Part shown: in pieces, positions 1 to 64,000 of the stretch
Layout of the letters: every line of letters starts with the position of its first letter
Numbering within the stretch: position 1 is the first letter of the stretch
From: Beroe ovata
Taxonomy: Eukaryota; Ctenophora; Nuda; Beroida; Beroidae
Length of the DNA: 64,000 nt
Direction of reading: 5' to 3'
Assembly (NCBI GenBank): GCA_946803715.1
Contig: CAMPET010000190.1
Span: 52,286-116,285 of the forward strand
Made by a program: the position numbers and the translations under genes
Notes under the pieces: model-generated
What the model saw: only the letters and a program-made list of their open reading frames with translations
Databases searched by the model: none
Told to the model about the DNA's origin: nothing

Positions 1-37
1 CCCCCTCACCACCTCACCACCTCACTCCCCTCTACAG

Positions 38-3000
38 AACAGTTTTTCTGACGGTACTCTCGAGTTTGACTTTGAGCTATCTCTTGAAATGCTAGAGGAG
101 GACGGGTCAGGAACCTTGGTACCTGTGGTACAGGACAGCAAGGTATGTCAATCAGTGACAGTCACTCACTTCGGCAATTTGTTCCGGTGTCAATACAACA
201 ATAAGACAACAATAGCCCAATAAGCGTTATGAACTGTACCCACGCAGGAAACATTCAAGCTACGATCAAGTCGAGTGAAGCATATCATTGTTACTGTTAG
301 ACAGACAACAAGGTATGTATTGCATGGGGGATGTGGTGTCAGTTCACAGAGTTACATTCTCTGTTACATTCTCTGTTGCATTCTCTGTTACTGAGCGTTA
401 CATTCTCTGTTACTGAGTGTTACATACTCTGTTACTGAGCGTTGCATTCGCTGTAACAGAATGTCCTCCCAGTTCTACCCTGATATTAGAGCGGTGTTGC
501 GGACTGTTCCTAGGGCCTCCAGACACCACTGATCCAGACAACTACATGTTACTTGACATGCCCATCGGTGAGTCGTAACACACGTGGTAGTACCTACGTG
601 ATAACACGCCGTAACACACGTGGTAGTACCTACGTGGTAACACGTGGTAACACACGTGGTACCTAGTACCTACGTGGTAACGCACCTGACGACACATCTG
701 GTAACGCACTCTGAAACGCACGACGTAACATATGGTAACACTTGGTTACAAGGTTGAGAAGTGGCATATTGGTTGTTATGGTAACTTGTTGCTGTGGTAA
801 CTGATTGCATGGTAACTGGTTGCTGTGGTAGCTTGTTGTTTCATAGTAGATCATCATTACTGACACGTCACAGCCCTTGTCCCAGAAATGGAGGCTAGCA
901 CTGCGGCAACAGGACCACTGTACACGATCAAAGGAGTTTGGAACCCCCTCACTCAACCTTGTCATTGGATGCTAGGAGAGGGTGAGTGCTGCACGTTATA
1001 ACACGTTATGCCACGTTATAAAAACGTTATAACGCCTTATCAGAGATATCTATCCCATCTATAGACTGTGAAGTCTTCACGTTAACAATTGATGTTAAAT
1101 GATAGCCCACTCTTTTCATAACAATTCATTACCTTGTGTTACGGTTTCACGTTACGTTGTGTAATGTTATAATGTTACGTTTTGTAACTGTATCATGTTA
1201 CGATATGTGTAACACAATATGTAACAGGTGTGAAAAGTGCTACCATTGCTCTTGACGTAGTTGCATCCGGAGTATTCGATCCGATCAGATTTGAACGGAT
1301 TGTAAATTTCAAGATATACCCAGATAATGAACGATTCTTCCTCTCATCTCGCTACCTCAGTCATCAGTGTTACACCGTCACACTCAAACCGGTAATAATA
1401 TTTCCTTGTGTTTGGATTCAGATATACTTCACAAGAGCTATTCTGGGGTTTCCTAAAAGCTGGGTTTTCCCTGAACATTAACTCTTTCCTCAGAACACCG
1501 ACGACGAACACCGCAGATTTAGTCTGAGTTCAATTGTTGATAAACCAGTGGTCTCATCACCGAGCCGACTCAAATCCCTCTTTGCGGGCATTGGATTTGT
1601 TGACGAGCTTTCAGATGACTACCTGGAATCAGACGGTAAATTGACAACATTCCTGTCCGTAATCTCACGAGATTATGCGCAATTAACATCTATCAGTAAC
1701 ATGACTATCACAGAATTCCGACTGGTGACCACATAATTGTTTCTTCCTGGCAAGAAGCCAGACTATTTTTACAGTTTATGTGCAACTGCACCCTGATATT
1801 TGAAATTCGAATTTTGAATGTATTACTGTTCTCTGGTTTTTGCATAATTTACCCTAACATTCGCATGTTTAACACTGGTGCCTGCAGGGGAAGAAATCCT
1901 GATATCGGGTACCGATGATATGGTTATTGAGGAGGTATCTGACGATGTGATGAAAACATGGACAGACCTACTGGACGAGTGGACAGATTACACCACTCGT
2001 CCACCTGACCTGGTGAAACTTGCCCGTAAAGTAAGTTACAAATATCAGCTATATAATTCCTTGTGTTCGATTTCCTGTCATGCGTCTATCCATGTATTGG
2101 TTTCCAATCCCCCCTCTAGTCATTGATTCTCATCCCCAAGCGCTGATTCCTCCCTAATTGGTGGTGTATTGTAGTTACTAACGTGCTCTATACTTTGCAC
2201 ATAAAGACAATGCACTATACTCATTGCTCTCCAATAATTCCCCTGTGTAATTGCGTCACAAAGTGGCAATATTTCGGCGGCGCTAAAATCGAACAGCAAA
2301 TTACTGGAACAAGGACCTCTATTTTCGCGCGCACGTGCGTTTTTATTGTGCGAATTGGCGATCTCAGTCGAAGTTTTGTTTTGATAATTTAGAGAAATGA
2401 TTCTCAGAACATGGAAGGTAAAAACGGCATTGAATGACTGGATAACATTCTCTATTGCAGGGTATTCCGAACCGATTACGACCCGAAGTTTGGTTAAGAT
2501 TGGGTGGGGTCACGAGAGCTGATATTGAGGACAACTACAAGTATAAATACCAGGAATCAATGCTCATAGACTGCCCTCACGAACAGGTAGAAATGGATGA
2601 CAATAATTACTCAATTAATGGATAATTATCAGCAATAATTATCACCGATTTTTGCTGTTCTCGTGTCGATAGACTTCGCTATTTCGTAATGATTTTCTTC
2701 CAAATTCATAAAAGGTTTTTGCACTAATAGCTTCACTTTTTTCAGGTTATTCTGTGGGATTTGAACAGGACATTTCCGGGGAATGAGTATTTCCAAGAGG
2801 GGAAGGAGGGTCAGATGAGGTTGTACCACGTGTGCAAGAGTTACGCCGGCTCTGATACCGAGGTATGGTTACCTGCTTCCCACTATTCTTATCTCGAGCA
2901 GTATCCACTAAGTGTCCGCGTTGCGTCGTCATTTTGCTACCAAGTCCCTATCCCCCCAATCCCCATTTTTATCCCCCTTCTAATTCCGTTCCCCCCACTT

Positions 3001-6000
3001 GATGGGGACCCTAGTCTTTCTCCCATTCCCCAGCCTATTCCTGAATCACTTTTCAAAAAACGCAATAAAACCAACAGTTCACAAATTTGAAAGAATAAAA
3101 TACGTTACTACAATATCTCGTCGCGCCACTGCGATTCTACACGGTCCATTCAGTACAGTGAGACCTCATGTTGACAATCCCATATCCCGTCTGTTCTCTG
3201 ACCTCCATCCCGGTGATGATATAACCTGTCGGGCAGGAGTAGGCTTTGTTCCAAGACCCGGCGTAGTTGCCTGTTCCACCCGTAGCCACACTCTCACCCG
3301 TGCACTTCATGTTTGCATTCACCAAACCGTATCCTGTCTGTTCGCGTCCTTGTACCGAGTAAAACCCGTAGTTGGTAAGCAATGTACATGTCTTCTTCCC
3401 TCTCCTCGATCCGCCATTATTCCCCGTGAGTCGGATTTCTTGTCCGTACCCACAGTCAAGGAACAGGTCGACGATCCCGTATCCGGTCTGTTCTCCCCAC
3501 TGCATGCTCTGGACGGCGTAGTTACGAGGACACAGCTTTTGTCGGACCGACCCCGCTGTGTTCCCATTGGACCACGATGTCCAGCTGGTCTTCCTCTCTG
3601 AAGGGGGAGGGGTGGCGGGGATGGGTTTTGGGGTCAGTTTGGTGCACCGGGCTCTGAAGTTTACTATTCCATATCCCCACTGATCCCTCACTTCGATCCC
3701 GGTTACGACAGCGTCAGTAGAGCAGTGCTTCTCTCCATTGTAGCTGCCAGCGTAGTTACCATTGGACACTATCCATGCTGAGGAGCCAGTCCCGGAGCAC
3801 AATGTCTCCACATTCACTATCCCGTATCCGTTCTGTTCTCTGCCCTGTATAGCGGTGAATCCGTTGTACTTGCCCGTATCCTTGCACTCCATCTTCCTGT
3901 TGTTGCTCCCGCCGTTATTCCCAGTCAGCCGCACACTGTACTCATCACAATCCATGGTCAAATCCACGATTCCGTATCCTTTTTGCTCCCGCCAAGTCAT
4001 TGCCGTAACTGCAACTCCCTTTGGGCAGATCTGCTTCTTGGCATCGCCTTTTTGGTTTCCGTTGGACCATGGACCCCACGTTTCAGCTCCCCCAGCAACC
4101 ATTTTAGAGCACTCCTTGATGAATGTGGCGTTATTCACCACCAAACGGTCCTCTAGCTGCTTCACGTCCGCATCATGAAACTTATCCCCTCTGATCTCCA
4201 TGGCGTTGAAGACCAGCGTTGATCCCTGTGTGATGAGGGATGAGATGAGATCGTAGAGCTGGAGTGAGCAGAGGTTCTGTTCGCTGGCCAGTGTGTACAC
4301 AGACGGAGTCATCCTGCCAGTGATGCTGGGAGCCCCGACCACCATCTGGTCTATCATGTCCAGTGCCCCTCTGCAGTTGTAGTCTCCGTCTCCCAGGACA
4401 TCAGTAGCCCAGTCACGTGCCCACTGCGTGTCCATGATGAGGCCAGGCTTGGCTGGATCCACCGACTTCTCCAACACATCGATCTTGTGCCTGGCATCCG
4501 CTGCTCTGATCTTGTTGATGTACTCGTTGTACTTTTGTTCGAAGAAGCCTAGTTCCACCTCGTTATATATCTTATCCACGGTGTCCTCAATGTTCTCCAG
4601 AAACCCGACAATCTCATCAAGTTTAGCCATGATCTCTGCTCCGGAGGGTTCTGTTCCACCAGAACAGTCAATGTTGCCAGCTATTGAATCACATGTGGCT
4701 GCAGTGGCGGCTCCAGCGATCGCCACCGCACACCCAATACCGAGTGTGGCAGCGCAGGTGATGCCACCCACACCACCTGCAATAGCTCCTGCAGCTGCAC
4801 ACGACGCGGAGACTGCTGAGGTGGCAGTCTCGCACGAGCTGGACACGGGGCGTAGTGCCGTACCGAGTATGGCAAACCACACGAAATATTTCATATTTGT
4901 CTAAACAGGAGGGGGGATTGCGTTAGTTAGATGATAGTTATAATACCAGATTTCTGATCAGATATTATTAATATCTGATCAGAAATCGGGTATAGCCCAG
5001 TAAAATCTACTTGAATTGTTGAGAGTAACATGTTATCAAAGAAACGATGCGAGATCACATGGTAACTGTAGTAGGAATTCTACACTCTTTGAAGAGACAG
5101 TGATATCTATCTATTATTATCAGGTGGGTTACTGTCAAGGGCTGTCGTTCATTGTGGCTGTACTACTGATACACCTCAATGATGAAGAAGCATTCGCTTT
5201 ATTCTCAGTGATTATGAAGGAGTACCACTTTCGTGATATGTTCAAAAAAGGTGAAACCATAGCTAGCTTGTAAACCTACTTTCCAACAGTCATTGTTCAT
5301 CTATAATATAAAGGAATAAGGCACTTCTGTGAAAGTGGTTCCGCTGTACACGGATAACTCGACCAAATGGAGTTGGAGAGCCGGGATTTTTTGCAAGGTG
5401 GTAGATAGATAAATTCCGCTGTCGAACATCATTTCCGATTTTTGATTTAGGTCTTAGATTTTTTGTAATCGGCGTTCAAAGTTGGGAAAAGGGTTGCGAA
5501 AAACGACTATGCGATATAGGAGGAATAAGCGTTGCTAGGCGACGTAAGAGTTGCACGTGCATTTTGATTAAAAGTGCGCGCGCTTCACTGCTGTTGCCAT
5601 TTCGTTGTTCCTTTGTTTTCATACGTTTCAATTTCGATGCTGTACTTATTTAATTTCTCTATTTCACTCAATATATCCAAAATTTAGTGTAGCACACCCA
5701 CTTGACGGGTGTTCTAGTCTATAATATAAAGGAAGAAGGCACTTTAAGCGCGTGCGCAAATAACTCGACCAAATGGAGTTGGAGAGCCGGGAATTTTTGC
5801 AAGGTGGTAGAAAAACCGATTCCGCTGTCGAACATCATTTCGGATTTTCGAATTAGGCCTTAGATTTTTTGTAATCGGCGTCGGAAGTTGGAAAAATTGC
5901 CGTTAAAAAGAACTTTGGAATATAGGATAGATTAATTCAGTGCGCGTTGCTACGCGACGAAAGAGTTGCACGTGCATATTTATTGAAAGTGCGCGCGCGC

Positions 6001-9000
6001 CACTGTTGCTGTCATTTTGTCGTTTCTTTGTTTTTAGACGTTTCAATTTTGAAGCTTACTCATTCAATTTCTCTTATTCACTGAGTATCCGAAATTGAGT
6101 GTAGCACGCCCACTTGACGGGTTTTCTAGTACATCTATAAAATATGGTATTCATCGACATCGTTTATACGTCTTGTTGTAAACAATGCCTCATTTTCCAC
6201 GATGTCGTGTGTGCTTCTGACAACGAAACATAAGTAATGACTTAATAGTGTGCTATCAATTATCACGCACCCATGCACCCATGTGCGTATCCAGGGGGTA
6301 TCCTCCCAACACCCTCAATTCTCCCATCCGAACCCTGCTGTTTCACTTTGCTCGCCGGTAGCAGGAATTTATCCCTGGATACGCCACCGATCATACGCCA
6401 TATCTCTCGAACATACACGTTGAGCACAAACCGTGAGAAGTATTAATGAAATAAGCAAGTTGGACTATGAACAACATAATTATATCAGTACCTTGTACTA
6501 TTGGGTTACTTTGATTGAGGTGTTTTACCATGTTTCACTACGTATTTTACTGAAAATTTAGACTTGGGAATATTGTATGGTTCACCCAAATATTGTAGAA
6601 CTCTTTGTCCCTCACCCGACACTCACACCGCCACACATACGGCATCCACAACNTGCGAATTAAAAACAAACAGGGTGACTTCTCATTACTCGCTATACCC
6701 GCAGGATTCCAGATGTTACAACTCAGATTCTATGTGCTCGAACGGATGATAGCGGATCAGATGCCAGATCTCTGGGATCATTTTCAGGTGGGGAATCACA
6801 ACATGAATTTCCATAGATTCATTTCCAAGTCAAAAAGTGAATAGCTAATTAATATTGATGTTGCGGAAAGGACCCCTGTGTATAATTATGGAGATAGTCA
6901 AAGGCAACGCAATCGTATCAAAAATCTCTTATCCTATTCCTTCAGGACCACGAACTTAACACACACATGTACGCCAGTCAGTGGTTCTTGACACTGTTCA
7001 GTGCTAAATTCCCCTTGGGTAAGATCGCTTTGCATGATTGCACATGCAAATGCTGATTCTACTTCAGTGATATTCCTGTATCAAAAATGAAGATAATACT
7101 GTCCAAACTTTTTGCCAGATTCCATCTGTCCACATTCTCGCGCGCGCGTTATTCGTAAAAGTGGGCAGAATACTAGAATATGAAATATGGCATCAAACTC
7201 TACCCATCACCATTGACTCTCTACTCAGGGCTGGTGTATCGGATAGTAGACATGTTCCTAACCGAGGGACCGGACACTCTCTACAAGATTGCCATATCTC
7301 TACTCAAACTGTCCAAGAGTGACCTACTGTCCCAGGATTTCGAGGGTAACTAAACTGCTCAAATTGATGGATAATAATCAGTTCTTGAGCAATAAGAAGC
7401 TTGTCATACCATGTGGTTTGTGCATAATCTAAACTGTGATGTAGAGTTATAACTCTGCAAATTTAGCTCGTATATGAGTGTATGGGTCGTGAGTTACTTG
7501 CAGGACTATAGAGCAATTATTTGAAAGTTTCCAAATCTTGCTCACACATCATGCCTCTCTCTTTGCAGGGATGTTGAAGTATTTCCGTGTATCCTTACCC
7601 AAGCGATTCATGAACAAGAAGCGGGGACAGAAACTCCTATCGACGGCAGCGTCAGTCAAGTTGAAACCGGAAAAAGTGGCTATATGGGCGGCGGAATTCT
7701 ATAAAATCCAGGTATTATCGCCTTCGTAACACGTGTCAAGAACACGTGTCCTGATATTAGCTGGCCTGCTATTCACACAATGTTCCTGCTATTCACACCA
7801 TGTTTATTGTTCATATTGTTACAGGATGAATCAAGGAGCTTGGAAGACCCTGTCAGGAGGCTAGAACACCTGCTGAAACAGTCCATGGAGGCTAACCACA
7901 GGTGATAAATCCAAGTACAACAACCGCTGCTAAATATAGTTACTAAATATAGTCACTGCAATTACTAGTAGATCCCAGTGCCAGGCAGACTCAAATTTTT
8001 GAGAGTTTCCTATTCTCCCAGAATTGTTCCAATTTGTTATCAAATATAGTGAAAATAATTCATAATTGGATATGATTTGGTAGTATTTGAGAACACACTC
8101 TCCCTCACCAGGCTGGAACAAGAGAATGACATGTTGGTGCAGCACCTGACACAGAACCAGGTCAACATGCGACACCAGTTGGATGAGCTGGAGAAACGTA
8201 ACTTGGTGAGTGCTGAACGATGCAACAGAAACGCAATACGTAGTATTACTAAGCTTAATTATTAAACTGAGTGTCATGATCAAAAAATGGCAGCATGTCT
8301 CGCTAGGATAATTAAGATAAGCTACTTAGAATGGAGACTTGGTGCTGATGTATGTTCCTTCCGAAATACGAATGGATACGGATGTACCTTAGTATTTTCT
8401 GAATGCGGATTAATAATCCCCTCTCCGCCTCTGCCCAGGAATTGAAGCGAGACCTATCCAAGATGTCGTCGTGTTACGAGGAGGTAGTGGAGAGTAACGC
8501 AGCTCTATCCGCTGAGATACTCAAAACTAAGAATCTCTACCACTCATCCGTCATGGAGGGAGACGATGAACGGGCACGACACAAACTCACTATTCAGGTG
8601 CGACGAACCCCCTGGTAACACCTGGTAACACGTGGTGTCACGTGGTAACACCTGGTAACAGTGATAACACGTGATAACACATGGTTACACGTGGTAACAC
8701 ATGGTAACACGTGGTAACAGTAGTAACACGTGGTATTACATGGTTACAGTGGTTACAGTGGTTACAGTGGTAACACGTGATAACACGTGGTAACAGTGGT
8801 TACAGTAGTTACACCTGGTAACACGTGGTAACACCTGGTAACACCTGGTGTCAGGGTCTGACACCAGATGGTGATGTGAGAGTTGGGATACTAATCACGT
8901 GACCACACGTCGTGACAGGCGTACCACAACATGTGTAGAGCAATATCTAATCACGTGACCACGTCATGACAGGCGTACCACAACATGTGTAGAGCACTGG

Positions 9001-10416
9001 AGGAGCGACACGAGAAGGAGAAACAGGAACTCAATCAGGAGGTCATCGAGATTAAAGCACAGGTACTTGGGACACCACTGGGACATAATGACATCTTCAA
9101 ATTGGGGCACCAGTGGGACATAATGACATCTTCAAATTGTAAAACTTCCTAGTATTAGTAGTAGTATAATTTTAGTAATAGGTGGAGGTTTTTCCTCGTG
9201 AAATACAGTTTTCTATTCCCTACCCCATTGTTTCCCCAATTATAGGTTTTTCCTCCTGAAATACAGTTGTCTATTAACATGGATCTTTTGGATCACGGAG
9301 CGCATATGGCGGAGCGCATATAACAGTGTATCGCGCGTTCCGTCTACGAAATATTGATTTGGCGGAGCGCTAATTAGTTCTATGTGAGTGTGTGCCCTGC
9401 GTGTATTTGTTATGTAATATTGATACGCGTGTGTAACAACATACGTACATTGTTGATGTGCGTGTGNGTTAATACTTATTATTGTTTTAGTTTTACCCGA
9501 ATGGTCCCTGACTTTAATCGAAATCTCAATCGGACAAAAATTATTCTAACAACTTTTTCTGGGGCTCCGGAAATTTTTCCCTGGGAGTTCCTGAAAATAT
9601 CGAGTGTATGAAGGTAGTTTACAGTGTAATTACACACGCACATCAACAATGTATTATGTTGTTACACACGCGTATCAATATTACATAACAAATACACGCA
9701 GGGCACACACTCACATAGAACTAATTAGCGCTCCGCCAAATCAATATTTCGTAGACGGAACGCGCGATACACTGTTATATGCGCTCCGCCATATGCGCTC
9801 CGTGATCCAAAAGATCCATGTTAATTCCCTACCCCATTGTTTCCCCAATTATAGGTTTTTCCTCTTGAAATACAGTTGTCTATTCTCTACCCCCATGTTT
9901 CCCCAATTATAGGTTTTTCCTCGTGAAATACAGTTGTCTATTCCCAACCCCCATGTTTCCCCTGAATAGGTTGGAGGTGACGTTATCGATATTCCGTCTG
10001 AACAGAGATTGAGAGAATTGGAAATGGAGTTGGCGAAAACTAAACTCTGCCTTGTTAGTTAGATATATCATGATAATATGGTACTGTAAAACCTGGCTCA
10101 ATGAGCTCAATTAGCTCTGAGAATGATGGGAATCATGCTTATAGTGCAGGATCAGTATGAGTTGCAACTTTTAGTGGGCACTCGGTGGAAATTAATTGCC
10201 TTGTGAAGAATTTCGCATGGAAATTGATTGGTTATCAACTGTGACGTGGCGATAATTAATTAGTTTAATAAACCAACCATCTCTCTTCCTCTCCCCTAGG
10301 TTGAAGCAAACTGCAAGGCTCAAGAGTACGAGCACAAGTGCTCCTCACTTAACGATAAAGTGAAGGGATACGAGGCCGGAGTGTTGAACCAGCTGAAAGC
10401 AAGGCTAAACAGGTGA
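38..10416 (+). CDS. RABGAP1: RABGAP1-like Rab GTPase-activating protein (5' end outside window)
   Basis: Twenty exons: 38-142, 248-312, 473-567, 886-981, 1228-1391, 1494-1635, 1888-2030, 2461-2586, 2746-2862, 5124-5250, 6705-6787, 6946-7018, 7229-7345, 7569-7711, 7825-7901, 8112-8205, 8439-8597, 8973-9062, 9970-10053 and 10300-10416. All phases join, giving 738 residues before TGA. Order of parts: the kinesin-like region typical of RABGAP1 (first seven exons), a TBC domain (about 2461-7711), then a coiled coil. The TBC dual fingers are intact: VILWDLNR supplies the IxxDxxR arginine finger and GYCQG the glutamine finger, so it should stimulate GTP hydrolysis on Rab proteins in membrane traffic. 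The end (LVEANCKAQEYEHKC) resembles the RABGAP1 C-terminus. The N-terminal PTB domain expected in the family would lie upstream. Introns carry a nested antisense gene, Helitrons and a fold-back element. The choice between RABGAP1 and RABGAP1L is uncertain. Confidence 0.92.
330..470. repeat. Short tandem repeat with TTACATTCTCTG units
   Basis: Imperfect repeats of about 22 bp built on ttacattctctgttactgag lie in a RABGAP1 intron just before the exon that starts at 473. No function is visible. Confidence 0.6.
568..800. repeat. CACGTGGTA-rich simple repeat
   Basis: Degenerate units of cacgtggtaacac and tacctacgtggt fill much of this intron. The same motif recurs at 8604-8860 in the same gene, so it is a repeat type that has expanded twice locally. 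Confidence 0.6.
3137..4894 (-). CDS. Intronless secreted protein with six GYGIV repeats, nested antisense in a RABGAP1 intron
   Basis: A single 585-residue ORF begins with a signal peptide (about 1-20). A glycine/alanine-rich hydrophobic stretch with cysteines follows (about 31-75), then a probable helical or coiled-coil region (about 85-145). The C-terminal half has six repeats, each centred on a GYG-I/L-V motif at residues 306, 356, 407, 471, 521 and 570 and ending in cysteine. They form two groups of three separated by a proline-rich linker (420-436). Three-fold repeats with W-S-N-G-N starts recall beta-prism folds such as VMO-I or jacalin, but this is only inference. The gene lies in the 2261-bp intron 2863-5123 of the RABGAP1-like gene, on the opposite strand. 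It could be a secreted lectin or defence effector. I do not recognise the family. Confidence 0.85.
   Translation of the reverse strand: MKYFVWFAILGTALRPVSSSCETATSAVSASCAAAGAIAGGVGGITCAATLGIGCAVAIAGAATAATCDSIAGNIDCSGGTEPSGAEIMAKLDEIVGFLENIEDTVDKIYNEVELGFFEQKYNEYINKIRAADARHKIDVLEKSVDPAKPGLIMDTQWARDWATDVLGDGDYNCRGALDMIDQMVVGAPSITGRMTPSVYTLASEQNLCSLQLYDLISSLITQGSTLVFNAMEIRGDKFHDADVKQLEDRLVVNNATFIKECSKMVAGGAETWGPWSNGNQKGDAKKQICPKGVAVTAMTWREQKGYGIVDLTMDCDEYSVRLTGNNGGSNNRKMECKDTGKYNGFTAIQGREQNGYGIVNVETLCSGTGSSAWIVSNGNYAGSYNGEKHCSTDAVVTGIEVRDQWGYGIVNFRARCTKLTPKPIPATPPPSERKTSWTSWSNGNTAGSVRQKLCPRNYAVQSMQWGEQTGYGIVDLFLDCGYGQEIRLTGNNGGSRRGKKTCTLLTNYGFYSVQGREQTGYGLVNANMKCTGESVATGGTGNYAGSWNKAYSCPTGYIITGMEVREQTGYGIVNMRSHCTEWTV
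4949..4987. promoter_or_regulatory. 18-bp perfect inverted repeat upstream of the nested gene
   Basis: Two 18-bp arms (4949-4966 and 4970-4987) containing ctgatcag are exact reverse complements around a 3-bp centre. The palindrome lies 55 bp upstream of the ATG of the antisense secreted-protein gene, so it could be a dimeric factor site. A remnant of a small transposon is the alternative. Confidence 0.4.
5300..5717 (+). mobile_element. Non-autonomous Helitron, copy 1
   Basis: This 418-bp element begins TCTATAATATAAAGG after an A and ends in CTAG. Just before the end is a perfect 6-bp-stem hairpin (acaccc at 5694-5699, gggtgt at 5707-5712). These are the classical Helitron marks: 5' TC, 3' hairpin plus CTRR, insertion between A and T, and no target-site duplication. 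It has no coding capacity. It sits in the RABGAP1 intron 5251-6704. Confidence 0.85.
5718..6129 (+). mobile_element. Non-autonomous Helitron, copy 2, abutting copy 1
   Basis: This 412-bp element starts with the same TCTATAATATAAAGG immediately after the CTAG of copy 1. It shares the subterminal block around ggagttggagagccggga and ends with a hairpin and CTAG followed by T at 6130. It is diverged in the middle, so the pair is not one recent duplication. It is in the same orientation as copy 1. Confidence 0.85.
8604..8870. repeat. GTGGTAACAC simple tandem repeat
   Basis: About 250 bp of degenerate 10-12 bp units (cacgtggtaa, cacctggtaa, cagtggtta) lie directly after the RABGAP1 coiled-coil exon that ends at 8597. 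Several E-box-like CACGTG words are by-products of the repeat. Confidence 0.75.
9180..9960. repeat. About 57-bp minisatellite interrupted by a fold-back element
   Basis: Units reading roughly ggtttttcctcgtgaaatac, then agttgtctattccctacccc and a short tail occur at about 9186-9272. They resume at 9826-9960. The interruption is the inverted-repeat element 9273-9825, showing that the element inserted into an existing array. It lies in the RABGAP1 intron 9063-9969. Confidence 0.7.
9273..9825. mobile_element. Fold-back/MITE-like element with about 190-bp terminal inverted repeats
   Basis: The left arm (9273-9466) and right arm (9632-9825) are almost perfect reverse complements starting attaacatggatc. 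The short centre contains one N at 9467. There is no coding capacity. The insertion lies inside a minisatellite unit. The flanks suggest a short ATT or TTAA duplication, but the palindromic ends prevent an unambiguous call. Confidence 0.8.
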
Positions 10417-10589
10417 TGGGTCGCTCTAGTATTATATACACCCTGAATAAAGTGGACACTGGACAAGTGCTGAATTATCTAGCTTTATTGCGGGAGACTG
10501 TGATAAATTCGAAACAAAAGGAGGAGTTTACAATAACTCTAGCTGGTGAAATGGACTTTAAATAGTGAAAAGAAGAGAGGTTCTATCAA

Positions 10590-10760
10590 TAGGGGTAAAA
10601 TGGGGAGGATTGTAAAATATATTGTAGAAAACAATGAATTGTAAAACAATCCAATGCCGTTACGCGAGTCCATCAATTGGGTAAAATGGGAAGGATTGTA
10701 AAACAGATTGTAGATAACAATGAATTGTAAAACAATCAAATGCCGTTACGCGAGTCCATT
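10590..10760. repeat. Two tandem copies of an about 86-bp unit
   Basis: The block containing ggattgtaaaa, gaattgtaaaacaatc and atgccgttacgcgagtccat is repeated at about 10590-10675 and 10676-10760, just downstream of the RABGAP1 stop codon. The second unit marks the start of the larger duplicated block. Confidence 0.65.
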
Positions 10761-12881
10761 GTGCAGGGTCAACCATTGTTTTAGGCGCCTCTTAGCTCTG
10801 GCCTCTGGCCTCTTGGAAATGGAAACACTATGGTCAAGAAACACGTCCATAAATTTTTCATGGGCAATAACATAATAATAGAATAATATTATTCTAATCT
10901 TCTCAATTTTCTCCGAAACACTGTAGAACATAATGGGTTTTACAGTTTACACCTGAACTTGAGGCCCTGCTAACTTCTAGCACCTAACTAGGGAGGTGGG
11001 TGTGACTGCTAGCTTAGCCTAGCAGGCTGAGATTCCGCAAATTCCGAAACATTAACAATTGAGATCGCTATTTTGCCAAATTTCAATTAGGCGCCTGAAT
11101 TATTGCGCTTTATCGTATAACTAAAGGAAGTTGCCCATATAGAATACAATGGTTCACACAATAGTTGGATTCAAAGAAGCATTTGATTAACATAAAGAAC
11201 ATTGGTGCAAAGTCCTAATATTGTCCTCTCTCTCTTTGTTTTAGTTGAACACCCCATTCTTTCACACAAATGCGACCCCTCCAAGTCTATTATATGCTGA
11301 ACAGGTTATAAAAACATAAACATCATTTTGAAACTAGTTTTATTAAAGCTTTCAAAACTCAGCTTTTCACATCTAGTCCCTTCCTTTAAGTTTAACATGT
11401 TTAAAATGGAAACACGTGTTTTAGAATGTGATGAGCAAACGTAGGAAATTAGTCGGAAATTGGTAGATTCCAACAGTTTCCTGATTAATGATGAAGAATA
11501 TCAAATTTAATACAACGCTGGTTAAGGAGCCATCTAAGAGAACAAATTCCGGAAATTTAATTTGAAGAGTTATACAGTATCTGTAATACTAATAGCACAA
11601 AGTCAATACTGAATGAGTTTAGCTTTTATTTTGTGATTAATTTAGTTTTATTAAATGGCACAGCTGGTATAAAAGAGCAGGACTCACTTTTTCTGTATTA
11701 TGTTGATTTTTCCTCACTCAACGAATTTTTGAAAATTGCATTTAGATATTGTAATATTTTGTGATTGCTTTAATTTTCAATTCATTTGTAATTCATGTAA
11801 ATAGTGCATTTCAAATTAGAATAGTAAGCTCGGTGATTTTTAAATATCAAACATGAAATAAGGTTCGAAAATATCTCATCCGGGAGACTTTATTAGCAAT
11901 ATTGACCATTCTTCATGATTCTCTGGGTAGTAGCGGCCACTTTCCAAGTGCTGATCCATAATGATAACATGTCACCAATGTGATTGGTCACCTCCACATG
12001 TGACATTTCACCCCATGGGTCACCTCTCTAGTGGGACACGATCACCACTACAGCACCCAATGGGTCACCTCTAGTGACATGTCACCTCATGTCATCCCAT
12101 GGGTCACCTCTAGTGACATGTCACCTCATGTCATCCCATGGGTCACCTCTAGTGACATGTCACCTCATGTCATCCCATGGGTCACCTCTAGTGACATGTC
12201 ACCCCATGGGTCGCCTCTCTAGTGGGGCACGATCACCAGCCATCTGGTGTAGGAGCCATACCCACAACTGTCTCTTCTAACTCGTGATCTGTACGGAAAT
12301 GTCTCCCTGAAACACGAACTCACTGTTACTTATTAGGTACCCACTGCAGTTGGCAGACATTCCCAGTTCCTCCCAACATATTGATTCCCAGATTTCACTG
12401 ATTTCACTGATTCAGTTGTTTACTAATCCTGCTGGAACACGTGCATTGAATCAAGATAATATCGTGCAAACAATCCCGTGGTGTGACTTACTCTTTTTCC
12501 TAGGGTCTCGGGATTTTTGTCGGGATCCCGCAGCCTCACTCCTCACCCTTGGGTCTCGTGATTTCGGTCTGGATAGCTCAGTGTAATTGTCTCCGTATCT
12601 GGTATGGTCGAGACTAATTAGGAGAGATTTTAGTGTTTCATACAAACAGCAGAATTACAGTTACGCTTGTCATTTTTTCTTTTACTCACAGTTTGGTGAT
12701 ACACATTGACACAGTGGCTTATAGCATCACCTTATCTAAGTCAAAGTGGCTGATTGACTCACTTGTTGTACTTGTAGTATCTCTCATCTTCATAGCTATC
12801 ACCCCTGCCCCCGCCACCGTTCCGTGTTGAATCAATGCTATCTTTGTAATCTTTGTAACTAAGGGTAGCATTATCAGGAAT
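10737..12881. repeat. First copy of a 2.1-kb duplicated block
   Basis: This segment recurs at 13700-15785 with near identity: offset 2963 bp at the left end, scattered substitutions, and a changed tandem-repeat number. It carries the last three exons of the secreted-protein gene and about 1.3 kb of AT-rich noncoding sequence with no gene visible (10760-11990). The partner copy is bounded on both sides by single Ns. Confidence 0.9.
11995..12225. repeat. 39-bp minisatellite (first copy)
   Basis: About four units built on gtcacctcatgtcatcccat and gggtcacctctagtgacat lie in tandem. The partner region at about 14990-15140 has fewer units, which is an allelic-type length difference. Confidence 0.75.
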
Positions 12882-15800
12882 TAGTATAGTGCCTCAATGC
12901 TGAATAGGGATGGCCGATTGCTATGCATCGACTAAATGATAAATCCTCCCGTAATGTGGCAATGACAAAACGCACAACATTCTAACTAAAAAACCCTTAG
13001 TTCAGCATTATATCTCGAGTGCTGAGTCACTCACATATACCGGATAGAACTATATCCATCTGTGCTGATGACAAACCTGTAGTCACGGTATTTCTGCATT
13101 TCTCGGCCATCCCTGCGAGATCGCGATTTGGAATTAGCTGAGTTTGATCCCGCTGTTGCAGTTCGTGCTGGACGTCGTTTAGAGCGGCTGCTATATGTGG
13201 AGAACTTGTGAGCTGNAATTAGTATAGTGCCTCAATGCTGAATAGGGATAGCCGATTGCTATGTATCGACTAAATCCTCCAGTAATGGGGTATTGGCAAT
13301 GACAAAACGCACAAGACTCTAACCCTAAATTCAACATTATGACCCAGGTATATCTTATGTGCTGAATCACTCACATGTACCGGATAGATTTTTCTCCATC
13401 TGTGCTGATGACAAACCTGTAGTCACGGTATTTCTGCATTTCTCGGCCATCCCTGTGAGATCGCGATCTGGAATTAGCTGAGTTAGATCCCGTTGTTGCA
13501 GTTCGTGCTGGACGTCGTCTAGAGCGGCTGCTATATGTGGAGAACTTGTGAGCTGCTTTGCGATTGTAGATCTTGGACTTCCTGCGAACTGCTGCCCGGA
13601 ATCCGGTAACGAGGGGGTGTAACTTTCCTTTCATCCAGAGATAGCTGAAACATTGTGTGTGTGTGTGTGTGTGTGGGTGTGTGTGTGTGGTTGTGTGTNC
13701 AAATGCCGTTACGCGAGTCCATTGTGCAGGGTCAACCATTGTTTTAGGCGCCTCTTAGCTCTGGCCTCTGGCCTCTTGGAAATGGAAACACTATGGTCAA
13801 GAAACACGTCCATAAATTTTTCATGGGCAATAACATAATAATAGAATAATATTATTCTAATCTTCTCAATTTTCTCCGAAACACTGTAGAACATAATGGG
13901 TTTTACAGTTTACACCTGAACTTGAGGCCCTGCTAACTTCTAGCACCTAACTAGGGAGGTGGGTGTGACTGCTAGCTTAGCCTAGCAGGCTGAGATTCCG
14001 CAAATTCCGAAACATTAACAATTGAGATCGCTATTTTGCCAAATTTCAATTAGGCGCCTGAATTATTGCGCTTTATCGTATAACTAAAGGAAGTTGCCCA
14101 TATAGAATACAATGGTTCACACAATAGTTGGATTCAAAGAAGCATTTGATTAACATAAAGAACATTGGTGCAAAGTCCTAATATTGTCCTCTCTCTCTTT
14201 GTTTTAGTTGAACACCCCATTCTTTCACACAAATGCGACCCCTCCAAGTCTATTATATGCTGAACAGGTTATAAAAACATAAACATCATTTTGAAACTAG
14301 TTTTATTAAAGCTTTCAAAACTCAGCTTTTCACATCTAGTCCCTTCCTTTAAGTTTAACATGTTTAAAATGGAAACACGTGTTTTAGAATGTGATGAGCA
14401 AACGTAGGAAATTAGTCGGAAATTGGTAGATTCCAACAGTTTCCTGATTAATGATGAAGAATATCAAATTTAATACAACGCTGGTTAAGGAGCCATCTAA
14501 GAGAACAAATTCCGGAAATTTAATTTGAAGAGTTATACAGTATCTGTAATACTAATAGCACAAAGTCAATACTGAATGAGTTTAGCTTTTATTTTGTGAT
14601 TAATTTAGTTTTATTAAATGGCACAGCTGGTATAAAAGAGCAGGACTCACTTTTTCTGTATTATGTTGATTTTCCCTCACTCAATGAATTTTTGAAAATA
14701 GCATTTAGATATTGTAATATTTTGTGATTGCCTTAATTTTCAATTCATTTGTAATTAATGTAAATAGTACCTACATTTCAAATTAAAAAAGTAAACTCGG
14801 TGATTTTTAAATAGCAAACATGAAATAAGGTTCGAAAATATCTCATCCGGGAGACTTGATTAGCAAAATTGACCATTCTTCATGATTCTCTATTGTTATA
14901 GAGTCTATAGCGCCACAAGGTAGTAGCGGCCACTTTCCAAGTGCTGATCCATAATGATAACAATATATCACCAATGTGATTGGTCACCTCCACATGTGAC
15001 ATGTCACCACATGTCATCCCATTGCTCACCTCTAGTGACATGTCACCATTACAGCACCCTATGGGTCACCTCTCTAGTGACATGTCACCTCATGTCATCC
15101 CATGGGTCACCTCTAGTGACATGTCACCCCATGGGTCGCCTCTCTAGTGGGGCACGATCACCAGCCATCTGGTGTAGGAGCCATACCCACAACTGTCTCT
15201 TCTAACTCGTGATCTGTACGGAAATGTCTCCCTGAAACATGAACTCACTGTTACTTATTAGGTACCCACTGCAGTTTGCAGACATTCCCAGTTCCTCCCA
15301 ACAATATTGATTCCCAGATTTCACTGATTCAGTTGTTAAATAATCGTGCTGGAACACGTCCATTGAAACAGGATGATATCGTGTAAACAATCCCGTGGTG
15401 CGACTCACTCTTTTTCCTTGAGTCTCGGGATTTTTGTCGGGATCCCGCGGCCTCACTCCTCACCCTTGGGTCTCGTGATTTCGGTCGAGATAGCTCAGTG
15501 TAATTGTCTCCGTATCTGGTATGGTCAAGACTAATTAAAAGAGAGATTTAGTGTTTCATACAAACAGTTACGCTTGTCATTTTTTCTTTTACTCACAGTT
15601 TGGTGATACACATTGACACAGTGGCTTATAGCATCACCTTATCTACTAAGTCAAAGTGGCTGATTGACTCACTTGTTGTACTTGTAGTATCTCTCATCTT
15701 CATAGCTATCACCCCCGCCACCGCTCCGTGTTGAATCAATGCTATCTTTGTAATCTTTGTAACTAAGGGTAGCATTATCAGGAATNATTAGGTGTCCTTA

Positions 15801-17209
15801 GGAACATCGGTTTTCCGAATTGGTCTTTCTTCAACTTTACCACAACCATAACCCAACTCCTGTGGATATTAGAGGTTCTCGTTTTACTTCATTTGCTCAG
15901 AGTTATTGAACTTGAAATCATTGAGTTGGGTTATGAATTGAAAAGAAGGGGGAAAACATGTGAATAACCGGAAACTGAAAATTAGCAGTGGAGACGATAG
16001 AACTCACTTGATCCCGGCATATTTCCCGTGTGACATGTGAAATGTGAAACTGTGTCGTCCGGTCGACAACACTGTCGATATGAAGACAGGTATCCTGACA
16101 GAGATCTCCTTCTTGTTCTGGTCTATGATGAGAACCTGCTGGTTTGGCTTAATTTCGTGCCGTCCCTGAGAGAGATTAGCGGGAATAAAATATCCAATTT
16201 AAGGTTAAAATAGTATCAATATCCAATCCTTTACATCGATGAATGTCGGGATGTCGAATGTCGATAGATTATGACTCACAGATTTTCGGGAAATTATAGT
16301 GGTGTTTATGGAAGGTTCCTCCTCAGGGTGATCAATCGTTATGATGCGACTGTTGTTCGGCTTTGATCCGTCCTTTCTCTGCTCATCCTTGGACGGCTTC
16401 TGATGTTGTTCATTCATGTCATCATTCTTACCGTGATCGGGAGTTTGCTCGTCTGGCCCTTTGTTTGTGTTCCGGTCTTTCTCATAGTCATACGGATCTT
16501 TTCTATCCGTCTCGGTATCGGTGGCATTCTCCTCCATTCCTTGTTCCTTGTTTGGATTCCAATCTCTCTCAAACCAGTCATCGAAATCGACTTTTCTATC
16601 CGTCTCGGTATCAGTGGTATTCTTATCAGATGGTTTGTCACTCTCCTGATCTCGATTTGTATTCCGATCTTTCTCAATCGAGTCATCTTCTCCCTGATTC
16701 GTCTCGGTATTGGTGGTGTTACTGATGACATCATTATCATCATATGTGATGACTCTGCCTTCTTCCTCTTCTACCGTAACCGGCTCATCATATGGAACAT
16801 GGGTTATTCTCTCTATTTCATTTTCTGTCTCGTTTTTTCTCCGTAACTTCTCTACGGCCTTCCTGATAGCATCCTCAATTTCGTCATTCCATTCCGTATT
16901 CTCGTCAATGAGAGTCGAGTAGTCGATATTCCAGTGTTCGTCATCTAGCGACCACTCGGCCGTGCCGTTGAGTTGCGACATCAACAATCCCTCCACATCT
17001 TCAGCTGACCCCTCCGCGAGGATTGACAGGAGTTTGGAGTGGTCGTCATCTGAAAACAGTGTAACACTTGGCTCAAGAACCGGGAAAAGTCCGATGATAT
17101 TAACTTACTGTATCAAATTATGGAAAAATTGTGTTGAGCTATATTGGCAAGTAACAATACCTTGTATTGAGTCGAGTGCTAAGAAGATGAAAATCAAGCA
17201 GAGAAGCAT
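12236..17209 (-). CDS. Secreted protein with acidic N-terminal and basic C-terminal regions, unrecognised family
   Basis: Seven exons: 17161-17209, 16280-17049, 16008-16165, 13375-13644, then 12763-12858, 12492-12613 and a final exon from 12397. The last three have second versions at 15673-15762, 15409-15530 and 15202-15323. Using the second version of the last exon gives a closed reading frame of about 528 residues. Order: signal peptide (MLLCLIFIFLALDS); a long acidic region with N-glycosylation sites and repeated TDTETDRK; a compact segment with alternating hydrophobics (RHEIKPNQQVLIIDQ onward); an arginine/serine-rich stretch; and a tyrosine/aspartate-rich tail. It could be an extracellular-matrix or biomineral-type protein, but no known domain is recognisable. 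The gene is split by assembly gaps at 13216, 13699 and 15786, so exon order is inferred. Confidence 0.6.
13035..13215 (-). pseudogene. Second, truncated version of exon 4 of the secreted-protein gene
   Basis: This piece matches 13375-13555 (exon 4) and ends at the N at 13216. The donor at 13035 is intact. The encoded end reads ISTDGYSS where the other version reads ISTDGEKS. It is most simply the other haplotype, cut by a contig end, rather than a true pseudogene. Confidence 0.55.
13653..13698. repeat. GT microsatellite at a contig end
   Basis: A (GT)n run with a few interruptions ends at the N at 13699. It probably caused an assembly break. Confidence 0.85.
13700..15785. repeat. Second copy of the 2.1-kb duplicated block, bounded by single Ns
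   Basis: The segment aligns with 10737-12881 from first to last base and stops at Ns on both sides (13699 and 15786). It carries alternate versions of exons 5-7 of the secreted-protein gene (15673-15762, 15409-15530, 15202-15323). The alternate exon 5 is 6 bp shorter. The alternate exon 7 has one base more than the first copy and keeps the reading frame open to TAG at 15202. This is best explained as a misplaced haplotype contig. Confidence 0.85.
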
Positions 17210-18241
17210 CGCAGAGTAACATTGGATTTGAGTGAAAGTGGGAAATGCGTGAAATCGTGTTCATTGCACAGATCCATGGTAACCTGCAACTTGCACGTGC
17301 ATTGAGACGCGCAGTTTACTGTTTGGCTATTTTGGGATTTATTTCCTTTCAGTCTAATATAGAAAGCGGGCCGAGCCGAATGTTCATGTTCCGTTCTCAG
17401 ATGAAATTTGCGAGATGAATACGGCTATTGATAAAATGCCAATGACCTTATTGATACGGTCCGGATTAGTTTTCATACAAACTAATTCCATTTCTAACAA
17501 TAGTCTTTGTGATCCGAGTGAATTTACTGCCTATGATTCATGGTGACTCGACACTGGAATGGGCATATTTTGGCAAAATGTACCACTGTACTCTCACGTT
17601 GTGAGGTTGTTGCGCGGCGCGCAAAAATTCTCTGTAAAATGCTGCAGCGCGTAGCTCTCCGACTACGAAATGGTCAATGTCTGCTAGTACTTTAGTTAAC
17701 GTAGCAAATATGTCCCGCACGTGGAACTGAGCTTCACGAACATAGAAAGGAAACGAGATTTAGAAACAAAGAATATTACTTGTTTGCATAAAATTACATC
17801 AGTATACGTATTTACAGGTACCATATATCTTTTAAGAGAAATTACAACTCTAGCTTTGATCATGTCGGAACTCTAGAGCGTGATATCGTTCAAATACTGA
17901 ACACCGAAATGAATGAAATCTCAAATGTAAACGAAATTAAATAAAAACCATTCGGTATAAATTGTTCAACGGAAAAAACCTCAATTGTCAAAGTGCATAA
18001 ATACAAAATAAAATTCAAAATGTCTCTTTTACGCTACTTTCACAATTCAGTTTTCTTCTAAATTCATAACAAAGGTTCATCATAGAGTTCATGCGAAAAT
18101 ATTCATTTTTCGAAAATGTATCTCAAAACTAATATCAGTTAACGATCAGGAAAATACACTGTTCTGTACACATGATATGTACATTGATCATCATAGATAA
18201 CCCAGTCAACTGTGTTCATATTATTGTCCCTTTCCCACTGC
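17210..18241. other. Intergenic region, no gene seen
   Basis: About 1 kb between the 5' end of the secreted-protein gene and the 3' end of RSU1. It is AT-rich with a few GC-rich islands. No ORF with coding character, RNA gene or clear repeat is visible. Confidence 0.6.
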
Positions 18242-20045
18242 TTACTTCTTCTGTCCCTTTCTACTCTTTTTCAGTGTTTTGTCCTTGGTTGCATTTGCCT
18301 GGGTTACTGGCATGGTACTCTCAAGTATTTTAGCATACTCAGGACTCTTCAAGAATTGGAATGTTTGCGCAGTGCCAGTGTCGTAATGACGTTGTAAATC
18401 ACTCTGGAATGGGTTACCTGTGGAAATACTCACTCGGTTATCTGCGTTATAGTGATCAATTTAGTGATCAATTTCATTATAATATTGCCGCAATTGGAAT
18501 GATCAGATTTTGAAGAAGACACAGAAGAAGAGCTGGAATCCAGAGCAAACATGACTTACCATCTGCTCTAAACACATTCTTCGGATTTGCTAGATCAGTT
18601 TGGGTGAGCTCAACAGGCAAAGTTGCTAGGAAGTTGTTTTGAATGAGCAACTCTGTGAGCTTTGTTATCTGACCTGTGAAGTTATGGTGAGAAGTAACAT
18701 TACCAAACATGGAACACTCGCTTGAAATCAACAGATCACTTGGAAAATGCGAAGTTTAGATATTGCCATGTATAATGTATATACAATGTATCACAATGTA
18801 TATACAATGTATATACAATGTGTATAGGTGTATACCTATAGCAGGCGGGAGTTCAGTGAGATTGTTATCTCGAAGAGACAGAATCTGCAGGTTCTTCAAC
18901 CTTGTCACCTCTTGGGGTACCACTTTAAAATCGTTATCTCCCAGATACAACGCCCTGAATTAGACTTTGTCAATGGCACACAATGATATTCAAACTTATC
19001 AACATTCAACACTATTTAATAAGAAGTGTTGATAAGTTTCAATTATTACAATCAAATTTGAGATTGTGTACAAGGTATAGCAAGATATCAAAGTGCTGAT
19101 GATCAAAGAAACTATAATATATAAAGAAACTATAATATATAAAATCAACCAAATCATTGTTCAAGAGCTATCAATACAGTGAGATATATTATTTCTCTAA
19201 TGGTAATGCAGATAACAACAACTACCTGAGTGTGTTCAAGTAGTGGAAGTTATTAGGCAGCTCCGTTAGGTTGTTATACGTGATGTCAAGGACTTGTAAC
19301 ATGGGACAAGCTCCAAAGCCGCGGGGTAACTCCCATAGTCGGTTAACTGCCACATTCAGGTGCTTCAATTTCTGGGAGAGGGGGTAGGTGAGTTCATGGA
19401 CAGTGTGAGTGAATTACGAAAAAATTACGAACAAATATTAAAAATACGCATATTTCAAAATTTGTTCGTGACTCGTAAGTTGGCCAACGATGTTGCATGA
19501 AAATCTCAAACAATGCCTCACATTGATTACTTGTCACGTGCGAAATGATCAATTACCTGGAGATCGTTGATAGACAGCGGCAATGACTCGAGATGATTGT
19601 TGAAGAGGTTGAGTGACTCGAGTCCCTTTATTTCGGAGATAGTAGTGGGCAGGTTGGTCAACTTGTTGTGTGACAGAGTGAGCCGAGTTAGGTGCTGTAC
19701 TCGAGACAAGGGGGATATGTACTCTGTTATATCCGATATCCTGGGAGAGGGAGGGGGTGTCAAACACAAGGAAATATTTCTTATTTTGGTATAATTCTGG
19801 AGCAATCTAGAATTTTGGAGCAATCTAGAATGAACAAAATGAAACTCCGGCTTTAACCAAGTTTCACGAAAGCAATGAAACTTTGAGTTGGTAAAAGCCG
19901 AAGTTTCATTTTGTCCATTCTATTTTTATACTACGTATAACAGGGAGGAGGAAAATACTCACGCTCGGTCACAGAGATCAATATCAGCTGAGTGGTTGTG
20001 TTCTGCGTCATCTATCAGCTTCTTTACCGACTTGTTAAACGACAT
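18242..20045 (-). CDS. RSU1: Ras suppressor protein 1 (leucine-rich repeat protein)
   Basis: Six exons: 19963-20045, 19557-19740, 19226-19371, 18836-18954, 18560-18673 and 18242-18417. Together they give 273 residues, close to other animals. The start (MSFNKSVKKLIDD) and a run of leucine-rich repeats (for example LTRLTLSHNKLTNLP, NLQILSLRDNNLTELP) match RSU1 along its whole length. The tail ends in lysine-rich KKSRKGQKK. RSU1 binds PINCH in the integrin-linked kinase complex at cell-matrix adhesions. All splice phases agree. A TATAC-rich microsatellite sits beside the splice donor at 18836. Confidence 0.93.
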
Positions 20046-20284
20046 GATGTCTAATACAGAGATAAACCGTTAGAACTGGGGGGATAGGAGAAAATAACAA
20101 ATATGGTCTTCATGCCGGATATGAAACTACAAAATTCGTAACAATAGCTTATGACTGGCAGTGATCATACAAAGCTACGTTAAATCACCAACAAACAGGT
20201 AACTGAGCAAGGCCAGGAGGGCGTTATTTGAGGTGTTGATTGACAGATAACCCACAGTGTATGATAATGAGTACATAGCAGTGT

Positions 20285-20395
20285 ACAAGTTGTGTGTGTG
20301 CGTCTGTGCATGTGTGCATGTGTGCATGTGTGTGTGTGTGTGTGTGTGNTGTGTCTCTGTGCAGTGTGCATGTGTGTGTGTGTGTCCGCCCGTGC
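20285..20395. repeat. TG/TGCA microsatellite with one N
   Basis: A run of gtgtgtgcatgtgt-type sequence lies just 3' of RPL12, with an N at 20349. Confidence 0.85.
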
Positions 20396-20468
20396 ATTTT
20401 TCTTGCGTAACTCCGAGTAAAGCAATTGAACTTTCTTTTCAAATATAAATAAAAACATCTCCATATGT

Positions 20469-21241
20469 TTATTCTTCTGGAATCTCAATATCACCACTGT
20501 TTATCGAATCAATGATATCGTGGGGATTCTGACCGTCCACTGTGCACCCCACAGACTGTGCTGTTCCGAGTACCTCTTTGCAGGTTCCTGACAAAAACCT
20601 GGCTCCTGAGCGGGGTCTCATGGTCTTGGCAATTTCTAGAACATCATCCATGGTAATGTTACCGCTGTGAGCAATGTTCTTTACCTGTTAACAGATATAT
20701 CATCATGACAGTGGGGATACAGATGGAACGGAATCCTACATAATTCTCACAATAATAATTCTCTGTACTGTGCGGAGGTAAAGAGAATTTAATATGGATT
20801 GGATTGTTGTGACCCCGCTTCAGGTTGCCAGCAACACATGACATTGCGCACTGGGACTGTAGAATCTACAGTCCCAGTAGAATCTACAGTGTAGAATCTA
20901 CAGTAGAATCTACAGTGTAGATTGTCACAGTAGAGAATTCACAAAACAAGAGAACTCACCTTCTTCCTGTCACGAGGGGGCTCTTTCAGAGCTTTGATAA
21001 TAAGCGAAGCAGCTGAGGGCACAACTGACACTGTTGCCTGCCTGTTCTGGATCTTCAGCTCGACGGTGATCCTCAGTCCCTTCCAGGCAGTAGTGGCCTT
21101 AGCGATATCGTCTCCGACCTTCTTTGGTGACAGACCGAGGGGACCGATTTTAGGGGCGAGTGAGGAGGTGGCTCCGACCTCACCTCCAACGACACGGAGA
21201 TACACATAGTTGATAGCAGTGGGATCGAACTTGGGAGGCAT
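20469..21241 (-). CDS. RPL12: Large-subunit ribosomal protein L12 (uL11)
   Basis: Two coding exons, 20960-21241 and 20469-20684, encode 165 residues, the usual length. MPPKFDP at the start, the near-invariant [16 protein letters not shown] and a final [11 protein letters not shown] identify it. It forms the stalk base of the 60S subunit. A splice acceptor (CCCACAG) lies just upstream of the ATG, suggesting a leader exon in the 5' UTR. An AATAAA sequence overlaps the stop codon (gaataaac), a possible polyadenylation signal. It lies about 420 bp from RPL7 in the same orientation. Confidence 0.97.
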
Positions 21242-21658
21242 GACTACTCGGCTGTGGGGTGTTAGTGTGAGGAGGGTATGTCAGTGAAACTCATAGCAGC
21301 ACCAGTTTAAATGACCTGATCAATGCTCCAGTCTTCAGAATGGGTTTTTTAACTGAATAACCAAACAGCTGGCAAACTGGGGTCACGTAAATCAATACAA
21401 GATGTGTTCAGGTCATTCAAACTGAGGAACAACCAATGTAAGGGTGTGGATGAGTGGTTAACCCGACCAGTTGTAGCTACCAACTAAATCTTCACTATAA
21501 CTGTAGACGAAGATATGGTTGATAACTGCTGCACCCAAGACAAAGAAGTTCCTGTGCTGAATTCCACGAAACAGTAGGGAACAGTAAGAAGTAGAAACAC
21601 AACTTTTTCTGGGAGACTCAGTCAAACCAATGAAAGATAAATAAAAACATCAAATGAA

Positions 21659-22381
21659 CTAGTTCATATTTCTGACCATGTTGTTGATGAAATGCTCCCT
21701 GTTACCGAAGTCACCACCCTCTACGAAGTGGTTGTTGATCTTCCTCAATCCACCTCGAGGACAGGGAAGTTTGAAGTGCCACAGGAAGTTGTTAGCCTGT
21801 TTGAAGTGTGGGCCGACTGTGAAGATTTCGTGGATAAGGTCCTCAATGCATACAATGCCATACTTGCCAAGTGCCTCTTCTATCACACTGTTCTCATTGA
21901 TGGCAATCCTCTGACCATTCACTTTTCCAAATCCACGCTTGTAGATCAATTCTCTGACAGTCTTCAGATTTGGGTAACCATATGCAATATAGGGTTCAGC
22001 AATCCTGAGCATTTCTTTGCTGGCTTTGTTCAGTTTCACGAAGACGCCATTGTTGATCTGTCTGAGCCTCAGAAGTTTCATGATTTTTCTAGGCTTGGGT
22101 GGGATATTGTTGACACCCCTCAGCCTGATAACGAGAGCTAGCTTGGCCTCTGCAGGAACATAGTAGTTACCATTAGCCTTAGCTTCTCTGCTTAACCTAA
22201 TTTCTTCTTTGTCCGCAGCCTCATACTGTTTGTAGTACTTTGCTGTTCTCTTGATGATCTCCTTCCTTCTGACAGCTTTCAGGGCTAAAAGTTTTTTGGC
22301 AGATGCACTCTTCTTTCCAGCGATTTCCGCAGCACGGGTCTCCTTCTTCAACAAAGATGCGGGTTTTGCAGGGACAACCAT
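21659..22381 (-). CDS. RPL7: Large-subunit ribosomal protein L7 (uL30), single coding exon
   Basis: One uninterrupted 240-residue ORF. The lysine-rich N-terminus, [19 protein letters not shown] and the C-terminal [16 protein letters not shown] are diagnostic. It is a structural component of the 60S subunit. CTCTGTAG directly before AAG-ATG looks like a splice acceptor, so an untranslated leader exon is likely and a plain retrocopy less so. The absence of coding introns is notable beside intron-rich neighbours. Confidence 0.96.
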
Positions 22382-22769
22382 CTTCTACAGAGAAAAATGA
22401 TTAAATTCAACTGGGGTCAACAAAATTGCATTGGGAATTATGGTTAGGTGATAAAATTCAATTACCTCATTGCTCTGCTACTGTACATAGCAATGAAAAA
22501 AGAGGTCAGAAGGGAAGGGATGCATATACTGTCAATGATAGGCAAATTTAACTGTGAATAGCTCTTATTCATCCTCTCCTTCTTGACCAATTTGTACACA
22601 AACAACTAACCCAAATGTCACCCTTCTGATTATTTTCACATAGATCAACTTTCAAGCAGAGTTAGTATTTAATTGTGTGTCATAGCAAGATGGGCCACTG
22701 GGAGAGGGCAAATTGTAACTTGTACAGTGTATATCCCTAGGTCTGCAATCTTCAAGAAATAATAGTTGA
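22382..22769. other. Noncoding region upstream of RPL7
   Basis: About 390 bp, presumably holding the RPL7 leader exon and promoter. No other feature is recognisable. Confidence 0.4.
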
Positions 22770-23520
22770 CTCTATATTATGCAATGTTCTAAAGTAGGGA
22801 GGAAAGGAGATCATGTATATGAGGAAGGAACTGTTCTAGAACTAACAATTGATGATGGTCTGATGTTCCAGGCACATGCCAAAGCAAAACTCAAGCAATG
22901 TTGGTATGCTTGGCACCAGATAACTAACAAGTCTAACAGATTCCATGGGTTGAACGCCAGCACACTTGTGGTACTGTTCAAAACTGTAATAATGACGAAA
23001 CTTTTATATGCCGCTCCTATTTGATTAAAAGATGCATGTTTCTTAAGACTTTTATGCTAGAGCTCAGTTGAGGATCAGTGGAGCTATTATACCCATTATA
23101 TTATTTACTATCAGTAGCTTTAAACCCTCCTCTGGTTGTTTCTTATATCATGATCTCGGTAAAGTTTCTTATCAAGGCAGTTACCAGCGACAACTTTGTG
23201 CAGGGGCTTGTTTTACAACTAGAAGAGGCAAAGTCACATAGATACTTTCACCAAATAGATCACCTTCTACAATACCTAGCCTGGAAACAGGGAAAGTGCA
23301 ATCTATTGCGCAGTAGGATTGATCTCCTATCATCTGTAAATGAGCTTGCTGTTTACTCAAAGGAGGATATGTGCACATTTCAAAATTATATTTGGAAGCT
23401 CAACCTGCAGCAAAACAGTCCCCAGATATCAGAAGAATTCACACTGCATAATGCATATAAATATCAAAGACATCAGTACCAACTTGCTACCAAGAACCTC
23501 TACTTGTACTAGTGATACTT
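22770..23520 (+). mobile_element. Decayed non-LTR retrotransposon (LINE) fragment
   Basis: The reading frame from about 22860 includes AHAKAKLKQCWYAWHQITNK and VVLFKTVIMTKLLYAAPI, then continues with stops. This pattern (a counting of joints, then V-x-x-x-L-Y-A-A-P) is typical of the segment after the reverse-transcriptase catalytic core in LINE ORF2 proteins. The catalytic YxDD core is not present. Stops and frame breaks show it is a dead remnant. The clade cannot be assigned. Confidence 0.55.
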
Positions 23521-23599
23521 GTACTAGTGGTACGAAAGTGTTATCCCTATTGCATGGACACGATCTTTGCTTTGCAGCCTTTNATATCTCTCCAATTCT

Positions 23600-23930
23600 G
23601 TGCTCCCTAGTAAACACCAGCGCATAGTGCGGCTCTGAGAATAAGTTTGAGCCGCGCGCAAAACGCAATTCTCGACTGGGGCTATCATCAATCGACAAAG
23701 CGCCAGCTGAGAATAATTTGCGGCGCGCGCGCATTGAAATTCTTGACAGGGGCTATCAATATCATCGACAGCCAAGCCGCTCGCGCAGTTTCTTACGCGC
23801 CGCCCGGCCACAAATAACATCCGGAAAAACGATCGATGATAGACCCTGTCGAGAAAATTTCGCTGCTTGTAAGATTTTGTCGGGCGATGAGGGGGTTTTG
23901 ACCTTGATTACGTAATCAAGACATTTTCAG
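23600..23930. repeat. GC-rich dispersed repeat with inverted copies
   Basis: The region is rich in gcgcgcgc and contains forms of gatgatagaccctgtcgagaa in both orientations: forward near 23836, and inverted near 23672 as tctcgactggggctatcatc. The same word recurs near 32828 and 33212, so this is a family of dispersed elements. An N lies nearby at 23583. Confidence 0.6.
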
Positions 23931-24164
23931 AATTCTTGGCCCTCGACGCCTGTCAGACTGTAAGTTCAGAGTTTGACATGCATCATTTTCTCTGATTAGG
24001 TTTACAGTATTTGTGTATACCTCTGGCGGGTCACGTGGTATATCATGGGTGTAATTATCAGATCACGTGACACTCCAGCAGCGTGTAATGAGCTCATTAA
24101 ACACCGGTTTGCAACACAAGTTAAAACCACGTGGCTTAATATAAGACGCTAGAAACTGTCTCTC

Positions 24165-24409
24165 TACTTAGCGTATACTCACTGTGCTCCCTTCTACTGA
24201 GCGTATATTCACTGTATATCGCTAGCACTCACTGTGCCCCTTCTACTGATCGTATACTCACTGTATATCGCTAGCACTCACTGTGCTCCCTTCTACTGAG
24301 CCTATACTCACTGTTTATCGCCAGCACTCACTGTGCTTCCTTCTACTGAGCGTATACTCACTGTATATCGCCAGTACTCACTGTGCTCCCTTCAACTGAT
24401 CGTATACTA
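24165..24409. repeat. About 57-bp minisatellite
   Basis: Four to five units containing cgtatactcactgtatatcg, ccagcactcactgtgctccc and ttctactgag run into the N at 24410. Confidence 0.8.
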
Positions 24410-24559
24410 NACCTGCAGTAGGTCATAATTTGTGATCGCCTCTATAGTGCTTACCAATTGTTTTGTGCTCTATCAAATCCTTGGCTGCACTCAGTTTTCT
24501 CCATAAGAAACTTTAAGCCCAGAATTTTGAATTTTGAACATAAAGTTGTATGACAACGT

Positions 24560-24960
24560 TTCGTTCTTCAACAGAAAGTGTCTGGCTTCTGGGGGCTGCG
24601 CCCCCAGACCCCCACATTTAAATTCGTTTCTAACATTAATTTACTAAGTTGTATATCTTGTATACAAGACTCTGAGCGCAAAGAAAAACACAGCTTTTGG
24701 CTGCATCTCTACCAAACCTAATATAATTGTGCAGGCGAAATTAATGTCGATTATCAGATTTGATCTAAGGTCACTTGACTTAATATCATGTGATCCGTAA
24801 ACACGTGACGTAAATCCTTAAAATTGGCCCTGGCCCTACTGCCTACGAACATCTTTCTCCATCGCTGGCACAATCTATAAGACAAAAACTGTCTGGCTTC
24901 TGGGGCCTGCGCCCCTAGACCCCTGTTTCAGTGAAGGTTATTGGTAACCTACCATCTTTA
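24560..24960. repeat. Two copies of a GC palindromic repeat core
   Basis: The cores at 24581-24613 and 24891-24926 share tctggcttctgggg followed by a gcgcccc palindrome. The reverse complement of the same core occurs near 40700, 41310, 41460, 45250 and 45465. It is therefore a dispersed element, probably linked to the hAT-like elements described below. Confidence 0.6.
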
Positions 24961-25128
24961 ACCATGATTTACATGGTACTGAATTGACATGTTCTATGTA
25001 TGCACTTGTATCAGAAGAATGTACACAAATACAGGCTTTGCAATTTTACAAGTTCATGTTTCTTGATCCATTTTCTTTTGATACAGGTAACATGTGAGCA
25101 AAGTACCATCAATCATACATTTTAGGGT

Positions 25129-28910
<3,782 letters not shown>

Positions 28911-29224
28911 GTCATCGGACTAGGGGGATTTATTCCGCCCAAACTATTACCAATTGCCATCCGAGGAAAATCGAAAGAGAAGGAATCAGACAAAGACACG
29001 AGATCAGATTGAGTTATTTACTTGCTGACTTATATCAAACTGTGGGTGATAACACCGAAATTTAATGCCTATAGATGCAAATTCTATAACTTTTACTTCT
29101 TATTCAGTTCCTACTAAGTTCATTGCCACAAATGTTGTGAATGAATTTCTTGGTCAGCTGGTTGATTCAATTTCAACAACCCACTCACTCTACATCTATG
29201 ATATAGGGAAAGCATCACGATGGC

Positions 29225-31677
29225 ATGAGAGACGTTCCGCTATCACTGAACTCGGCCGAATTCCTCAAGTCAGTACTCCGTGACGGTTTACGGCCTGATG
29301 CGAGGGGAGGGTATGACTACAGAGACATCAAGATAACATTCGGATCTCAGTGGGGTCACGCTGAGGTGGGAATACGTTCAGTTATTGGGTTGTTGTTTAT
29401 TGTTAGCAAGTAACACTGGTCCCTGTTAACACTGTTACCAGGTACCAGTTATGTTATCAGGTGTGACATCATCATTTCCAGGTGATGTTAGGTCGGACCC
29501 GAGTGTTGGCTCGAGTATCCACGACCGTCGCTAAGCCCGCCCCCTCCCGTGCCAGCGAGGGTGCTCTTTTCTTCAACGTTCACTTGTCTCCCATGTCCTC
29601 TGCCAAGTTCAATGGTGCTAGATCAGACTTCAGGTATTGAGCGAGAGAGAGATAGGGAGGGATGGATGAGAGATATTTTCAATGTTCGGATTTTCACTCT
29701 CGATTTCATTTCAGTACAGTTGTGACGAGGCTCTTAGAACGGACTATCAAAGAAACCAGGGTTATAGACACCGAATGCCTGTGTATCGTTGCCGGAGAGA
29801 AGGTTTGTCAGATTGAGATAATCTCGATGTATTTACTCCTTCTCCTTTCCCATTAATCAGCTGATAGAGCTTATCATAGCTTCACTAAGGTATTGAATCT
29901 TCGTGTGGACATCACTCTCCTTGACTTTGCTGGAAATGTGATTGATGCTAGCTGTATCGCTGCGATGACTGCACTGTCCCACTTCAGGCGCCCAGACTTC
30001 ATTGTAAATGGTGAAGAGGTAAGAAAAATACTGTCAGTGTTATAATGGAATGAAATTTGAAGATATTTTGGCCTTTCTCTTCTATCATTCTTTCCCATGT
30101 TTCGTTAGACCGGATCACATTTCGTTTTCACGGGCTCGTGGATTGACCATGTTTCCGATACCATCTATTGTCGGATATCATGATACGTGATCATACCTTG
30201 TTAGTGCTCCGGTTATCCGTGGTGTTGAAAGAAACCTGATTATCGGATCCGCGGTGATTATATGCCCCGATAAGGTATAAATTAACCTGGGTCGTTCACT
30301 ATGACATCAACTTCTATCCAGACTATCTTCCATCGTATAGTCCTACTATCCACGATAATGACCCTGAATAACACCAGCCTGCTGTCCGAACCTCTTACTC
30401 CTGTGGACGCCCGGGGTGTCTTCGCTTTCAACATTCCAGAGCTTTCCAATGTTACACCGTACAACCTGCCTGCAGCCTGCAACCTCTTCTACCCTGGCTC
30501 GATTCCAAGTTTATACAACCCGCCGCCCACCCCTCCCCACTCTCCTGTAACCTCTACCAATTGCTCAGGAAGCCCGCCCCCTAAACCGCCCCGCAGCAAA
30601 GACACAAGGCACGTGTCCTTGCCCTCTGACCTCTGCCAAGTGTCCATACCTCTCCTGCAGTCAGCTTGTCCACTCAAGTGCAACAGTAACCCTGACCCTA
30701 CACTCAAAGTTCGACCCTTTTCCATCAAAATTGTGGAGTCTCAACATGCCCAACCCTCGACTACTGAAACCAAAATGAGTGGGTTTAAGAGACCTGGCGC
30801 CACGTTGAAAAGGAAGGGAGATCAGATAGGCAGGAAAGAGGAGAAGAGGAGCGGAGTAGTCAAAAGAATAAGAAGCAAATGCGGAAACAAGATATGTGCT
30901 GTCCTGAAACAAGAGCATCAGGAACGCAAGAGTGGGAGCAAATACTACTTTCTTTGAATGAACTTCGAATGATTCAGTATTGTCACGTTTTATTTCTTCA
31001 ATTCTCTCGTTTAAGAGAGTTTTTGAATCATTTTACTGTATTGAATTACTTTGCTGAATTATTGAGAAAACCTTTGGCTTTAAAGGTCTAAGTCTATACG
31101 ATAGTTTGACTTCATCTTCTTGGCGAATTACAGTCAATGAAAGTCAGTAGTCATACAACCATATTGCTCAGATCACAGTATTTAGTGACAAGGACCGGGA
31201 TCCCATCCCCCTGTCTGTGCTCCACGTGCCCATCACGTGCACTATTGGGTTCTGTGGAGAACGGATCTTAGTGGACCCTGATCAGGAAGAGGTAACACTA
31301 ATCTTATATTTATAACATCATCATGTTACATCATGTTACATCATTTAGCATCATGTTACATGATTTTACATCATTTAACATCATGTGATGAGATCATGTT
31401 TCATCCTGTTACGATCATTTTTAGCTGAAGTTTGAAGTTTCAGAATTTTTGTTGACACTGGAACATTCAATATTGTATTTACAGTTGTCTCGTAACTCCC
31501 TTATGTTCAGGAAAGTGTGATGGACGGCTACGTGTCCATAGCAACGAACACTCACCACGAGATATGCTACATTTACCTTGGTGGTGGTGTCACACTGACA
31601 CCAGCACTGGTCAGCAAGTGTTGCGAGATCTCCTCCCTCAAAACTCAGGTTCGTGACAGGATTCTACCCGAGTGAAA

Positions 31678-31711
<34 letters not shown>

Positions 31712-32398
31712 NTGATTGCGTAATTGTGTGTGTTTGTGGATGTGTGCAAGTGAAAGTGTGTATGTATGCAGTATGTGTGTGTGTGTGTGTGTGTCTGGTA
31801 TTCCTTTATCAACCTGTGAATTTATTCAGGAAATATCCGGTCAAATCACTCGATCGCTTGACGAAGATCTGGCTACGAGGTTGGTTTGGTAGAAAGTAAA
31901 ACAAGTCAACACGTAATCGACTAATCGCGTGTTTCACTTTTGGTTCTGTAATGAATCGAGTTTTTTCTAAAGCTTTGACCCCTCCATTCGGCTATAGGCG
32001 GAAAGCTGGTACAGACCGGCCAGCTGCCATCAGTTCTCTCACACTACAAGAGAAGCTGGACCGTCTCTATGTGGAGGACAGGACAAACAAGCGGGATATG
32101 TTGCAAGCAGAGGATGGGGTAAATTACTGGAATATAGTAGCTACGATGAAACGTTATTCTGATTCTACTGGTCGTATCAGTGATCAGACTGATAGGGTTT
32201 TATCATCGCATTGAACCAACTATAACCCCCTTGCAGGTGGAGACTGCCACGTTCGGCAGCATCACGATCCGTTACATTGACGAGGTGGAGACTGTCGATG
32301 ATTCAGGGATAGCAGCTTTAACAGAGCAGAACTCCACTGAAAACCTGAATGTTACGAACACTTCCACCCAAGAGGAGGAAGCTTTTCCTGGTTTTTAG
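29225..32398 (+). CDS. EXOSC9: Exosome component 9 (Rrp45)
   Basis: Nine exons: 29225-29365, 29482-29633, 29715-29802, 29890-30018, 31172-31291, 31511-31648, 31830-31879, 31998-32118 and 32237-32398. The frame closes at 366 residues. MRDVPLSLNSAEFLKS, RPDARGGYDYRDI, VIDTECLCIVAGEKV and RDPIPLSVLHVPI match the RNase PH-type fold of EXOSC9. It forms part of the catalytically inactive ring of the RNA exosome. The C-terminus after the fold is short, without the long acidic tail of the human protein. Exon 4 to exon 5 spans a 1.15-kb intron with another open frame inside. The gene starts about 310 bp after CDK11 in the same orientation. Confidence 0.92.
30301..30957 (+). CDS. Open frame inside an EXOSC9 intron, unrecognised
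   Basis: A 218-codon ORF from ATG lies wholly within intron 30019-31171 on the host strand. The product is proline-rich in the middle (PPPTPPHSP, PPPKPPRSK) with a lysine/arginine-rich tail containing KRIRSKCGNK. No domain is recognisable, and the tail only loosely recalls a basic region. It may be an unrelated nested gene, a retained-intron isoform or chance. Confidence 0.3.
   Translation: MTSTSIQTIFHRIVLLSTIMTLNNTSLLSEPLTPVDARGVFAFNIPELSNVTPYNLPAACNLFYPGSIPSLYNPPPTPPHSPVTSTNCSGSPPPKPPRSKDTRHVSLPSDLCQVSIPLLQSACPLKCNSNPDPTLKVRPFSIKIVESQHAQPSTTETKMSGFKRPGATLKRKGDQIGRKEEKRSGVVKRIRSKCGNKICAVLKQEHQERKSGSKYYFL
31681..31795. repeat. GT microsatellite in an EXOSC9 intron
   Basis: (TG)n runs surround the N at 31712, in the intron 31649-31829. 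Confidence 0.85.
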
Positions 32399-33984
32399 TT
32401 TTGATTTTAAACAGTTTTTTATATTATTTATTCGATTCTTGATACCGATGGTGGTGAAGCGTGATCAAATCGCACCGTGTTAAGATTCTAAAAGTCAATA
32501 GTCAATCCTGATCGAGTTCAGGTTGACCGAATTGGAACAGTCATTTACGATTTAAATGCTTCCCATGCTGATTTTAATATTTGGATCTTGCAAATTCATT
32601 TGCCAGTGGGTTAGTTTTCCTTTTATAATTTATTTTAATTCTAGTTCCAATGCTGAGTGTCTACACTTTGACTTACAGTTTATCTTGCCTTGGCGGTGCA
32701 TTGTCTTCCATCTTCGATGATAGACTTGTAGGATTTCACCCTACCCTTGCTGGCGGGATTGAAAATCGCGCGCACCGACGGTAGGGTAAAATCCTACAAT
32801 GATAGACCAGATCCTGAGATCCAGACCCTGTCGAGAAATCCATTTTGCGCGCGCGTAAAATCATCCTTGCTGTTCTTGAGAATAATGATCTTACGCGCCG
32901 CGCGCGCGCGCAAGATGTCGGCCTGATCTTACCTCGCGCGGTGATGACCGAATGTGCATGTGCGCACACGTTGCGCGCCTCTGCACTGTTCTAGCGCGGC
33001 CCGGGGAAATGATTGAAACCCAACTATAACTATGAAATGGCTCGTGCTTTCTCCTACGGATACGTTCCAATGAGCCAAATAAATGATCCGGAAGGATCTA
33101 CCACCACGGCATTTTGAAGTAAAATTGAAAAATTTTACTATATACACATTACACGGGAGCCGCGCACTNGCATGAATAGGACATTTCAGATTTCACAGCT
33201 ATTTGTCGATCGATGATAGACCCTGTCGAGAATTACGTTTTGCGCATCAGCGGTCTAGCATCGCCAGACAAACAGCTATAAAAAAGAATAAAGCGCAACG
33301 TAAAGGGCGCAACGTGAAGGGCGCAACCTAAAGGGCGCGCAACGTGTGCATACATGAAAAACGGGAGACTGGAAATTAAAAAAGACCTGAATGACGTACA
33401 CCATACACGTTGCAATGCAAGGTGTACGTCATGCCCCTTGCATGCCCCTTATTTTACTCTGTGATCCAAATGTTGTAAAAATACATCGTATTTTCATAAT
33501 CATTCCGCCCAACGTTGTCTGGCGATGCTAGACTCAACTGCTGATGCAAGCCACATAAGTTTGGGCATAAAATGAAATTCCCAATAGGGTCTATCATAGA
33601 ATGACAGGCCAGACTATCATGATTCCATCTTGCTGAGGATCAAATTCCTCCAGCAAGTGTAGGGACTAGGGAGTAATCCTACAAACTTTACAACCATCAA
33701 TAGCATGATATGAAGTATTAATTTTCTCACAATTTACAATTGCATCACTGATCACTCAATTCTCTTGCTCTGACATCTGAAAATTAATTATCCATTTTTC
33801 ATTTTATGAAAATTTGTTCTATCCAGTATTCACATCTGCACTCTGCAATATAATAGTCTGCTGCAAGACTTGATATTTTGTAGATGCCATTTTTTGTGCT
33901 TCCTTCAATATTGTAGGACTACTCCCTACCATTATGAAGTAGTATGCCTGCATAATAGTAATCAATAATCAAGTACAGGGTGCC
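32399..33984. other. Intergenic region with GC-rich dispersed repeats
   Basis: About 1.6 kb between EXOSC9 and the pseudokinase gene. At 32740-33250 it carries gcgcgc-rich sequence and copies of the gaccctgtcgagaa word shared with 23836, plus an N at 33170. A short array of gggcgcaac-type units occupies 33290-33345. An inverted pair of acacgttgcaatgcaaggtg-type sequence lies near 33400-33440. No gene is seen. Confidence 0.5.
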
Positions 33985-36900
33985 ATGACTACAACTAAGT
34001 GTCAAACTACAAATTATGAAGAAACTGACCCAGTTGATCATAGCATATTTGATCCAATTCATATCACCAATGATGATGATTTCCTGAAAGAGTTAACTCA
34101 AGAATGGGATGAGAGACATCAGCAGGCTACTGAATTCTTCAGAAGAGAGTCATTTTCTGGTGATTATTCATTCATACTTCCTGATTGAATGTTTAGCAGA
34201 TAACTTTCATCCCCATTCCTATTCATTTTTACTGGTCATCTCCACAGAGAAGTTTGGGTTATTTGCAATGCCAACTACAGAAGGCAAGTTGAGTGAGCTG
34301 TGCTGTTCACCTGACCATGTAACATTTGATGAGGTGTTTCTGGCTACAAATGCACTAAGCTTGGACCCAACTGAGCAAGGTGGTTCACTCATACTTGAAA
34401 ATACACATAGCTGTATGTTCTCTGGTGAAATTGAAGGAGTAAAGATACTTGTTCAAGTCCTTAAAAAGGTAGGTACCTAATTGTTAAGAACCCTTTATTT
34501 CGCACCTTATTTTTGTATGATGATACTGGATTAGTAGAAAAATCTCGCCAAAACAGTGCTCAACTTCTTAGAACAAGAAGGAGCTGTATGAAAACTTATT
34601 ATTAAAACTTGTCGTCATTGTTTTGTATGATGATAGAAAAGTTTCTACTGACCTAGTATTGAGATGGATTTCCAAGGTCTTGTCATCCATAACAGACTTA
34701 CCTGTGACATGATTTCTCAATTCATTTCTTGCTGACATCATGTAGGTACGCAAAGAGCAGTCAACCTCACTGATGATTATTTCCGTATTTTCAACAGGAA
34801 ATTACTAAACTTTGTAGTGATGCAATTACTGTAACCTGAATTTGGTAACACACAGTGGTTAATCAAATCATACATACAACCAGTTAATCTTCATCTCATA
34901 TTACTATCATGGATATTCTTACTTGCATATTATTCTGAAGGAGGTCTCTGATCTTTTGGACTGGGCCACAAACAAACACATAAACAGATGATAATGTAGG
35001 ATAGCCAATAGGTAGGTACTAGGTACATATGCAATATGAATAGAGTACCTACTGGACAAATTGAAGTTCCTGATATAAGTATAGGTACATCTAAGGGCGA
35101 TTTTATGTGTCACCTTATCTCTGGTTCCTCTATGGAAATGTAGCTGAACCATGCAACGGTGTGTTGGTCAAATTTCATAATTCCATAATTTCTGATAAGT
35201 ACTCTCACTACCCATGGCTCTTAATATTTGCATAATTCATCATAATCTCATTACATTTCAATAAGTACCGCCAATAATTATTTGCAAATATTATTTCCTC
35301 CTAACTGGCCCTGATCTGGAGATAATGCCTGGTTATAATAAACGAGCATTATCTTTCGGTCATTCGTTCATTATATACATGTATATTAGCTCCCTTGTGA
35401 CGACTTGTAACACGCACCAAAGGTTCATTGGTTGCACCACTGATTTCACGAGTATTTCATTGAAAGAGGGGTAACGTTATGCTGAACCAGCCGGCTGTTT
35501 CATATGAGTTTTGGATGAAAATAAAGTTAATATGTTTGTCGACATGTACCTTTTATATGTGTGTGTGTGTGCATTGAATAGGTGCTCACTGCTCTGTGTA
35601 TCATATGAGCTAAGCAATGTTATGAGCGTGCAGCGAAATATACATGTCTTGAATGACTGTTTTCAATACACCATACATTGTAGACCAATTCAACCACTGG
35701 GTACAGTGTATTGTTCTTTTGTCTCTGGTCCGAGTACAGAGTACTCTCAAATTGGTTCATGATCACATTTGCTACATTTCAAATTATGATCGCATGTTCA
35801 TCTGTAGTTTTGAATGCTGATCTGAGTATATGTACTCTGTACGTTTTGGATGAGGATATTACATGAAGACCAGTGATTCATGCTATCTGCATCCACTTGC
35901 ACAATACTTGTATTCACTGTAATAGTCTCTAGAGCTCTTGGCACTGGCTGGTATAATGGCATAATTTCTACCAATAGTGAGCGCAGTTTGTAGTATAAGT
36001 AGTATAAGTTGAGTTAGGTAGTATTGAACGAATCCCGGTGATATCATTACAATTGGCAGTATGTCACATGACTGTGCGGCGGGATGAGGGAAGGACCCGG
36101 AAACACACGGTCACGCTGTTTGTGGGGGAGCAATTGGCTGACTGCTGGAGTCATTATGGTATAATTGGGTACTAGTGGATTTACTCTATACAATCATATA
36201 CCCGCGCTATGTATTCGTGATAACATGATGTGTAGTAATTTACATGTACAATGTACATTGTTACACAATTTACACATGTATACTACACATACTGTATACA
36301 CTCAGTGTCACAGAGATCTAACAAATAGGTGACAAATCAATTGAGTATATTCCCCTTGGTTCGGCCAACCACAACGTACATTGCCGTCGTGTACCATTAC
36401 ACAATGTTCGTACTGACTACTCTTGAATGGGGCTGTTTTTCACCTGTTCCCAGCAATTCGCACGATTGAAATTGCTGTGAAATTTCAGCAAGCACGCGCG
36501 ATGGAAAGAATTTTCTGAACGACGTGGATGATTGCTCTCCTGCAACAGTAGTGTAACCCTCGCAGCTCCTTTGAAATTTGATATTAACACAGATAGCCGT
36601 GAGATATCGGGATGTTTTCGAGTTTTGGAGCTAATGTTCAGCCTAAATTCTTAAATGATAAAATTTCTGAGCATCAATTATGTTGGTTTTTTACGCTCGA
36701 GGCACAAAACTGCCTGGCAGTTAAATTATACACCAGACAGCGAATGAAGTGGGAAATCATCGCCTTTTTACTCACTTCACAGGGTGTACGCCGTACGGGC
36801 TTTGATTTGCTGGGTAATTAAGAATTCAGTAATTGATAATTAATCCTACACTAATTCGTAGTCCAGCTGATCACTTATATTAAACGCCCTGACATCTTAT

Positions 36901-39041
36901 CCCACCAGTACATTGCATGGTTTGAAATGAGATCAGGGATATTAATATCCACTGAGTCTGCGATTGCCAACACACCAAATTACGATGTTATCGTTTATCA
37001 TCAGATTCCTCTCACCACTGATAAGCCTATGTTCAGAATATCACAACATCAGCCCCGCCTCTCTGAGGTGGACGATTATTTTGCAAACAAACCATTTCGT
37101 TAGCATAAGGGATGATATACCCGATATAAGACCTACGTAAGGTGAATGCAATTTTTTGTTCCTGTGAGTTCCTAAAATGCACTACATCATCCTGACGTCT
37201 AAAAAACAACGTTGATATGGCATGACACGTGACCCCCTGACGCGCGACATCGGATGCAAAGTGTAATAGGTGACCCCATTTCAGTTTAGAGGGAACCAGG
37301 ACTTCTTCATACATCAGATCGAGATGCGGCAAAACTGTCCGATCGATGGTGTGGCGAGACTCCTGAGGTTCAGTTGTGATACGAAACATTTGGTCCTTGT
37401 TTACGAGAACTTCGAGATGGGCCCGCTGTCGAGCCTAGTTGCTGCAAACGTAAGTGAATGATACCGGTGTCAGCAAACTGCTGTCACAGTCTGATGTTAA
37501 CTATTTGTGATATTGTCAATGATGTCTCTCAAACTGCTGTCATTGATTAGACAAACCGTGGAGTCAAATGATACGTCATGGTGTCTTTGGTTTCGTCTTG
37601 TTCTAGAAAACTCTGCAATTCAGCTCCCTAAATATACGACATCTTATCTACAATTTGAGAATTTAGGTGTCAAATCTAATTATTCTCGGCTGCAACCGAT
37701 TCATTGTTTTCGGTGTAGGGCTGATATGACCTCACTTATAATATAGAATTGAGTAAATTCGATTTCCCAAACAATATTTTGTCTTTTCCAGCACAAGCTG
37801 CCAAAGTTGAACTGGGCAGCAAGAGTACAGATCGTGTATGATATCGCTACAGTGATCCACAAGTTGCATGTTAACTTCCAGTCTGCACATCTCAACATTA
37901 CCAGGTGACAGAGAAATGAATAATTCTCCTGAGAGAGCGAGAAATGAATAATTACCCCAAATCAAATATAGACCGTCCAAATGTGTCACATTCCACTCAT
38001 TCTTTCGTCAAATGTAGGAATTCCATTCCTAAAACTGGTCAAATGTGAAATTCACACGGTATTTGCAACATGGTGATAATTTGGTGGAAGAATGTTTTCG
38101 AACGACACATATTTCCCAGCGAGAATGTGTTCCTGGACCGCCATTTCCAGTGTAAGCTCGGTGACTTTGGACGGCAGGCGGATGCCTTGGAGTTCAACTA
38201 TATCGACGATGTCCACGGTTTAGGAGTGGTTAGTGGGAGTTTACAATTATATCGAGTCCGTTCTAATAATGGTCATTGTCAAGCACTTGGAAAATGTACA
38301 ATGATTTTGTCTATATTCACCTAAATGCTGTAACGCGCGGCGATTTTTCGATGATACGATAGTAGTGACCAAGCGCAAATCAGTGCTTCATAAGCGGCGC
38401 GGCGCGGCGCGCGCACATGTATACCCGGAATTCCGAATGACGGATTGCATTTATCAGTTTTTTCGGAGAAATTATCAAACACAAAATATAGGGCTATTTT
38501 TATTCAACAATAAATTATAAGTTAACCAATGTTTTTCAGATCATAACAGAACTGTACTTCGATCAGTCAATAGTTGGAGATATCGGCGAAATGGTGGGTG
38601 AACGTGTTAATGTGTATAAGATTGATAATATGATCGATTTGATTGATACTGCAGCTGATCGTTCACAAACTCGAATATGAGTAAAACAATCAAACGAACT
38701 TTGTGATCAGGCCAAGAAACTGAGAAAGTGGGGTTCTGACTTGAGTGCTCTGCTTGAGCAACGTCATCAACTACTGTGTGACGTGGATAGCAAGAGTCTA
38801 GTTACCTTCTTGCACCTAGCCCAGTTCTGTTTACAGTGCGACTTCACTATCGAGCCAAACGAGGTAAATTTACTTTCTTTAACAGATTATAAGCTAACTT
38901 AATTTAATTCAAAACTAGCCAATGTAACATCGGTTTGATATAATCAAACTTAGATAAAATAATTATGGACTTATGGATCAGGATGATAAGGAAATGTCAC
39001 GCTTCACTGAAACTGTGTATCACAGGTGTATTGCAAAGTGA
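33985..39041 (+). CDS. Receptor-like/IRAK-type (TKL) pseudokinase
   Basis: Eight exons: 33985-34159, 34248-34468, 37285-37449, 37792-37904, 38120-38228, 38540-38593, 38711-38863 and 38982-39041. The phases close to 349 residues. Exon 2 has the TFDEVFLATNALS pattern seen at the start of IRAK and plant receptor-like kinase domains. The fold continues with VARLLRFSCDTKHLVLVYENF (helix C to hinge) and ENVFLDRHFQCKLGDFG. Key residues are lost: the beta-3 lysine site reads VQVLKK instead of VAVKVLKK, the HRD motif reads HLN, and the glycine loop is degenerate, while DFG is retained. It is thus probably a scaffold or regulator rather than an active kinase. No death domain is seen. An upstream exon cannot be excluded. 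The 2.8-kb intron 34469-37284 holds nothing recognisable. Confidence 0.7.
34469..37284. other. Long AT-rich intron, no feature recognised
   Basis: This pseudokinase intron has short ORFs without coding character. It has a locally repetitive acatgtac/acaatttacac stretch near 36230-36300 and no element with defined ends. Confidence 0.45.
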
Positions 39042-39624
39042 GTGACTTCTATGAAGAACAAAGTAAACTAGCAACCGCTGTGGTTTAACATCGGAGTGAT
39101 GAGGATCTTACCTTAATTAAAACTCAAATGATGCTTCGGAGTTAATTAGAAACAGTTCTGTTAACAACCGTTTGTTCATCTAAATCTATTTCAATTTACG
39201 TGACTTGTTCAAGTATAGCTTTTTCAGAATTGAGTAATTCGACTTGTTGCATAACTTTTCCAATGAGGGACAGTCCATCGTTTAAAACATACAACTCAAT
39301 GATAAAAATGTGTATATATTTTCTATTTTATTCGGGGAAAAGTCCCGGGCAAGAGAAGAGTATTTCAATTGTGATATGGACCATGACCTGAATACCGACC
39401 ATGACCTGAATACCGACAGGCTGCGCGTACTGATCACAGATATATTGTGCTGAAGGGAGTGAAATGAAAAAGATGTGTTTTTATTTTAAGAATTGTTCAC
39501 TTGAATTGCGCATCTTTTTCTTTGCACAACCTTCACTTTCAGTATAATTATCCTAGCCTGAAGATTATACAATCTCAAAATTGCCGAAGTTCTAATGTTC
39601 CTAATACTTGATGGAAGCCTGGTA
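39042..39624. other. Convergent gap between the pseudokinase and Ku80
   Basis: About 580 bp containing the 3' ends of two convergent genes. There is a short direct repeat, accatgacctgaataccgac, near 39380-39417. No gene is seen. Confidence 0.5.
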
Positions 39625-40863
39625 TTACAAATCATCGAGGAGATCGTCATCATCATCTTCCACCTCAAGATTGGCGCAAATTTCGTCACTCTTCAGGAAA
39701 AACTCCGCCTCAACCTCCAAGACTGGACTACCGCTACATTCCGCCCTGAAGGAGTATTTTGATATAATTCATGTAGGATTCATGTAGTGCACACGTTGTA
39801 GGACTAGGATTAATTGTGCACACGTTGCGCGCCCCTATTTAATTCTTAACTGTGAACTGAAACGTCGCGCGGCAAGTTTCGCCATGCAACCTGCGAACAG
39901 GATTATTGATTAATCCCTGCCATCCCTGGTATGATTTATTGATTTTATCCTTGGCCTTGTCGAGGGAATTTCAAATTTAATAATGAATAATGTATTGGTG
40001 TGCTTTGTTTGTTCAGTATATTGTCAAAATCAAACATCATTTTGCAGTTCCATGATGTTATTGTTTAGCTTAAACTGCAGTTTACACAATACCCCCCGTA
40101 TGAATGATGGACAATGGTATTGACACATGAGGCAGATTGTTACAAAGGCACAACTGAGACAACATGTGGAGAAATAACAAATAATACCCCTAACAACGAA
40201 ACACAATCTTTGAATTCGCGAATTTGAATTAGCCACAAATCGAAATTATTAAAATATCGTGACTGTTGAAGACGAAAAAATGATTGCAGTTTTATGATAT
40301 TGAAGATGGTATTCAACTTCAAGAGCGCACTTTATGCTGTGCTTACTCAGGCACGTAGGTAGACATATTTTGCGGACAAGCTACGGCAGGGGTATTGGGG
40401 TCCAGGGGCAAAGCCCCTGGTCGGGGGCCAGAGTGTTGTAGACGAAATCTGTTATTAAGAAAATATCACAGTAGCAACAAAATAAGAGGAGCAAAAAATT
40501 TATGCTAGAGTGAAGAACTGAAGAAAATGCGATGATCTGAGGCGTTAGATACTCATTTAAATTGCAGAATACATGGCTTTTATTGTTTGTCGTAGCGATG
40601 GAAAATAGTGATTTAGTGGTTTTAGGGGAGTGTCCCGATATGAGATATCCGAAGGTACTGAAAAGAAAAGAAGAAAATCATCTATAATCAAGAGCAGGGG
40701 TCTGGGGGCGCAGCTTCCAGAAGCCAAAGGTTAAGTTCTGTTCGATTGCGCGATATCCTTCAAAATTGTCCTCTTATTGCTTTGTTACACTGGAAATAAA
40801 CGAATCACCCCCTTATTGCCTACCAGACCTCGTTGCCTACTCTGTAATAACCTAATTAGTAGN

Positions 40864-40896
<33 letters not shown>

Positions 40897-43800
40897 CCCA
40901 AATTAGACCAGAGGTCATTGAATGGGAAGCCGACGACACCGGTGTCGCACCAGTGTCTGCATTCGAGCCAATGACCCCCGAATTTTTGTTTACGTTATTC
41001 ATATTGCTCAAGTAAACACAACCGAATTCCAGAATTTTGATTTGGGGTATCGATTGAAGCCTCAGGGAGGGAAAATAGAGCTGAAATCTCAGTTTGAATC
41101 AATTAGGTGCCCTAAAATAATTTCGGATGAAAAAATGGAATCGCATTCACTCTGTAGCTCCCATCTCGAGGAATAGTATCCCACACTGCCGTCCAAGTCT
41201 GTAAGATTAATGATTTGTGTATGCCAATTGCCAATTGGCTGAACGGTCTGAATCAGAATGATACCGGCTGCTATTTTATAGTGCATCGAGGAAAATAGCA
41301 GGAGTCTGGGGGCGGCAGCTACCAGAAGCCAGCGCCACTCTCTTGAACAAAATGCCAATAAACAAGAATTTGCACCGTCTAATATCCAACCAACAGTTCC
41401 ATGGATGTTCCTAATACGATCCATATTAGATTGCAATCAACAATACCAAAACGGCAGGGGTCTGGGGGCGGCAGCACCCAAAGTTATTTGCCGAGAGCAC
41501 AGGACTCAAATGGAATAACAAGTTACTCCATCGCCTTCTTACATTAGTTTCACTATTGCTTAGTTTCACTATTTCTGTTAGCAGTCATGTAAGAGCGAAA
41601 CAGCAGTGGTCAGAAGGCTCAACGCATATGTCCCGTAATAAGAAAATTCTATCCGTTTTTCAAATAAAGACTAGCTCATACAACATCTACTCGTTGTAAT
41701 GGAGTACTGTGTAGGCTCCCGTTGTCAAACACAAGGAAACATTTCCTCTAAACGAGACTTATAAAATCGATTTTGGTCAAGACAGAGTGGTTATGTGCCT
41801 AGCCTGGCGAACACGGTGGTGATCCTTGCTATACGGCATGTTAAACAAGGAATTGAAACCATGGGGTTCCGTACAGACCACTCTGTCACAGAAGTTGACA
41901 GCCTAATCACATTCCGTGCACCGAAAATTTCCGCCAAAAAATATTCACGTTTTTTAAATGGATGACAGCGCTAATGTTTCAACTTGCCCACATTCTATAC
42001 TTTATATGAAAGTTATATACCTTGCTTCTCCATTCGTTAGATGTTGATCCGGGACACTGACAAAATGATTCAGGCCCAAAAATACCATATTTGCACAATT
42101 TTTTTCGCTTGCTATTACTGTGAAGGAGTAAACTGTGAAGTGTGAGTCAAGTGTAATAGGTATTTTGCGTGACTTCGTTACCATGAAAGGGAATTAGCCG
42201 AACTTTCGATTTTAATGATCTCCTTCAGCTGATACAGCTGGTGCTGATGTCGCAATCAGTAATCACATGTGTCTGTTTGTACAGCACATAACGAGTGGTG
42301 CAAACAGACACTAAACTTTAATCTATTCCTATTGTTGGACCTTAGAAATTTACCAAATGTGTCCGTTGTTGCAGCCGCGACTTGTGTAACTCCAAATAAT
42401 GGAGTGTTCTACTGACAATAAGGTTGAGTTACAATCATAGTGCAAACAACAGCACGAGCAAGTTCCATCTTTTGTTTGAACAGAATCTATTCGAAATTGT
42501 CTCCGCATTATTCGACAACAGGAACAATGGAACAACAGAGTCAACATTCCGAGAGGTTGCCCAACTCATGCTTTTTAAGGCAGTGCAACTCAAGGGTTCC
42601 TCAGTGGAGTTCAGCTAAAGCCTGAGACACCGCTCCTCAGTGAAGCCCAACTCTTTTCATGAAGAGACTTCGGATTCACATCTTCGTTAGAGAAGTTTTA
42701 ACGAAATATGCAATGACCACAATCTCACCATGACTTTTGAAATTATAAATCTACTCTTTTCAAATTTCACCCACTTTTAAATTTTTAACCCTCTTCTTTT
42801 AAGGTTATGAAGATGACACTTTTAACCGTTGGACTCCTATGCCTTACTACTTTGGTTCTGCATCTGAATGCAATGACTGTTGATGGTGTGGAAGTGGAAA
42901 ACAACCAATTCCTCATCTACAACAAGGTCTATTGGAAAGCTAGGCTGACACAGTTTGGCAAAAGATGGTACGACTGGGGAAGCTATGAACATGACATTAG
43001 CGATAACCAACTGTGGAGCTTCACACCCCACCCTTACAAGAGTGGCTGTTACTACTTGGAAAATGAGGCCTATCAGAATTACAGACTCGCATACAACAAG
43101 AAAAATGGAGGAATCATGTACAGTGGAAACTATTTCGATGACCAACTATGGAAACTGACACCTTCTGGTAAAAATGACGGTTTTTACTACATTGAGAACT
43201 GTCAGTATACCGATAGGAGGATTGCCAAGTTTGCAGCTGGGGACAAGAAGTTGACAGTGTACAAGGGAGGAAAGTTCGAAGATCAATTGTGGAAACTGGT
43301 CCCACGATTCAAAGCTGAGATCTACACTGACACCATCTTCCACTCAGACAACCGTCAGGGAAGCACTGATATCTCGAGAGAAATATCCGTCACAACCGGA
43401 GTGGTGAAGTCATCTGCGTCTTCAGTGCGAAGCACAACATCCTACACTATGTCCATGGAAGCGAGCATTGGTGGAAATAGTGCCTCCGCTGAGTTCAGCC
43501 AAGAAATTGAGACCAGCATTTCTTCAAGCACTGAAACAAGTTGGTCCAAGACTGAAACCATTGGTTTCACAATCCCTGCTGGCAAGAACGTCAAGGTGAT
43601 GCAGCACAAAGTGAAGTTTGAGGGTGTCATTCCCTCGGATTCGTGTACCCTGATGACAGCGTTCAAGGTCTTTGAGAGTGACACCGCTACATTCTCTGAT
43701 CCTGACAAGTTTATCATGTAAAGGAGATGGTCTTGAGATGAAGCTACAATTGAAGAAAAACCTTCAATTTATATTTGGGAAATAATATTATCAAATCGGT

Positions 43801-46800
43801 GTAGATCTTTGGTCCCAAACCAATCGGCAAAGTCTAAAAATCTGAGACAGAGGTCTCAAATGCCTGAGAAATCAACAGTGGTTCTTCAAGGGTGGAGGTG
43901 AGGTTTCAAAGCCTTCACCCTCAACATCAAACTAATTAAATTGAATTGAAAGTACAGTTAAGTCCAGAAGACGAAAATGGTACATTATTAGAATATCAGA
44001 TCGCCCCATCTTTAAGCCTTGCTTAAACGGGGAAGGAACAAATAATCTATCATCCCAACTATTCAGCCCTTTTGCTATCTGGAAGCGGAATGAGACCGAC
44101 CTGAGCAGTATGCGGATTTCCCGATTTCGGTCTGGCCGCAAAAATACACTCCTTATAGTGTAAAGGTGGTACCCATTTTCTAAAATCACCTGTTAAGCTA
44201 CTGGATTTTACCTCTGACTGCGGTATATACAGCCGAAATCTGAATTGGCAAACTTCGGAATGTGTTGCTTTATTCCATTCCCATGGTGGTTCTAACACTT
44301 ACGTGAGTGACCGGTAGTCGGTATATCTACATTCTACACAATGGAGAAAAAAGGGGGAATGAAAAAGACGCGCAATTGCAAATAGTGGAAATTGCTTACA
44401 ATTACGCATCTTAATCTTCTGACTGCAGTTTTTCAATTTCAGTCCACCCCTCTTTAAATCGATGCGTACGCCGTACACATACTGGATAAATGCTCAATAT
44501 CCTAATACGCGTATGGCTGCAACTGGATCGCGAAAATGGACTGACCGAAAATGGACCGATAAAAACGCACAAAGACATTGAAAGCACACTATTTCATCTA
44601 AAACGCGCGTTACATCTCAGCCCAGCGACTAGGCCAAACAATGTCAACCCCATGTGTCAACCATATGCTATACGTCATCCAAAGATGCCAACTTGAACTA
44701 CATATAGCATATGATTATGCCAAACAATCGTGACAACCTGACGACAAACTAGAGATGAGGTCTGACCTATCCTGCTTTGTCGAACTATACCTGATCAGGT
44801 AACAAACAAGTTCCTGTGTGAAATTCGCGAAAAAGAAGTACAATTATTATTATTCCGATCCGAATTGCGGGTTTTTTTCAATCCACCCGTTTTCGATCCA
44901 GGTGCATACCTGGCACGTAGCCAGACTTTTTTCCGGGGGGCTCGACGAGCGAAGCGAGCAAGCTAAGGCAGGGGCAGGGGGGCAAAGCCCCCCGGAAAAT
45001 TTTTTCAGACGAAATCTGGTATTAAAGAAAATATCAGAGTAACGAAAAATAAGAGGAGCAAAAACGATATGCAAGAGTGAAGAACTGAAGAAAATGCGAT
45101 GATCTGAGGCGCTAGATACTCATTTAAATTGCAGAATACATGGATTTTATATTTTTGTCGTAGCAATGGAAATATAGTTGTTTTGGGCCACTGTCCCGAT
45201 ATCCAAAGGTACTGAAAGAAAAGCAGAAAATCACCTATAATCAGGAGCAGGGGTCTGGGGTCTGGGGTCGCAGCCCCAGAAGCCAGAGGTTAATTTCTGT
45301 TCGATTGCGCGATATCCTTCAAAATTGCTTTGTTACACTGGAAATAAACGGGTCTTGGGGCACTGCCCTGATATACAACGACATCATATTACTGAATAGA
45401 CAGTAGAATTCCAGTATCACAGGTCGTTCTTAATCAATATGCTCCATTAAAGTACAAGCAGGGGTCTGGGGGCGCAGCCCCCAGAAGCCAGACGTTAAGT
45501 TCTGTATGAAAGGGCGAAGTCTATGAAAATATCTATCCGAGGTCCAATTTTTCCGGGGGGAGGGGGGTGGCCCCCTGGCCCACCGCTGTCTACGTGCCTG
45601 GTGCATGCATATCAATTATTGGGGTCACAGACTGCCTTCTAATTTTATCATGTTGTCATTAGGGTCATTAATGCCAGATTTTTGTCTAGGGCCCCAGTCT
45701 TTCAAGATCTCGGCGCTGCTTCGAAGTTCTCTTCACCTCAGAAATGGATATTAGCTGTGAATACGAGTCAGCTGAAGAAAACCCGGTGATTTTGGTCAAA
45801 TGATCTTGATATTCTACTGTGAGCTTGAAAAACCTCTGGCTGTACAAATACAACAGTGGACAATAATTTCTTGGCCCGGAATTATAATTAAGCATCCCTT
45901 TCCCAGAGTTTATGGGTCGGTTTGTTGATAACAGTTCATGTAAGTTGATCCATTCTCTTTTGAATCAATGAACAGGATGCTTTTCCCGACAATTTCCAGT
46001 ATATTCCCAGTGAAGCATCCTCATAACTCATTACTGAGTCAAAAGAGAATAGATCAACTGACCTGAATCATTTCTTGTTCATAATTTCTCAACATTGAAA
46101 TCAATCTCTCACTAGGATAGGTATGCTACATTCTGGTGTATTTCTGGTGTGTCTGACGACATTGGTCGTCTCCACATCGGGGTTGGTTCTCGATGGTATG
46201 GAAGTGGATAACAACCAATTCCTCATCTACAACAAGGCCTATTGGAAAGCTAGACTGACACAGTTAGGTAAAAGATGGTACGACTGGGGAAGTTATGAAT
46301 TTGACGTCCACGATGACCAACTGTGGAGCTTCACACCCCACCCTTACAAGAGTGGCTGTTACTACTTGGAGAATGAGTACTATCAGAATTACAGACTCAC
46401 ATACAACAAGAAAAATGGAGGAATCATGTACAGCGGAAACTATTTCGATGACCAACTCTGGAAACTGGTACCTTCTGGTAAAAATGACGGTTTTTACTAC
46501 ATCCAGAACTGTGTGTATACTGATAGGAGGATTGCCAAGTTCGGTGCAGGGAACAAGAAGTTGACAGTGTACAGAGGTGCATTACACGAAGATCAGCTGT
46601 GGAAACTGGTCCCACGATTCCAGGCAGATATTTACACTGACACCATCTTCCACTTTGACAACCGTCAGGGAAGCACTGATATCTCGAGAGAAATCTCTGT
46701 GACAACCGGAGTGGTGAAGACAACTGAAACTTCGGTTAGAAGCATGGTCTCGTATTCCATGTCGTTGGAAGCCAGCATTTACGGGATGACTGCAACTCAA

Positions 46801-49800
46801 GAGTTTTCAGCTGAACTGGAAAACTCGTTTACCAGCACCACAACATCCAGCTGGTCCAAGACAGAGACCATTGGTTTCACAATCCCTGCTGGCAAGAACT
46901 TCAAGGTGATGCAGCACAAGGTGAATTTTGATGGAGTTATTCCCCAAGATTCCTGTACTTTGTTGACCGCAATCAAGGTCTTTGAGAGTGACACCGCTTC
47001 ATTCACCGATCCTGACAAGTTTATCATCTAAATCACGAGCTGTTGCTGGTTCGAGGCTCTTCCAAGAAGATGTGATTGAAATGGGTATTCTAAATTATTG
47101 CATTTAAAAACTTCTGTCTCTGTTCTTGTAGTCTCATGAATCAAGTGGTTGTGTATTCATCACTTTCTTAGATTGCATTCTCTTGCTCCATACTGCTCTG
47201 AATTTCAATTTTTCTAATCCTTGACATCTGTAACACGATATATTCCTAGGAGCATGGCAATGATTGGAGTTTCCGCAGTGGTGTTCGTGTCACTCTTCCT
47301 ATTCGGTTATGGGGACGATTTTGTGATCGACAACAACCAGTTCCTTCTGTACAACAAAGTCTACCACAAGGCTAGACTCCGTCAGTGGGGCAAAGGCTGG
47401 CGAGACTATGGGACCTGGGAACATGAAATCGGAGACAATCAACTGTGGGAGTTTGAGCCACATCCCACTCAAAGTGGATGCTACTACATCATCAACGAAG
47501 CCAATAATAGGTACAGGCTGGCCGATCACAAGCAACATGGCCTCATCTTGGTAAAGGGAACTTACAAGAACAACCATTTATTCAAGCTGATACCCTCTGG
47601 AAACAACGACAATTATTTCTACATCAACAGCTGCTTGTACACAAAGCAGAGAATCACAAAATACGGAGCCGCCAACGACAAGGTCGGTCTGTACAAAGGA
47701 GACAGGTTCAATGACAACCAACTCTGGAAACTGGTCCCACGATTCCAGGCAGACATCTACACTGACGCTATCTTCCACTTTGATAACCGTCAAGGAAGTA
47801 CTGCTATCACGAGGGAAATATCTGTTACAACCGGGGTGGTAACAACGCAGCAAACCTCTGTGAGAAGCACAGCAACATTCAAAACATCAATGGAAGCAAG
47901 TGTCGCTGGAATGAAGGCCTCAGCAGAGTTTACTCAGCAGTTAGAAACCAGTTTGTCAAGCAGCACCACTGAGAGTTGGTCTAAGACGGAGAAGATTTCC
48001 TTCACTATTCCGCCCGGTAAAAACTTCAAGGTGATGCAGCACAAGGTTGACTTTACAGGAGTGGTTCCACAGGACTCCTGCACTCTGCTCACCAGTATCA
48101 AGATATTTGAGAGTGATACAGCAACATTTGCGGACCCAGACAACTTTATCATTTAAATTCTAGTTTCGCAAATATTCATTTGAGTTAGTTTTTTGACTGA
48201 ATTTTAACGTTTCCTCATGCATCACTTGACCTTCATGAATTATTATGAGGGCATGACTTGACGCCCACTAATCCGACTTTTCCTGAAAAAATATCGATAA
48301 TGGATATCACCCGGGGCAGGCTAAATATAATTCTTGACTTCTGTTTTCCATTAATTTTGAAATGAATAAAATGTACTTCATGTCTATCATTCTTTTTCTA
48401 TAACATACCTGTGTCAAAATACCCGTGTCAAAATACCTGTGGATGAGACTGAGGTTGTTGTCCTTCAGAATTTTCTTCACAGTAGAGTTCGCTACCACTT
48501 GCTTCAAAAAGTCGTTGAACAAACCGAAGAGATCATTCTTTACGCAACACCTCCTCAGACTGATCAGGCACTCGGCAAGATGCACTCCACCGTACTGCAC
48601 TATCCGAGTAATGACATCCCTCATCATTCGGCACGCGGCCTCAGCCCCCAGTTTTCCTTGGACAACTTCAAAATCTTGTAGAGGGGCAGTCGTGCTAATC
48701 TTGACCTCCGAGCCTGGATTGATAATTTAGTTTTATAGTGTGCAATGTTCGACTGTTAGAGGAGACCCCTGACCTGATCATCAGGTTTTTCCTGCGAGGT
48801 TCCCACCTAGCAAATTATCAAGACAAATGTCGTCTTTCTTTATCTTCTTTATGTCGTTCTTTTCGTCTTGGTCAACTTTGTCAAGGTCAAACATTTCGCC
48901 AGCTGCACGCTTCTTTACCTTTTCTTCAACTTGAACTATGTTGAATACTTGGTTACAGACCTTAACGGCGTCAGAGCTGAAAGTTGACAGATGTAAGATG
49001 TAAATAGAAATCACAGAATAAAGTGAAAAAATTAAAAATGATTATTTTCAAAAAAATGCACCATTTGAAATTGAATTGCCAAATCGATAACCTGTTATGA
49101 AACTGGGGTGGCTTGAAAAAGTGGGACATGTCGACTGTCGGGATGGGTACTTTGGGGTGTAGGAGTTTGTGAGTTGCACATTCGTATCTTCGTTGTATGT
49201 CCGGATTCGCTATTTCGCTCGCCTTGAACTGCCAGTTGCGTGACGGTTATAGTGATTGGTTACGAGACTATTTTGTGGCAACTGTTACAATTTCATGGAT
49301 TAACAACTCACATCGGTCGTAGTTGATAGATCCATACTGTCAATGAGACTGTCAATTGCATTCAGCTGATCAGTGGTCGGCTCAGCCTTTATCTTAGGAA
49401 ACTCTGCTTTTCTGAATGTAATGAAGCAATGAATAACTCCCGCAAATGAAGTGAATTAAGAAATTTTGACTAAAAATCAATTCTCTGACTTACTTGATCA
49501 CATTGGAAAATGGCATCTCTACCATCATTAAAGTGGCTCGGTACTCCCGCACATTCGGGAGGAGACAACACAGTTTGGGAGGCGTGTCATCTTTCCTAAC
49601 GTATCTGGAAATTAAATGAGGACATCTGCCGTTATCTATCAAAATAACACCCCATTTCACCTCAGTGTGACGCAAGTGCTTACAGACGCTTTCTGCAAAC
49701 GCATACTCTATTATATTCGGTAAAATCTCGGCATAAAACCTGCAGATAGCCACCATGTTGAGATCCCTGAGTGCAGTGGCAAAGGCGGCGAGCCCCGCGG

Positions 49801-51774
49801 TGGCCCCCGCGTTGTCTGGCGGCGCCGTGACCGCATGAGCTGTCTTCACGCATATCTCCTGGGAGATGATGAGACGTGGTGAGTAATTTCCAATATTTGC
49901 ACGACAGATCAAAGAACATACAACTGGCAAATCAGTGATCAGATCTGTTCCTCATGTAGGGACCTCTTTCCTGATATTGGATCTCTTGGTAGTACAGATG
50001 AGAACCAGCTCCTTTTCCGTTTCTCCCTTCATCAAGCTGGAGTCAACTTTGGAAATTGGAATGAACGATTTACCGTATCTAGGGATAATGTCAACACGTT
50101 TAGAAATGATCGATTTACAAATTGCCGATGGAAATTTACTCGAAACCGAGTTTTCAAAAAGTCAAAACTCATCTTACCGGTATCCCTTGTTCATACAATC
50201 CGGATCTATCCTAGTCTGCTTTTCGTCATTCAGATGGAATATCCTATCTCTTATGACAGCTTCACCACTGCCGTCACACATCCTGGTCAGAATGTGAGTC
50301 ATCGGACAATTGTTGTCGATGATCCAAAATTGTCTATTTGAATTTTCGTGGATCATGAGTTGTAATTATGCATACCTCTATTGCAATTATGCATACCTCT
50401 ATAATTATTGTTCCACTTACTTGAGTGATTGTTGGTGTGTGGAAGCGGAGATCTTAGCACTAATGAAGATGGGCAGCTGAGTGCCACTCCCCACCTCGAG
50501 GCAACCTTTAAACGAGGGTGTTTGCCGGACTACCTTGGTCTTGTACAATCGCGTGATCATCGTGGCATCCTCTGTACTAATGTTGTCAGCTTGGTCAACC
50601 TGAGAATATCCACATAACGTGATTTAGCTATTTAGAGGGTCAGTAACCAGCAATGTCCCACATGTACACGTGGAAAATGTTCCACGTACCTTATTACAGA
50701 ATTGCAGCATACTTTGGCAGTTCTGGGGCAGGGATGATGCCCAATTATCATCAGTCTCACCGTCACTATACAACATAGGACCTGGGCATTGATTCTAATG
50801 AATTTGAATTATTTGCGGTGGTATAAGGCATGACTATAACACATTTTTTCCTCGTATAACAGAAGAGTAGAGCAAGGCATTTTGTGTAACAAGTCAGAAA
50901 TCCATGCGGTCATTGGAAGTGTATAACTGCTGCATAATTACCTATCAATTTGAAAACAATTTGGGGTTTTAGCCCGTTCATTTCCGTTGCTACAAATCCA
51001 CTATTTCCGTCAAATTTCCCTGACTCATCAGTAAACAACATGATCCTATTCTCACTCATCCAGTGAGTTTTGGATGGTTCCTGGTGGAAAAGTCGCACTG
51101 CCAGTTCGAGGGCTGGAACCAAGGATTTCTTTACAGCACCAGATTTCTGAAATGAACAAATGATGCAAAATTACTCAGAGAATCAGGAGAAAATGAACTT
51201 GGTTTGGACATATGAAGGGCGGGGGAAGTGACGTGCCAATTACCTAGTATAGCTCCATCTACAATGAACTTGCTATGAACCGGTAATCGGTACCAATGGA
51301 GAATATTCACTTGACGCTTACCCTATTGGGGATATCGGCGATAAGTTGGACGAGTGATTTATCCGGTATCAGTAGGGGACGTGCGACTGTGATATTGTCG
51401 AACGAGTCAACATTCCCTGTTATCTGAGATACCTCGGTATTTGGCTGAAATAAGTAGACAAGAATGAGTAAAAAGAACAATCGACATTCTGTTATGAGTT
51501 TAACTGTTTCTTGATGGAATGTTGAAGTAATCAATGCTGGCCATTGCAATTGGGGTCGTAAGTACCAACTTAATATCAATGAACAATGTTCAGAAGTAGC
51601 CTCTTCTGAGGTTCAATAATGGCCAGTACTCACGGTTCCAACAAGCACGAGCGCTATAGAATTCTCTGGAGTGTTAAACATCCGTTGTAAGACATCTCTC
51701 TTCATAACCTCCACTGCTTCTTCCAAAGCGACGCTCGTCAAATCAACCACTAGTACCACCTTGCTCTTAGACAT
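39625..51774 (-). CDS. XRCC5: Ku80, DNA-end-binding subunit of the Ku heterodimer
   Basis: Fourteen exons: 51634-51774, 51322-51444, 50942-51146, 50690-50781, 50421-50599, 50178-50333, 49964-50078, 49740-49858, 49494-49604, 49312-49411, 49092-49228, 48807-48976, 48437-48713 and 39625-39745. Together they encode 681 residues in closed phase. Ku80 features in order: a von Willebrand A domain (VVLVVDLTSVALEEA, ITVARPLLIPDKSL), the DNA-ring region (RYGKSFIPISKVDSSL, ALRDLNMVAICR), the linker TTDQLNAIDSLIDSM, and a C-terminal helical domain. The last exon, 8.7 kb away, reads SGSPVLEVEAEFFL and ends EVEDDDDDLLDDL, matching the human SGSSVTAEEAKKFL and the acidic DDLLDMI tail that binds DNA-PKcs. 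Ku80 starts classical non-homologous end joining. The donor at 49964 (GTCCCT) is weak. The final intron holds three antisense pore-former-like genes. Confidence 0.9.
40348..40815. mobile_element. hAT-like non-autonomous element, left end visible
   Basis: It begins CAGGCACGTAGGTAGACA, the same terminus as the complete element at 44909-45599. It shares a long internal stretch with it, including gaagaactgaagaaaatgcg and gatactcatttaaattgcag. The right terminus is not clear. It lies in the last Ku80 intron. Confidence 0.6.
40863..40894. repeat. Homopolymer C run after an N
   Basis: Thirty-one consecutive C residues follow the N at 40863. The run is likely a gap-edge artefact or an unresolved poly-C tract. 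Confidence 0.8.
41290..41500. repeat. Further copies of the GC repeat core
   Basis: Two copies of caggggtctgggggcggcag lie about 150 bp apart (near 41303 and 41452). They belong to the same dispersed family as 24581 and 45465. Confidence 0.5.
42807..43721 (+). CDS. Secreted lectin-aerolysin-type pore-forming protein, copy 1
   Basis: An intronless ORF of 304 residues with a signal peptide (about 1-22). Residues 28-166 have three repeats ending in QLW (68-70, 113-115, 160-162), the ricin-type beta-trefoil pattern expected to bind sugars. Residues about 168-304 look like the aerolysin/MTX2 module: a serine/threonine-rich amphipathic stretch (about 195-250), then alternating strands ending in FSDPDKFIM. 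Such proteins bind cell-surface glycans, oligomerise and open beta-barrel pores, serving in defence or predation. TTTTAAG just before the ATG may be a splice acceptor for a leader exon. The gene lies antisense in the Ku80 last intron. The function is inferred from architecture, not shown. Confidence 0.85.
   Translation: MKMTLLTVGLLCLTTLVLHLNAMTVDGVEVENNQFLIYNKVYWKARLTQFGKRWYDWGSYEHDISDNQLWSFTPHPYKSGCYYLENEAYQNYRLAYNKKNGGIMYSGNYFDDQLWKLTPSGKNDGFYYIENCQYTDRRIAKFAAGDKKLTVYKGGKFEDQLWKLVPRFKAEIYTDTIFHSDNRQGSTDISREISVTTGVVKSSASSVRSTTSYTMSMEASIGGNSASAEFSQEIETSISSSTETSWSKTETIGFTIPAGKNVKVMQHKVKFEGVIPSDSCTLMTAFKVFESDTATFSDPDKFIM
43722..46122. other. Spacer between pore-former copies 1 and 2
   Basis: This 2.4-kb stretch holds the hAT-like element 44909-45599 and no supported gene. 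Short ORFs here lack coding character. Confidence 0.5.
44909..45599. mobile_element. hAT-like non-autonomous transposon with 8-bp target-site duplication
   Basis: A 691-bp element whose ends are inverted (ggcacgtag at the left, ctacgtgcc at the right). It is flanked by ggtgcata (44901-44908) and ggtgcatg (45600-45607), an 8-bp duplication with one mismatch, as hAT elements make. Its interior carries several copies of the GC core (cagcccccagaagcca) and sequence shared with 40348-40815. No transposase is encoded. Confidence 0.75.
46123..47031 (+). CDS. Secreted lectin-aerolysin-type pore-forming protein, copy 2
   Basis: An intronless ORF of 302 residues, collinear with copy 1 and clearly its closest relative. 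Both the trefoil half, with three QLW motifs, and the C-terminal pore module are strongly conserved. The signal peptide and the serine/threonine-rich segment (about 195-245) differ most, including YGMTATQEF where copy 1 has a glycine/serine-rich stretch. The short spacing, same orientation and shared architecture point to tandem duplication inside the intron. Confidence 0.85.
   Translation: MLHSGVFLVCLTTLVVSTSGLVLDGMEVDNNQFLIYNKAYWKARLTQLGKRWYDWGSYEFDVHDDQLWSFTPHPYKSGCYYLENEYYQNYRLTYNKKNGGIMYSGNYFDDQLWKLVPSGKNDGFYYIQNCVYTDRRIAKFGAGNKKLTVYRGALHEDQLWKLVPRFQADIYTDTIFHFDNRQGSTDISREISVTTGVVKTTETSVRSMVSYSMSLEASIYGMTATQEFSAELENSFTSTTTSSWSKTETIGFTIPAGKNFKVMQHKVNFDGVIPQDSCTLLTAIKVFESDTASFTDPDKFII
47254..48156 (+). 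CDS. Secreted lectin-aerolysin-type pore-forming protein, copy 3
   Basis: An intronless ORF of 300 residues starting at ATG 47254. The frame is open upstream to 47221 but has no ATG there, and a TAG acceptor lies just before. It begins with a hydrophobic signal peptide. The trefoil half is the most diverged of the three: the second QLW reads HLF. The C-terminal module stays close to the other copies. It is only about 220 bp after copy 2. The change in the sugar-binding half suggests altered ligand preference. Its stop is 280 bp from the penultimate Ku80 exon on the other strand. Confidence 0.85.
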   Translation: MAMIGVSAVVFVSLFLFGYGDDFVIDNNQFLLYNKVYHKARLRQWGKGWRDYGTWEHEIGDNQLWEFEPHPTQSGCYYIINEANNRYRLADHKQHGLILVKGTYKNNHLFKLIPSGNNDNYFYINSCLYTKQRITKYGAANDKVGLYKGDRFNDNQLWKLVPRFQADIYTDAIFHFDNRQGSTAITREISVTTGVVTTQQTSVRSTATFKTSMEASVAGMKASAEFTQQLETSLSSSTTESWSKTEKISFTIPPGKNFKVMQHKVDFTGVVPQDSCTLLTSIKIFESDTATFADPDNFII

Positions 51775-52054
51775 GGTGATATACTATGATGAAATTGGAG
51801 TTAATTCATGACGCATTGGTTCTGAATGGAGACACAAGATAGAGCTCTGTGAAAAGTTAAAAGCTGAACCATGAAAGCAAAGAAGTAGAGAGGAATAAGT
51901 ATTCGTTGATACATAAAAGTTCGAAAACAAATAATTCAAACATATACCATAGTTTCCGGCAATAAAAGTAAAATGGAAATTAGAAAGTCATAAATTTACA
52001 TAAATGGAAGCAAATATGAAAAGTCAAGGCAACATAGATTCATATAATCATGCA

Positions 52055-52978
52055 TCAAAATTCAGTGTTTTTCAATATATCCAGCCAATCCGGTAATTCC
52101 TCGTACCAAGAATGTGACAACTCTCCCTCAGACCCCTCTAGTTGACCAAGAGGTACAGCAACTAACATTTTATCTTGAATTTCATACAAATACGGGCCAC
52201 CGATACTCCTGACCTGCAACGCTTTGTTCCCATTCCCACATGTAATCTCGATATGTTCCAGTACCATATCCTCAGTATTGAAAACAACTTGTCCCACCAT
52301 AGAGCCATCACCGCTTGTCACGTGACCACCGTGACATGGATTGAACCACAGAGGGGAGGAAGGCGGTACTCTGATCTGGTACACCGCACTCAGGATGAAA
52401 CCCACCCTGACATGAGTGTCGGACACACCGTTCACTATGGCAGCAGTCACAGGGGGCTGAGAGGGGGTGTTGAATACCACGTTCCAGTGTAACAAGGATA
52501 ATATCCTGTACAGCTGATAGTGTGAATAGTTTGGTCGAATCGGCGATGAGAAATGCTGCTCGGCGGGCATTTGTGCACCCTTGTAAACGGTCCAACTGTA
52601 CCCCAAACTCATAGACCGAGGGTGAAACACGGAGAAAGTTTGGGCGTTGAGCACAGTCTCATTTTCTGTCCTGGGAAATAGTGAACTGCCATTGTAATCC
52701 AGTACTATCTTGATGAAAGTTCCATCCAATTTAACTTCAGAATCCCCCGGTCTGTCCTCGACATGGAAAATCTTAGCAATAGTGTAGAACTCGTCTTGAT
52801 CAATGATACCGTTGGAATCAACATCAAAACATCTGAACAGTCGTTTTTGCGAGGGTGAGATGAGGGGACGGTGGTCCAAGTTGTGAGACACGAAAATCAG
52901 GACGTTTTGTCTAAAGAGAGCAAGAAATACGAAGAATATCGAGCATACCAGAACAGTTACACCACTGTCCAGAGCCAT
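52055..52978 (-). CDS. Selenoprotein-N-like EF-hand membrane protein lacking the redox domain
   Basis: An intronless 307-residue ORF. A hydrophobic N-terminal segment (about 7-30) suggests a signal anchor. An EF-hand loop follows at 52-63 (DVDSNGIIDQDE). The middle (YRILSLLHWNVVFNTP to VPPSSPLWFNPCHGGHV) resembles the corresponding part of SELENON, an ER protein that tunes calcium handling. The SCUG selenocysteine domain of SELENON is missing. The frame ends in TGA, and the codons after it neither match SELENON nor stay open, so this TGA is a stop. It may be a truncated duplicate or a lineage form. Family assignment is moderate. Confidence 0.6.
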   Translation of the reverse strand: MALDSGVTVLVCSIFFVFLALFRQNVLIFVSHNLDHRPLISPSQKRLFRCFDVDSNGIIDQDEFYTIAKIFHVEDRPGDSEVKLDGTFIKIVLDYNGSSLFPRTENETVLNAQTFSVFHPRSMSLGYSWTVYKGAQMPAEQHFSSPIRPNYSHYQLYRILSLLHWNVVFNTPSQPPVTAAIVNGVSDTHVRVGFILSAVYQIRVPPSSPLWFNPCHGGHVTSGDGSMVGQVVFNTEDMVLEHIEITCGNGNKALQVRSIGGPYLYEIQDKMLVAVPLGQLEGSEGELSHSWYEELPDWLDILKNTEF

Positions 52979-53341
52979 CAGTTACTCAGCATTTCTTGTA
53001 CTCTCATTCTACCCCTTGTGATGCGATCCTTGTTAGTTACAAACATAGTTGAGCAAGTACATGAAAATCAACCTAAATTCTACGAAAAATGAAACGCGCA
53101 GCATGATAATACAAATGCTAACAACTTGTAGAGGGGGCTTTCTATTAGAGAGCCTGTATGCGCGCGACGAAAACTCTACTCTTAATTCTTGCACAAACAT
53201 GTCACAATTTGCTACCCAAAGCAACATTTCAAAGATTGATAGGAAATCGCAAGATAATAGCAGACATGCACAACAGAAGTTTTATTTCCAGCTAATTAAG
53301 AGTAAACCCGAAAACTTTGTACAAAATAAGCATTCTCAACT
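52979..53341. other. Gap between the SELENON-like gene and COQ5
   Basis: About 360 bp, AT-rich, no feature recognised. It presumably contains the 3' end of COQ5 and the promoter of the downstream gene. Confidence 0.5.
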
Positions 53342-54217
53342 CTACAACTTATATCCAGAGTGTATAGTAGTCACACCAAACGTAAGATTATCATACTCTA
53401 CAACACTGAACCCAGCAGCTGCTATCATTTCAGCGAATGTTTCCTGATTTGGAAACTTCCTGATACTCTCCACCAAATACTGATAAGACTCGAAGTCTCC
53501 AGCGATAACCTGACCCAGCACAGGAATCAGATCGAAGGAATACCTGTCGTAAATTTGGGAGATGACAGGATTGGGCACTTCACTAAACTCCAGACACATG
53601 AACCTGCCCCCGGGTTTGAGAACCCGGTACGCTTCCTCCAACACTCGATCAACATGAGTACAGTTCCTTATACCGTACGCAATGGTGTACAAATCGTATG
53701 ATTCGTCTGGCAGGTCAAGCTGCTCGGCATTACCCTCAGCCCAAGTGAAGTGGGGGCTGATCCCCGCCTGTTCGGCTCTGGTCTGCCCAACACGCAGCAT
53801 CTCCGGATTGATATCACACACGGTCACCGTCTCATGATCACTGTTAACGTTGCTCATGTAGTTGTGAAGGCGAAACGCAATATCTCCTGTCCCACCCGCC
53901 ACATCCAAACACTTGAAGTGAGGAGAGGGAGCAGCACGCTTCACAAAATAATCTTTCCACAACCGGTGCACACCCAGTGACATTGCGTCATTCATGACGT
54001 CATATGTGTCGGCAACTTTCTCGAACACCTCACGGACTTTGCCCTCCTTCTCCGACTCTGGCACTGTCTGGTATCCGAAGTGGGTTTCCCGCTCACCTGT
54101 CTGTGATGTGTCGAGACTGAGGTTGCTAGTTGAGTGCAGGTGTTGTTTTGGCACCGAGCCAGTCAGGAGGAGAGGGGATTGGGAAATTGCCAAGCGGATA
54201 CATTTCCCTACATTCAT
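53342..54217 (-). CDS. COQ5: 2-methoxy-6-polyprenyl-1,4-benzoquinol methylase (UbiE/COQ5)
   Basis: A single-exon 291-residue ORF. The N-terminus (about 1-40) is basic and serine-rich, fitting a mitochondrial presequence. The SAM-binding motif LDVAGGTGDIAFRL lies at 104-117. NDAMSLGVHRLWKD and the C-terminal FDLIPVLGQVIAGD with YQYLVESIRKFP are COQ5 signatures. It carries out the C-methylation step of ubiquinone synthesis in the mitochondrial matrix. No coding introns are present, unlike most genes nearby. Confidence 0.96.
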   Translation of the reverse strand: MNVGKCIRLAISQSPLLLTGSVPKQHLHSTSNLSLDTSQTGERETHFGYQTVPESEKEGKVREVFEKVADTYDVMNDAMSLGVHRLWKDYFVKRAAPSPHFKCLDVAGGTGDIAFRLHNYMSNVNSDHETVTVCDINPEMLRVGQTRAEQAGISPHFTWAEGNAEQLDLPDESYDLYTIAYGIRNCTHVDRVLEEAYRVLKPGGRFMCLEFSEVPNPVISQIYDRYSFDLIPVLGQVIAGDFESYQYLVESIRKFPNQETFAEMIAAAGFSVVEYDNLTFGVTTIHSGYKL

Positions 54218-54535
54218 CCTATATGGAAATAGTGTGAGGTTATTGTTAAGTGGTGTACTGCAGAATTATCATAAAGCTGGACTCTATAACAGATAAAATG
54301 TTTGACCTCACTAACGAAACGCAATTTATGAAGCAACGTGAATACAGAATCTTTTTCATTAAGATACGAAATCTCCACAATATCCAATACTGTTATTGCT
54401 ACTGAAACAAATAAGTTACTGATCTTACAGTCAACTCGAAACAAGAAGTTAGTTCCCTCAACTCAAGAGAAGAAATAATTATTCAACATTAATTCATCCT
54501 CTATTTGACCTTACAAACATGAAAATATCAACGAC

Positions 54536-57500
54536 CTATTTAACAAGGAAATCATGACGTACGTATCCATCCTCTCTAAACGCGGCCAGTAACAATCGAT
54601 CAGTTAAAACAGCTGTGAGACCCCAAATCTCGGGGTCGCGGGTAAGTGGTGTTGGAAATACCGGCATTTTGTACTTATCTATCCTATCCAGTGCCTCTAG
54701 CGTGTCTTTTTGACTCTCCTCTCCAGATTTTTGTGGAGAGAGACGTTGGGAAATGGCACGCCGTTGTCGAGGGTTTGTCACATTCTCATAGACCTTTTCG
54801 TAGCGGGAGTGAACTAGTTTTTCCAGTGGGACTGTGAAAATGTGTGATACCTGAGGAGAGAAATGCGTGATTATACAGTTATTATTATACAGGAGCAAGC
54901 TATGTGGTAGTATAGTGTTGAAGGGGAAAAACAATGAACAAACTATCATCTGACTCATTTCATGACGATTGAATGAGGATCAACACGACAAGAAATAATG
55001 AACTTTCCATACAAATAATCATTCAAAAATATTAAAAACTAACAGAGTTAGAAAAACTAAGTACTTACACACAATGAAATTACAACAAACCCCTTGTATT
55101 GACATATGAAAGTTTGTGGATAGGATCAACCTATCAAATGAATTAAAAATGCTGGATCTGGAACAAGTGTTCGGGCTTCACCAATTGTTCGTGTAACTAC
55201 AACAATTTTATTAATATTCTGATTACACATTGTATTTGTCCATTTCTCCCCACGCCCTCCCCACTTTTAACTGTACAGGCATTTTCACTTTCAGTTTGAC
55301 TGCATTCTCCATTTCATATTTCACCATTTTGGCGATCGATTTCAAATGTGCTGAATTTACCTGGAATATAACCAACATAACTAATGAGTTTTGGGAATAA
55401 AAATAAACTGAAAATTCATTTGAAAATGAGATAGACATTAAAATTAGCTTGCCTCATAGATAAGTTCATCATGAAGTTGGAGTACCAAATAAGCCCCTCC
55501 TGGCTGACCGCACTTCTTCTCGACCCCTCCCTCACTCCTGCCCTCGTTTCTCTGCGCGTGGGTAACGCACGTGTCAGGGTGCGTCGTCTGCAGTATCCGA
55601 TCTATATTCACCATGGCAACTTTGATAACATCAGCACCAGAACCTTGTGTCGTTGTGTTCACACATTGCCTCTCTGCTTTAGCTCGAGCCATGACATTCT
55701 CACTTGTGATGTTGGGCAAGTATCTCACTCTATTGAGAATAGTTTTCACAAAGCCATTGCTCTGGCAATTGAGTATCGTGTTGGAAATGTATGTTTTCAG
55801 ACCGCTGTATTTGTTTTTGAATCTCTCTATGAATTCGCTTGCTTCATTTTCCTCACACTCCAACTCTTGAGCCAAACTCTTGGCGCCCATGCCGTACAAA
55901 ATACCGTAACAAATCTGTTTAGCATGTTGCCTCTGCTGATCCGTTACCATGGACACGTCATCAAGATTGTTTACCTCAGCTGCGATGGCTCTGAACACAT
56001 CATTTCCAGAGTTTAGGATATTTCTGAGTTTCCTATCTCCGCTCAGATGACACATTAGTCTCAGCTCCAACTGACTATAATCAGCAGCCAGTAGAACGCA
56101 CCCATCACATGCAACAAACATGTTCCGAGGACACGCTGTTAGAGGTTCAAAACTCGGGTCCGTGGCTTTGATCTGGTCGGGAAAATCCATGGAGAAGTTG
56201 TTGTGCATGTTCTGAAGATTAGGTAGATGGAATGATACCCTCCCCGTGGCACTGTGTGTTATGCAGCTGGTATAGACACGGTACATGTTCAGAGGCTTGC
56301 AGTAAGTCCACGAGTTTTCCAGAGTGTACAGTGTCTTGCTCAGAGCAGCCGATATTTTCCTCCATAGCATAATGACTGAGGGTAGAGGGTGGAGGGGTGC
56401 AAGCCTGGTAAGAACCTCCTTACTCGTGCTAAAAAACTTCCTTTTGTTCCTAATTTTGGGAGCCGGTTTGGAGGGGTCATGTGTTGGAAGATGTAGCTTT
56501 ACAAACAGAACATCTGAAACCTCTGCCATGGAGGACAGGGAGAATTTAGTTCCTGATAACTTGTGAGCGAGTCTTTCCAAATTGTTGAGGTGTGACTTGA
56601 GGATGTTGTATTGCTTGTCGAATTCACTCTTGCTGAAACCCATACCGTTCAGTTCCATTCTCGCAAGAACTCGTATCAGAGGGCATTCCACTTCCCTGTA
56701 CGGCACCAGCATGTTCTTCTTCTTCAACTCCGAATTCAGTGCTTGGTGCAAATGCCACACTAGAAGAGCTTCTAGACAAGCTCTAGTCCTGGGTGTTCCC
56801 AGTAGAGGTACGTTGATGTCCTTGAGACCACATTGCTCGGCAAACTCGGGAATGTATCGCGACACGAGGGACATTAAACTCGGTTCCTCGGACTCGGGGT
56901 CCAGTATCCAGGCAGCGATCTTACAATCACGGAGCTCCTCGTCTATTGTTATGTTGAATTTTGTTGCCAATGCTTTCCATTGTTTCTTCACGTCGAATCC
57001 AACGCGTTGATACTTGACACCTTCTGAAATGGATGTATCACTGGTCTCATGGAGAGAGCTGTCGTCCAGAGAATGAAGTTGAAGTATCTCTGTCATTGAC
57101 TGGACCCTCGATTCCATGGTTATTGCTGGGTGGATGGCTGGAGTGCAGACAGACACATTACGACTGGGAGATTTGTTTGTGAGATTTACATAGTAGCTGT
57201 CCATTTCTCCCCAACAAAATGCAATTCCAGTGATTTCAAACTTATCACTATGGATTTCATCCCCTCTACCTGTATCTGAATCAAAGGATGACATTTGATT
57301 TACAGTGGAATCCTCGGTTGTCTGATGCATTGCAACTGATATGGAATACTGAGATTTGTTCTTCAGTTCCTCCAAAAACACATTATACAAACCAGGATCA
57401 CCAGTCACATCGATAATGGTCCAATTAGTTCCACTTTGCTCGGTACAATTCATTTGTAAAGCTCGCGTCTTAAACGGTGACTTGTTCTCGCTGCCCGTTC

Positions 57501-60500
57501 CAAATGTTATATCGAAGCTATCGATCATGTTTTCTGTACGGTTGTTCCCCATCAAAGGTGGGAGTGTATCATCAAGACTGACGACCTCAGCTGGTCCTCT
57601 CATAATTTCCATGGTATCGAGTGATTTGACATTGTCTTCCTCAAAGTCCAAAACTTTCTGTACCCTCTCAGGTACGATTACGTCGGCAGTCGATTTAAAT
57701 TCTAGGGGAGATTTTGTTGGAGATCCTGACTTCATTTTCTTACTGACACTTTTTCGGGGGCTTGCGGTCTTACGTTTCGGTGATTTGGCCTTTGCTTCTT
57801 TCTCGCTTATTGCAAGGAGATCCTTGTCTATATCAAGGAAGTCCCAAGCGGATAAGTTGATTTCGTCAAATTGTGATGAGATGTCAAGACAATTTGAATC
57901 GATACTTTCTCGTTTGGTAGATGATGCTTTGTCTTTAGGACTTGGATCCTCCTTACCTGGCTTCACAACACTGGATGAGGCCCTTAGCAGGACACTCTTC
58001 CTTGGTTTGTGAGGGGTGAGGATTTCAGGAATATCTAACACGGAAATACACTCCTCATTGTTATCATTGGTAGGTTGATGCTCAGTTGTTCCAATACTGG
58101 TATTGTGAGTCTTTCTCTTCCGTTGATCCTTCTTCCTCTTGCCCCCTGTCCCAACACTACTGTACAGTGCATTGGTTGTATTACCAGACTTATTCTTCTG
58201 CAAAATATCTGACAAGTTCACCTGTACATTCATCTGACAAAGGTCGTCTTGCAGGAGCTCTTTTGCATTGTCTATCATATTGGCAGCGGCCTCCAGCTCC
58301 GTCAGTCCATGTCTCTTGGCAAGCCAGCTCCTCCCCCCTCCCTCCCTCTCACTGGCAAATGGCAGAACACCTTGCAGGACATGTTTGATAGTGTCTGGAT
58401 CGGCAGAAGAGAGTTGAGCTACACCTGTATAGCCAGCATTGTACAACACTCTAGCTAGTGGTCCGGTTATCAGCTGGACTCTGACCAGGTCACACAACTC
58501 TCTGTGAACCCCACTGAATAGCCTCACTTGGAGATCAGATAGGAGAAGTCCTAGAGCAGAGAAGCCCAGTCTGTCACAGAAGACGGCTACCTGACCAGCA
58601 TAGCTGGATGCGCTCGACTGCAAAGACTGCAGCTGACCTCTGTTTGTGGAGTATTTCCTTGCTATCTGATCTATGGGAACTTCCTCAATCACCTCTAGTA
58701 AAGCTAGTGCTGCAAAGAATCTGATATGAGTTTGAAGGGCAAGCCGCTGCGAGTCCGTGCGGGATTGTGGCATTCTTGAGGAGGCAGCAACCAGGAACCC
58801 CTCGTTCACCCCCACATTCTCCGCTGCCCGCTGGTGTGCAGGAGACAGCCCGCACCAGATAGAGTAGAAACAGTACCAGTCAGGGTTACTCCAGGTCTTG
58901 TAAAACGAGAGGGGAGTCACCTCGTATACGAGTTGCAACTCAGTTTCCAGGTTGAAGTTCCTCCTCGCTTTCTGGAGGTGAGTCAACAGTTCCAATGCTT
59001 CTCCAGGTGGTAAAGAAGAGTTGAGGGTACCACAGCCCAGTTTTGTCGCTTTGTACGTCTTGCAACCTTCCGCATCTATGTCCTCTGAAATGAATTCGTA
59101 ACTAGTGAGAAACTCAAGGGCAGATTTCAGAATTTCTTCATCCTGCTTCTCTTCTGCTGCAAGAAGAGTACACTGGAAATACTTAATCACATCATCTTCT
59201 CTACTAACCATTCCTCCTGCTATCACCTCCAACATTGCCCTTTTCATGGCGGTTCCCAAGAACTCTCCGCCGAGACAACTGGACAAGTGGTTGAGCACAT
59301 TGGAAACAATCCTAGCCACAGCGTTCCCATCCCCCGGACCGCAGATCAGGACGCTCTCCCCCGCTTCATCCACCCCCATCCTGCCAGCCCGCCCTGACAT
59401 CTGCTGATAGAGGAGTGGGGACATGTAGTTAGGTCCTGCCTTGGGTGACCTGATGATAACCCGTCTGGCAGGGAGGTTGACCCCAGCACTAAGAGTTGTT
59501 GTTGCTATGAGAACCCGGATTATTCCTCTCCGGAATCCACTCTCGACCACCTCCCTCTCCTCCACTGTGAGACCAGCGTGGTGGTATGCGATACCACACC
59601 TGACTGTGCGAGCTAACACGGGGTCCAGTGTCATGGGTAATCTCTCCAGCTGTGACACAATGTCATTCAATCCTGCTACATCTAGACATGATGTCTCCAT
59701 AGCCCCAGCCACCAACTCACACAGTCGCTCAGTCCAGGCTTTGTTGGGAGCAAACACAAGGACGTTATGTCCACTGGACAATGTCTCCTGACACAATAAC
59801 ACCAGATGATCGTGTTGTTGCGAGGGAAGTTCCCGCAGAGGCTTACCCGTGATGTCATATACAATGTTACCCGTCTTGACAAACTGAGTGAGGGGAACTG
59901 GTCTGAAATCAGTGGTGTACAGAGCAGCATCCAGCCACCTGCTGAGCAGGTCCAGGTTAGGGAGGGTGGCACTCATGCCGACAATCTGCAGAGAGGAGGC
60001 AGTCTGGCGGGAGTGGTAGAGTAGTTTAGTGAGGAGCAGCTCGAGTAAGTATCCCCGGGAAGAGTCACCCACCATGTGCACCTCATCAACCACCACACAC
60101 CCCACCTCACCTAACTCACCTTTCTCAACCATCCTGTTCACTATTCCGTTACCTTTCTCTATCGTACACACCGCAATATCAACTTTACTGATACCACCAG
60201 CAGGGCCCTTGGTACCGAAGAAACCGCCGATTTTGAGTCCCGTTCCCTCCAAAATACCCTGTAAATAGGACGTCTTCTCACCAGCTACACTCACGAATGG
60301 TAAAATAAACAACACTTTCTGACGGGTCTCTAGGACCCGCTTTAGTAGGAGTAACTCAGCGACCAGTGTTTTCCCAGCTGATGTAGGAGCGCAATAAACC
60401 AGGTTTTTGCCCGACAAAACACCATCCAGTGATAAACACTCCGCCTGCCATGGAAACATGTGAGTTATTCCCGCCTCGTTATAACGGCCCAGCACGTCAC

Positions 60501-62434
60501 GAGGCAAGCCCCATCGTTTTAACTCGCACATTTCTCTTGTTATAGACGGTGGGACATTGGAATCAGTTTGGTTCGTGGTCATGGCAACTGTTTTTGGAGG
60601 ACTGGTCAAGGGTGGTTTATTCGATAGTTTTGGTTTTTCGTCACGTCCTTCCGATGGAAGAGGGGGTTGTTTTGATACCAGAGCAGTTTGTGGCTGATGA
60701 CCAGAATCATTGACAGTCTTGTTTTCCCGCGAGTGAGATGTTTTTCTCTGGGGGCTTACAACACTACATGGCGGGTTGCCAACTGTATCACCGGGGAGTG
60801 CTGAGCGGGTAAACTGCTTGTTCACTTTTGAGAGGAACGAGGACAGCTTATCAGTAGGTTTTTGCTCCAGGATCTTTTTACCTGAAATAATGCTGAAATG
60901 AAGCAACATGCCCCTAAAACATAATTGATTTAACAAAAAGACCAAGTTTCTGCAGATTCAAAGTTGAATCTCACTTGAATTCAGCGGTTTGTTCTGGATA
61001 AGAGGCAAGACATCGAATGATAAACTGGACAGTCCAAATGTTATAGTCTTGTTATACGGCTGCATGCAAGTGACCTGAAATCAATGGTTCGTGTTTCAAA
61101 GTAGAGTTCTGATAGTCTGATAATTCAAACCCAATATATGAAATGATGTGAGCAATCTAGAAATCACTTGCACAATCACCTTGACTTTATCCCATGTCTT
61201 TTCAAGAGCACTCTCAATTATTTTGTCTCGGGAAAATACTTTGGTTCTGCAGAGGTTGCTTCCAGATTTAGACTCCGAGGGATTCATAAACTGACTAGTT
61301 TCGATCAGTTCCTGGGATATTACGGGTCAAGAACCTTAGATAGGTGAAGTGGTCAATACAACAAAATATAGAGAGCATCCAACTGAACACATATTAACTC
61401 AAGATTCTTGTCTCAAAAGTGAGGTTACCTGCCATGAATCCTTGGGACAACCTGTCAAAGAAACAGAGACAGCTACAAAAGCAGAACCGTTATTCACAAT
61501 TTGAACTCCGGTAATACGGCAAGGTGATGGTAACTTGAGCTCCACAGAAGCCTGTTTGGGTAAATTTTAGCTGATATAGGAAACAAAAAAGTGGGTTGAG
61601 TGATTACATTGAATAAGAAGCAATTTCTCAGAATTGAAAACAAATATATTTCAACACTGTTGGTGATCTAATGTGCTACATCTTTGATAAAGTGTTACCT
61701 TGACAACACCATGCTCTTTAGTAGACCATTTCAAATTAACATCAGGCGAAAGGAGGTTATTAGCACAGCTAACATGATGCTCTGAAGTGCATGACACTAT
61801 ACTGGAACCATGGACATAGCTGCTCATCCTATGCAATTAACATTTGTTGTTAGGACACATATAAAATCCTCCTCACTCTGTATATCATAGCAACCCAAAC
61901 TGACCTCACTTGCAGACAGAGTGAAGTTGTGATCCTCGTAGTGCCCAATGTAACCAACACACCCGTACACGTTGTCTAGCTTGAGACTCATGACTGGACG
62001 AGACAGACAACCCCAAACTGAATGAGGTTGTACACCGATTTCCTCATCCATCTCACGGATACTAGTCTCCTGAGCTGTCTCGCCTTCGTCACATCTTCCA
62101 CCCGGAAAACTGAGAAAAATTGGTGAGGCATTGGTAAGGCATTGGTGAGACAGGCATCAGAATGAGGCGAGAATTAGAATTATGGAGCAGCAAGGGGCAC
62201 TCAGCCATTCACTGACACCAATCCTCACCTGATTTGACCAGTGTGGGAGTTGAGAGTTTCTGTTCGTCTAGTGTAAAGGAGGCTAAGTACTCCGGATCTG
62301 TGACATATTGGGAGAAAAACACCACAAGAGGTTTTGTTGAGTTTCTGGGGCAGGTCAACAAGTCGGGGAGTGAGGCGTTTCCTCAATAGTGACAAGCCAT
62401 TCGACCTCTGTATCCAAGATATATCCACTCGCAT
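54536..62434 (-). CDS. Nudix hydrolase, NUDT8/NUDT7-like CoA diphosphatase, with a gene inside its intron 2
   Basis: Three exons: 62229-62434, 61905-62109 and 54536-54850, in phase, 241 residues. Exon 1 gives KTSCGVFLPICHRSGVLSLL. Exon 2 carries a complete Nudix box (residues 73-95, GRCDEGE with REMDEEIGV). Exon 3 gives VSHIFTVPLEKLVHS and WGLTAVLTDRLLLAAF. The whole length matches mitochondrial/peroxisomal CoA-diphosphatase relatives of about 240 residues. The join SASE/VSHIFTVPL is natural for this family and phase 0 on both sides. The exon 2 donor is GTCAGT. Intron 2 (about 7.05 kb) contains the entire XRCC1-NTD/Pol theta gene on the same strand, an unusual arrangement that RNA data should confirm. 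Confidence 0.75.
55223..61836 (-). CDS. POLQ: XRCC1 N-terminal domain fused to DNA polymerase theta
   Basis: Six exons: 61699-61827 (ATG also at 61836), 61429-61551, 61180-61311, 60975-61074, 55453-60881 and 55223-55360. The frame closes at about 2016 residues. Exons 1-4 encode an XRCC1-type N-terminal domain: SIVSCTSEHHVSCANNLL, NNGSAFVAV, FMNPSESKSGSN, EKTWDKVK and QPYNKTITFGLS each align with human XRCC1. The giant exon is Pol theta: helicase-like ATPase with Walker A (APTSAGKT), DEVH and QMSGRAGRMG; a long low-complexity middle; and an A-family polymerase with LLAADYSQLELR, QICYGILYGMG and LQLHDELIYE. The last exon ends GRAWGEMDKYNV. The final intron is GC-AG. The first ATG inside the Pol theta exon is deep in the linker, which supports use of the upstream exons. 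Pol theta performs microhomology-mediated end joining, and XRCC1 scaffolds repair ligase. Confidence 0.8.
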
Positions 62435-63065
62435 TTATCAAGGAAACTCTTCAAATCATGACAGAATGATGATTTCTTCTTTGCACCTCCAATAATTTTA
62501 AATTCCTACGCAGGGGCAGAAAAACAAACTAGTATACATTTACGGGTCGTATGACACAAAAGATTATCAAACCACAAGAACAAAACAATTCAATATAAGG
62601 AAAGAGTACTAAAGCAGGATTTATTCATAACTCATTCGGCATAATATGGTGGAGTAGATAATAGAGCGTTTTATTGGGAAGAGCGCACAATACAATGCAA
62701 AGGTTGAACACGAAAAGCGCTCGATTTACAAACTTAAAGAAGCCGACATACTGCGCGGCGCGTCATCGGTCAAGGACGTCATTGCACGGCGCGCGAAACA
62801 ATACCATATTACCATGCCCTACTGCAAAAATAGAATCCGTAAATATTGAACGCGACTAAATTTTATAGTCTGGTGCAGCTTTTTGTTTGATTTATTCCAC
62901 TTCTAATTTTATTTCGTTTCCATGACAATTTCCCATACATGTAACGCCGCGCGCACGTGCAGAGTGTCACATTCACGGCGAGATTTTACCTTTGTTTCAG
63001 ATTCTTGTTCACCAAGAATCGCAGATGATTTTAGCTTTTTTTGTTTAGTTGAAATCGGCTTCAAT
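62435..63065. promoter_or_regulatory. Shared upstream region of divergent genes
   Basis: About 630 bp between the start of the Nudix gene (minus strand) and the start of the next gene (plus strand). It contains GC-rich cgcgcg islands near 62755-62800 and 62945-62957 and a possible CRE-like gacgtcat word near 62772. It may act as a bidirectional promoter. Confidence 0.4.
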
Positions 63066-64000
63066 ATGCCGACGCAGTGTTTAATAAAAGAACCTTTCAA
63101 TAGCAGGACTTTCAAATCCTCAAATTTGTTTTTCCGTAAACAAGACCAAAACCTTTTGTTTTCAAGGTTTGTCATTATCATTAATCTATATCATACAATC
63201 AAATGCAAAACTGTGAGAGACCTGCCCGATCCCATTTCTCAATTTCTTAATTTCTCAGACAGTTCATTTGATTTTAAAGCATACGCAAACAATCAACTCC
63301 ATCTTATTCCATTGTAGCAAGAGAGCTGCATGGGAAAAGCACAGGGCAACATGGGGAACGGCAATCTACGAACAGCCGATCAGGGGGGCCACCCACAAGG
63401 ACTTGTGTGAACAGAAAAACACGATGTACTCCTCCAAACTGCCACCATGTTCTCTGAAAGGACACAGACACTTTGGTGCCGCTGCTGAGCCGATGTAAGT
63501 ACTATCAAAATCTTATATAGGCAAGTACTAGGCAAATCTTATCGAGATTTGTTCAATAATCTTTATATTGAAATAATCCGCCCAGAACACTGTTGGAGGG
63601 AAACGTGGACATCGCAGAGAAGGGTGCGTCCATTGAATACAAGCGAGCATTTGAGGGAAAGGTGATGGGGAACCCTTTATACGGAGCATCCAAAGAGACC
63701 TTGAAACAGAGCACTGCCGTTAAACAGAGGGAGTTTAACGAGAACTGGAACGAGTATGGGGCGGTAAGTGTTAGACAAGATTCAATCATAGATGAAAATC
63801 ATAGATGAAAATCGTGTAGTAAGTGATACGTGGCGTTGATATTCCTCCCGACAGCTGACGCAGCTGCACACCAAAGCATGTCTGGAGTATGCCACACGGT
63901 TGCCGATGAGCACAGGTCTCAAGTCGACAATGGGCAGCGACTATGTGCAGCATGACACGGCCATGATATACCAGGATATCCCAGCAGGCGGACTCAACTC
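63066..64000 (+). CDS. Unrecognised intracellular protein (3' end outside window)
   Basis: Exons 63066-63166, 63318-63494, 63586-63763 and 63855 to the window end join in phase from ATG. The product begins MPTQCLIKEPFNSRTF and continues with WGTAIYEQP, HKDLCEQKNTMYSSK, KGHRHFGAAAEP and GNPLYGASKETLKQ. It is hydrophilic with no signal peptide or membrane segment. Short proline/tyrosine/glycine-bearing motifs of this kind occur in ciliary microtubule-associated proteins, but this is only a guess and no family is recognised. Confidence 0.65.

What the first reader, a model, noticed from the sequence alone, without database searches (positions are those of the whole stretch)
55223..61836. XRCC1 N-terminal domain fused in frame to DNA polymerase theta
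Four small exons encode a recognisable XRCC1 N-terminal domain. They run straight into the Pol theta exon on the same strand with matching phase 1 on both sides (A at 60975, GT at 60881). The six-exon frame closes exactly at the Pol theta stop. In well-studied animals XRCC1 and POLQ are separate genes. Both act in alternative (microhomology-mediated) end joining, so a fusion could bring a DNA-nick or Pol-beta-type binding module and polymerase/helicase together. I know of no description of this fusion, but I could not search.
Basis: partly seen in the sequence, partly recalled or inferred. Interest (0 to 1): 0.93.

Follow-up and report, generated by a model that had tools for sequence, protein, structure and literature searches.

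The report
XRCC1 domain fused to Pol theta
In what looks like a comb-jelly genome, the gene for the DNA end-joining polymerase theta appears to begin with a complete copy of the front domain of another repair protein, XRCC1, so one protein may both grip broken DNA and fill it in.

Summary
Six minus-strand exons (61827-55223) splice into one 2016-residue frame. Residues 8-147 are a complete XRCC1 N-terminal domain (XRCC1_N, E=3.3e-43), followed by a full DNA polymerase theta. The genome also keeps a separate XRCC1 with two BRCT domains, so the fused domain is an extra copy.

One other database protein, P0004 (69% identical in the helicase), also has an XRCC1_N match directly before its Pol theta helicase; its model is flawed and its domain much diverged. 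P0001 (87%) keeps the linker up to the splice acceptor. An assembly accident is therefore unlikely. Glutamate receptors of this genome match solved ctenophore receptors best, so the host is probably a comb jelly. The fusion lies inside an intron of a NUDT7/8-like gene on the same strand.

The human Pol beta contact V86 is glutamate here, so docking by the known interface is doubtful. My best guess is a built-in nick/gap-binding module for theta-mediated end joining. No transcript evidence was available. My literature searches found no description of this fusion.

The parts
61699..61827 (-). Exon 1: start codon and first part of the XRCC1 N-terminal domain, with the conserved cysteines C13 and C21
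   Evidence: splice model; six-frame XRCC1_N match; residue mapping
61429..61551 (-). Exon 2: XRCC1 N-terminal domain, middle
61180..61311 (-). Exon 3: XRCC1 N-terminal domain
60975..61074 (-). Exon 4: end of the XRCC1 N-terminal domain, ends in phase 1
   Evidence: not found alone
60882..60974 (-). Intron 4, 93 nt, GT-AG, the junction between XRCC1 domain and Pol theta; no AATAAA seen in it; reading on into it meets a stop after a few codons
   Evidence: sequence
55453..60881 (-). Exon 5: linker, helicase-like domain, POLQ helical domain, central region, most of the family A polymerase domain
55361..55452 (-). Intron 5, 92 nt, GC-AG
55223..55360 (-). Exon 6: end of the polymerase domain and stop codon
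62229..62434 (-). Exon 1 of the host NUDT7/8-like gene (start codon at 62434 is only a candidate)
61905..62109 (-). Exon 2 of the NUDT7/8-like gene with the Nudix box
54536..54850 (-). Last exon of the NUDT7/8-like gene, beyond the Pol theta stop; the fusion lies in the intron 61904-54851
   Evidence: (match to NUDT7 runs over this junction)

Best explanation
The locus encodes one two-part protein: an extra copy of the XRCC1 N-terminal domain, a linker of about 120 residues, then a complete DNA polymerase theta. Shown by sequence: domain identity, frame, splice phases, the separate XRCC1 gene, and the same domain order in a second protein model. Inferred: the gene is transcribed and spliced as one mRNA. 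Inferred mechanism: the XRCC1 domain binds nicked or gapped DNA, as I recall for the human domain, and holds Pol theta on annealed, gapped end-joining intermediates or on single-strand gaps during fill-in. The fusion has no BRCT domain in the parts scanned, so ligase III and poly(ADP-ribose) binding would stay with the ordinary XRCC1. The conserved C13/C21 pair could make the module redox-sensitive. I put the fusion itself at about 0.88 and the nick/gap-tether role at about 0.4; the figure below is for the whole statement.
For: One open frame of 2016 codons over six exons. XRCC1_N E=3.3e-43 and Pol theta domains; PDB matches. Separate XRCC1 on C52 with XRCC1_N, BRCT and LIG3_BRCT. P0004 has XRCC1_N at 285-370 and DEAD from 426. 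P0001 is similar to the fusion from the exon 5 acceptor on, upstream of the first in-frame ATG at 60582, and two out-of-frame ATGs (60769, 60710) precede that ATG. Helicase and polymerase motifs intact. C13, C21 and F68 keep the human C12, C20 and F67. XRCC1-LIG3 acts in the last step of microhomology end joining in zebrafish and mammals (PMC12426944, passages).
Against: No transcript was seen. The search seeded on the fused domain alone found nothing (0 of 382 candidates at E<=1), not even P0004. P0004 is a flawed model with repeated segments; its NTD matches only profile positions 53-146, shows no cysteine pair in the alignment, and the window NTD is only its 11th best of 15 BLAST matches. 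The tree leaves the origin open (1 of 15 inner branches starred). Nick binding was not tested. A reference title seen reports that XRCC1 is not required for translocations by backup end joining.
Confidence: 0.55

Rival explanations
1. Two separate proteins from neighbouring frames: a short XRCC1-NTD protein (intron 4 retained, stop a few codons later) and a Pol theta translated from its own start in exon 5, perhaps separated by spliced-leader trans-splicing at 60881.
For: Reading through intron 4 gives a stop after a few codons. [quoted passage not shown] Pol theta from the ATG at 60582 would still hold the whole helicase.
Against: No AATAAA in the 93-nt intron (sequence). Two out-of-frame ATGs precede 60582. 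P0001 is similar upstream of that ATG, up to the acceptor. P0004 is one continuous model. The Hormiphora leader pattern is not frequent here: 3 hits, all with 3 mismatches, against 1 in the control, though this species may have another leader.
Confidence: 0.1
2. A real fusion in which the XRCC1 domain is a passenger: it arose by chance insertion or exon shuffling and adds no function, and is drifting.
For: Fusion NTD and P0004 NTD sit on very long branches (end branches 2.01 and 6.48). P0004's NTD lacks a recognisable first part.
Against: In the window the domain is complete, without stops, keeps both cysteines and F67, and is 50% identical over 137 residues to this genome's own XRCC1.
Confidence: 0.15
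3. A real fusion in which the XRCC1 domain recruits Pol beta to Pol theta.
For: The NTD of human XRCC1 binds Pol beta through a pocket with F67 and V86 (PMC6614843, passages). F67 is kept. Pol beta exists in the genome.
Against: V86 is E85 in the fusion; V88R in mouse, equal to human V86, loses Pol beta binding (PMC3786324, passages). The Pol beta loop positions of V303 and V306 read T and S by eye. This genome's XRCC1 also has N at V86, so the interface may simply have changed in this lineage.
Confidence: 0.12
4. An assembly or gene-model artefact that brings XRCC1 and Pol theta exons together.
Against: The junction lies inside a 130-kb contig, 93 nt apart; P0004 shows the same order in another record; the outer exons of the host Nudix gene flank it on both sides in order.
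Confidence: 0.03

Closest known systems
DNA polymerase theta (POLQ)
   Same: Helicase-like domain, POLQ helical domain, family A polymerase, motifs APTSAGKT, DYSQLELR and HDE
   Different: Extra N-terminal XRCC1_N domain; of the 120 listed Pol theta relatives (of 2240 hits) only P0004 shows PF01834 in the precomputed column
XRCC1
   Same: Complete N-terminal domain, about 50% identical over 137 residues to the XRCC1 of the same genome
   Different: No BRCT domain in the parts of the fusion scanned (residues 1-1048 and the exon 5 frame), hence no LIG3 or PAR binding part; human V86 is E85
P0004, EukProt model sb/3460354 (species recalled as Pleurobrachia bachei, not confirmed)
   Same: XRCC1_N match directly before a Pol theta helicase 69% identical to the window's
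   Different: Much more diverged NTD without its first third, short linker, repeated segments in the model

Membership tests
DNA polymerase theta | Helicase-like domain and POLQ helical domain | tested here: met
   DEAD, Helicase_C, HTH_61, POLQ_helical 2.8e-43; Pol theta structures head the PDB list
DNA polymerase theta | Family A polymerase domain with catalytic motifs at the C end | tested here: met
   DNA_pol_A 1.2e-88; DYSQLELR at 1762 and HDE at 1965
DNA polymerase theta | End-joining activity | not testable with these tools
   needs biochemistry
XRCC1 | XRCC1_N domain | tested here: met
   3.3e-43, profile 7-147 of 148; 1xna 1.2e-32
XRCC1 | Two BRCT domains, the second of LIG3-binding type | tested here: not met
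   None in residues 1-1048 or the exon 5 frame; present in the C52 gene. The fusion is therefore not an XRCC1
XRCC1 NTD as Pol beta docking site | Human contact residues F67 and V86 | tested here: not met
   F67 kept (F68), V86 is E85
XRCC1 NTD redox switch | Cysteine pair C12/C20 | tested here: met
   C13 and C21; the disulfide itself not testable here; pair not seen in P0004
Parallel nested intronic gene | Whole gene inside one intron of another gene on the same strand | tested here: met
   Nudix exons 62109-61905 and 54850-54536 flank it; joined protein matches NUDT7 over that junction

The most novel reading that the evidence does not exclude
In comb jellies, polymerase theta has carried its own XRCC1 nick-binding, redox-sensitive domain since before this lineage split from that of P0004. 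Break recognition and microhomology fill-in are coupled in one chain, beside an intact ordinary XRCC1, a Pol beta, a Ku-family protein and a ligase IV-like enzyme.
Probability: 0.4. Interest if true: 0.78.

Novelty: new variant of a known kind. Interest (0 to 1): 0.64.

Why it matters
How Pol theta is guided to its substrates and handed over to the XRCC1-LIG3 ligation step is, as far as I know, unsettled, and Pol theta is a drug target. A natural fusion says that in at least one animal lineage it was useful or tolerable to tie the XRCC1 nick/gap domain straight to Pol theta, a testable hint that the two act on the same intermediate. It would also be a lineage marker in a phylum whose DNA repair is little studied: no held paper contains both ctenophore and XRCC1.

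Tried and rejected
Pol theta replacing a lost Pol beta: the palm family PF14792 found nothing, but the thumb family PF14791 and a human Pol beta query found an exon-split Pol beta on C2. Dropped.

Pol theta compensating for lost classical end joining: one Ku-family locus and one ligase locus, best matched by DNA ligase 4, were found. Dropped as a main explanation; other Ku and ligase genes may be exon-split and missed.

A larger fusion that includes the Nudix exons: joining 61905 to the acceptor before 61828 runs into a stop in that frame.

Single origin of the two fused domains by tree: unresolved. An XRCC1-like paralogue without NTD as the donor: P0127 and P0148 in other records lack XRCC1_N in the precomputed column (P0127 also), but this genome searched with P0127 gives only the C52 XRCC1 and one weak match on C21 (3 matches).

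Confirming the species of P0004 from papers: one search gave one paper, whose number was a reference id; one search listed 10 of 3,383 papers, none with Pleurobrachia. Not confirmed. Spliced leader of Hormiphora: not frequent here. Structure prediction was not run, because the spliced protein is not read letter for letter from the window.

Full report
What was checked. Exons 61827-61699, 61551-61429, 61311-61180, 61074-60975, 60881-55453 and 55360-55223 join without an inner stop into 2016 codons. Four of the five introns are GT-AG and one (55452-55361) is GC-AG. The critical intron is 93 nt, phase 1.

What the parts are. Pfam gives XRCC1_N over residues 8-147 (E=3.3e-43, profile 7-147 of 148), then DEAD, Helicase_C, HTH_61 and POLQ_helical, and DNA_pol_A on the exon 5 frame. 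The first 177 residues match three PDB sequences, all XRCC1. For the exon 5 frame the first 13 of 60 shown PDB rows are Pol theta. The motifs APTSAGKT, DYSQLELR and HDE are present.

Not the genome's only XRCC1. PF01834 gives four matches at two loci: three exons here and a 626-residue open frame on C52. The C52 protein holds XRCC1_N, two BRCT stretches and LIG3_BRCT. Family A polymerase matches lie at three loci: here, C32 and C6. C32 best matches solved Pol nu; C6 looks like Pol gamma by eye. So this is the only Pol theta seen, and it is the one with the extra domain.

Evidence from relatives. A search seeded on the Pol theta helicase gave 2240 hits among 7975 scored candidates; 120 were listed. 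The four best are P0001 (87%), P0002 (79%), P0003 (80%) and P0004 (69%); the others listed are at 43-55%. P0001-P0003 read like open frames of the large exon, so they cannot show upstream exons. P0004 can: XRCC1_N at 285-370 (E=4.6e-9, profile 53-146), DEAD from 426. In the precomputed domain column P0004 alone of the 120 listed carries PF01834. Against this stand P0004's defects: repeated segments, no recognisable first third of the domain, and only about 30% identity over 115 residues to the window NTD, its 11th best of 15 BLAST matches. P0001 resembles the fusion from the exon 5 acceptor onward, which argues that translation enters exon 5 from upstream. The search seeded on the fused NTD found 0 of 382 candidates at E<=1 and so missed P0004 too. 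A tree of 18 NTDs is largely unresolved, with fusion and P0004 on very long branches.

Host. Two intronless glutamate receptors of this genome score best against ML032222a iGluR, which fills the top three rows in 2 of 2 queries; 4zdm is fourth in one and far down, below vertebrate receptors, in the other. I recall these as Mnemiopsis and Pleurobrachia proteins. The id style of P0004 is recalled as Pleurobrachia; papers did not confirm it. I take the host to be a ctenophore; the genome held has 77.8 Mb in 534 contigs.

Setting. On the same strand, exons 62434-62229 (start only a candidate), 62109-61905 and 54850-54536 join into a Nudix protein (NUDIX E=9.4e-12) whose match to human NUDT7 runs over the last junction (coordinates). 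I call it NUDT8-like from recall. The fusion thus lies wholly in an intron of that gene, in parallel orientation. Nested intronic genes, many of them parallel, and trans-spliced leaders are described for the ctenophore Hormiphora (PMC8527503, passages). Part of its leader, searched here, gave 3 hits, all with three mismatches, against 1 in the control.

How it may work. The LIG3-XRCC1 complex has a dominant role in the last step of microhomology end joining in zebrafish and mammals (PMC12426944, passages), although a reference title seen reports no need for XRCC1 in translocations by backup end joining. The XRCC1 NTD meets Pol beta through F67 and V86 (PMC6614843, passages), and the oxidised C12-C20 form binds tighter (PMC3786324, passages). 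Here the cysteines and F67 are kept and V86 is E. Pol beta exists, but by eye the loop positions of V303 and V306 read T and S. Nick/gap binding, a property of the NTD that I recall, is then the likelier use. None of this was measured.

Literature. No held paper contains both ctenophore and XRCC1 (0). The listings (15 of 15; 15 of 225; 6 of 6; 12 of 140; 12 of 121) show no title or abstract start that announces such a fusion; I did not read these papers through. In the rotifer repair paper PMC6264785 the terms fusion and fused have 0 occurrences. The library lacks most subscription papers and bioRxiv is not held as a library.

Noticed in passing
window 62434-54536, minus strand: The fusion gene lies wholly inside an intron of a NUDT7/8-like Nudix gene on the same strand.
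   Followed up: yes
P0125 and P0148: P0148, an XRCC1-like protein without XRCC1_N, and P0125, a full XRCC1, are both reported from contigs of 104,215 bases, so they may be tandem paralogues; P0127 is similar and has repeated BRCT domains.
   Followed up: partly
L001, L012, L013; window 60881-55453: XRCC1, glutamate receptor and most of Pol theta are single large open frames in this animal genome, with few introns.
   Followed up: no
window 54265-53342, minus strand: A large open frame just downstream looks by eye like the ubiquinone methyltransferase COQ5.
   Followed up: no
L011 (C2 380754-380996): The palm family search missed an exon-split Pol beta that other queries found: absence by one family search in this genome is not safe.
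   Followed up: yes
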